From Candidatus Nitrosopumilus sp. (lineage in GTDB: Archaea; Thermoproteota; Nitrososphaeria; Nitrososphaerales; Nitrosopumilaceae): 36,691 bases of DNA. Numbering within the stretch: the first letter of the stretch is position 1; each line of letters opens with the position of its first letter. This document shows, piece after piece, positions 1 to 36,691 of the stretch. The notes beneath the pieces are model-generated. The model had not been told where the DNA came from. It saw nothing but the letters and a program-made list of their open reading frames with translations, and searched no databases. Position numbers and translations under genes: made by a program. The stretch covers positions 1 through 36,691 of the forward strand of contig JACERO010000076.1 in NCBI GenBank assembly GCA_013911135.1, in the 5' to 3' direction.

Positions 1-129
1 GGTATCAAATGAGTTGTGATTCACATTTGATAAAATGATACACTATCATCAAGCTTTTTCTATCGGAATAATTTGATTGAATAATTGATAGTTTCTGATC
101 TAATTTGAGTTACTTTCCCATCTACTGAA
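1..129. repeat. Left copy of 129-bp terminal inverted repeat
   Basis: Bases 1-129 are the exact reverse complement of 36563-36691. I compared the two ends base by base; the first mismatch is base 130 (t) against 36562 (c). The inner edge cuts a SWIM zinc-finger reading frame in the middle of its metal motif. The outermost part can form a hairpin: ATCAAATG at 4-11 pairs with CATTTGAT at 24-31, and the loop holds the palindrome TGTGATTCACA at 15-25. It may be a real inverted repeat in the genome, an element end, or an assembly/amplification artefact. The sequence alone does not decide. Confidence 0.97.
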
Positions 130-311
130 TATGTACCTCTGCAGATATAATCAGGGCATTCACATGTTTGCTCTTTAATGTTGATGTGGTATATTTTGTC
201 ACTGTTTTGGCTTTGTACTGTTGCAGTTTCATTAGTTGTTATGGTGACGTATTTGCTGAGAAGTAGGGCGTTGTCTTCTCTGGATATTGCTGGGTTTCTT
301 TCACCTGTCAT
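60..311 (-). pseudogene. SWIM zinc-finger protein, 3' end replaced by terminal repeat
   Basis: An 83-codon frame whose first 60 residues look like a small SWIM zinc-finger protein: a variable N-terminus, a short beta region (YHINIKEQT), then the first metal pair in CECPDYICRG. A complete SWIM motif continues to a second Cys-x-His pair, as the neighbouring gene does with CKHIYAV. Here that half is missing. The frame instead runs into the 129-bp terminal repeat at base 129 and stops at 60, so its last 23 residues are encoded by repeat sequence. SWIM domains bind zinc and usually contact DNA or protein. This copy is probably non-functional or is an assembly chimera. Confidence 0.6.
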
Positions 312-363
312 TTTGTTACCTCTTTTTGTTTTGTTAATTGTTTCATACTATGTATTAGAGACT

Positions 364-377
364 ACCTATATATAGGT
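364..377. promoter_or_regulatory. 14-bp perfect palindrome between divergent genes
   Basis: ACCTATATATAGGT is a perfect palindrome in the divergent spacer between the truncated SWIM gene (minus) and the zinc-ribbon gene at 442 (plus). It contains a TATA-like core on both strands, so it could be a shared promoter element or an operator. A second A/T-rich TATA-like stretch lies at about 389-402. Confidence 0.4.
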
Positions 378-441
378 ATTACCTTATTGTATAAATATAA
401 AATGTTAGATAACACACATATAGTTAGGTACTTACTATAGT

Positions 442-585
442 GTGTTGAATAGTAAAATTTCCAAGACTTTATGGTTACATATATGTGGACGATGTAATTA
501 CGAATGGACCTCAAAAAACAAAGAACCAGTGCATTGTTCTAAATGTAATTCACCATATTGGAATAAGAAGAGAGTTGGAAAATAA
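442..585 (+). CDS. Small zinc-ribbon protein (47 aa)
   Basis: A short open frame starting at GTG 442 (or TTG 445) and ending at TAA 583-585. The product has two clean Cys-x2-Cys knuckles: CGRC followed by NYEW, and CSKC followed by NSPYW, with a basic tail. The pattern C-x2-C-x-Y-x-W then C-x2-C-x-SPYW is that of a small rubredoxin-like zinc ribbon, which commonly mediates nucleic-acid or protein contacts. An in-frame TAG upstream limits the start. It converges on the SWIM pseudogene that ends at 611. It is the one gene in this decayed block that looks intact. The function is unknown; the regular ligand spacing argues that the frame is real. Confidence 0.7.
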   Translation: MLNSKISKTLWLHICGRCNYEWTSKNKEPVHCSKCNSPYWNKKRVGK

Positions 586-610
586 ACAATAAAAATTATC
601 AACAGTCCAT

Positions 611-839
611 TTATTTTATATAATCCAGTACAGCATAGATGTGTTTACAATAAACATGTCGGAAATTACAATCTTCACATGTACAAGTCCATTCATCATT
701 AACTAGTTTAATGTCATAAGCCTTTTTCTGCTGTTTGTGATGTAACATTATAAAAAGAGTTTGATAATCTAAATACACTGCCTTTTTGAGAGATTTCTTT
801 TCCCTTTTCTTGTCTTTTGTTTTTATCATTAGTAGACAT
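611..839 (-). pseudogene. SWIM zinc-finger protein with a one-base frameshift
   Basis: Read on the minus strand from ATG 839, the frame gives MSTNDKNKRQEKGKE and continues to NVTSQTAEK before going out of frame. The other frame supplies AYDIKLVNDEWTCTC, then the SWIM motif with CTCEDC and CKHIYAV, ending at 611. Removing one base from the A5 run (T5 on the plus strand, 723-727) joins the halves into one 75-residue SWIM protein with all ligands. As it stands the N-terminal half is fused to the upstream DUF3800 frame and the C-terminal half lacks its natural start. It is either a genuine lesion or a homopolymer error. Confidence 0.65.
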
Positions 840-1568
840 GACATTAAATGGTGGCTCTGGGAATATCTTTAGTCCAACACCGATAAACTTACCTCTATAT
901 TTACTAAACTTTGGTTCTATCAAACAATAATAATCATTCCATTTTTGGTCATACCTATTTTGATTATTATTTTCTCTCCAGTATCTTCTTATCGCATATG
1001 CAATACAATCAGTTATCTGCAACATGTTACTATATTGAGACCTCATAAAATATACGTCTAGTTTAATTAATTCAAGATTAGAATATTTTTCTCCATCTTC
1101 TAATTCATGTTTTATTTTGCCTGATATTGTTTGGTCACGTCTACCTTCAGTGTCTATGTAAAGTTGACACTTTTCAGATGTTTTATTTTGTTTGTTTAGT
1201 AATTTAATACCATTATTTATTCTCTCCAAGAGAAACTGATATGCCAATTTCTCAATGTCAGTTGGTTCATACATTAACTTTTTTTGGATTAAGCTTGCTA
1301 CTATGAAATAATCTGTTTCAGGTTTTGAGAGAAAATGGAATGTTTTGTCTAATAATTGATGAATTTGTTCTCGTGAAATATTTTGAAGCCACTTTTTTCT
1401 TTTCAGCATGTCTTTTACATGTAATTCTATTTCATTAGGATCATATTCTGGAAATTCTTTCTTTTTTATCAAGTAGATTTTATTAGCTATGTATTGTAGT
1501 TGTGATTCATGTATACTAACTGAATTTAGTGTAAAATTTTCTGGATCTTTCCTTGATATACTTCCTGA
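714..1568 (-). pseudogene. DUF3800-like protein missing its N-terminus
   Basis: The frame matches the body of DUF3800 proteins: a block with DPNEIELH, LLDKTFHFLS, YIDTEGRRD, LQITDCIAYAIRRYW, and the typical end IEPKF then GVGLKIFP. DUF3800 proteins usually begin with a strand ending in DESG. Here the frame is recognisable from SGSISRKDPENF onward, and the residues before it (KTIEHV) read like transposase. The first 8-10 residues, with the acidic pair, therefore appear lost at an insertion junction near 1568. At the other end the frame has no stop after its domain and runs into the N-terminus of the SWIM gene. DUF3800 proteins have a predicted RNase H-like fold and often travel with mobile or defence genes. 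The biochemical role is unknown. Confidence 0.6.
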
Positions 1569-1801
1569 TACATGCTCTATTGTTTTGAGACTGATCTCTG
1601 TATAGAACGTATTCTGTATGCAGGAACTCCAAGCGAGAACAAGTAGAGAAGATATACAATTGTATTTGGAGGAATTCTAATTTTTCCAAGATATGTTCCA
1701 GTAAAATCATCAAACTTGTATCTACACTTTCTGCAGGCATATCTATTGGCAACGTGATTGATGTTTCTGTATTGACATTGTGGACAAATCCGCTTTCCTT
1801 G
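1569..1801 (-). mobile_element. IS1595-type transposase remnant (N-terminal zinc ribbon)
   Basis: On the minus strand, frame 1801 to 1577 encodes RICPQCQYRNINHV, then YACRKCRYKF, then TGTYLGKIRIPP and LFSLGVPAYRIR. This is the layout of the N-terminal zinc ribbon and following helix of IS1595/ISXO2-family transposases (C-x2-C ... C-x2-C, FxxxTGT). An in-frame TAG stands just upstream, so no start is visible. The frame breaks near the A4 run at about 1583-1586 and continues in the DUF3800 frame as KTIEHV. No catalytic DDE part follows. It is a decayed fragment, fused to the DUF3800 remnant. Confidence 0.6.
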
Positions 1802-1944
1802 CTATCTTTCGTGTCGAAAATAGACCCTACTTTTCGTCACACTATCTGCCAGTTTGATCGGATCAACATCAGGCACAACTTAGGAATGGGTGATTTAGAA
1901 ATATTCTTTGTTATTTGTTCCAACTGACGGGGTATTACCTTAAA

Positions 1945-3564
1945 TTATCCCATTGGAGGCATACCGCCACCTGAACCACCAGATACAGCAATTACATCAT
2001 CTATTCTAAGAATCATACATGCTGCTTCTGTTGCAGATTTGATAATCTGTTCTTTGACGACAATTGGTTCTACAACATCAATTGCTAACATATCAGCAAT
2101 CTTTGTGTTTCTAGCATCAATACCAGTCCATTTACGACCCTGATTTTGTTTTGCTCTAAGATTAGCCATAGTATCAATTGGATCCATTCCTGCATTTTCA
2201 GCAATAGTTAAAGGAATTGTTTCTAATGCTTCAGCATATTTTTTGATTGCAAGTTGTTCTCTACCATCAAAATTATCAGCCCAGTCCTTGAGTTGTGAGG
2301 CTGCATAGGATTCAGGTGCACCTCCACCTGCAACAATTTCAGGTTTTTCAATTACATCTTTTACTACCATTAAAGCATCATGAATTGAACGATCAACTTC
2401 ATCAATTACTCTTTGAGAACCACCACGGATTAGCAAAGTGACTGATTGTGGATGTTTACATCCTTCAATGAATACCCATTTGTCAGATTCAACTTTCTTT
2501 TGATGAGCCAAATCAGAAAAACCAAGGTCTTTTTCTGAAAGATCATCTAGGTTGCTAATTACATGTCCACCTGTGGCTTTAGAAAGTTTAAGCATATCAC
2601 TTTCTTTGACACGGCGAATTGCCATAATACCGTATTTTGCAAGATAGTGCTGTGCAATGTCATCTATTCCTTTTTGACAAATCAAGACATTAACTCCAAC
2701 ATCATGTAACTTGTCAACCATAGTCTTTAGCATTCGATTTTCTTCTTCTAAGAACATCTGCATTTGAGTTGGATCAGTAATTCTAATTTCAGAACTCATT
2801 TCAGTTTTTTCAATTTCTAATGCTGAATTTATTAATGCAATTTTTGCTTTTTCAATTTTTGTAGGCATTCCACTATGAACAATTTCTTTATCTAAAACAA
2901 TACCTTTCACAATTTGTGTGTCTTGAATTGAACCACCGGATTTTTTCTCTACTTTGAGATTTTCAAGATCAACATGGTAATCATCACCTTTCTTGGTTAC
3001 AATACTAAGAATTGCATCAACTACAATTTTTGATAGGATTCCACTATCTTCAGAAATTAATTTTGATTGCATACTAGTTATTGCAATTTTGAGAAGTGAT
3101 TCTTTATCATCAGGTCTTATTTTCTTTGATAATTCTGAGTAAATTTCAAGAGTTTTTTCGGCAGCTGTTTGATAACCCTCAACAATGGTTGAAGAATGAA
3201 CATCTTTTTTGAGAAGATCTTCTGCTTTAGCTAATAATGCACCTCCAAAAACAACAGACGAAGTTGTACCATCACCTACTTCATTATCTACTGTTTTAGC
3301 GATTTCAACTATCATTTTAGCTGCTGGATGTTGAACATCAATTTCTTTTAGAATTGTAGCACCATCATTCGTAATAGTTACATCACCTAAAGAATCAACT
3401 AACATTTTATCAAGACCTCTGGGTCCAAGACTACTTTTAACCAACTCTGCAACTAATTTTGCTGCAGCGATATTGTTTTGTTGAGCATCTTTACCTTTTT
3501 GCTGTAATGCGCTCTCTTTGAGAACTAAAACAGGTCCATTTGGTCCTTGTTGAATTGATGCCAT
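1945..3564 (-). CDS. ths: Thermosome subunit (group II chaperonin)
   Basis: Encodes a 539-residue subunit of the archaeal chaperonin that folds proteins in the cytosol by ATP-driven closing of a double ring. Family signatures are present in order: [14 protein letters not shown] near the N-terminus, [10 protein letters not shown], the nucleotide-binding NEVGDGTTS, the apical domain in the middle, AGGGAPE in the C-terminal equatorial part, and a Gly/Met-rich tail ([11 protein letters not shown]) that lines the cavity. The ATG at 3564 ([12 protein letters not shown]) is chosen over the upstream in-frame start at 3603 because it matches the usual N-terminus. It lies 42 nt downstream of the adenine deaminase stop in the same direction. 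A TATA-like TTAAAAAG near 3600 may give it its own promoter. Confidence 0.97.
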
Positions 3565-3606
3565 AGATTCTGTATCAATCCCCTGAATCCCCCTTTTTAA
3601 CATTAC

Positions 3607-5370
3607 TTAGTTGATCGGTTGGATATAATTTCGTTTTTTCACATCAACAATTCCACCTGAGAGAATTCTAACAGATGGTAAAGCCAAGAAAGGCAAGAAC
3701 AATGGAATAAGATGAGGTCTAGCAAATTTACATCCTGAATCTACAATAGAATTATTGATATTTTGAAAATTTGATGAAACCTTTTCAAAAGAATCTGTGG
3801 AAACAATTCCTGCAAATTGTAAAGGTAAAGAAGCTAGAATTTTACCAGATTTCACCACAACAAGTCCGCCCTGATTTTTAATAATATGATTAGATGCAAT
3901 TGCCATATCAGAATCATTTGAACCTATTACGATCATATCATTTTCATGAAAACTCCAAGTGGAAGCAAAAGCACCTATGTCTGCTCCAAAGTTTTCAAGA
4001 AATCCAATTGCATGTCGATTTGTTCCATGAGTTCTATCAAATGCTGCAACTTTCCAGATATCAGAATCAAAAGAGGCAGAAACATGACCATTTTTTGAAT
4101 GTAGTTCAGCTGAACCAATCTTGGTAATGATTTCAGTTTGCATAAAGATAGTATTTGCAAGAACATCTTTCTTTTTTGATTTTATAAGAAAATCATTTTT
4201 TGCGAATTTTTTTAGTTTAACAGTTTTTTTAATCCAAGGTGAGATTATTTTTTTCTTGATATAAGTTACAATACTTCCATTTGAGACTACAAGTTTACCT
4301 CCCACAAAGACTTTGTTTGGTTTGAATGATTTCAAATCATTGAAAACAAGAATATCTGCTAATTTTCCAGGTGCAATTCCACCAAGATCTTTTCCCATAT
4401 TGTAATAGTCAAAATTATTCTTTGATGCCATAGTAATTGCATCTATTGGTTTTAGACCAAGTTTGATTGATTCTCTGATGCAATGATCAATGTGTCCAAA
4501 TTTTGTAATATCTAGTGGATTAAGACCATCAGAGCAAAACATCAAGCGATTAAGGTATGTTCCATGAGACAAAACACGAGGAATAATTTCCTTCAAATCA
4601 CGTCTTATAGAACCTTCTCTAATCATTACCCACATTCCCAGACGTAATCTTTCTAATACTTGATCAAAATTAATTGGTTCGTGGCAAGAGAGTATACCTG
4701 ATGAAACATATGCGTTGAGTTTTTTTTCACTTATACCTGCAGTATGCCCATTAATTATGCAATCACACTCTAACATTGTTGAAAGAGATTTCATTGTTTT
4801 AGGTTCACGTAAAGTAACTTTAGTCCATGAAAAAACTTCTCCCAAGCCAAGAATATGAGGATGTTTTATTGCAGTTTTTTCTTGCGATAAAGAAAAAGTT
4901 TTACTGTTACTAAATTTTGCATCAACAGGAAGACCTCCAGGAACCACTTGAAAAATTCTTATTGGTAAATCTTCTCCAAGTTTAAGAAATTCTTGAAAAC
5001 CTTTGTAACCTGTAACGCTAACAATATCAATTGGATCAGAAAAAAGAGAAGTAACACCACAAAGAAGTGCCTTTTTTGCAAATTCAGATGGTAGAACAAA
5101 TTGATCAATATGTAAATGAGGATCTGCAAAACCTGGACTTACGTATTTGCCATTTACATCAATGACTGTTGTTTTTGGACCAATTGTATGTGCAGCGTCT
5201 GTACCAACATATGCAATTCTATCATCAATTATTGCAATCTGAATTTTTGGAATGATTTCTTTAGTATAGACTGACAATAAATTACAATTTTTTAAAATAA
5301 GATCGGCTTTTTTGTCACCCATTGCTACCGAATTCAAAGAGATAATTAAATTTGCTAGGCTTGAATTCAC
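3607..5370 (-). CDS. ade: Adenine deaminase
   Basis: A 587-residue metal-dependent hydrolase of the Ade family, which converts adenine to hypoxanthine in purine salvage. The N-terminal KADLILKN strand and SPGFADPHLHID carry the first metal ligands (H85, H87). Further family blocks follow: GLGEV, NGHTAG, SCHEP, IREGS, FCSDG, then GGIAPGKLADILV, which closes the composite beta sandwich. A C-terminal domain of about 200 residues is the one specific to adenine deaminases, and the length fits. The start is GTG 5370, which retains the short N-terminal helix found before KADL in the family; ATG at 5322 is the alternative. It is divergent from rpl44e. Confidence 0.93.
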   Translation of the reverse strand: MNSSLANLIISLNSVAMGDKKADLILKNCNLLSVYTKEIIPKIQIAIIDDRIAYVGTDAAHTIGPKTTVIDVNGKYVSPGFADPHLHIDQFVLPSEFAKKALLCGVTSLFSDPIDIVSVTGYKGFQEFLKLGEDLPIRIFQVVPGGLPVDAKFSNSKTFSLSQEKTAIKHPHILGLGEVFSWTKVTLREPKTMKSLSTMLECDCIINGHTAGISEKKLNAYVSSGILSCHEPINFDQVLERLRLGMWVMIREGSIRRDLKEIIPRVLSHGTYLNRLMFCSDGLNPLDITKFGHIDHCIRESIKLGLKPIDAITMASKNNFDYYNMGKDLGGIAPGKLADILVFNDLKSFKPNKVFVGGKLVVSNGSIVTYIKKKIISPWIKKTVKLKKFAKNDFLIKSKKKDVLANTIFMQTEIITKIGSAELHSKNGHVSASFDSDIWKVAAFDRTHGTNRHAIGFLENFGADIGAFASTWSFHENDMIVIGSNDSDMAIASNHIIKNQGGLVVVKSGKILASLPLQFAGIVSTDSFEKVSSNFQNINNSIVDSGCKFARPHLIPLFLPFLALPSVRILSGGIVDVKKRNYIQPIN

Positions 5371-5408
5371 GGTTATTAATTGGATTTTGCATCTATTATA
5401 GATTCAAT

Positions 5409-5417
5409 GCTTAAATT
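5409..5417 (+). promoter_or_regulatory. TATA-like box for rpl44e-rps27e
   Basis: GCTTAAATT is centred 28 nt upstream of the rpl44e ATG, the spacing expected for a leaderless archaeal transcript. Confidence 0.45.
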
Positions 5418-5440
5418 ACGGTTGAAGAGGTTTTGTTGAT

Positions 5441-5722
5441 ATGAACATTCCCAAGGTGATCAGAAAGTATTGTCCAAAATGTAAAACACATACTGAACAA
5501 AAGGTCTCCATTTACAAGGCTGGAAAAAGACGTGGTTCTGCTAGAGGTGAACGCCGACATGCAGAACGTAAACATGGATACGGTGGACAAAAGTTCCCAA
5601 AACTAGCAAAACCAGCCAAAGTTACAAAAAAAGTTACTCCTATTATGACATGTACTGTGTGTAAAAAGAAATACAATAAACCAGGCATTAGAATTAAGAA
5701 GTTTGAGTTGGTGGCAGCATGA
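5441..5722 (+). CDS. rpl44e: Large ribosomal subunit protein L44e
   Basis: A 93-residue basic zinc protein of the archaeal/eukaryotic 50S subunit, located near the tRNA exit site. CPKCKTHTEQKV near the N-terminus and CTVCKKKY near the C-terminus provide the four zinc cysteines. Between them is the basic RRGSARGERRHAERK stretch and GYGGQKFPK, both diagnostic of L44e/L36A. The stop overlaps the ATG of rps27e (ATGA), so the two are co-transcribed and probably translationally coupled. This L44e-S27e pairing is conserved in archaea. Confidence 0.98.
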   Translation: MNIPKVIRKYCPKCKTHTEQKVSIYKAGKRRGSARGERRHAERKHGYGGQKFPKLAKPAKVTKKVTPIMTCTVCKKKYNKPGIRIKKFELVAA

Positions 5723-5916
5723 AAAAAGATCATATTGAAATCCCAAAACCATCTAGCAAATTTCAAAAAGTTAACTGCGATGAATGTGGTGAACTTCAAG
5801 TGATTTATTCTCATGCATCAACAGTAGTTGCATGTAATTCATGTGGCAACACCATTGCAGAACCAACAGGTTCAAAAGCTAAGATAAACGGTAAAATCTC
5901 AGGTAGTGCTGAGTAA
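5719..5916 (+). CDS. rps27e: Small ribosomal subunit protein S27e
   Basis: A 65-residue zinc-ribbon protein of the archaeal 30S subunit. NCDECGELQVIYSHAST and ACNSCGNTI supply two Cys-x2-Cys pairs in the S27e arrangement, and EPTGSKAKI matches the family C-terminus. The start codon overlaps the rpl44e stop. Its 3' end overlaps the convergent cobY gene by 18 nt, so the transcripts would be antisense over that stretch. Confidence 0.97.
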   Translation: MKKDHIEIPKPSSKFQKVNCDECGELQVIYSHASTVVACNSCGNTIAEPTGSKAKINGKISGSAE

Positions 5917-6483
5917 ATCATAGTCTTGTTTTGTATTTAGATTAAATGCAATTCTCTTATCATTAATTATAACAAAATTTTCTTCTAAATTTTCAAGTGA
6001 AGTAATTTTTTCTGAATTAATTATAGAAATTCCAGTATAATGACATTTTTGATTATCAAAATTTACAGAATAATCAGATTCAATTCCAATTGTAGTTAAG
6101 AATTTGTTTGTAACAAGAATACTAGTCCAAATATGTTGAGAATTATAGTGAGTTACAATTTTTTGGATGATTGCTTTATCTAATAATGGTAAATCTCCAG
6201 AACTAACTAAAACTAGATCATTAATAGTTTTAAGTGTTAAATTTAGATCTTCTACATAACCAATTCCAGGAGTATCAAAAGTTTCAACATTATTTTCTTG
6301 CAGTAACTTTTTTGTTTTAGGTGAATTGGAACTAGTAGTCGCTAAAATTTTTGAAAAACAATTTAAATTTTTTAACGAGTCAATGACATGGAGGATTACA
6401 GGTTTTTTGTATTGAAGTAATAGTTTTTCATCATCTAGATTCATGCGAATACCTTTACCACCTGCCATTACAAGACCAATCAT
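5899..6483 (-). CDS. cobY: Adenosylcobinamide-phosphate guanylyltransferase CobY
   Basis: A 194-residue nucleotidyltransferase that transfers GMP from GTP to adenosylcobinamide phosphate, giving AdoCbi-GDP for nucleotide-loop assembly. The N-terminus MIGLVMAGGKGIRM, followed by EKLLL, is the GTP-binding signature of the MobA-like fold used by archaeal CobY, which replaces bacterial CobU. LVLVSSGDLPLL carries the mid-domain acidic metal site. It overlaps cobS by 4 nt and is the last gene of the five-gene cobalamin operon. Its end overlaps convergent rps27e. Confidence 0.9.
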   Translation of the reverse strand: MIGLVMAGGKGIRMNLDDEKLLLQYKKPVILHVIDSLKNLNCFSKILATTSSNSPKTKKLLQENNVETFDTPGIGYVEDLNLTLKTINDLVLVSSGDLPLLDKAIIQKIVTHYNSQHIWTSILVTNKFLTTIGIESDYSVNFDNQKCHYTGISIINSEKITSLENLEENFVIINDKRIAFNLNTKQDYDLLSTT

Positions 6484-7205
6484 ATCGATACAAATACCAT
6501 TAGAGAAGCCAATCTTGTAAGTTCGTTAGTAGCACCAAGAACATCACCAGTAATTCCACCAAAACTACGAGTAGATATCGCTAGAAGAAATAGAGTTAGG
6601 GTAACAGTTACACCAAGCATTAGTAATCCAGTAGTTTCACCAATAACAATTACTGGAATTAGCATAATGATGAATGCAGCTGCAAGTTTTTTCTTATCTT
6701 TCATAATCTTTACAAAAGGGGAATTTGAGCCTAGTGAGGCTGAATTTCCCAAACTCGCCATTAATACCATTGAGAATTTTGCCAGAATTTCACTTATCAG
6801 AATTGCTCTGAACAAATCAAATCCACTTGTAAGAGAAACTGTAATTATCAAACCAATAAGATACAAAACAATTGCAACAATTCCTGCAGAACCAGTAGAA
6901 AGATCTTTCATTGCTTTTAGCTTTCTATCTTTGCTTCCCTTTACCATAAGTCCATCAGCAAAATCAGCTAAACCATCTGCATGATGTATTCCAGTAACAA
7001 TTGCAATAGATGCAACTACTAACAAGCTAACTAGTAAAGGATCTAAAACAAAAGATAATCCAAAACCAAAAGAACCAACTAAAAGTCCAATTGCAATTCC
7101 AACAATAGGGAAAAGATACATGTATTTTGCAATATTTTCCAGGGTTGCATTTGATGATGGAAAAATTGTCAGAAAAGAAAAAACAGAGCTAATTTCTTTA
7201 AGCAT
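6480..7205 (-). CDS. cobS: Adenosylcobinamide-GDP ribazoletransferase CobS
   Basis: A 241-residue integral membrane enzyme that joins AdoCbi-GDP to alpha-ribazole (phosphate), the final condensation in cobamide synthesis. It has about six or seven hydrophobic helices. The cytosolic segment GIHHADGLADFADGLM is the metal-binding signature of the family (H-x-DG-x-x-D-x-x-D). SRSFGGITGDVLGA near the C-terminus is the second conserved block. Overlaps with cobY (4 nt) and cbiB (8 nt) indicate translational coupling. Confidence 0.95.
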   Translation of the reverse strand: MLKEISSVFSFLTIFPSSNATLENIAKYMYLFPIVGIAIGLLVGSFGFGLSFVLDPLLVSLLVVASIAIVTGIHHADGLADFADGLMVKGSKDRKLKAMKDLSTGSAGIVAIVLYLIGLIITVSLTSGFDLFRAILISEILAKFSMVLMASLGNSASLGSNSPFVKIMKDKKKLAAAFIIMLIPVIVIGETTGLLMLGVTVTLTLFLLAISTRSFGGITGDVLGATNELTRLASLMVFVSI

Positions 7206-8169
7206 GAATCCACCATCCGACCAGTGATAAAACAGTGATTATTGGAATAGTTACTATTCCAAAGAAAAGAATTGAAGTAAGTTTCATCATTGTAAGTGCA
7301 GAGTTTACATGTTCTTTTGTTAGAATAATTTCGCCATTACCTAACTTGTAGTGATTTATTTTTTCAAACTTTGTTTCAAGAGCACCTGCAAGTGCAGCCA
7401 TAGGATATCCTGCATTAGGACTTTCAGTTTTTCTACCATCTCTAATCATTATCTTATATGATTCCTTCCAATTGTTTTGTAAGATGGCAGCTGAAATGAT
7501 TATTACTAATCCTGTGAGTCTAGATGGAATATAATTTAAAATTGTGTCACAAGTTGCACCAAACCATCCTACATTTTTAAAAATATCAGTTTTGTATCCA
7601 ATCATTGAATCTGCAGTGTTAATTACTCTATACACAAATGCTCCAGGCAAGCCAAAAAGAGCAAAGTAGAACAGAGGTCCGGTAATTCCATCTACAGTAT
7701 TTTCACTGATACTTTCAAGTACGCCTGAAATAACGTGATTTTTGTCCAAATTCTTAGTATTTCTCTTAACAATCATGGATAGATTTGTTCTAGCTAATTC
7801 GAGATTGTCTTGATCAAGTGACTCTAATACTGCTTTGGCATGTTTTTCCATTCCACGAATAGCAATGGTGGTTTTTAGTAACAATCCACCAACAATTACA
7901 AATACAATTAATGAAACAAAATCAATTGGAATCAAAGATATTCCAATACTTAACGTTAAAAGCAATAAAATTACAATACTTGAAGTAATTGTAACAACAA
8001 GAATTCCTCCAAGTTTTTCTATAATCTGATTTTTATTTTGTGCAATAGGTGTTAGTTTTGCAATTAATCCTCCAATCCAAGCTGTTGGATGATATCTATT
8101 TTTAGGATCTCCAAATGTAAAATCAAAGAATATTGCAATACCAACAATAAGAATAGATTCTAGGATCAT
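7198..8169 (-). CDS. cbiB: Adenosylcobinamide-phosphate synthase CbiB
   Basis: A 323-residue membrane protein (CbiB/CobD family) that attaches aminopropanol phosphate to adenosylcobyric acid. Family signatures are DFTFGDPKNRYHPTAWIG at the N-terminus, ESISENTVDGITGPLFYF in the middle, YRVINTADSMIGYK, and SPNAGYPMAALAGAL. Several transmembrane segments are visible. It overlaps cobQ by 4 nt upstream and cobS downstream. The aminotransferase two genes upstream would supply its aminopropanol phosphate. Confidence 0.95.
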   Translation of the reverse strand: MILESILIVGIAIFFDFTFGDPKNRYHPTAWIGGLIAKLTPIAQNKNQIIEKLGGILVVTITSSIVILLLLTLSIGISLIPIDFVSLIVFVIVGGLLLKTTIAIRGMEKHAKAVLESLDQDNLELARTNLSMIVKRNTKNLDKNHVISGVLESISENTVDGITGPLFYFALFGLPGAFVYRVINTADSMIGYKTDIFKNVGWFGATCDTILNYIPSRLTGLVIIISAAILQNNWKESYKIMIRDGRKTESPNAGYPMAALAGALETKFEKINHYKLGNGEIILTKEHVNSALTMMKLTSILFFGIVTIPIITVLSLVGWWIHA

Positions 8170-9005
8170 TGTAACATCCTCTCAATTGATTTGATATCAA
8201 TATTTGATTTTACAGTTTTTGCTAACTTGTTTAATTCGTTGTCAATTTTTGAAATATTTTTCTTAGTCCAAGCAATATCTTTGGGTTTTGCATTAAGCGA
8301 GTCCTCCTCAGGTAAGTTCAAGGGTATCATTGGAATAGTACCCAATACAGGTACCTTTGTAATATTTTTGAGTTTTTGAAATCCTGGTTTTAATACATCA
8401 ATATCTCCTCTAAATTTGTTAAAAATAAAACCTTTTACTAATTTTTGATATTTTTTTTCAATTAGCGCCATTGTTCCAACAATACTTGCAAATGATCCTC
8501 CTTTGTCAATATCAGTGATTAGTAATACAGATGCATTCACCTTTTGTGCCATCTTCATATTTGCAATATCAAATTTTTGTAAATTAATTTCAGCAGGAGA
8601 ACCTGCACCTTCTAAAATTATTAAATCAAAATTTTTCTGTAAAGTTTTCAGTGATCTAGATGCAATCTTAATTCCCTCAAAGTTAACAAATTTTTCATAA
8701 TAGTCTTTTGCATGCATTTTCTTGTAGCGTTTACCATTTAGATACACGATGCTATAGTAATTTCCTAGTGGCTTGAGTAAGATTGGATTCAAGTCAGGGG
8801 TAATGTCGCATCTAGCACCAATAGCTTGAATTGCTTGAGCACGAGAAATTTCAAAGTCAGGCGTGGTATATGCAAAATTTGACATATTTTGTGATTTGTA
8901 TGGCGCTACGCGGAAACCTTTGTCTGAAAAAATTCTACATAGAGCTGCAACTAATGTTGTTTTTCCAGCACTAGAAGATGTTCCTTGAATCATTAAAGAT
9001 TTCAT
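8166..9005 (-). CDS. cobQ: CobQ-like cobyric acid synthase without glutaminase domain
   Basis: The protein has the dethiobiotin-synthetase-like ATP-dependent amidation domain of cobyric acid synthase: P-loop GTSSSAGKTT (8-17), PYKSQNMSNFA, SRAQAIQA, DLNPILLKP, LEGAGSPAEINL (131-142), DIDKGGSFAS, and the domain end PLNLPEEDS (228-236). Full-length CobQ then continues about 240 residues into a glutamine amidotransferase with Cys and His. Here only 43 residues follow, ending in NELNKLAKTVKSNIDIKSI, which resembles the normal extreme C-terminus of CobQ. The glutaminase part therefore seems to be missing from the middle. The enzyme may use free ammonia or a separate glutaminase. The neighbours keep it firmly in the cobamide pathway. 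Confidence 0.8.
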   Translation of the reverse strand: MKSLMIQGTSSSAGKTTLVAALCRIFSDKGFRVAPYKSQNMSNFAYTTPDFEISRAQAIQAIGARCDITPDLNPILLKPLGNYYSIVYLNGKRYKKMHAKDYYEKFVNFEGIKIASRSLKTLQKNFDLIILEGAGSPAEINLQKFDIANMKMAQKVNASVLLITDIDKGGSFASIVGTMALIEKKYQKLVKGFIFNKFRGDIDVLKPGFQKLKNITKVPVLGTIPMIPLNLPEEDSLNAKPKDIAWTKKNISKIDNELNKLAKTVKSNIDIKSIERMLQ

Positions 9006-10084
9006 GTAATTATCTCCAATGCTCTTACTAGTTTTAGATTATCTTTATGAGACTTTACAGCGATACGAATATAATGATTATTTAATCCTCTAAAATTTTT
9101 ACAATCACGAATCAAGATCTTGTGTTTAAGTAATTTTTGTTGTAGTTTTGTTGAATCATATTTTGTTTTAATTAAAATAAAATTTGTAGATGAATCATGA
9201 CATTCAAATCCATCTAATTTAGCAATTTCATTTTTTAAATATCTGAATTCTTTTTTAATAATTAATCTTGATTTTGTGAGATGGGATTTATTTTTAAGAG
9301 CAATATTTGCTGCATCTTGTGCTAGAGTGTTTACACTCCATGGAATTTTTATTTTTTGCAAAATTTCTATCATTTGTTTAGAAGCAGCAGCATATCCAAT
9401 TCTTATTCCAGGTAATCCAAAAGATTTTGTCAAAGAACGCAAAACAAAAAGATTATCATATTTTTTTACATATGATATAATAGATTCGTTGGACTCTGGA
9501 ACTAATTCAATAAAACATTCATCAATAAATACAATTGAAGATAATTTTTTTGCAGTTTTAATTATTGAGAGCAATTGTTTTTTTGACAAAAGTTTTCCTG
9601 TAGGATTATTGGGATTGCAAAGAAATACACATCCATTTAGTGGTATTTGTGAAATAAATGAATCAATATTTTCAGATAAATTCATTGTTTTAAAATATGA
9701 AATTTTACAGTTGTTGAGTTTTGCTGCTGTTTCATATTCTTGAAATGTTGGAACAGGTATCAAGACTTTGGTTTTGTTTGATAAAAGTGCAAAACAGAAA
9801 TTATAGATTATCTCAATTGCCCCATTTCCAACTAATAGATTTGATTTCTGTAAGCATGTGTATTTTTTTAGTCTTGAAATTAGTGTTGATGAACGAAAAT
9901 CAGGATAGTTTTGAATATTATTTAGATTTTTTTTGAGATTTGTCTTTACAGATAGTGGAATTCCAATAGGTGTAATATTAGAACTAAAATCTATAATATG
10001 AGGATTAGAGTTTTTGATGGAATTTTGTCCACCATGTATTACTGGAACATGTCTAATGATGGATGATTTTGTTCGTATTCTCAC
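9002..10084 (-). CDS. cobD: PLP aminotransferase-fold, probable threonine-phosphate decarboxylase
   Basis: A 360-residue class I/II aminotransferase-fold enzyme. The N-terminal HGGQNS followed by IIDFSSNITPIG is typical of CobD/CobC, the L-threonine-O-3-phosphate decarboxylase that makes aminopropanol phosphate. CNPNNPTGKLL (156-166), FIDECFIE and RSLTKSFGLPGIRIGYA supply the PLP site, with K220 as the Schiff-base lysine. Histidinol-phosphate aminotransferase is the main alternative; the DFSSN block and the cobalamin operon favour CobD. It is the first gene of the operon, starts at GTG 10084, and is divergent from the asd-like gene. Confidence 0.82.
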   Translation of the reverse strand: MRIRTKSSIIRHVPVIHGGQNSIKNSNPHIIDFSSNITPIGIPLSVKTNLKKNLNNIQNYPDFRSSTLISRLKKYTCLQKSNLLVGNGAIEIIYNFCFALLSNKTKVLIPVPTFQEYETAAKLNNCKISYFKTMNLSENIDSFISQIPLNGCVFLCNPNNPTGKLLSKKQLLSIIKTAKKLSSIVFIDECFIELVPESNESIISYVKKYDNLFVLRSLTKSFGLPGIRIGYAAASKQMIEILQKIKIPWSVNTLAQDAANIALKNKSHLTKSRLIIKKEFRYLKNEIAKLDGFECHDSSTNFILIKTKYDSTKLQQKLLKHKILIRDCKNFRGLNNHYIRIAVKSHKDNLKLVRALEIIT

Positions 10085-10167
10085 AGTTCCAAATAGAATT
10101 AGGCGATTTAGTATGTTTTGGTAATTCAGAAAACGATTATTAATTGAAAGCGATCAATTATCAAATT

Positions 10168-11244
10168 ATGGATAAGAAAAGAGTAGCAATTATTGGTGTT
10201 ACAGGTTCTGTAGGTCAGGAATTTGTGCAATCATTGAACAATCATCCATGGTTTCAAGTGACTCAAATTGCAGCTTCTGAACGTTCAGCAGGTAAAAAAT
10301 ACCTAGATGCAATCAAAGATGCAAGCGGGATTATTGCATGGGATGTTGGTGGAGAAATACCTGAATATATCAAATCAATGACTGTCAAAAAAATTGATGA
10401 TCTTGACGTATCACAATTAGATCTAGTATTTTCAGCAGTTGAATCGGTAGCTGCAAGAGACATTGAAACTAAAATGGCAGCAGACTTGCCAGTAATTTCA
10501 ACTAGTTCTGCATATAGGTATGAAGAAGATGTTCCGATTCTCATTCCAGGAATAAACGATGAACAAGCCGAATTACTTGAAATTCAAAAGAAAAACCGCA
10601 ATTGGAAGGGTTGGGTAGCACCACTGCCAAATTGTACCACAACGGGTTTAGCAATTACACTAAAACCATTACTAGAAAAATATGGAGTAAAAAAAGTGTT
10701 GATGACTTCAATGCAGGCAATCTCTGGTGGTGGAAAATCAGGAGTATCAGCAATGGAAATTACAGATAATATTATACCATACATTCCAAAAGAGGAAGGA
10801 AAAGTCAGAATTGAGACAAAAAAGATCTTGGGAAAACTCATAGACGGTAAAATTGAGGATGCAGATATCAAAGTTAGTTGTACATGTACTAGAGTACCTG
10901 TAATTGATGGACATACTGAATCTGTCTTTGTAGAAACTTCAGAAGATATTGATCCTGCAAAAGCCAAAGAACTCTACAATTCTTACAATCAAAATATTTC
11001 AGTTGAAGGGTTACCATCAGCTCCAGAAAAATATTATGCATTTCATGAAGATCCAACTAGACCTCAACCAAGAATGGAAAGATCTGTTGGGGATGGAATG
11101 ACTACAACAATTGGAAGAGTTGAAAAAGAGGAACTGTTTGATAATGGACTCAAATACATATTGTTTTCACACAACAAAAAAATGGGTTCAGCAAAAGGTG
11201 CAGTTTTACTAGCAGAAATGCTATACAAAAAAGGCAAGATTTAG
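10168..11244 (+). CDS. asd: Aspartate-semialdehyde dehydrogenase family protein
   Basis: A 358-residue NAD(P)-dependent acyl-phosphate reductase. GVTGSVGQEFV (10-20) is the Rossmann motif, LPNCTTTG carries the catalytic Cys156, and DGHTESV the base His249. It belongs to the archaeal/fungal Asd branch, which makes aspartate semialdehyde for lysine, threonine and methionine. In Sulfolobales a paralogue of this branch acts as malonyl-/succinyl-CoA reductase in carbon fixation, so substrate cannot be settled from sequence alone; Asd is the default. ATG 10168 is chosen over TTG 10144 because it begins just before the Rossmann strand. Confidence 0.88.
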   Translation: MDKKRVAIIGVTGSVGQEFVQSLNNHPWFQVTQIAASERSAGKKYLDAIKDASGIIAWDVGGEIPEYIKSMTVKKIDDLDVSQLDLVFSAVESVAARDIETKMAADLPVISTSSAYRYEEDVPILIPGINDEQAELLEIQKKNRNWKGWVAPLPNCTTTGLAITLKPLLEKYGVKKVLMTSMQAISGGGKSGVSAMEITDNIIPYIPKEEGKVRIETKKILGKLIDGKIEDADIKVSCTCTRVPVIDGHTESVFVETSEDIDPAKAKELYNSYNQNISVEGLPSAPEKYYAFHEDPTRPQPRMERSVGDGMTTTIGRVEKEELFDNGLKYILFSHNKKMGSAKGAVLLAEMLYKKGKI

Positions 11245-11272
11245 GATATTTTTTGTAATTTTTACAATAATA

Positions 11273-11282
11273 ACTTTATAAG
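11273..11282 (+). promoter_or_regulatory. TATA-like box upstream of lrp/asnC gene
   Basis: ACTTTATAAG lies about 38 nt upstream of the ATG at 11316. This implies a short leader of about 10-12 nt for the regulator-ctaB transcript. Confidence 0.45.
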
Positions 11283-11315
11283 AACCAGAAATCTAGATCG
11301 ACTCAGGTGTTTTGA

Positions 11316-11783
11316 ATGGTAAAAGTAGATAATTTAGATTTACAAATTTTATCAGAATTAGCTAACGACGCATCAATATCGGTTCCACGTTTATCAAAAA
11401 AGATCAACGTTAACTCTTCGGTAATATATTCAAGAATCAAAAGACTAGTTAAAAGAAAATTAATTGAACGTTTTACAATTGTTGTCAACGATGCAGAACT
11501 TGGCTACAATGTCAAGACATTAACTGGAATTAATATGGATTCAAAAAAGCGCGATCATATAATTGAGGAATTATTCAAGATTGATGGAGTTAGAGAGATT
11601 GCAGAAGTTACTGGTAGATTCGATATACTGGTAACGATGTATTCAAAATCATTAGAGCAGATACATAAAATAGTCTCTGAAAAAATTGGCAGAATTGAAG
11701 GAATTCAGTCTTCAGAGTCGTTTATTGAGATGAAAACACGAACTAAGGCAATGCCATATATGTCAACACAGGATAGTGACTAG
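11316..11783 (+). CDS. Lrp/AsnC family transcriptional regulator
   Basis: A 155-residue regulator. The N-terminal helix-turn-helix (about 5-60) has the family opening LDLQILSELANDASISVPRL, then VNSSVIYSRIKRL as the recognition region. The C-terminal half (about 70-150) is a RAM/AsnC-ligand-binding beta-alpha-beta domain with VREIAEVTGRFDILV, typical of amino-acid-sensing oligomers. It lies 2 nt from ctaB and is probably co-transcribed with it, but it may regulate other genes. The ligand is unknown. Confidence 0.9.
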   Translation: MVKVDNLDLQILSELANDASISVPRLSKKINVNSSVIYSRIKRLVKRKLIERFTIVVNDAELGYNVKTLTGINMDSKKRDHIIEELFKIDGVREIAEVTGRFDILVTMYSKSLEQIHKIVSEKIGRIEGIQSSESFIEMKTRTKAMPYMSTQDSD

Positions 11784-11785
11784 CA

Positions 11786-12715
11786 TTGCAAAAAATCAAA
11801 TCAGAATCTCGTGTTGCTGTATACTATGAATTAACAAAGCCGAAGATCTGGTATTTACTAGTTTTTACTGCATTTGGTGCAGCACTAACCGCATCCAATA
11901 TTTATAGTATTGAAATTTCTCCAGCAACATGGCTGTTAATGTTATTTTCAGTTGCAGTAGGTTCAGCAGCTGCTAACACTTTGACAAACTATCACGACAG
12001 AGATATTGATGCAATAATGGAGAGAACGAAGGAAAGACCTCTACCATCAAAAAGAATCTATCCTGCAGTCAAAGCAAGAAATTTTGGATTAGTATTAGCT
12101 GGAATATCATTAGTTTTAGCATTTGGGATTTCATTTACTACAACATTAGAACAAGGTGCGTGGGCAACTGCATTCATTGCATTTGCATTGATGAATAATA
12201 TTCTTGTTTACTCGTATGCATTAAAACGAAGATCAAGAACAAACATAATTTTAGGAGGTTTATGTGGCGGTGCTCCTCCATTGATTGGATGGGTAGCTGT
12301 AACTATGTCAGATTTATGGACGATGGGTCTTGCAATGGCAGGATTGGTGTTTATTTGGATTCCAATGCATATTTGGGCTTTGACATTACATTTCAAAGAA
12401 GATTATAACAAAGTAAATGTTCCAATGTTAACTGCAGTACAGTCTGAAAAAACATCAGCAAGAGTGATTGCAGGTTCTACTGTTGTGATGGTATTGTTTT
12501 CAATTGCCCCATTCTTCATAACAACAGAAAGTGGTGAAGAAATGGTAGGCCAAGTATATCTATGGACTGCAATTGCATCAGGTGCATTAATGATGGCACT
12601 ATCAATATGGGTCATAGTAAAGCCAATGGAAAAAGCCGCATGGACTTTGTTCAAATTTTCTAGTCCATATTTGGCAGTATTGTTTATTGCATTAATGGTC
12701 AACTTTGCATTATAG
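11786..12715 (+). CDS. ctaB: Protoheme IX farnesyltransferase (heme O synthase)
   Basis: A 309-residue UbiA-family membrane prenyltransferase that adds a farnesyl group to heme b, giving heme O for terminal oxidases. The first aspartate-rich motif NYHDRDIDAIMERTKERPLP is present, as is the second cytosolic loop around LHFKEDYNKVNVPML. About nine hydrophobic helices fit the family. LTKPKIWYLLVFTA is the usual N-terminal block. Translation starts at TTG 11786, immediately after the regulator stop. Its 3' end overlaps the convergent gene at 12710 by 6 nt. Confidence 0.93.
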   Translation: MQKIKSESRVAVYYELTKPKIWYLLVFTAFGAALTASNIYSIEISPATWLLMLFSVAVGSAAANTLTNYHDRDIDAIMERTKERPLPSKRIYPAVKARNFGLVLAGISLVLAFGISFTTTLEQGAWATAFIAFALMNNILVYSYALKRRSRTNIILGGLCGGAPPLIGWVAVTMSDLWTMGLAMAGLVFIWIPMHIWALTLHFKEDYNKVNVPMLTAVQSEKTSARVIAGSTVVMVLFSIAPFFITTESGEEMVGQVYLWTAIASGALMMALSIWVIVKPMEKAAWTLFKFSSPYLAVLFIALMVNFAL

Positions 12716-12916
12716 AGTACCTTCATCATCAAGACTGTTAAGCTCTTTTGTGATTTTAGAATGCTTTTCTACTAATTCTGTAAGCTCGTTTTGTAATTCA
12801 ATTGAATTCCATTTTGAGTTAATTAGAGAAGACAGTTTTGCAACAATGCTCCATTGGAGATTATTTTGGTCATCAATTAATTCTAAAAATTTTTTCCCTT
12901 TTTCATCATCATTCAT
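12710..12916 (-). CDS. Small helical protein of unknown function (68 aa)
   Basis: A charged, almost entirely helical 68-residue protein (FLELIDDQNNLQW, then LQNELTELVEKHSKITKEL) with heptad-like leucine spacing in the second half, suggesting a short coiled coil. I do not recognise a domain. The ATG at 12916 and normal codon use support a real gene. It converges on and overlaps the end of ctaB by 6 nt. No function can be assigned. Confidence 0.6.
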   Translation of the reverse strand: MNDDEKGKKFLELIDDQNNLQWSIVAKLSSLINSKWNSIELQNELTELVEKHSKITKELNSLDDEGTL

Positions 12917-13026
12917 AATTTTTCGATATTATGCAATGATAAAAAGTTAACAGAAGTAAACCACAACTTTCTAATTAACATGTTATTCTAACATGCGTAA
13001 TCCATAGTAAGATTACAAAACATTAT

Positions 13027-13182
13027 TTATTCTTGCATAAAATGATTGATTTTTCTGAGACGTCTATACTCATTTAAGATGTCACACAGGATATCAACTT
13101 CAGTTTTAACAGTATCGTTAGCAGAATTAAAAAAGAGTTTGTGAGAATCAGTCAGAATTTTTAATATACTTTTTTGTTGCAT
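13027..13182 (-). CDS. Small hypothetical protein (51 aa)
   Basis: An ATG-started frame (MQQKSILKILTDSHKLFF ...) with an in-frame TAA just upstream, encoding a helical, mildly basic 51-residue protein with VDILCDILNEYRRLRKI in its second half. A TATA-like GATATAAAA lies at 13198-13206, about 20 nt upstream, closer than the usual spacing here. I recognise no domain. It is divergent from the small zinc protein at 13388. Confidence 0.45.
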   Translation of the reverse strand: MQQKSILKILTDSHKLFFNSANDTVKTEVDILCDILNEYRRLRKINHFMQE

Positions 13183-13238
13183 GGCTCCACATTGGATATT
13201 TTATATCAAAAACAATTATTAGGGATTTGCATGATTTG

Positions 13239-13253
13239 TTCATAATTTATGAA
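13239..13253. promoter_or_regulatory. 15-bp palindrome in divergent spacer
   Basis: TTCATAATTTATGAA is a perfect palindrome with a central T, in the 205-bp spacer between the divergent genes at 13182 and 13388. Directly after it are repeated ATCAG/GATCAG motifs. This is a possible operator; no regulator can be named. The 27-codon frame 13249-13332 overlaps it and is not counted as a gene. Confidence 0.3.
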
Positions 13254-13355
13254 AATAATCAGATCAGACTTTATGATCAGCTCGTTCAAAGCGATCAAAC
13301 ACGTAGGTCTAGGCTCATTTTTAGCAGACTAGATAGGTAATAACATAATTTCAAA

Positions 13356-13364
13356 GTTTTATTA
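13356..13364 (+). promoter_or_regulatory. TATA-like box for small zinc protein
   Basis: GTTTTATTA is centred 28 nt upstream of TTG 13388. This supports that TTG as start of a leaderless gene. Confidence 0.4.
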
Positions 13365-13387
13365 GCAAATATTGATTATTTGCCATA

Positions 13388-13546
13388 TTGCAATGTAGTA
13401 TTTCAGAATGTAAGTTAAAATCAATAGAAACAGTAAAAATTAGTTTTAAAGAAACTAGAAATCTATGCAAGGAACACTACAAATTATTCAAAAATAAGGA
13501 CAAAAAATATCTTCCAAATTTTAGCAAAGCAACAGGATTTCAATGA
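13388..13546 (+). CDS. Small Cys/His protein, probable zinc binding (52 aa)
   Basis: A TTG-started frame encoding MQCSISECKLKSIETV, KISFKETRNLCKEHY and a basic tail ending NFSKATGFQ. The four candidate ligands (C-x4-C near the start, C-x2-H in LCKEHY) resemble small treble-clef or zinc-ribbon proteins whose second half reads like xxVCxEHxxxF. An in-frame TGA five codons upstream limits the start to this TTG, and the TATA-like box spacing agrees. The function is unknown; zinc binding is inferred. Confidence 0.55.
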   Translation: MQCSISECKLKSIETVKISFKETRNLCKEHYKLFKNKDKKYLPNFSKATGFQ

Positions 13547-13617
13547 AAATTTATTAGATTTTTTTCAAACTTGAAAATTATTGAAAGATTTAACATCTAC
13601 TATTTTCAAATTATTGT

Positions 13618-14088
13618 ATGGCTACCAAGAAAAAACGTACTCTTAAAAAGAAATCAATTAAAAAAACAACTAAACCAAAAAAACAAACAAAGTCTTCTAC
13701 AAAAAAACCAGAATTTGAAAAAGCATGGACAGAATACAATACTGCGTTAAATGGTTGGAAAGAATCTCTTGCACAATGGCAAAAAGCTACTAATGAAATT
13801 TTAATGACATATAATGATGCATGTCAAAAAGCAATGGAATCAGATTCAGAATTATTAAAAAAAGTAACTTCAAGTTGGGAGAAAACATGGGAAGAAATTG
13901 GTCCTGAATACATCAAACAACAAACAAAGATGGTTGAAAGTATTTTCAAAGAAACCAATATTGAGTCAATAAAGAAATTCAATGAACAGTGGGAAAAATT
14001 TCTTAAAACATCAGGCGATGATTCAATTATGGCATATCAAGAAGCCATCAAAAAATTTAATCAGGCATGGCAATCAGGGCAGATGTAA
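13618..14088 (+). CDS. Phasin-like helical protein with basic N-terminus
   Basis: A 156-residue protein. Residues 1-31 are very Lys/Thr-rich (KKKRTLKKKSIKKTTK) and probably disordered, possibly binding nucleic acid or an anionic surface. Residues 32-156 are amphipathic helix with regularly placed aromatics: EKAWTEYNTALNGWKESL, SSWEKTWEE, FNEQWEKFL, FNQAWQ. The helical part resembles the protein at 16087-16497, including the start (E-W/F-xx-xW-x-EY ... L-x-GWK) and a 19-residue period in the later half (W87, W125). Such proteins resemble phasins and PhaE, which coat or activate polyhydroxyalkanoate granules. That role is inferred and no PHA synthase is in the window. Confidence 0.65.
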   Translation: MATKKKRTLKKKSIKKTTKPKKQTKSSTKKPEFEKAWTEYNTALNGWKESLAQWQKATNEILMTYNDACQKAMESDSELLKKVTSSWEKTWEEIGPEYIKQQTKMVESIFKETNIESIKKFNEQWEKFLKTSGDDSIMAYQEAIKKFNQAWQSGQM

Positions 14089-14121
14089 TTCTGTAAAATT
14101 AGAAATTAAGAAAAGATTTCA

Positions 14122-14910
14122 TTATTTTTTCATTTTTACAACTCGGAAAACTTTGCAGTTACAAACAGAACAAAATCCCTTAACAGCAGCTCTGCCATTT
14201 TTCATAGTAGTTTTTTTGGAATTCTTAATTTTTCTTTTTGTTTTACACTTTACGCAATAGGCTTGTGAAGAATTAGATTTTAAAGTACTTTTTTTAGTAG
14301 TTGAACCACCAAGTTTTTTATTTTGTTTTCGTATTGGTTTGACAATTTTACGCTTTATATGGGTAGATTTAGATTTTTTAATTTCTTTTTCTAATTTGTT
14401 GATTTATTTTTGTAGAACATCTAATTGTGCAATTTGTTGAGGAGTAGCTTCTTCCTCTTTTGGTTCGGGTGTTGGTTCTGGTTCTTGAACAAGTTCTTTT
14501 GTGAATCCTTTTGGTAATGAACCTCTAGGACTTGAAGAGGGTTCAGGTGTTGATTCTGGTGTTGATTCTGGTTGAAATTTTAATTCTTTAACGGATTCAG
14601 ATTTTACAACTTGGTCCTTCAGGTAAATCGCCAAGATGATCTAATTTTACTTTGTTTTCATCAATTCGGATATATGGGTTGCCACCAATTGAGAAAGTTT
14701 GTATTTTATGTCCCTTTTCCAGGACTCCTTTCCACTGTAAATTGTAATGTAAAATAATCCATTTATGATATCAGAATGTATGGTTAAACGATCTATGGGC
14801 TCGCCTACAGTAATTCCTTTCTCAGTATCTTGATGGCGTATGGCAACAGAGATCAGATGGTTAGCATCATAACTAACCTTAGAAATAAAGTAGTCAGCTC
14901 ATTTATCCAT
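14122..14910 (-). pseudogene. Broken gene: DUF3892-like domain + linker + DUF5679-like zinc ribbon
   Basis: Three pieces read in order on the minus strand. First, from ATG 14910, ADYFISKVSYDANHL and EPIDRLTIHSDIINGLFYI; then, one frame over, SIGGNPYIRIDEN and LDHLGDLPE, the end of a DUF3892-like domain. Second, back in the first frame, a Pro/Glu-rich linker (14634-14404). Third, after a TAA at 14404-14406, the same frame continues INKLEKEIKK and a DUF5679-like zinc ribbon (AYCVKCKTKRKIKN, VKGFCSVCNCKVFR), stopping at 14122. Lesions are TGA at codon 4, a frame shift near the A4G3 run (plus 14712-14718), a compensating shift near 14610-14625, and the TAA. The coiled-coil pattern runs smoothly across the TAA, so this was one gene. 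Confidence 0.7.
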
Positions 14911-14968
14911 TATAAAAAATGGTAAATATGTTCTAATAAATAAGCACGCAAGAGTTAAAAAAATAAGA

Positions 14969-14977
14969 TTATAATTA
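14969..14977 (+). promoter_or_regulatory. TATA-like box for the 14999 gene
   Basis: TTATAATTA is centred 26 nt upstream of ATG 14999, which fits a leaderless transcript covering 14999-16062. Confidence 0.4.
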
Positions 14978-14998
14978 GTTTAAGAGAACGATAATTAA

Positions 14999-15379
14999 AT
15001 GGAGATCTCAGTAGAACCATGGAAAAAATTGATTATTCATGAGGTAATTGAATACAAATTTGATGATTGGGTCAAACAGATAGCATTTAGCACAAGATCC
15101 TCAGGTGGTGGAATTCCCACAATGCAATGGACAAACGGAATTGTATTTGCACCAGCAAATTTTCCAACAACAAATATCACAGTTGAAGAACAATTGAAAG
15201 GAACTTTACATTGGTCATCAGTGTCTTTTGCAATTAAAGAAAAATTTGAAAAACAGATTGTAAAGGAAAACGCTACCATTAATCTAGTTGATGTCAGTGT
15301 AAATGAAATTTTCAAAGAATTAGCAACAAGTTTGAAAGCACAATCAAAATATGCTACTTCTGAATCTGGCAAAGACTAA
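14999..15379 (+). CDS. Conserved-looking protein of unknown function (126 aa)
   Basis: A soluble mixed alpha/beta protein with no signal peptide or membrane segment. Distinctive parts are EPWKKLIIHEVIEYKFDDW at the N-terminus, a Gly-rich turn SSGGGIPTMQW, and a helical C-terminal half (EIFKELATSLKAQ). I recognise no family. The TAA overlaps the ATG of the next gene (TAATG), so the two are almost certainly translated together and probably work together. The gene has normal codon use and a good TATA box. Confidence 0.7.
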   Translation: MEISVEPWKKLIIHEVIEYKFDDWVKQIAFSTRSSGGGIPTMQWTNGIVFAPANFPTTNITVEEQLKGTLHWSSVSFAIKEKFEKQIVKENATINLVDVSVNEIFKELATSLKAQSKYATSESGKD

Positions 15380-16062
15380 TGGACATTGAAAAAACAATAG
15401 AGAATTGTGAGATATATCTAAAACAGATTAAACAATACGAGCCTGAGCCTTACTATGTGAATTATTTTTTTAATAAATACATAAATTCTATAAATGATAC
15501 ATTTAATGGAATTTTTGAAGAAGGGAACAGAGATTTCGGATTATTTATTTCAGAAAAGATTTCACAAAAAAACTTTGATAAAAAAGCAAAAATGAAAAAT
15601 GACCAAAATGCAATAAAATTTTCAGAATGGTATTCAATCAAATATAATCAAGAACATGAAAGTCCATATCCAAATTTCATAAAAAAAATTTGGCAATTTA
15701 AAAATAAATTTGAAAAACTACCTAAAATTAAAATCATGATCAGAGCATCAGATAGATACAAAGATGATATTTATCAACAGATTAAAGTGAATTTGAGTAA
15801 TGAGAAATTACGTTCAAAAGAAGAGTTGGGTATTGAAATCAATAGACAATTACCAATATTTTTAGAAATCATAAATCGTAAAAGAGATAAAAAGAACGAG
15901 CCTAAAGTAGGAGAAACCCAAGTAATGGCATCTACATTTCTAGATTTTGAAGAATGCAACGATATTGAAATTGCATATGCATCTGAAATTTACATTCCAG
16001 TTATGAGACGATTAGTTGAAGAGTCGAGAAAGAAAATTAAAGAATTAACGACATGGAAATAA
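15379..16062 (+). CDS. Protein of unknown function (227 aa)
   Basis: A charged, mostly helical soluble protein (N-terminus MDIEKTIENCEIYLKQI). A middle stretch reads LPKIKIMIRASDRYKDDIY, and near the C-terminus is a block with VGETQVMASTFLDFEE then EIAYASEIYIPVMRRLVEES. No known catalytic motif or domain is evident. It overlaps the preceding gene by one base and ends 24 nt before the convergent phasin-like gene. The pair 14999-16062 lies between the two phasin-like paralogues. Function unknown. Confidence 0.7.
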   Translation: MDIEKTIENCEIYLKQIKQYEPEPYYVNYFFNKYINSINDTFNGIFEEGNRDFGLFISEKISQKNFDKKAKMKNDQNAIKFSEWYSIKYNQEHESPYPNFIKKIWQFKNKFEKLPKIKIMIRASDRYKDDIYQQIKVNLSNEKLRSKEELGIEINRQLPIFLEIINRKRDKKNEPKVGETQVMASTFLDFEECNDIEIAYASEIYIPVMRRLVEESRKKIKELTTWK

Positions 16063-16086
16063 TTTTAAAATTTAATCTAAAAATTA

Positions 16087-16497
16087 TTATGATCTTGGCC
16101 ACATAGAATTCCAAGTTTCAGCAAATTTTTTCATCGTTTCACCATAAGCTTGCATTTGTTCTAGTCCAGATGAACTTAGAGTATTTTGCCAGTTTTCAGC
16201 AAATTGTTTGAAAACAGAAGCATTAGAATCATTGAGAGCCTTTTGCCAATTCTCTCCAAATTCTTTAAAGTACTTCATTCCTGCATCAGTCATTGCTTTT
16301 TGCCAATTCTCTCCAAATGATTTCATGGTATCGGCACTAGATTCAGTAGTTGCTTTTTCCCAGACTTGATTGAATTTAGCTTGCATGTCATTACTTGCAT
16401 TTTGCATTTGCTCAAAAAGGGATTTCCAGCCTTCAAGAGATTTTGTATATTCTTGCCATAATGAATCCCACTCGTTGTTTTTTTCTTGTTCAGACAT
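16087..16497 (-). CDS. Phasin-like protein with five 19-residue repeats
   Basis: A 136-residue amphipathic helical protein. The N-terminal part (NNEWDSLWQEYTKSLEGWKS) matches the helical start of the protein at 13618-14088. From residue 42 there is an exact 19-residue period with an aromatic residue at 42, 61, 80, 99 and 118, mostly as F-x-x-x-W: FNQVWEKA, FGENWQKA, FGENWQKA, FAENWQNT, YGETMKKF. Such regular amphipathic helices suit surface coating, as in phasins of polyhydroxyalkanoate granules, or a repeat coiled coil. Granule association is inferred. It lacks the basic N-terminal extension of its paralogue. Confidence 0.75.
   Translation of the reverse strand: MSEQEKNNEWDSLWQEYTKSLEGWKSLFEQMQNASNDMQAKFNQVWEKATTESSADTMKSFGENWQKAMTDAGMKYFKEFGENWQKALNDSNASVFKQFAENWQNTLSSSGLEQMQAYGETMKKFAETWNSMWPRS
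16090..16374 (-). repeat. Five tandem 57-bp coding repeats
   Basis: These encode the five 19-residue units of the phasin-like protein. Two adjacent units are close to identical over 20 nt at DNA level: TTTTGCCAATTCTCTCCAAA occurs at 16241-16260 and again at 16298-16317, exactly 57 bp apart. This indicates recent unit duplication. Confidence 0.8.
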
Positions 16498-16551
16498 TAA
16501 TTAGAGATAATTTTCATTATTCTTAAATGGATCCATGGAAATCAGAGATGG

Positions 16552-17070
16552 TTATTTTTGACGATTTTTCAATCGTTTTTCCATTCTAATTTTACCTTCA
16601 TCAAACTTGGTTCTATCTTCATCTGTTTTAAGAGCTAGTCTTGGAACATGCATTGGTTTTCCATTTTTGTCAAGAGCCACAAATGTAACAAAAGCATTTC
16701 CAGTAATGGTTCTTATTCCAGTGACAATATTTTCGGCTTCAGCTTTAACTTCAATCTCCATTGACGAGTTATGTACATAATTTATTCTGGCATTCAGTTT
16801 GAGAACATTACCGACAAAAATGGGTTTTAGAAAATTAACACTATCCATAGATACAGTGACTGCATTTGACTGTGAATGTCGTTGAGCTACAATTCCTGCA
16901 ACCATATCAATATGTTTTAAAATTTCACCACCAAACACATTTCCTGCCGGATTTGCATCTGTAGGAAACATCCTAACAATAACTTCTGCATGTGATTCAG
17001 AAGGACTTTTTTCACGAATGTTGGAATTCTCAGATGACATTTTTAATCTCTCAATAGTTTCTAAATTCAT
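16552..17070 (-). CDS. Hotdog-fold acyl-CoA thioesterase
   Basis: A 172-residue (or 162 from ATG 17040) single-hotdog thioesterase of the YciA/BFIT type, hydrolysing acyl-CoA to free acid and CoA. Family pattern: VRMFPTDANPAGNVFGGEIL, where the N-x-x-G-x-x-FGG segment surrounds the active site, then the central helix HIDMVAGIVAQRH and the strands VSMDSVNFLKPIFVGN. The basic C-terminal tail (RMEKRLKNRQK) is not part of the fold. It lies 28 nt downstream of the UbiD gene in the same direction, so it is probably co-transcribed. The chain-length preference is unknown. Confidence 0.88.
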   Translation of the reverse strand: MNLETIERLKMSSENSNIREKSPSESHAEVIVRMFPTDANPAGNVFGGEILKHIDMVAGIVAQRHSQSNAVTVSMDSVNFLKPIFVGNVLKLNARINYVHNSSMEIEVKAEAENIVTGIRTITGNAFVTFVALDKNGKPMHVPRLALKTDEDRTKFDEGKIRMEKRLKNRQK

Positions 17071-17098
17071 CCAATTTAATTTAATCAGTTGACTTTGA

Positions 17099-18430
17099 TT
17101 ATTTGAAATATTTCTCTAGTTTGATTTTGTCAATTTTTGGAATTTTTGCTATTTCAAATCCTTCTGGACGTTTTGAAAGAGATCTGGTTGCATCAATACC
17201 CAGTTTTGCAGTTTGTAATTTCTGTTGATTGCTAGAAGGATCAAGACTAGAACCACGAACATTTTTGATGATAATCAGATCTTTATCAGCTTGAAATCTT
17301 GTAGCCATAGCATATTCTACTGATTCAGCACTATTAGGATCAATATCCTCATCAACTATAGTTACTTGTTTTAGAGAGCGATGAGAGGCAAATGTTTTTT
17401 TAATTATTTTTTTAGGATCAGATTCACTTTTCTTTTTAATTTGTACAACAGCATGTAACCAATTGCATCCACCATTAGTCATTGAAACTTGTTGTGTTTG
17501 AGAATAAGTTTTCTTTAATTCTCCATTTAACTTGGATTCAATTGGCATTCCCATTAGTAATCTATGCTCTGAATAACCAGATAGAACATCATGGAAAATT
17601 GGATTATTTCTAAAATATAGATTTTCAAGTTCAAAAACTGGTTGAGATCTTTTATGATCATATGTTTGAAGCATTTCAACCATCCATTCACGATGAGTTT
17701 TATCACGAAGAATTTTTCCTTCCATTACAATTTCAGCACCTGATGGTACATTCAGTCCTGTAGAAGGAAGTTTTGCTAAAGTTAATTTTCCACCCAAAAG
17801 AGAATTTGCAATATCAATTTCATCTTTTCCCCATTCAGCTTGATATGCACCTGCGATAGAAATTGCTGGATGAACTCCTACAGTAATTGCAATTTTTAGA
17901 TCTTCACCATGGTCTTTTGCATCAATAAAACATCGATGAAGATGACGTCCTTCTACCATTCTCATGGAAAAATGAGTTTTATCAATTGGCATTAATCTAT
18001 GAAAGGAAGAATTTTGTTTTCCAGTTTCAGGATTCTTAGCATAAACAATAGAAGACGTGATAAATGGACCAGATTCCTTTTCAAAATGAGTTACAATAGG
18101 CATGGAAGAGAGATTTTTTGACTTGTTTTCCATGAATTTTCCTGAAGGAACAATTTTTGGTTGTTTAGCTTTTTTAATTGCTGAAATGACTTTTTCATGA
18201 ATATTATTTTCTGTACCTCCAACTGCTAGAGCAAATCTTTTTCGAGTACCCACTAAATTAGCAACTAAACTAAAATTACTTTCTTTGATATTTTCAAATA
18301 AAATTGCATGTGAACCATCAACTTTTGCAGTAATTCCTGCAATTTCAAATTTTGTCGAAACTTTTGTTTTTATAATTTTGAGATCTTTACTCTTTTTTAT
18401 TAGAGAAATATAATTTCTTAAATCAGTCAT
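17099..18430 (-). CDS. UbiD-family decarboxylase, probable anhydromevalonate phosphate decarboxylase
   Basis: A 443-residue prenylated-FMN-dependent decarboxylase. The N-terminus (MTDLRNYISLI), NLVGTRKRFALAVG, MRMVEGRHLHRCFIDAKDHG, VGVHPAISIAGAY and GLNVPSGAEIVMEGKI match UbiD in order, as do SQTQQVSMTNGGCNWLHAVV and IVDEDIDPNSAESVEYAMAT. Archaeal UbiD proteins of this length include the decarboxylase of the archaeal mevalonate pathway, which makes isopentenyl phosphate from anhydromevalonate 5-phosphate. This assignment rests on family knowledge; phosphomevalonate dehydratase and UbiX are not in this window. It overlaps the small gene upstream by 8 nt. Confidence 0.85.
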   Translation of the reverse strand: MTDLRNYISLIKKSKDLKIIKTKVSTKFEIAGITAKVDGSHAILFENIKESNFSLVANLVGTRKRFALAVGGTENNIHEKVISAIKKAKQPKIVPSGKFMENKSKNLSSMPIVTHFEKESGPFITSSIVYAKNPETGKQNSSFHRLMPIDKTHFSMRMVEGRHLHRCFIDAKDHGEDLKIAITVGVHPAISIAGAYQAEWGKDEIDIANSLLGGKLTLAKLPSTGLNVPSGAEIVMEGKILRDKTHREWMVEMLQTYDHKRSQPVFELENLYFRNNPIFHDVLSGYSEHRLLMGMPIESKLNGELKKTYSQTQQVSMTNGGCNWLHAVVQIKKKSESDPKKIIKKTFASHRSLKQVTIVDEDIDPNSAESVEYAMATRFQADKDLIIIKNVRGSSLDPSSNQQKLQTAKLGIDATRSLSKRPEGFEIAKIPKIDKIKLEKYFK

Positions 18431-18734
18431 TATCTACCATTTCCATTATCTCAAACATTAAGGCTTTTGCAGTATTAGGTTCTAGTTCTTTTTGAATAAA
18501 TGTAGAAACTAAAGCAACACCTCTCATCCTGGTGCTAATTCGTTCAGCAACAAGTTTTAGAAAAAGAGATTCATTTCTAGACGGAATTACAGTTGTGGTA
18601 ATCGGTGTAGGCCCAGTTGCTAAAGAAACAACCATAGAACCTATTTTGGTGATACCCTCTGAGACAGAAACAAAATATCCATTCTCAAATTTTTGAATTT
18701 GTAAAAAAAAAGTACGGCTCTCCAAATTTACCAT
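18423..18734 (-). CDS. Small conserved protein, possibly proteasome-assembly-chaperone-like
   Basis: A 103-residue protein from ATG 18734; a TTG at 18764 is possible but lies over the TATA-like region. The order is three or four beta strands (TFFLQIQKFENGYFVSVSEG, KIGSMVVSLATG), a Pro/Thr loop (PTPITTTVIPSR), a helix (FLKLVAERISTRM), a strand (GVALVSTFI) and a C-terminal helix (NTAKALMFEIMEMV). This resembles the compact fold of eukaryotic PAC3/PAC4 20S proteasome assembly chaperones and their archaeal relatives. That is pattern similarity only. Overlap with ubiD suggests co-translation. The function is otherwise unknown. Confidence 0.65.
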   Translation of the reverse strand: MVNLESRTFFLQIQKFENGYFVSVSEGITKIGSMVVSLATGPTPITTTVIPSRNESLFLKLVAERISTRMRGVALVSTFIQKELEPNTAKALMFEIMEMVDND

Positions 18735-18781
18735 TTTCTGGGAAAATCCACTTGGAGAGTTCAATAAGCTATGAACAAATC

Positions 18782-19234
18782 TTATGCTTTTATTGCTATT
18801 GATTCACTTTCTTGGGAAGTTTTGATACTTGGATTTTTCTTGCAATTTTTTTCGTGTTTGTCTGCATAAACAAACAATTTTTCACAGTGTATGCAAGGAG
18901 TTTTTTCCTTTTTTGTTGCTTTTGATTTTATTGCTTTAACAGTTTTAGATTTTGATTTAGCTTTTACTGCTACATCAACTTCAATCTCTTGTAATTTATT
19001 ATCTGCTGCTGCTTTAGCTTCAATAGAATCAGCTTCAACTCTAGCACGCAATTTTGCTTTGTATTTTAGATTACGTGGTTTAGTTCTTAATCTATATCCA
19101 CAACATGGACACCAAAGTCCTTCCCATTTGATGAAAATTTCACAAATTTGGCATCGACGTTGTCCAGAAGCATATCTTCCGGTTCCAACAGGCTTTTGAG
19201 CCTTGTATCTAACACAAATTCCTTTACATGTCAT
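18782..19234 (-). CDS. Two-domain zinc protein of unknown function (150 aa)
   Basis: Residues 1-60 form a Cys-rich basic domain: MTCKGICVRYKAQKPVGTGR, then RRCQICEIFI, then WCPCCGYRLRTKPRN, with three Cys pairs that can bind one or two zinc ions. I recognise this N-terminal block as common in ammonia-oxidising archaea. Residues 60-115 are a low-complexity Ala/Lys linker. Residues 115-135 form a C2HC-type knuckle (CIHCEKLFVYADKHEKNC). The composition suggests nucleic-acid binding, but no function is established. A TATA-like CTATATAA lies at 19262-19269. Confidence 0.75.
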   Translation of the reverse strand: MTCKGICVRYKAQKPVGTGRYASGQRRCQICEIFIKWEGLWCPCCGYRLRTKPRNLKYKAKLRARVEADSIEAKAAADNKLQEIEVDVAVKAKSKSKTVKAIKSKATKKEKTPCIHCEKLFVYADKHEKNCKKNPSIKTSQESESIAIKA

Positions 19235-19261
19235 CTTGGTATTTTATTATAGAATTCACAA

Positions 19262-19269
19262 CTATATAA
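19262..19269 (-). promoter_or_regulatory. TATA-like box for the 19234 zinc-protein gene
   Basis: TTATATAG on the minus strand is centred about 31 nt upstream of the ATG at 19234. Confidence 0.4.
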
Positions 19270-19549
19270 GAATAGATCGATAAAATCTATAATAAAATCA
19301 GAAAAAGATGAAAATATTATAAATTAATTTGCGATCAAAGTTATTAGTTTTAAAAAAAACGAAGGAATCATCAATAAATATGTATAGTTTTTTGGAATAC
19401 CTTATTTTTTGAAAAAATGATATGTAGTGATATAGTTGTTTAGCTAAAAATTTTATTTTTTTTTCAAAAAAAACAAAAAATTCATTATATCCACATATTT
19501 GTATCATTGTACAAGGAAAATGAGAGTAAAAAGTGGCAAACTCACATAA

Positions 19550-19578
19550 TTTTCAAAAATTGCTAAAATTTTTGAAAA
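19550..19578 (-). terminator. 12-bp perfect hairpin downstream of the RuvC-like gene
   Basis: TTTTCAAAAATT and AATTTTTGAAAA pair perfectly around a 5-nt loop (GCTAA). The stem begins 12 nt past the stop codon of the minus-strand RuvC-like gene, the place of a 3' end signal. The arms contain T5 runs on both strands. Confidence 0.45.
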
Positions 19579-19590
19579 GGAATTTTTGAT

Positions 19591-20249
19591 TTAACCTGTC
19601 ATTGATAAAGGAAGAATAAAGTGTCTATATCCTTCTCGTTGTGAGATGTATTTTGCAGAAAGCATATCTCGTTTTCCTCTTTGATTGAAATTTTTAATTT
19701 TTAGACTGGTTTTTTGTTCATCAACAAATTCTAATTCAAAAGATGAACAAAAATTTAGATTAAGTACAGTTACAATTTGTTTTGCAATTTTCAATTTCCA
19801 TTTCCAATTTTTACAATTTTGCGTTTTGCTCTAAGACCACCTAAAACTTGAATGATATGAAAAACTAATTTTTCAACTGAAGAATGAAATGAGCTCTCAA
19901 TTTCTTTTCCATAGTAAAATATCGACAAACCAATTCTTTGTCCGGGATCAATTCCTAAGATTAGATCTTCTTCTTCAAAATCTGAATTGAGTCTTTGCAT
20001 CATTATACCTCTAATTACAGTAGGATGATGCTCAAAGATATCTTCATGAAGTAAGAGTTTTTCACAGTTTTTTGGAGACTCTTTTTTGGTAGTAAAAATC
20101 AGATGCCCAGAATAATCTAGAATTTCTTCAGGAAGTATAGAATCAAAAGATAGTTTGAGAATTTTAAGATAGGTTGAAAATCTATAGTATGGTTTACCAT
20201 AAGTAGTTGCAATTCCAATACGAGCGTTCAGTAAAGGATCGATATTTGA
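19591..20249 (-). pseudogene. RuvC-like (RNase H fold) protein, split by a frameshift and lacking a normal start
   Basis: An open minus-strand frame from 20249 reads NIDPLLNARIGIATTYGKPY and runs through LILGIDPGQRIGLSIFYYG to KIVKIGNGN, stopping within 19791-19794. The next frame, sharing a TTGA overlap, continues KIAKQIVTVLNLNF through NFNQRGKRDMLSAKYIS to the end at 19591. GIDPGxRxGLxxF is the first catalytic strand of RuvC-like RNase H folds. One extra T at the overlap (AATTGA to AATTTGA) would join the parts into about 219 residues. No ATG, GTG or TTG precedes the first 82 codons; the first in-frame ATGs are at 20003 and 20000. It could be two coupled genes, but decay or a sequence error is simpler. 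Confidence 0.6.
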
Positions 20250-20273
20250 CTAGATATAATATATGATTTAGAT

Positions 20274-20609
20274 TTATGCTTTCAAAACAGTTGACACTAC
20301 ATGTTTTACTGCTTCATCAAAATTAGCATCAATTTTTGACTGGATTTCAGATAATTTAGTCTCACCTTCTTGAGTAATTTTGGCAGATTCTGCTGTTGCC
20401 TTTTCTTTTGATGCATTAATGATTACTTCAGCCTCTTTTGTGGCCATTTCTTGAGTTTTTTCTAATAATACATCAATTTCAGTTTGAGTCTTTACAGCAA
20501 GTTGTTTTTTCATATCAGCTACTTTGCCGTTTAGGGAATCTAGATCATCTTCTAATGCGTTCAAAGACTTGATTATTCCAGTAACTTTAGATTCAGCCAT
20601 ACTGCTCAT
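20274..20609 (-). CDS. A-type ATP synthase subunit H-like coiled-coil protein
   Basis: A 111-residue helical protein from ATG 20609 (a TTG at 20618 adds three residues). Residues 10-50 have LNALEDDLDSLNGKVADMKK. A long Ala/Glu/Lys helix follows (EKTQEMATKEAEVIINASKE, then KITQEGETKLSEIQ), and the end NFDEAVKHVVSTVLKA is typical of subunit H/AhaH, the peripheral stalk of A-type ATP synthase. The other synthase subunits are not in the window, so the role rests on family resemblance; another coiled-coil protein is possible. The RuvC-like frame follows 24 nt downstream. Confidence 0.72.
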   Translation of the reverse strand: MSSMAESKVTGIIKSLNALEDDLDSLNGKVADMKKQLAVKTQTEIDVLLEKTQEMATKEAEVIINASKEKATAESAKITQEGETKLSEIQSKIDANFDEAVKHVVSTVLKA

Positions 20610-20694
20610 TATACCCAAAATTCAACAATTCCATTACTTAAATCATTCATTTGGTAGGCATGATCTACGCCTAAATTTTCATTCAACAATAAAT

Positions 20695-21123
20695 CTATCG
20701 TACAATAAGAACTGGGCATCTTACTCGGTGAGCAACACTATCTGTAACACTACCTAGAATTAATTTATCCCAACCTGTTATTCCCTGAGCACCCATTACT
20801 ATTAGATCAACTTTCTTGGATTTGGAATATGATACTATTGTTTTTGTTACCGATTTACTTTCTATAATTTCAGAACGAAATGAAACTTTGGCTTTTTTTG
20901 CAGCAGATTTAAATGATTTAAACTCTTTTGCTACAAGATTTTTAGTCCCGCCTATTGCTTTATCCCAAAGATTGGTATGAGCCCAATGTCCAGGAGACAT
21001 ATCCAAGACAGTAACCATCGAAAGCTTGGAATTGTATTTTTTTGCCATATTCAAAGATACTTTGAATGCATGTTTAGAATGACCTGAACCGTCGTATGGA
21101 ACTAGAATATTTTTGAAGAGCAT
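20695..21123 (-). CDS. Universal stress protein (UspA family)
   Basis: A 142-residue single UspA domain. The N-terminal strand FKNILVPYDGSGHSKHAF, the beta strand VDLIVMGAQG and the ATP-binding loop GAQGITGWDKLILGSVTD, then CPVLIVR, are all in place, so ATP binding is likely. The insertion near residue 50 (GHWAHTNLWDKAIGG) is slightly unusual. It is the third gene after PUA and NAC, 14 nt from the NAC stop, and probably belongs to the same transcript. Confidence 0.93.
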   Translation of the reverse strand: MLFKNILVPYDGSGHSKHAFKVSLNMAKKYNSKLSMVTVLDMSPGHWAHTNLWDKAIGGTKNLVAKEFKSFKSAAKKAKVSFRSEIIESKSVTKTIVSYSKSKKVDLIVMGAQGITGWDKLILGSVTDSVAHRVRCPVLIVR

Positions 21124-21137
21124 AAATAATCACAACT

Positions 21138-21479
21138 TTATCCTGAAGTTAGAAGTAATATTGCTCTTGCAAGATCGCCTTTAGCTTCCTCTAAAGCATT
21201 TTTAGCTTTTTCTTCATCAACTCCAGCTTGCTGGCTAACTAGCTGAATATCTTCTTCTGAGAAAATTGGAACCTCTAATTCACTTTCTTCATAACTGTCT
21301 GCAGTTACTGTAAAAATAGAACTATCTTTTGCTTTCATTTCAGTAACAGATGGTTTGGAAATAATAATCTCTTTTTTGTCCGTCTTTATTATTACCTCTT
21401 GAACATTTGGGAGTTCACTCATATCAAGACCCATCTTGTCCATCATTCTTCGCATTTCGCGATTTCCTCCTCGCATCAT
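21138..21479 (-). CDS. nac: Nascent polypeptide-associated complex protein (NAC-alpha)
   Basis: A 113-residue archaeal NAC that binds emerging polypeptides at the ribosome. An N-terminal basic tail (MMRGGNREMRRMMDKMG) contacts the ribosome. The NAC beta domain follows (VQEVIIKTDKKEIIISKPSV and FTVTADSYEE). The C-terminal UBA domain has EEDIQLVSQQAGVDEEKA and LARAILLLT. Length and domain order are canonical. It overlaps the PUA gene by 4 nt, a pairing common in archaea. Confidence 0.96.
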   Translation of the reverse strand: MMRGGNREMRRMMDKMGLDMSELPNVQEVIIKTDKKEIIISKPSVTEMKAKDSSIFTVTADSYEESELEVPIFSEEDIQLVSQQAGVDEEKAKNALEEAKGDLARAILLLTSG

Positions 21480-21955
21480 GATTCTATTTTCTCTTTACGA
21501 CTTTTTAAACTATCTCTGACCTTAACGGCTACGCCTCTATCAAAATCTAAAATCATATCACAGGATAGAATAGCCTTGCCAACTGCAATGACTTTATTTT
21601 TGAATAATATTGGAGTATCAGCAGAAATGCGCACTTTTTTTCCACACCATACCACATGTTTACAAAAAACAGATCTTCCTTCCATGACAAACGGAGCAGC
21701 GTCTTTATTTATCTCAAGACAGTTTTCTCGAAATGCCTTACTTTTCAGTAAAATTTGAGCAAAATAAGTGCTAATTGCTAAACCACCATCAATTCTCAAA
21801 GTGCATAGTAATTTTCCTTTATGTGAAACAGTTCTTATCCTTCCAGTTTTTCGTGAAAAAGTAATTTCAACATCTTTTGGTAAATATTTTGATACACCAT
21901 TGCCAAATAACGCATCAAGTGAATGCTGAAGCTTTAGGATTTGATCCATGCACAT
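21476..21955 (-). CDS. PUA-domain RNA-binding protein
   Basis: A 159-residue protein. The N-terminal half (about 1-75) resembles the pre-PUA region of archaeosine tRNA-guanine transglycosylase-type proteins, with VEITFSRKTGRIRTVSHKGK. The C-terminal PUA domain (about 85-150) has DAAPFVMEGRSVFCKHVV and PILFKNKVIAVGKAILS. PUA domains bind structured RNA such as tRNA or rRNA. There is no catalytic domain, so a ribosome- or tRNA-associated role is inferred. It is the first gene of the PUA-NAC-Usp unit and divergent from the PhoU-like gene. Confidence 0.88.
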   Translation of the reverse strand: MCMDQILKLQHSLDALFGNGVSKYLPKDVEITFSRKTGRIRTVSHKGKLLCTLRIDGGLAISTYFAQILLKSKAFRENCLEINKDAAPFVMEGRSVFCKHVVWCGKKVRISADTPILFKNKVIAVGKAILSCDMILDFDRGVAVKVRDSLKSRKEKIES

Positions 21956-22008
21956 AGGCGATATTTTCTAAATATTAGTTCAATGTAAAACTATATTTGA
22001 AGTCTCAA

Positions 22009-22017
22009 ACTATATAG
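22009..22017 (+). promoter_or_regulatory. TATA-like box for the PhoU-like gene
   Basis: ACTATATAG is centred 27 nt upstream of ATG 22040, leaderless spacing. Confidence 0.5.
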
Positions 22018-22039
22018 ACTGGTTTTTTCTCTTTAGATT

Positions 22040-23086
22040 ATGGATGAAAGAGGAGAAACAAGAAAAATTCAATTTACAGGAAAATCATCATACATAGTTT
22101 CATTACCAAAACAATGGGTAGTGGATCTAGGTCTAAAACAAGGAGACCAAATTAGAATAGTTAGAAAAGGATCATCGACATTAGAACTTTATCCACCAAA
22201 ATTTGAATCTCGTATACAAAAAAAAGAAGATGCAACAATAGAGATTGGTATTGAAGAAGAAGCATCATCAATTGTTAGAAAATTAATTTCTCTGTATTTT
22301 TTAGGATTCAAAACGATTAACGTTAAACCAAAAAACGGTAGATTAAGTCCCAATCAGAGAAAAACTGTGAAAGAAGCAGTTAAGCGAATGTTAATGGGTT
22401 CGGAAATTATTTCTGATTCAAGTGGAGGAATTACAGTACAGGTTCTTGTAAATTTACTAGAATTATCAGTTGATGGAGCATTCAAAAGAATGATTCACTT
22501 AGCTAGATCAATGTCTAGTGATGCAATTTTAGCAGTAAAGGAGAATAATTTAGATCTGGCTCAAGAAGTAATCAATACTGATGATGAAGTAGACAGATTT
22601 GGATTTTATATTATTCGTCAATTAAAGATAGCAATACAAAATGAACACATGTTAAAAGAGATGGGTTTTAGAAATGCTAGAAATTGTCTTGGATATAGAT
22701 TAGTTGTAAAAAATATAGAGAGAGCAGGGGATCATGCAGCATTTATTGCAAAAGATCTTCTCGAGTTCAAAAAGCCAGCCAAAAAAGAAATTTTAGAAAA
22801 ACTCCAAGATATGAATGAATTTTGTTTATCTGTCTTGGATGACTCATGTCTGGCATTATTCAAAGAAGATTATACACAAGCAGAAAAAACCATTAAAAAA
22901 ACAAATGAAATTTCCAAATATGAGAAAAAAGTTAGAGATGCTTCAAAATCACTAAAAAATGAGGAGGAAATTTACAGAGTTAGAAGAATGACTGAAAATA
23001 TTAGAAGAGTTTCTGAATATGCTAGCGATATAGCAGAAATTGTGCTAAATATGAATATAGAAAAAACATTGAAAAAAACTGAATGA
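22040..23086 (+). CDS. PhoU-domain protein with AbrB-like N-terminus
   Basis: A 348-residue regulator. Residues 1-50 are a SpoVT/AbrB swapped-hairpin domain (ETRKIQFTGKSSYIVSLPKQW, then LGLKQGDQIRIV) likely to bind DNA. Residues about 130-340 carry two PhoU three-helix repeats, seen as EVINTDDEVDRFGFYIIRQL with NIERAGDHAAFIA, and RMTENIRRVSEYASDIAEI. The E/D-rich motifs bind metal clusters in PhoU proteins. The combination is common in archaea and links phosphate status to transcription. No Pst transporter lies nearby, so the target is unknown. Confidence 0.93.
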   Translation: MDERGETRKIQFTGKSSYIVSLPKQWVVDLGLKQGDQIRIVRKGSSTLELYPPKFESRIQKKEDATIEIGIEEEASSIVRKLISLYFLGFKTINVKPKNGRLSPNQRKTVKEAVKRMLMGSEIISDSSGGITVQVLVNLLELSVDGAFKRMIHLARSMSSDAILAVKENNLDLAQEVINTDDEVDRFGFYIIRQLKIAIQNEHMLKEMGFRNARNCLGYRLVVKNIERAGDHAAFIAKDLLEFKKPAKKEILEKLQDMNEFCLSVLDDSCLALFKEDYTQAEKTIKKTNEISKYEKKVRDASKSLKNEEEIYRVRRMTENIRRVSEYASDIAEIVLNMNIEKTLKKTE

Positions 23087-23142
23087 TTTATCAAAACAGG
23101 TAGAATCTTTAACGTGAATTATACTAAAAATATCGAATCAAA

Positions 23143-24252
23143 ATGAAGTCTACAATTTTAATCACATATGATAAAGAAGATGCAATTAATGAAGCCAAAG
23201 GATTGTGCGACGCTGCAGGATATCAAATAGTTCATACAATTACCGCAAAATTTCTACAAAAACGAAAATATGGAATTAGTGGCGGAATTTTAGAGAAATT
23301 AGAAGAACTATCAGAAAAACTCAGACCAGATGTAATTGTATTTGATGAAATTTTAAAACCAAGCCAAAACTATAATCTTGCATCTGCTTTACATAGAGAA
23401 GTTTTAGATAGAGAAGCATTAATTCTTGAAATTTTTGAAAGTAGAGCATCAAGTGCAGAATCAAAATTACAAGTAAAATTAGCTCAATTAAGATATGAAA
23501 TGTCCAGAGCGAAAGAAAAAGTTCGTCTTTCAAACATGGGAGAACAACCAGGATTTATGGGGATAGGAAAATTTGAGGTTGATGTTTACTATAATGATAT
23601 CAAACACAGAATGCAAACAGTAAGATCTAAACTGGAAAAGGCAGGAAAACAAAGAGAGCTTCATAGACAAGGAAGAAAGAGAATGAGATTCGAAATAATC
23701 TCATTAGCGGGTTATACTTCTTCAGGAAAAACAACATTGTTTAACAAAATGACAGGAGAAACAAAAGCGGAGAGTAAAGAACTGTTTACTACACTTTCTA
23801 CAACTATACGAAGAGTAACAATTAATCAAGAACCATTCTTAATCTCAGATACGGTTGGTTTTATCAGTAAATTACCTGCATATATGATAGATGCATTCAA
23901 ATCAACATTGGAGGAATTAAAACATACAGATATCGTAATTGTTGTAATTGATATTAGTGATTCATTAATTGAACTAAAAAAGAAATTTGCTAGTTGTATG
24001 AGAACGTTAGGTGAGTTAGAAATTGAAAAAGAAAAGTTGGTCTATGCATTAAACAAAGCAGATTTGGTAAAAAGTGAAGAGATTGAGCAGAAAATCAACA
24101 TACTTGATTTAACTGAAAATAAAAAATGGGTTTCAGTTTCTGCAAAAACAGGAAAGAATGTAATTCAGCTTAAAGAATTAATCAAAGATATTATGAAAAG
24201 TCAGAATTTACCTAAATTTGAGAGAAATATTTTGGAAGGAGTTGAAAAATAA
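23143..24252 (+). CDS. hflX: GTPase HflX
   Basis: A 369-residue ribosome-associated GTPase. The N-terminal HflX domain (about 1-180) has [28 protein letters not shown] and the glycine-containing linker helix region. The G domain has G1 GYTSSGKTT (190-198), G2 [10 protein letters not shown]3 DTVGFI, G4 NKAD and G5 SVSAKTGKN. HflX splits stalled 70S ribosomes in bacteria; in archaea it binds the large subunit. The TAA ends one base before the TTG start of trm56, so the two are one transcript. Confidence 0.95.
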
Positions 24253-24253
24253 T

Positions 24254-24787
24254 TTGGTAATTGAAGTAGTTAGAATAGGACAACGTCTTGTAAGAGATGA
24301 TAGAGTTACAACACATGTTGCACTAGTTTCAAGGGCATTTGGTGCAAAGAGAATTTTTATGACTGAAGTCAATCCTGAAATCAAAGATTCTCTAGAAAAG
24401 ATCAATAAAACCTGGGGAGGAAATTTTGTAGTTGAATTTATTGATAAATGGAAATCCATTGTAAAAAAGAAAAAGGAGGAAAACTTTAGAATTGTACATC
24501 TTACAATGTATGGAGAAAGCATTAATGCAATACAAGAAAAACTTCGAAAAGAAGAAAATCTGTTAGTGGTTGTAGGTGCTGAAAAAGTCCCAAGAGAAAT
24601 TTATGAATTAGCAGACTATAATGTAGGAGTTGGCAATCAACCTCACTCGGAGATTAGTGCACTTGCAATACTTTTAGATCGTATACAAAAAGGTGAACAA
24701 TTTGAGAAGATATTTGCAGATGCAAAAAGGAAGATTATACCCACAAAAAAGGGCAAAAATGTACAAGTAAAAGAAACAAGGGATTAA
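24254..24787 (+). CDS. trm56: tRNA (cytidine(56)-2'-O)-methyltransferase Trm56
   Basis: A 177-residue SPOUT methyltransferase that 2'-O-methylates C56 in the T loop of archaeal tRNAs. EVVRIGQRLVRDDRVTTHVA near the N-terminus, ALVSRAFGA, LVVVGAEKVPREIYELADYN and the knot VGVGNQPHSEISALAILLDR match the family. The TTG at 24254 is chosen because it gives the usual N-terminus (VIEVVRIGQR) directly after hflX; starts further upstream would overlap hflX in another frame. The Lys-rich C-terminus is short and unstructured. Confidence 0.92.
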   Translation: MVIEVVRIGQRLVRDDRVTTHVALVSRAFGAKRIFMTEVNPEIKDSLEKINKTWGGNFVVEFIDKWKSIVKKKKEENFRIVHLTMYGESINAIQEKLRKEENLLVVVGAEKVPREIYELADYNVGVGNQPHSEISALAILLDRIQKGEQFEKIFADAKRKIIPTKKGKNVQVKETRD

Positions 24788-24813
24788 TAGTAGAAAATTA
24801 GGATGGATTAGAG

Positions 24814-25329
24814 TTGGTAGACAAATACGAAGATCCTTTTGTAAGAATTGCTTCAATGATTGGAGGAGATGAATATCTCAAAGTAGTAAGATCTCTACTA
24901 AAAGCAGAAGATGCAACCGACGAAGAAATTGCAAGCTCTACAGGCCTTAGAATTAACATGGTGAGGAAAGTATTGTATGATCTATTTGGAAAGTCCCTCA
25001 TTACTGGAATTAGAGTAAAAGATGAGAGAAAAGGTTGGTTTGTCTACAGATGGAGAACCAGAAGAGAAGAAGTTGAACATTTTATTGAAAATCAAAAAAA
25101 GAAAATTACAGAAAGATTGCAACAAAGATTTGATTATGAAAATGCTTCGGACTTTTATCATTGTGGTAATGAAGATTGTCCAAGGGTTACATTTGAAAAT
25201 GCACTTGATGGTATGTTCAAATGCCCATCATGTCAAAATGTTCTAAATCTAAAAAAGAATGATAAATCTAAAAAAGCATATTCAAAGAAAATTGATGAAA
25301 TTAAAAAAGATATGCAACAAATATTCTGA
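24814..25329 (+). CDS. tfe: Transcription factor E (TFE alpha)
   Basis: A 171-residue archaeal homologue of TFIIE-alpha, which helps open promoters with RNA polymerase. The N-terminal winged helix (about 1-95) has ATDEEIASSTGLRINMVRKV and KDERKGWFVYRW. A helical linker (EEVEHFIENQKKKITERLQQ) follows, then a zinc ribbon with CGNEDC and FKCPSCQNVL. The start is TTG 24814, 26 nt after trm56, with the expected domain beginning close by. It probably shares the transcript hflX-trm56-tfe. Confidence 0.94.
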   Translation: MVDKYEDPFVRIASMIGGDEYLKVVRSLLKAEDATDEEIASSTGLRINMVRKVLYDLFGKSLITGIRVKDERKGWFVYRWRTRREEVEHFIENQKKKITERLQQRFDYENASDFYHCGNEDCPRVTFENALDGMFKCPSCQNVLNLKKNDKSKKAYSKKIDEIKKDMQQIF

Positions 25330-25370
25330 TTAGAACTGAAAATAGTACTAGTAGATTAAATATAGGCGAA

Positions 25371-26777
25371 ATGGGTGAAATATCCTTGGCTCAAATCACT
25401 ACAGTAAATCCAGCTACTGGTGAAGAAATTACAACATTTTCAACAATGGATAAAAATCAAGTGGATGGTTTAGTAGGAAAAGCTAGAAGAGCATTTCCAG
25501 AATGGAAAAAAGATTATGAAAAACGTAGAAGTTACATTTACAATGTAGTAGAATACCTAAAGAAAAATAAAATAAAACTTGCAAAAATTGCAACAACTGA
25601 AATGGGTAAACCCCTCAAAGAATCAATTGGAGAAATTGAAAAATGTGCTTGGGGATTGGAATTTTATGCTGATCATGGTGACAGTTTTCTTTCTGATGAA
25701 GTATTAAACACAGATGCAAGAAAGAGTTTTCTAACTTTTGAACCACTAGGGGTAATTGGTTCTATTATGCCTTGGAATTTTCCTTATTGGCAAGCATTAA
25801 GATTTGCAGCTCCATGTTTAATGGGAGGAAATGTAATTGTAATGAAACCATCCAGAGTAACAATGCAATCAGGAATTGAAATTGAAAAAGCATTTACTGA
25901 ATCAGGCGTACCAGATGGAATTTTTCAGACAGTAGTAGGAAGCGTAGATTCTGCAAACCATCTAATTGACTCTGATGTTAATGGTATAACTTTTACTGGA
26001 AGTACAAGCGCAGGAGCAAAAGTGGGTGAAAGAGCTGCAATGCATTTGAAAAAATGTGTTTTAGAATTAGGTGGAAGTGATCCTTTCATTGTATTAGATG
26101 ATGCAATTATTGAAAAAGCAGCAGAAGGAGCAGTAAAGGGTAGATTCATCAACTGTGGTCAAAGTTGTGTAGCATCAAAAAGATTCTTTCTTGGAAAAAA
26201 TATTGCAAAAGAATTCATTGAATTATTTGTTAAAAAAGCATCTCAACTCAAAATTGGAGATCCAATGTCTATGGAAACTGATATCGGACCGATTTCAAGT
26301 AAAGAGGGACTAGAAACAATTTCTGGAATTGTAGAGGATGCAAAAGAAAAAGGTGCTGAAATTCTTTTGGGTGGTTCTAAGATTGATGGTAAAGGATTTT
26401 TCTATAAACCAACAATTCTTACAAATATTAAATCAGGTATGAGAATTGCAAAAGAAGAAACATTTGGACCAGTAGCACCAATTACAATAGTGGAGAATGA
26501 AAGTGAGGCAATCAAATTAGCTAATGATGTTGAATTTGGTTTAGGTGCAAGTATTTGGACAAAAGATCTTGCAAAAGCAGATAAAATGTCTAGACGAATT
26601 GAATCAGGAATTGTCAGTGTTAACAATGTAGTAATTTCAGATCCTAGAATTCCATTTGGAGGAATAAAACACAGTGGATTTGGAAGAGAGTTATCAAGAT
26701 ATGGAATGTTAGAATTTGTAAACATAAAATCAGTTAGATTTTATGATAATCTTACACATCACCACTACGTAGAATAG
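25371..26777 (+). CDS. Aldehyde dehydrogenase, succinate-semialdehyde type
   Basis: A 468-residue NAD(P)-dependent aldehyde dehydrogenase. MPWNFPYWQALRFAAPCLMG, FTGSTSAGAKVG, the catalytic Glu232 in LELGGSDPF and Cys266 in NCGQSCVASKRF, and ETFGPVAPI are the ALDH signatures. The short length and NPATGEEI opening are those of succinate-semialdehyde dehydrogenase-like enzymes. In ammonia-oxidising archaea a gene of this kind has been proposed for semialdehyde steps near the 3-hydroxypropionate/4-hydroxybutyrate cycle; the substrate here is not shown by sequence. It ends at a hairpin shared with a convergent gene. Confidence 0.92.
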   Translation: MGEISLAQITTVNPATGEEITTFSTMDKNQVDGLVGKARRAFPEWKKDYEKRRSYIYNVVEYLKKNKIKLAKIATTEMGKPLKESIGEIEKCAWGLEFYADHGDSFLSDEVLNTDARKSFLTFEPLGVIGSIMPWNFPYWQALRFAAPCLMGGNVIVMKPSRVTMQSGIEIEKAFTESGVPDGIFQTVVGSVDSANHLIDSDVNGITFTGSTSAGAKVGERAAMHLKKCVLELGGSDPFIVLDDAIIEKAAEGAVKGRFINCGQSCVASKRFFLGKNIAKEFIELFVKKASQLKIGDPMSMETDIGPISSKEGLETISGIVEDAKEKGAEILLGGSKIDGKGFFYKPTILTNIKSGMRIAKEETFGPVAPITIVENESEAIKLANDVEFGLGASIWTKDLAKADKMSRRIESGIVSVNNVVISDPRIPFGGIKHSGFGRELSRYGMLEFVNIKSVRFYDNLTHHHYVE

Positions 26778-26838
26778 ATTTTTTGCAAATGAGAATTACT
26801 TAATTTATTTTAAGAAAAAGAATTAAAAGATAAAATTA

Positions 26839-26858
26839 GTTAACGGTTTTTCGTTAAC
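26839..26858. terminator. Hairpin between convergent genes
   Basis: GTTAACG and CGTTAAC form a perfect 7-bp stem with a 6-nt loop (GTTTTT), 62 nt past the aldehyde dehydrogenase stop and 10 nt past the stop of the minus-strand gene at 26868. This is a likely bidirectional 3' end signal; it could also be an operator-like palindrome. Confidence 0.45.
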
Positions 26859-26867
26859 CAGTGGGGT

Positions 26868-27086
26868 TTAACGATTAGAAAGGCTTTTTGATTTTACAAA
26901 CTTCCAAATCTTTTTTGTCATTTCACTTGGTGCAATTGATTTATTTCCAAAAACTTGTTCTACAGTTTCTTTACGACCTGCAAAATTTATTGCATATCCA
27001 CCAAATGGTAGTTTTTTTGTTTTCGATTTAGCAGTCTTCTTTTTTGAAGTTTTTCTTTTTATCGTGGCTTTCTTTTTTACTGCCAA
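26868..27086 (-). CDS. Small basic protein (72 aa), function unknown
   Basis: Residues 1-26 are Lys/Thr-rich (AVKKKATIKRKTSKKKTAK), as in chromatin-like proteins. Residues 27-72 form a compact helical part (LPFGGYAINFAGRKETVEQV, then SEMTKKIWKFVKSKSL) whose end weakly recalls the SWIB fold (kk-W-x-[FY]-[IV]-K-x-x-x-L). The start is TTG 27086. A TATA-like box centred 30 nt upstream agrees with it. It is possibly DNA-associated, which is inference from composition. Confidence 0.65.
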   Translation of the reverse strand: MAVKKKATIKRKTSKKKTAKSKTKKLPFGGYAINFAGRKETVEQVFGNKSIAPSEMTKKIWKFVKSKSLSNR

Positions 27087-27111
27087 TTTCTTGTAATTTT
27101 ACTTTAAATTA

Positions 27112-27120
27112 AGTATATAA
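27112..27120 (-). promoter_or_regulatory. TATA-like box for the 27086 gene
   Basis: TTATATACT on the minus strand, centred 30 nt upstream of TTG 27086. Confidence 0.45.
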
Positions 27121-27121
27121 C

Positions 27122-27778
27122 TTACACCTTAACATAATGCAAAACAAGGTGATTTTTGAGCCTCTTGATTAATTTGAGATGTAATTTAGGTGAACTTGAA
27201 ATTTTTGCAAAACCCTGTCCTTGAACAAAAGAAATAGCATCATTACCTCCAATTAAAAATGGAGATATTGTAATAATCAATTCATCAAAAAGATTATGTT
27301 TAATAAATTCCCAATTAATGGTCCCGCCACCTTCAACAAGAATTGTTTTAATTTTTTTATCTGAAAGTTTTTTCAGTAATAATTTTATATTTACAGAATT
27401 TTCTCCAGCAATAATTACCTCTACAGGAAATTTATGTAGTTTATCAAGATTTGATTGAGAAATTCTTTTTGATACAGCTATGATCGTTGGAATCTCATTG
27501 CTTGTTTGTATGATTTTTGATTTTTTAGGTATAGTACCTTTAGAATCCAAAATTATTCTAATTGGATTTTTTCCTCTAGTATATCGTACAGTTAACAAAG
27601 GATTATCTCGTAAAACTGTATTTTTTCCAACAAGAATTGCATCTACTTTAAATCTTAGTTTATGAAGTCTTACACTATCTTGTTTTGAAGATAGTTTTGA
27701 ATCACCTGTACGAGTTGCAATTTTTCCATCAACTGATGTTGCTGCACTTAAAATTACATAAGGTTTAGATTTTTCCAT
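27122..27778 (-). CDS. arfC: Diaminohydroxyphosphoribosylaminopyrimidine-type reductase (ArfC/RIB7)
   Basis: A 218-residue dihydrofolate-reductase-fold enzyme that reduces the ribosyl chain of the pyrimidine intermediate to ribityl in riboflavin synthesis. Signatures are PYVILSAATSVDGKIAT, the NADPH-binding region VDAILVGKNTVLRDNPLLTVR, and ILVEGGGTINWEFI. It lacks the deaminase domain of bacterial RibD, as in archaea and fungi. ATG 27778 is preferred to the start at 27796 because it begins next to the first strand. It is the last gene of the rib operon and overlaps the amidohydrolase gene by 14 nt. Confidence 0.9.
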   Translation of the reverse strand: MEKSKPYVILSAATSVDGKIATRTGDSKLSSKQDSVRLHKLRFKVDAILVGKNTVLRDNPLLTVRYTRGKNPIRIILDSKGTIPKKSKIIQTSNEIPTIIAVSKRISQSNLDKLHKFPVEVIIAGENSVNIKLLLKKLSDKKIKTILVEGGGTINWEFIKHNLFDELIITISPFLIGGNDAISFVQGQGFAKISSSPKLHLKLIKRLKNHLVLHYVKV

Positions 27779-28955
27779 ATACGATTTTACCTCCAATCAT
27801 TACTGCTTTAATGGTAGTTTCTGATGCTCGATGAACTATTGATGCATATGGATTATGCATTGGTTCTAAATCTAATGCATGCTTGTCAAGAAAAATACAA
27901 TCAGCAATTTTTCCAGTTTCAATTACTCCAATATTTTTTTTCAAAAGTTTTCCTCCGTTTACTGTAGCCATTTTAAGAATTTCTTTAGGATCAATTCTTT
28001 TTTTATGAATTCCCATAGTTGCTTTCCAAAGAAAATCCATTTCTCTAAACATGTCTGGGGAATTTATCATCACATTATCAGTACCTAATGCTAATGTGCA
28101 TCCTGCCTTTTGCATTAATTCTATGTCTGGAATTCCCTCAGCTAGAGACGAATTAGCCCTTGGGCAGATTACAATTCCTCTAGTTTTCTTTGCTACAGCA
28201 CAAAGATCACCTTTAGAAGCATAAGTCATATGAACCAAAAAATGAGGCTTTAGAGATAAAGCTCGAACTGTTTCAGATTTTCCAGTAATTTTCTTTGATG
28301 TAGAAACACTTTGTTTAGTTTCAGAAGAATGTATGACTCTAAGTTTTGGTGTTTTTGAATAATAATTTAATGCTGATGTGCTATTCTCGTTTGCACCACT
28401 TATACCAATTCCATCGCATTTTTTGATGAGTTTTGTCAGATCTTCAGTTTTTTCTCTAGGAAAAGGTTGGTTTTTTCTGATTTCAGATGGTTTTTGATAA
28501 AATTCTACTCTACCTAGAATAATTGAGCGTAAAGGAATATCAGATAATGCTTTTTTGAGTAAAGTAACGCCATCTAATCCACCTTCTCTAAAATCAACAA
28601 ATGTGATAATTCCTTTTCGAATCATTGAATGACATGTGTTTTTCATAAAATTAGCTAGATTTTCTTGAGATGTGTTTTTTAGGATTTTGGATTTGGCTCC
28701 AAACACAGGATGAATTCTTTTATCAACAGAACTATTTAGTGTAATATCTTTACCAATGGAATCTCCTATGTGTGTATGAGCATTAATGAATCCTGGAATT
28801 AATAAAAGACCTTCACAATCTATAGATTCTTCTTTAACACTTGGCCTAATTTTTGGTTGAATTTTTTTAAATATTTTATTCTGAATTTTGATATTAGTAT
28901 TTGAAATGAAATCTAATTCTTGACCTGATAATACACTTAGATTTTTAATTAACAT
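27765..28955 (-). CDS. Amidohydrolase (ATZ/TRZ-like), candidate riboflavin-pathway deaminase
   Basis: A 396-residue amidohydrolase-superfamily enzyme. Metal and catalytic residues are visible: H60 and H62 in GFINAHTHIGD, H209 and E212 in VIHSSET, H242 in LVHMTYAS, and D293 in LALGTDN. GVIETGKIADCIFLD closes the beta sandwich. The H-x-x-E pair is typical of deaminases such as cytosine, guanine and S-adenosylhomocysteine deaminases. The gene lies inside the riboflavin operon, overlapping arfA and arfC, where the archaeal pathway needs deamination of the diamino-pyrimidine intermediate and also deformylation. It is therefore a good candidate for the deaminase; this is inference. A nucleobase deaminase of salvage is the alternative. 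Confidence 0.85.
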   Translation of the reverse strand: MLIKNLSVLSGQELDFISNTNIKIQNKIFKKIQPKIRPSVKEESIDCEGLLLIPGFINAHTHIGDSIGKDITLNSSVDKRIHPVFGAKSKILKNTSQENLANFMKNTCHSMIRKGIITFVDFREGGLDGVTLLKKALSDIPLRSIILGRVEFYQKPSEIRKNQPFPREKTEDLTKLIKKCDGIGISGANENSTSALNYYSKTPKLRVIHSSETKQSVSTSKKITGKSETVRALSLKPHFLVHMTYASKGDLCAVAKKTRGIVICPRANSSLAEGIPDIELMQKAGCTLALGTDNVMINSPDMFREMDFLWKATMGIHKKRIDPKEILKMATVNGGKLLKKNIGVIETGKIADCIFLDKHALDLEPMHNPYASIVHRASETTIKAVMIGGKIVYGKI

Positions 28956-29701
28956 GATAATTCATAAACTTCAGGTTTTTCTTTTCCTGAATCTCGAATT
29001 TCTCGTATAGTGTCAAGAGATTTTGTGGCTAGTTTTACAGCTTCTCTAGCAGTATGTGCATTACCAATTCCACAATTCAAAGAAATTTTGTCATCACTTT
29101 TAACTATGTCAATAAAATTCTGGACAGATTTTTTTGCATCATCACTTGCAATTACCATAAAATTATCACCACCCATAAAAAAGGTAAGAGAGTCTTTTTG
29201 TAGAAAAAATTTTGACATTTTTGAATATAACGCAAAAATTATGGATGAAATTTCATAAGGAGAACTAGTTTGTCCCTTTGAAGTAAGATCATCTACATCC
29301 AAATGCATAATTGAGACTTTTGAATCAGATTTACCGTTAACAAAACCAAAAATATTATGTTCCTTATTTAGTATGGTTTCATTTCTCTTTCCGTCATGAG
29401 CCTTTAAGTTTGCTTCAAATGGAGATTTTCCAAAACCAATTGAAATAGTCAAATGTACATCAAATGATTTTTCGAGTGATTTTTGGATTTGAATATGATC
29501 ATCTAGTTCAAGTCCATTTGAGACTACAAAAAATTCATCTGCTCGATTAAGAAAAACTAAACAATTTTTTTCAGAAAATAATTTCTGCACTTCTTTGTAG
29601 AGAGATGCTTGAAGCATTTGGAGTTCATGTTCTCTATCACTTCCTAATGTCAGGGTCCAAGGACCATATCCACTAATTTTCAAGATGCTAAGTTGAATCA
29701 T
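28949..29701 (-). CDS. arfA: GTP cyclohydrolase III (ArfA)
   Basis: A 250-residue archaeal enzyme that opens GTP to the formylamino-pyrimidine, the first step of archaeal riboflavin and F420 chromophore synthesis. The opening ISGYGPWTLTLGSDREHELQ, CLVFLNRADEFFVVSNGL and HLTISIGFGKSPFEA are diagnostic. The second cyclase-like half has SIMHLDVDDLTSKGQ and FFMGGDNFMVI. The two-domain arrangement resembles nucleotidyl cyclases. It overlaps ribH by 4 nt and the amidohydrolase gene by 7 nt. Confidence 0.92.
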   Translation of the reverse strand: MIQLSILKISGYGPWTLTLGSDREHELQMLQASLYKEVQKLFSEKNCLVFLNRADEFFVVSNGLELDDHIQIQKSLEKSFDVHLTISIGFGKSPFEANLKAHDGKRNETILNKEHNIFGFVNGKSDSKVSIMHLDVDDLTSKGQTSSPYEISSIIFALYSKMSKFFLQKDSLTFFMGGDNFMVIASDDAKKSVQNFIDIVKSDDKISLNCGIGNAHTAREAVKLATKSLDTIREIRDSGKEKPEVYELSC

Positions 29702-30114
29702 TTTTGGATCCTCTGTAGTTCTTTAGAGATTTTCACAACAGCCTCAACTGCACGTTCTGCAACAGGTCTTATTCTAGCATAAGCATGTCTTTCTTGCATT
29801 CCAGGACCAGATATTCCCAGAGAAACAGGTTTTTGGTATTTTATGGACAAGTCAGAAAGGGATTTGGTAGCAACATGAGAAATTACCTCATCATGCTTTG
29901 TTTGACCCTTAATTATCGCTCCTAAAGTGACTACACCATCAACATCTTTTTTCTTCAATAATGCATCTACAATAATAGGTATGTCAAAGGCTCCAGGAAC
30001 CTTACACGTATAAGTTATTTTTAATTTCATCAAGTTTGCTTTTTCTTGAGCTACAGAAAGCATCCTAGATGTCACTTTTTCATTAAATTCCGAAACCACT
30101 ATAGCAATATTCAA
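29698..30114 (-). CDS. ribH: 6,7-dimethyl-8-ribityllumazine synthase
   Basis: A 138-residue lumazine synthase that condenses the ribityl-amino pyrimidine with dihydroxybutanone phosphate. IAIVVSEFNEKVTSRML, the KVPGAFDIPI loop, VVTLGAIIKGQTKHDEVISH (with the catalytic His) and PVSLGISGPGM match the family. It assembles into pentamers or capsids in the cytosol. It starts 2 nt after the ribB stop and overlaps arfA by 4 nt. Confidence 0.95.
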   Translation of the reverse strand: MNIAIVVSEFNEKVTSRMLSVAQEKANLMKLKITYTCKVPGAFDIPIIVDALLKKKDVDGVVTLGAIIKGQTKHDEVISHVATKSLSDLSIKYQKPVSLGISGPGMQERHAYARIRPVAERAVEAVVKISKELQRIQK

Positions 30115-30116
30115 AA

Positions 30117-30782
30117 CTAATGCACCTTGGCGTATTCTAAAAGTTCTTTTCCATCAACCAATGGAATTGCATTTTGTTTTGCAAATTGTTCTGCTTTATC
30201 CACAGATAATGCATTATATGTTTCAGCATCCATCATTTCACAAATTGCAGTAACTGGAGTCAATCCTGCTATTTGAGCTAAATAAACAGACATTTCAGTG
30301 TGTCCCTGACGTGCAGCAAGCAACCCTTGAGATGCTATCAATAAAGGAACATGACCTGGAGTTTTGAAAGATGATGCAAATTTTTTCTGTTTGTTTTCAA
30401 TATTAAAGATTTTTGCCATCTCTTGAATTGTTAATGCTCTATCTTTGTCAGTTACTCCAGTGTAAGTTTGATAGTGATTTACAGACAATGAAAAAGTTGG
30501 ATGATCACCATAAGGTGCTAAACCCATAATCATCTCCTTGTTTGATATTGGAGAGTCAGAAAGAATTTCATGCATGTATCTTAATTCAAGAGATGCTGCA
30601 AAATTATGATCTAATGCAATACATAATAATCCACCAGCATGTTGACGCATTCTTGCAACATGTTCAGGTCTAATAAATTCTGCAGCTACAACCATATCAA
30701 TTTCGTTTTCTCGTCCAGCTGAATCAAACAATAAAATAAATTCTCCGCGTTTTAGAGATTCTAATGCAGGTTCTAGATACAT
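30117..30782 (-). CDS. ribB: 3,4-dihydroxy-2-butanone-4-phosphate synthase
   Basis: A 221-residue enzyme that makes the four-carbon donor for ribH from ribulose 5-phosphate. Signatures are FILLFDSAGRENEIDMVVAA, MRQHAGGLLCIAL, the substrate loop FSLSVNHYQTYTGVTDKDRA, FKTPGHVPLLIA and RQGHTEMSVYLAQIAGLTP. ATG 30782 is chosen over TTG 30788 because a TATA-like box is centred 27-28 nt upstream. First gene of the operon ribB-ribH-arfA-amidohydrolase-arfC. Confidence 0.95.
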   Translation of the reverse strand: MYLEPALESLKRGEFILLFDSAGRENEIDMVVAAEFIRPEHVARMRQHAGGLLCIALDHNFAASLELRYMHEILSDSPISNKEMIMGLAPYGDHPTFSLSVNHYQTYTGVTDKDRALTIQEMAKIFNIENKQKKFASSFKTPGHVPLLIASQGLLAARQGHTEMSVYLAQIAGLTPVTAICEMMDAETYNALSVDKAEQFAKQNAIPLVDGKELLEYAKVH

Positions 30783-30805
30783 ATACAAAAATTCTCAGAA
30801 TCTAA

Positions 30806-30813
30806 TTATAAAG
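30806..30813 (-). promoter_or_regulatory. TATA-like box for the ribB operon
   Basis: CTTTATAA on the minus strand, centred 27-28 nt upstream of ATG 30782. It lies in the spacer after ribE, so the five downstream genes have their own promoter. Confidence 0.5.
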
Positions 30814-30860
30814 TTTACTAAAAAAGTAGTAATTACCATTAAAATTGTAGATAATTGGCT

Positions 30861-31445
30861 TTATTTTAGAATATATTTTCCAAGAATATCAGTTTCAATA
30901 TTAACTTTGTCGCCCACTTTTTTGGTTTGAAAATTTGTAACTTCAATGGTGTGAGGAATTAATGATACTGATGCAAGAGTATTTTTTATATCAACAACCG
31001 TTAAACTGATTCCATCTACAGCAATAGAGCCTTTCTTCACTACATATTTTGATAGTTTTTTGGGAACTTCAAACCAAATTTGAACTTCTTTAGATTTTTT
31101 TATAATTTTTTTAATAATTCCTACTCCATCAACATGACCTAAAACAAAATGTCCTTCTAATCTATCACCAGCTTTCAAACTTCGTTCAATGTTTACAATT
31201 CCACCAACTTTTAGATTTCCAAGATCTGTTTTTTTTGTGGTTTCTTCAATCATTTCAAAAATACAGCTTGATTTGGATAGTTTTGTTGCAGTAAGACAAA
31301 CACCATTAAGTGCAACACTTTGTCCAATTTTTAATCCCTTAGCATGTTTTCCTAGATTTACAGTCATTTGAATAGCACTTCTGTTTTTTGTATTTTTAGA
31401 AATCTTTTCTACTTTACCAATTCCTTCAATGATTCCTGTAAACAT
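30861..31445 (-). CDS. ribE: Riboflavin synthase, alpha-subunit type
   Basis: A 194-residue protein with two lumazine-binding beta-barrel repeats. It dismutates two ribityllumazines into riboflavin and the pyrimidine. MFTGIIEGIGKVEKI is the canonical start. Repeat 1 has SVALNGVCLTAT and repeat 2 has GSIAVDGISLTVVDI; LEGHFVLGHVDGVG bridges them. This is the bacterial-type enzyme rather than the RibC type of methanogens. The ATG at 31445 agrees with a TATA-like box 26 nt upstream. It is separated from ribB by 78 nt with its own promoter. Confidence 0.95.
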   Translation of the reverse strand: MFTGIIEGIGKVEKISKNTKNRSAIQMTVNLGKHAKGLKIGQSVALNGVCLTATKLSKSSCIFEMIEETTKKTDLGNLKVGGIVNIERSLKAGDRLEGHFVLGHVDGVGIIKKIIKKSKEVQIWFEVPKKLSKYVVKKGSIAVDGISLTVVDIKNTLASVSLIPHTIEVTNFQTKKVGDKVNIETDILGKYILK

Positions 31446-31466
31446 CAAAAACTAGTAGAATTCTCT

Positions 31467-31475
31467 GTATAAAAT
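31467..31475 (-). promoter_or_regulatory. TATA-like box for ribE
   Basis: ATTTTATAC on the minus strand is centred 26 nt upstream of ATG 31445. Confidence 0.5.
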
Positions 31476-31502
31476 TATTTACTTAATACAAATTAGATGT
31501 AA

Positions 31503-32207
31503 TTATTTAGAATCATATTCTTCAAACTCATTCTCACATAGTTGATGAAAAACAGAACATTTGTTTTTTTTAGCATCCATTTTGATTTTTTCCATTTCTT
31601 TGTTGAGTACACCTTGTGCAGCTAAAAATGCATCATCTTCCATACCCAATTTTTTAAATAATTGTGATTTTGCAAGAGGTATTTCTTTTAAGCTTGAATC
31701 AATCGTTTGGGCCTTATCATAATTGTCTATTGCATCTTGGTAGTTACCCAAATGACTAAGAGAAATAGCCTTATTCATTAAAGCAGTAACATCATCTAGA
31801 TCTAGTTCAAGAGATTTGTCATAATATTCAAGAGCATCTTGATGCCGATTTAGTTCATTTAGAGATAATCCCATACTGTTAAGAGCCCAAATATCTCTAG
31901 AATTTTTAGAAAGAAGTTGTTTACATAATTTTAGAACTTGTTCATATTGTTTCAAATTTTCAAGAGCATAGATCTTATTTTTTAGTGCATAAGTATCTGA
32001 ACTCTTTATTTCTAGAACTTTATCACAATAAACAATAGATTCTTCATATTTTTTCAAATAAATTAGAGATAGAGAAATATTTTGAAGTGCAATCATATCA
32101 TCAGGAGTTTTTTTCAGTAAATTTTTACAATAATTGTACATATCATCGTATTTTCCAGAATTAAACATTCTAGTAATTACATTTGAAGGATCAAGAAGAT
32201 TAATCAT
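31503..32207 (-). CDS. Tetratricopeptide-repeat protein (234 aa)
   Basis: Built mostly of 34-residue TPR units, about five to six from residue 15 to 195. Examples are ALQNISLSLIYLKKYEESIV, ALNSMGLSLNELNRHQDALE and ALMNKAISLSHLGNYQDAID, each followed by YYDKSLELD-like endings. There is no signal peptide or membrane helix, so it acts in the cytosol as a binding scaffold. The C-terminus (MDAKKNKCSVFHQLCENEFE) leaves the repeat pattern and has two cysteines. The partner is unknown. Confidence 0.88.
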   Translation of the reverse strand: MINLLDPSNVITRMFNSGKYDDMYNYCKNLLKKTPDDMIALQNISLSLIYLKKYEESIVYCDKVLEIKSSDTYALKNKIYALENLKQYEQVLKLCKQLLSKNSRDIWALNSMGLSLNELNRHQDALEYYDKSLELDLDDVTALMNKAISLSHLGNYQDAIDNYDKAQTIDSSLKEIPLAKSQLFKKLGMEDDAFLAAQGVLNKEMEKIKMDAKKNKCSVFHQLCENEFEEYDSK

Positions 32208-32289
32208 TTTACTATAATTTTATAAAAATCCATTATCTATAACATATTCTACTAAGAGAAAATCTTGAAAAAAGATATTTTTTTATTGA

Positions 32290-32433
32290 TTATTTCAAAG
32301 ATTTACGAAGTGTTTCGTTCAGTACTCTGGAATAACTATATGATGACTGTTCTTGTGAAATCAGTTTTGCTTGTCTGAGTCTGAGTTTCTTGTCAAGATC
32401 TTCGTCGATCATAATTGTAACACGTTTACTCAT
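32290..32433 (-). CDS. Ribbon-helix-helix DNA-binding protein (47 aa)
   Basis: A short frame from ATG 32433 encoding MSKRVTIMIDEDLDKKLR, then QAKLISQEQSSYSYSRVLNE and TLRKSLK. The strand RVTIMIDEDLDKKL and the second helix SYSRVLNETL are the CopG/MetJ-type ribbon-helix-helix pattern, so it should dimerise and bind DNA. A TATA-like box is centred 26 nt upstream. No toxin gene is adjacent, so it is more likely a stand-alone regulator than an antitoxin. Confidence 0.8.
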   Translation of the reverse strand: MSKRVTIMIDEDLDKKLRLRQAKLISQEQSSYSYSRVLNETLRKSLK

Positions 32434-32453
32434 ACATTAGTAATATGAAGTTT

Positions 32454-32463
32454 GTAATATAAC
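32454..32463 (-). promoter_or_regulatory. TATA-like box for the RHH gene
   Basis: GTTATATTAC on the minus strand, centred 26 nt upstream of ATG 32433. Confidence 0.45.
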
Positions 32464-32495
32464 ATTTTATGACAAGTTCCAAAAATGGGAACAGA

Positions 32496-32846
32496 TTAAC
32501 TATGAATAATAGAAATTACTTGATCCATCTTGAATGGTTTGTGAATTAGAGGTATCTGAAGCTTTTCTAATTTTTCCTCAATAGAATAACTTCCATCTGC
32601 CGTAATTGCAATAATTTTTGCTTTTGGATCAATTCCTTGAATTTTTTTAATAGCATAAAATCCATTGCCATTAGGCATATTTAGATCAATTAGAACAACA
32701 TCTGGTTTTGTTTCTTTGAATAATTTAACAGCAGTAACTCCATCAAAACCATTACCAATTACCTTAATGTCATTTTCTTCCAGAAATTCACTGAATAATC
32801 TAACTGTGTCTTCATCATCATCTATTACAATTACAGATTTAGCCAT
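32496..32846 (-). CDS. Stand-alone response-regulator receiver protein
   Basis: A 116-residue CheY-like receiver domain with no output domain. The acidic pocket is VIDDDEDTV, the phosphoacceptor is Asp54 in LIDLNMP, the Thr/Ser switch is in IAITADGS, and the conserved Lys is in HKPFK. ATG 32846 begins directly at the first strand; the longer frame from 32888 adds a hydrophobic segment not seen in the family. No histidine kinase is in the window. It is divergent from the small gene at 32905. Confidence 0.93.
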   Translation of the reverse strand: MAKSVIVIDDDEDTVRLFSEFLEENDIKVIGNGFDGVTAVKLFKETKPDVVLIDLNMPNGNGFYAIKKIQGIDPKAKIIAITADGSYSIEEKLEKLQIPLIHKPFKMDQVISIIHS

Positions 32847-32904
32847 CTCTAAATATAGTAAAAAAAGCAGTGCTTTAATATTTTCCATTATTTAGAATTG
32901 TTAC

Positions 32905-33147
32905 ATGGGAGGTATTGATAAATTAATTTCAGATGTGTTATCTAAAGAAATAAAGAAAAAAATGGATTTAGATACGTTAAAGAAAGTTGAACGGGAATTA
33001 TTTTTAGATCATGGAATGTCAATAAAACTTTCAATTGAACATTTTCAAAAATTTACAAATATACTTAAAAAAAATTCCCATATAGATGTCAAAAGATTTG
33101 AAAAAAATTGTATTGATAAAATTATTAAAGTGAAAAAAAGAGGATAA
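32905..33147 (+). CDS. Small helical protein of unknown function (80 aa)
   Basis: A Lys-rich, fully helical protein (MGGIDKLISDVLSKEIKKKM, ERELFLDHGMSIKLSIEHFQ, RFEKNCIDKIIKVKK). I recognise no named domain. A TATA-like TTAATATTTT centred near 32877 gives leaderless spacing to ATG 32905. It is followed after 28 nt by the winged-helix gene and divergent from the receiver gene, so a link with that signalling protein is possible but unproven. Confidence 0.65.
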   Translation: MGGIDKLISDVLSKEIKKKMDLDTLKKVERELFLDHGMSIKLSIEHFQKFTNILKKNSHIDVKRFEKNCIDKIIKVKKRG

Positions 33148-33175
33148 GTATTATGTAACTATAGTTAATACAGTT

Positions 33176-33514
33176 GTGTCAGATTCAATTTTAGAATTAT
33201 TTAGTGAAGCAGAAACAAGAAAAATTATTTCATCTCTTTTAGAAAATGAATATACAATTCCACAGATACTTAAAGAATCTAAAGTTCCTAAAACTTCAGG
33301 ATATAGAAAAGTTGAAAATTTAATACTTAATGGATTAATTATAGAATCAGGAAAAATACTTAGTGAAAGTAAAAAGATTTCTAAGCTTCAATGTGTTTTT
33401 CAAGAAATTAAACTAGATATTAAAAAAGAAAAAATCATAGTTGCTGGAATTATATCTAAAAAAATGTTTGAGAAAAGTACTAGTATGAAATCAGTTATTG
33501 AAGTACTAGCCTAG
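33176..33514 (+). CDS. Small winged-helix transcriptional regulator (112 aa)
   Basis: An ArsR-like helix-turn-helix at residues 5-60: LFSEAETRKIISSLLENEYT, then IPQILKESKVPKTSGYRKVE and LNGLIIESGKILSESKK as the wing. The C-terminal part (about 68-112) has beta strands FQEIKLDIKKEKIIVAGII. Such short wHTH proteins are numerous in ammonia-oxidising archaea. The start is GTG 33176. It converges on the CitE-like gene, 18 nt apart. The target is unknown. Confidence 0.78.
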   Translation: MSDSILELFSEAETRKIISSLLENEYTIPQILKESKVPKTSGYRKVENLILNGLIIESGKILSESKKISKLQCVFQEIKLDIKKEKIIVAGIISKKMFEKSTSMKSVIEVLA

Positions 33515-33532
33515 AATTAAACTAGATAGAAA

Positions 33533-34384
33533 TTATTGTTTTACAAGTTCAAGAAGTGCTTGCTTGAAATGTACCTCATCTATCATTTTTCCATCAACTG
33601 TTGTAGCACCTTTTCCTTTCTTTGTTGACTTGAGATAGATTTTACAGACTTTCTCTGCCCACAAAATTTCACTTTTGTTTGGATGAAATAATTTGTGTAC
33701 AACAGGAATTTGATCTGGATGTATGATACTTTTTCCAGAATATCCAAGGCTTTTGCCAATTTTGCAATCTTTTTCTAATCCTTTAGAATCTTTAAGATCT
33801 TGCCAAATTGCATCTATTGCTACAACTCCAGCTGCATGTGCATCAACAGGAATTTTGGCTCTTGAATACTTGGCGCCTTCTGATTCTTTTGTATATTCAA
33901 CTCCTAAATCATTTAACAAATCAAAAACACCAAAAACTACTGCAGAAACTCTTTTTCCAAAAGATGCAATGCTGAATGTGTTAACCACGCCTTCCGCAGA
34001 CTCGATAGAAGGAATTATTTGAATTGGTTTTATCTTTCTGGTCTTTTCTAATCGTGATAGAATTTTTTCAATTTTTTTTATATCTTTGATATTGTTTACT
34101 TTAGGAATAACAATTCCATCAATGCCTGTTTGAACTACTTCTTTAAGATCAGAAGGAATTTTTCCAGATGATGGGGAATTAGTACGAACAAAAATTGAAG
34201 GTTCGTATGATTTATGAGATTTTAATGCAGATTTGATTAGTTTCCTTGCATTAGCCTTTTCATTATCTGGAACAGAATCTTCTAGATCAAAACAGACAAT
34301 GTCAGCCTGTAGCTTTTTTGCTTTTTCAAGAAATCTTGAATTATTTCCGGGAACAAAAATGAGGCTACGAAAAAGCTGTGTCAT
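33533..34384 (-). CDS. CitE-like HpcH/HpaI aldolase family protein
   Basis: A 283-residue TIM-barrel lyase. Family signatures are RSLIFVPGNNSRFLEKA, ADIVCFDLEDSVPDNEKA, FVRTNSP, GIVIPKV, IIPSIESAEG and FGVFDLLNDLG, then KSIIHPDQI. These supply the Arg, Glu and Asp residues for CoA-ester substrate and metal. Stand-alone CitE-like proteins include malyl-, citramalyl- and beta-methylmalyl-CoA lyases or thioesterases; which applies here cannot be told. It lies 7 nt downstream of the zinc dehydrogenase gene, so the two probably form an operon in CoA-ester metabolism. Confidence 0.88.
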   Translation of the reverse strand: MTQLFRSLIFVPGNNSRFLEKAKKLQADIVCFDLEDSVPDNEKANARKLIKSALKSHKSYEPSIFVRTNSPSSGKIPSDLKEVVQTGIDGIVIPKVNNIKDIKKIEKILSRLEKTRKIKPIQIIPSIESAEGVVNTFSIASFGKRVSAVVFGVFDLLNDLGVEYTKESEGAKYSRAKIPVDAHAAGVVAIDAIWQDLKDSKGLEKDCKIGKSLGYSGKSIIHPDQIPVVHKLFHPNKSEILWAEKVCKIYLKSTKKGKGATTVDGKMIDEVHFKQALLELVKQ

Positions 34385-34391
34385 TAAATGG

Positions 34392-35468
34392 CTAAACGCC
34401 CTCTGGCTTCAGTAAGACTTTGCCAAAGAGGTTTCCCGTTAACATCTTTGTGTGAGCCTCTGCTGCTTCTTCAAATGTATTGGTTGAATCAATTGTTGCT
34501 TTGATTTTACCTTGACCCATCCAGTAAAGACCTTGTTCAAGTTCAGCTTTTGTTCCTTGTGTTGAACCTAAGATATTGGTTCCTTTAAAGAAGACATGTC
34601 TTAGATCAGTTTGGGCATTGTATCCAGTTGTTGCACCACATGAAACAAGGGTTGCACCATATTTGAGTAAGGTTAGTTGTTTGTTCCAGTGCGTCTCACC
34701 AATGTGATCAAAGGAGACATCAATTCCTGGTGCTTCACCTTTCTTCTTTGCTATCTCTTTTGTAATTGCTCTAACTTCTTTATGCCAATCTTCTTTTCTA
34801 TGATCTACTGCATAATCTGCTCCAAGTGTGAGGCATTTGTCTAGTTTATTTGGACTTGCTGTTGCAATAACATCACAATTGTATAGTTTTGCAATTTGAA
34901 TACCAAAGCTGCCTACTCCAGAACCACCACCCATAATCAGAACAGTTTGTCCTGGTGTAATTTTGGCTCTTCCAACTAACATATGCCATGATGTCAGTAA
35001 AGTCATTGATGCAGCAGCTGCTTGATCATATGATAGTCCTTCCGGAATTTTTGCTACATTAACTTCTGGTAGATGAGTTATTTCAGAAAATGCTCCCCAT
35101 GTTGGACCAGTCTGAAATCCCCAAATAGTTCTCTTAAGACAATCAAATTCTCTACCATCAGTACATGCTTTGCAAACTCTGCATGACATGTTAGAATGAG
35201 AAACTACTTTGTCTCCAACTTTAATATTTTTAACATCATCACCTACTGCGATTACATCTCCTGCTGCATCAGATCCTGATACGTGTGGTAATGGAACAGG
35301 AACTGGATTTCCCCTCATTCCCCAAATATCATTAAAATTTATTGCAGCAGATTTAACTTCAAAAACTACTTCATCTGCTTTTGGTTTTGGGTCATCTATA
35401 TCCTGGACTTTGAGGATTTTAGCAAAATTATCATCTGGTGCGTATTCAGTGTATACAACGGCTTTCAT
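34392..35468 (-). CDS. Zinc-type alcohol dehydrogenase / enoyl-CoA reductase-like protein
   Basis: A 358-residue MDR-superfamily oxidoreductase. The GroES-like N-terminal half has INFNDIWGMRGNPVPVPLPH, GSDAAGDVIAVGDDV and a structural zinc lobe with CRVCKACTDGREFDC. The Rossmann domain has VLIMGGGSGVGSFGIQIAKL. The opening and zinc lobe recall acryloyl-/crotonyl-CoA reductase-like proteins of archaea, so a role as acryloyl-CoA reductase in the 3-hydroxypropionate/4-hydroxybutyrate cycle is possible. That is inference; a generic quinone or alcohol dehydrogenase is the alternative. A TATA-like box lies 28 nt upstream. It forms an operon with the CitE-like gene. Confidence 0.88.
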   Translation of the reverse strand: MKAVVYTEYAPDDNFAKILKVQDIDDPKPKADEVVFEVKSAAINFNDIWGMRGNPVPVPLPHVSGSDAAGDVIAVGDDVKNIKVGDKVVSHSNMSCRVCKACTDGREFDCLKRTIWGFQTGPTWGAFSEITHLPEVNVAKIPEGLSYDQAAAASMTLLTSWHMLVGRAKITPGQTVLIMGGGSGVGSFGIQIAKLYNCDVIATASPNKLDKCLTLGADYAVDHRKEDWHKEVRAITKEIAKKKGEAPGIDVSFDHIGETHWNKQLTLLKYGATLVSCGATTGYNAQTDLRHVFFKGTNILGSTQGTKAELEQGLYWMGQGKIKATIDSTNTFEEAAEAHTKMLTGNLFGKVLLKPEGV

Positions 35469-35492
35469 GACTATGTCAACTTTTTTCCCATA

Positions 35493-35500
35493 ATTATATT
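35493..35500 (-). promoter_or_regulatory. TATA-like box for the dehydrogenase-citE pair
   Basis: AATATAAT on the minus strand, centred 28 nt upstream of ATG 35468. Confidence 0.45.
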
Positions 35501-35509
35501 TTATTGGGA

Positions 35510-35857
35510 TCAGATTCGATTTATCTTAAAATCACGTTTTGGTTGCTGAATAGAGAGCAATATTTGCTTTAGTTGATCATCAGTTATCTGACCTGGAATT
35601 TTTCTTTGAGTTGCCATTCCTATAAGATATTGCTCTACAAGATTTGATAATTCTGGTTTTACCATTTTGATATTGTTTAATCGCATTCTAGCTTCTGATG
35701 TAAGAATCTGTTTTAGAATCTGTTCTTTTTGTGCTGAAATTTCTGCCTCATTATGTGAATGTTCATGAGGTTCTGTTCCATCATGAGAATGAGGTTCTGT
35801 TCCATCATTATGGGAATGTCCATGATATTCAGGTTCATTCGGATTTGGAAAACTCAT
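35510..35857 (-). CDS. PDCD5-family DNA-binding protein with His-rich N-terminus
   Basis: A 115-residue protein. Residues 38-115 are the PDCD5/TFAR19 three-helix domain: QKEQILKQILTSEARMRLNN, KPELSNLVEQYLIGMATQRK and ITDDQLKQILLSIQQPKRDF. Archaeal members bind nucleic acid and are usually paired with S19e, as here: the ATG is 7 nt after the rps19e stop. Residues 12-35 hold eight histidines in YHGHSHNDGTEPHSHDGTEP followed by HEHSH, built from an 8-residue tandem repeat. This could bind nickel, zinc or copper. The domain assignment is firm; the metal role is inference. Confidence 0.92.
   Translation of the reverse strand: MSFPNPNEPEYHGHSHNDGTEPHSHDGTEPHEHSHNEAEISAQKEQILKQILTSEARMRLNNIKMVKPELSNLVEQYLIGMATQRKIPGQITDDQLKQILLSIQQPKRDFKINRI
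35759..35806 (-). repeat. Two tandem 24-bp repeats encoding DGTEPHxH
   Basis: Residues 18-25 and 26-33 of the PDCD5-like protein are DGTEPHSH and DGTEPHEH. At DNA level the unit containing GAGGTTCTGTTCCATCAT (plus strand) appears twice, 24 bp apart, indicating recent duplication. Confidence 0.8.
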
Positions 35858-35864
35858 TTTAAAT

Positions 35865-36317
35865 CTAAGTGTATACTTTCAATTGAGAATTTTCTACAAT
35901 TAATTCTTTAAGAATTTCTGTTGCTAGTCTATCTAGTTTTTGCATTCCTTGTTTGGAAATAATACGACCCTTCTTCTCAATTTTTTCTACATAACCAAGT
36001 TTTTCTAATCCATGAATAGCATTGCGAATAATTGCACCACTAGCATCTTTATGGTGTGCAGCTCCATATCTAGATGGTCTACCGCCACCATAGTCATTTC
36101 TTAATTCATTAATTCCAATAGGACCATTAAGGTAAATTTTTCTCATCAATGATGCACATCTAGTATGCCACCATTCTCTGTCTTGTGGTGGTTTATCAGC
36201 ATGAGCTCCAGTTTTGACAAATGGAATCCATGAAGGTGCAGGAATATCTTCACTCTTTAGGATATCTGCTAGTCTTCCTATCAATACATCTGCTGGTACA
36301 TCATACACCTTTGCCAT
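35865..36317 (-). CDS. rps19e: Small ribosomal subunit protein S19e
   Basis: A 150-residue archaeal/eukaryotic 30S protein needed for head maturation of the small subunit. The N-terminus AKVYDVPADVLIGRLADIL, APSWIPFVKTGAHAD, the PPQDREWWHTRCASLMRKIY block, YGGGRPSRYGAAHHKDASG and the C-terminal winged-helix part (HGLEKLGYVEKI, GRIISKQGMQKLDRLA) are canonical. It is co-transcribed with the PDCD5 gene. Confidence 0.98.
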   Translation of the reverse strand: MAKVYDVPADVLIGRLADILKSEDIPAPSWIPFVKTGAHADKPPQDREWWHTRCASLMRKIYLNGPIGINELRNDYGGGRPSRYGAAHHKDASGAIIRNAIHGLEKLGYVEKIEKKGRIISKQGMQKLDRLATEILKELIVENSQLKVYT

Positions 36318-36340
36318 AAAGTAAAAAAATTGAGAATCGT

Positions 36341-36349
36341 CTTATAAAT
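36341..36349 (-). promoter_or_regulatory. TATA-like box for rps19e
   Basis: ATTTATAAG on the minus strand is centred 28 nt upstream of ATG 36317, leaderless spacing. Confidence 0.5.
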
Positions 36350-36421
36350 CATTGAGGTATTGTGTCTAGTTTGTTTAACATACTTTAGCATAAAATTGGT
36401 AATTTGTATGAGATCTTAGAT

Positions 36422-36553
36422 TTAATCAGATTTTTCAAAAATCTGCATAGGGTTAATGTCAGATCCTGTGCACATATTACTATGCTCTTCAGGATTTAGT
36501 GAATAACATACTTTGGGTTTAAACTTAATAATTTGTCCTTCTTTTTCAGACAT
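36422..36553 (-). CDS. Small hypothetical protein (43 aa)
   Basis: A frame from ATG 36553 to TAA 36422: MSEKEGQIIKFKPKVCYSLN, then PEEHSNMCTGSDINPMQIFE and KSD. It has two cysteines and normal codon use; there is no recognisable domain. Its start lies 9 nt inside the right terminal repeat, so the repeat covers its whole visible upstream region. No clear TATA box is seen at the usual distance, which weakens the call slightly. Confidence 0.55.
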   Translation of the reverse strand: MSEKEGQIIKFKPKVCYSLNPEEHSNMCTGSDINPMQIFEKSD

Positions 36554-36562
36554 TTGTTTTAC

Positions 36563-36691
36563 TTCAGTAGATGGGAAAGTAACTCAAATTAGATCAGAAA
36601 CTATCAATTATTCAATCAAATTATTCCGATAGAAAAAGCTTGATGATAGTGTATCATTTTATCAAATGTGAATCACAACTCATTTGATACC
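36563..36691. repeat. Right copy of 129-bp terminal inverted repeat
   Basis: Exact reverse complement of 1-129. Here the repeat is the upstream region of the 43-residue gene, whose start is at 36553. Read on the plus strand it contains the same 20-odd codons (SVDGKVTQIRSE, then INYSIKLFR and a stop) that end the truncated SWIM frame at the left. The plus frame upstream of the repeat does not resemble a SWIM protein. Confidence 0.97.

Follow-up and report, generated by a model that had tools for sequence, protein, structure and literature searches.

A COG0402-type amidohydrolase in an archaeal riboflavin operon as the probable deaminase of 5-amino-6-ribitylaminouracil synthesis

Organization of the operon

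The window, by which we mean the whole 36,691-nucleotide stretch of DNA that was analyzed, contains six close-packed genes in the operon order ribE-ribB-ribH-arfA-amidohydrolase-arfC (Table 1). The amidohydrolase gene is read on the minus strand from an ATG at 28955. The sequence-only reading had given its limits exactly and had described it as overlapping both arfA and arfC; these overlaps measure 7 nt with arfA, which ends at 28949, and 32 nt with arfC when the frame of the latter is taken from the TTG at 27796 (or 14 nt when it is taken from the internal ATG at 27778). The plus strand across 27765-28955 is rich in stop codons. The match of the RibD model TIGR00326 to the window arfC spans positions 134-336 only, that is, the reductase half. 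As a separate observation, the riboflavin synthase of this operon is of the bacterial type, and the clusters at four other loci (L134, L138, L139 and L140) seemingly contain the archaeal RibC type.

Table 1. Genes of the operon and residues of the amidohydrolase, with positions in the window
Feature	Position	Strand	Remarks
arfC, RibD_C-type reductase without deaminase domain	27122..27796	-	TIGR01508 208 bits, above cut-off
Amidohydrolase, proposed 2,5-diamino-6-ribitylamino-4(3H)-pyrimidinone 5'-phosphate deaminase	27765..28955	-	396 aa; NF005552 329 bits
arfA, GTP cyclohydrolase III	28949..29701	-	PF05165 (GCH_III) 2.1e-48
ribH, lumazine synthase	29698..30114	-	TIGR00114 127 bits, above cut-off
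ribB	30117..30788	-	TIGR00506 210 bits, above cut-off
ribE, bacterial-type riboflavin synthase, lumazine-binding domains	30861..31448	-	NF006767 226 bits, above cut-off
H60-x-H62, metal ligands	28770..28778	-	invariant, 62/62 clade members and 26/26 relatives
D65, clade-specific	28761..28763	-	62/62 clade members vs 0/26 relatives
K88, clade-specific	28692..28694	-	62/62 clade members vs 0/26 relatives
E124, clade-specific, right after barrel strand 116-122	28584..28586	-	62/62 clade members vs 1/26 relatives
H209-x-x-E212, metal ligand and general acid/base	28320..28331	-	invariant
H242, catalytic histidine	28230..28232	-	62/62 clade members, 25/26 relatives
C264-P-R266-x-N268 motif	28152..28166	-	R266 nearly clade-specific, 59/62
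D293 (metal ligand) and N294 (clade-specific)	28074..28079	-	N294: N in 62/62 clade members vs G/S in 26/26 relatives

Family assignment and predicted structure

A Pfam scan assigns the protein to Amidohydro_1 (2e-39), and its best NCBIfam match is NF005552 (329 bits against a cut-off of 294), so its membership of this fold family is not due to chance. NF005552 (PRK07213, 'chlorohydrolase') is an archaeal equivalog model that also matches proteins of M. jannaschii, H. volcanii, and M. acetivorans (E <= 1e-80); although the window protein lies above its cut-off, the name of the model is generic and states no riboflavin or F420 role. Only Amidohydro_1/3 matches were returned by the Pfam scan, with no match of the protein to PF00383 or a RibD deaminase domain and none to PF02633 (the creatininase / ArfB family). 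The RibD and Rib2 deaminases, of the PF00383 superfamily, carry out in bacteria and fungi the reaction that is proposed here for the window protein, but their fold and motif are unrelated to its own.

The deaminases of S-adenosylhomocysteine (SAH), methylthioadenosine (MTA), and 5'-deoxyadenosine (PRK06038, PRK07228, TM0936) belong to the same superfamily and share its catalytic residues. Nonetheless, an identity as an SAH/MTA deaminase is rejected on equivalog cut-offs, tree, and residues: the protein scores far under the cut-offs of the corresponding models (124 vs 617 and 103 vs 522 bits), a maximum-likelihood tree separates the riboflavin-operon clade from the SAH/MTA-type relatives with support of 100/100, and D65, K88, and N294 are missing from the relatives of this type that were fetched, as is E124 from nearly all of them.

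An AlphaFold2 model of the window protein, built on a 20-row alignment, has a mean pLDDT of 92.7 and the fold of a TIM-barrel amidohydrolase with a small beta domain, nearest to the nucleobase deaminases. Among solved structures it comes closest to adenosine/MTA deaminases and triazine hydrolases, followed by the isocytosine deaminase Vcz and guanine deaminases; query-normalized TM-scores are about 0.8 against adenosine, isocytosine, and guanine deaminases. The protein is about 20% identical in sequence to any deaminase of solved structure, and homology therefore does not reveal the substrate. Isocytosine and guanine deaminases remove the 2-amino group of a 2-amino-4-pyrimidinone ring; because the ring of the pathway substrate is a substituted isocytosine, these enzymes perform the same chemistry as that required here. 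Vcz (8IS4, 7WW2) and the guanine deaminases (6OHA, 2UZ9, 6OHB) match the window protein in fold and metal-site layout, but they are 15-19% identical to it and act on free bases that carry no ribityl phosphate.

Catalytic and clade-specific residues

Residues were compared between 62 members of the riboflavin-operon clade and 26 related COG0402-type proteins (Table 1). The HxH, HxxE, H, and D residues of the COG0402-type mononuclear metal site are all present in the window protein and invariant in the clade; H60xH62, H209xxE212, H242, and D293, which had been picked out earlier from the single sequence, are precisely these residues and recur in 62/62 aligned members. The most divergent clade member (L133, from genome G071) lacks R266. 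In the secondary-structure listing of the model, E124, R149, R266, and N294 lie close after strands 116-122, 143-148, 260-263, and 288-290, respectively, a placement that suggests that they would be on the catalytic face of the barrel. D65, K88, E124, and N294 presumably recognize the substrate, and K88 and R266 may bind its phosphate.

Conservation of the gene neighborhood

The association of the amidohydrolase gene with the riboflavin genes extends well beyond the window. Of 110 loci, 106 have arfA or arfC as an immediate same-strand neighbor of the gene, and 88 have both. The phylum search contributes 30 rib-clade loci (the window's own counted), every one of which has arfA and/or arfC adjoining, and among genome contigs with organism names arfA or arfC is found in the same locus in 76 of 80. 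Linked loci span the Nitrosopumilaceae, Nitrososphaeraceae, Nitrosotalea, Bathyarchaeota, Hecatellales, Helarchaeota, Jordarchaeum, and further Thermoproteota families; in one of the latter (f18) the order is ribB-ribC-ribH-arfA-amidohydrolase, with ribC identified by sequence likeness only. The conservation in the rib cluster of relatives that had been named as a check on the original idea thus holds across Nitrososphaerota, Bathyarchaeota, other Thermoproteota families, and Asgard archaea. Linkage is not universal: the amidohydrolase gene stands away from arfA and arfC in the Thermoproteaceae-like family f9 and some others, and no rib neighbors were seen for plasmid-borne haloarchaeal homologs. 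A euryarchaeal clade member (L119 / L146, genome G121) is split by one in-frame TGA, which may have arisen in sequencing or be a genuine change.

Three of the four loci without an adjacent arfA or arfC adjoin cofG and/or cofH, and the fourth (L050) has neither. In two loci from Bathyarchaeota (L033 and L034) cofG and cofH lie directly downstream of the amidohydrolase gene, the L033 assignments resting on similarity to the L034 genes, and in a locus from Methanomethylicia (L090) cofH lies directly upstream. Two further loci, L147 and L148, have the order amidohydrolase-arfC-cofG-cofH, where the second radical-SAM gene of L148 is judged by Pfam CofH_C. The window genome itself has a cofH gene above cut-off. 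5-Amino-6-ribitylaminouracil is an intermediate common to the riboflavin and F420 pathways (PMC3403918); since CofH and RibH both use this compound, the association of the gene with the two branches indicates a step that precedes it. Directly downstream of the amidohydrolase gene in L090 there is also a HAD-family hydrolase gene (L090:3472-4053), a possible candidate for the pathway phosphatase (EC 3.1.3.104).

Co-occurrence across genomes

One set of 121 Thermoproteota genomes was searched for NF005552, GCH III, RibD, and creatininase. A clade member is present in 48/48 genomes with arfA (residues were verified for the divergent ones) and in 3/73 genomes without it (G018, G097, and G103), in all three of which arfC is adjacent. 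In the remaining genomes without arfA the best matches that were fetched do not carry the signature; the others gave no match, apart from a few close to the E-value limit that were left unfetched. Fisher's test for co-occurrence with arfA gives p = 1.4e-30, a value that ignores the relatedness of the genomes; more telling than this p value is the agreement of presence and absence inside families f3 and f21. In f21, for example, three genomes (G081, G111, and G117) have both genes, and two (G049 and G087) have no arfA and best matches without the signature. In two of the exceptional genomes, G103 (L147) and G018 (L148), arfC and the amidohydrolase gene were found without a GCH III; another first enzyme may serve there, or the genomes may be incomplete.

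Full-length RibD (TIGR00326) scored above cut-off in 0/121 Thermoproteota genomes. Together with the 48/48 co-occurrence and an ArfC that is a reductase only, this is the pattern that had been proposed as a check, namely co-occurrence with arfA and arfC where a RibD deaminase is lacking. No PF00383 protein was found in M. jannaschii or S. acidocaldarius, though both have arfA. In the window genome a stand-alone RibD deaminase was considered and rejected, as of its two PF00383 proteins one resembles a dCMP deaminase and the other a cytidine deaminase. Two genomes of family f2 (G076 and G088) have a RibD_C-type reductase, no amidohydrolase, and separate weak matches to a RibD-like deaminase domain, possibly an alternative solution.

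Discussion

The gene had been put forward from its sequence as a candidate for the pathway deaminase, and this reading is supported by rib-cluster conservation, co-occurrence with arfA, and the absence of a RibD deaminase. With operon position, fold, and catalytic residues added to these observations, we consider it highly probable that the gene encodes the deaminase of archaeal 5-amino-6-ribitylaminouracil synthesis, a mononuclear metal-dependent amidohydrolase of the COG0402 type whose substrate and metal we infer. ArfA would open GTP, the creatininase-family ArfB would then remove formate, and ArfC would then reduce the ribosyl chain; the amidohydrolase would hydrolyze the 2-amino group of the ArfC product, 2,5-diamino-6-ribitylamino-4(3H)-pyrimidinone 5'-phosphate, yielding 5-amino-6-ribitylaminouracil 5'-phosphate and ammonia. 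The dephosphorylated product would feed RibH for riboflavin and CofH for F420. If the mechanism follows that of guanine and isocytosine deaminases, the metal would be held by H60, H62, H209, and D293, with E212, H242, and D293 activating the attacking water and protonating the leaving amine.

Within this assignment it is possible, though unlikely, that the enzyme acts at a neighboring point of the pathway, either before reduction, which is the bacterial order, or after dephosphorylation. The form of the substrate cannot be read from the sequence, which leaves room for such variants, but in archaea reduction comes before deamination, as stated in PMC3403918 and PMC13028884.

A different role within the same pathway is that of the deformylase, the amidohydrolase acting on the ArfA product in place of a creatininase-type ArfB. 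The sequence-only reading had kept this as its alternative, and the operon lends it some appeal in that the amidohydrolase gene directly follows arfA. Moreover, the only creatininase-family (PF02633) protein of the window genome is encoded on another contig (G000:C53, L150:9319-10041) and matches the ArfB model weakly (42 bits against a cut-off of 180), being closer to the MftE model (129 bits), so that the deformylase is not firmly assigned in this lineage; one genome with arfA (G119) has no listed creatininase match at all. Against this, 47/48 genomes with arfA have a separate gene for a creatininase-family (ArfB-type) protein, and this gene lies beside arfA or in the arfA cluster in family f9, G073, and G019, the cluster of G019 holding the creatininase and amidohydrolase genes together. 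Likewise, M. jannaschii has both an NF005552 protein and a characterized ArfB (in literature cited in PMC9478397), and the closest structures to the window protein are those of ring deaminases. The separate creatininase, an arfA neighbor in several genomes, leads us to reject deformylation as the main reading and to regard it as improbable.

Least probable of all is a salvage or detoxifying deaminase (of guanine, isocytosine, SAH, MTA, or 5'-deoxyadenosine) whose place in the operon is incidental, for although the fold and catalytic residues are common to those enzymes, the protein scores far under their equivalog cut-offs, belongs to a separate clade with its own invariant residues, and would on this account have its strict co-occurrence with arfA and its clustering with cofGH left unexplained.

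The pathway deaminase can also be viewed in light of earlier work. PMC8305020 counts the archaeal deaminase among the riboflavin-pathway gaps of model archaea. In Table 6 of that paper HVO_2483 and MJ0699 are entered for the gap after arfC, a prediction credited to Rodionova 2017; ArfB and the phosphatase are listed separately, which means that the gap must be the deaminase. Both organisms have NF005552 proteins, which HVO_2483 and MJ0699 may be, and the 2017 prediction seemingly concerns the same family as the window protein. The sequence-only reading had held that this enzyme is not firmly assigned in archaea. That claim stands insofar as no enzyme assay, mutant, or other biochemical proof was found in the literature searched, to which Rodionova 2017 itself did not belong; it needs amending in that a candidate had been predicted in 2017 (MJ0699/HVO_2483, as tabulated in PMC8305020). 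In the passages found of a 2026 review (PMC13028884), the later steps of the archaeal route are taken to be conserved between archaea and bacteria, and no archaeal deaminase is named. The enzyme described here is thus of a kind already predicted, with good support, rather than a new enzyme class; the support found here comes from the clustering with cofGH, the strict co-occurrence, and the clade-specific residue signature.

On a broader scale, it is likely, if somewhat less so than the assignment of the window gene itself, that this clade is an archaea-wide, non-homologous replacement of RibD/Rib2 drawn from the amidohydrolase ring deaminases, making the riboflavin/F420 precursor and marked by D65/K88/E124/N294. 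F420 needs the same deamination step as riboflavin. With its gene order, strict co-occurrence, and clade-specific residues, the assignment lends itself to direct testing and, if it is true, the NCBI model name 'chlorohydrolase' would be corrected. So too would a reading of COG0402 proteins in sponge thaumarchaeota as cytosine deaminases for creatinine breakdown (PMC7848895): the only strong member of this family in the window genome is the riboflavin-operon gene, and the sole other match there scores 18 bits.
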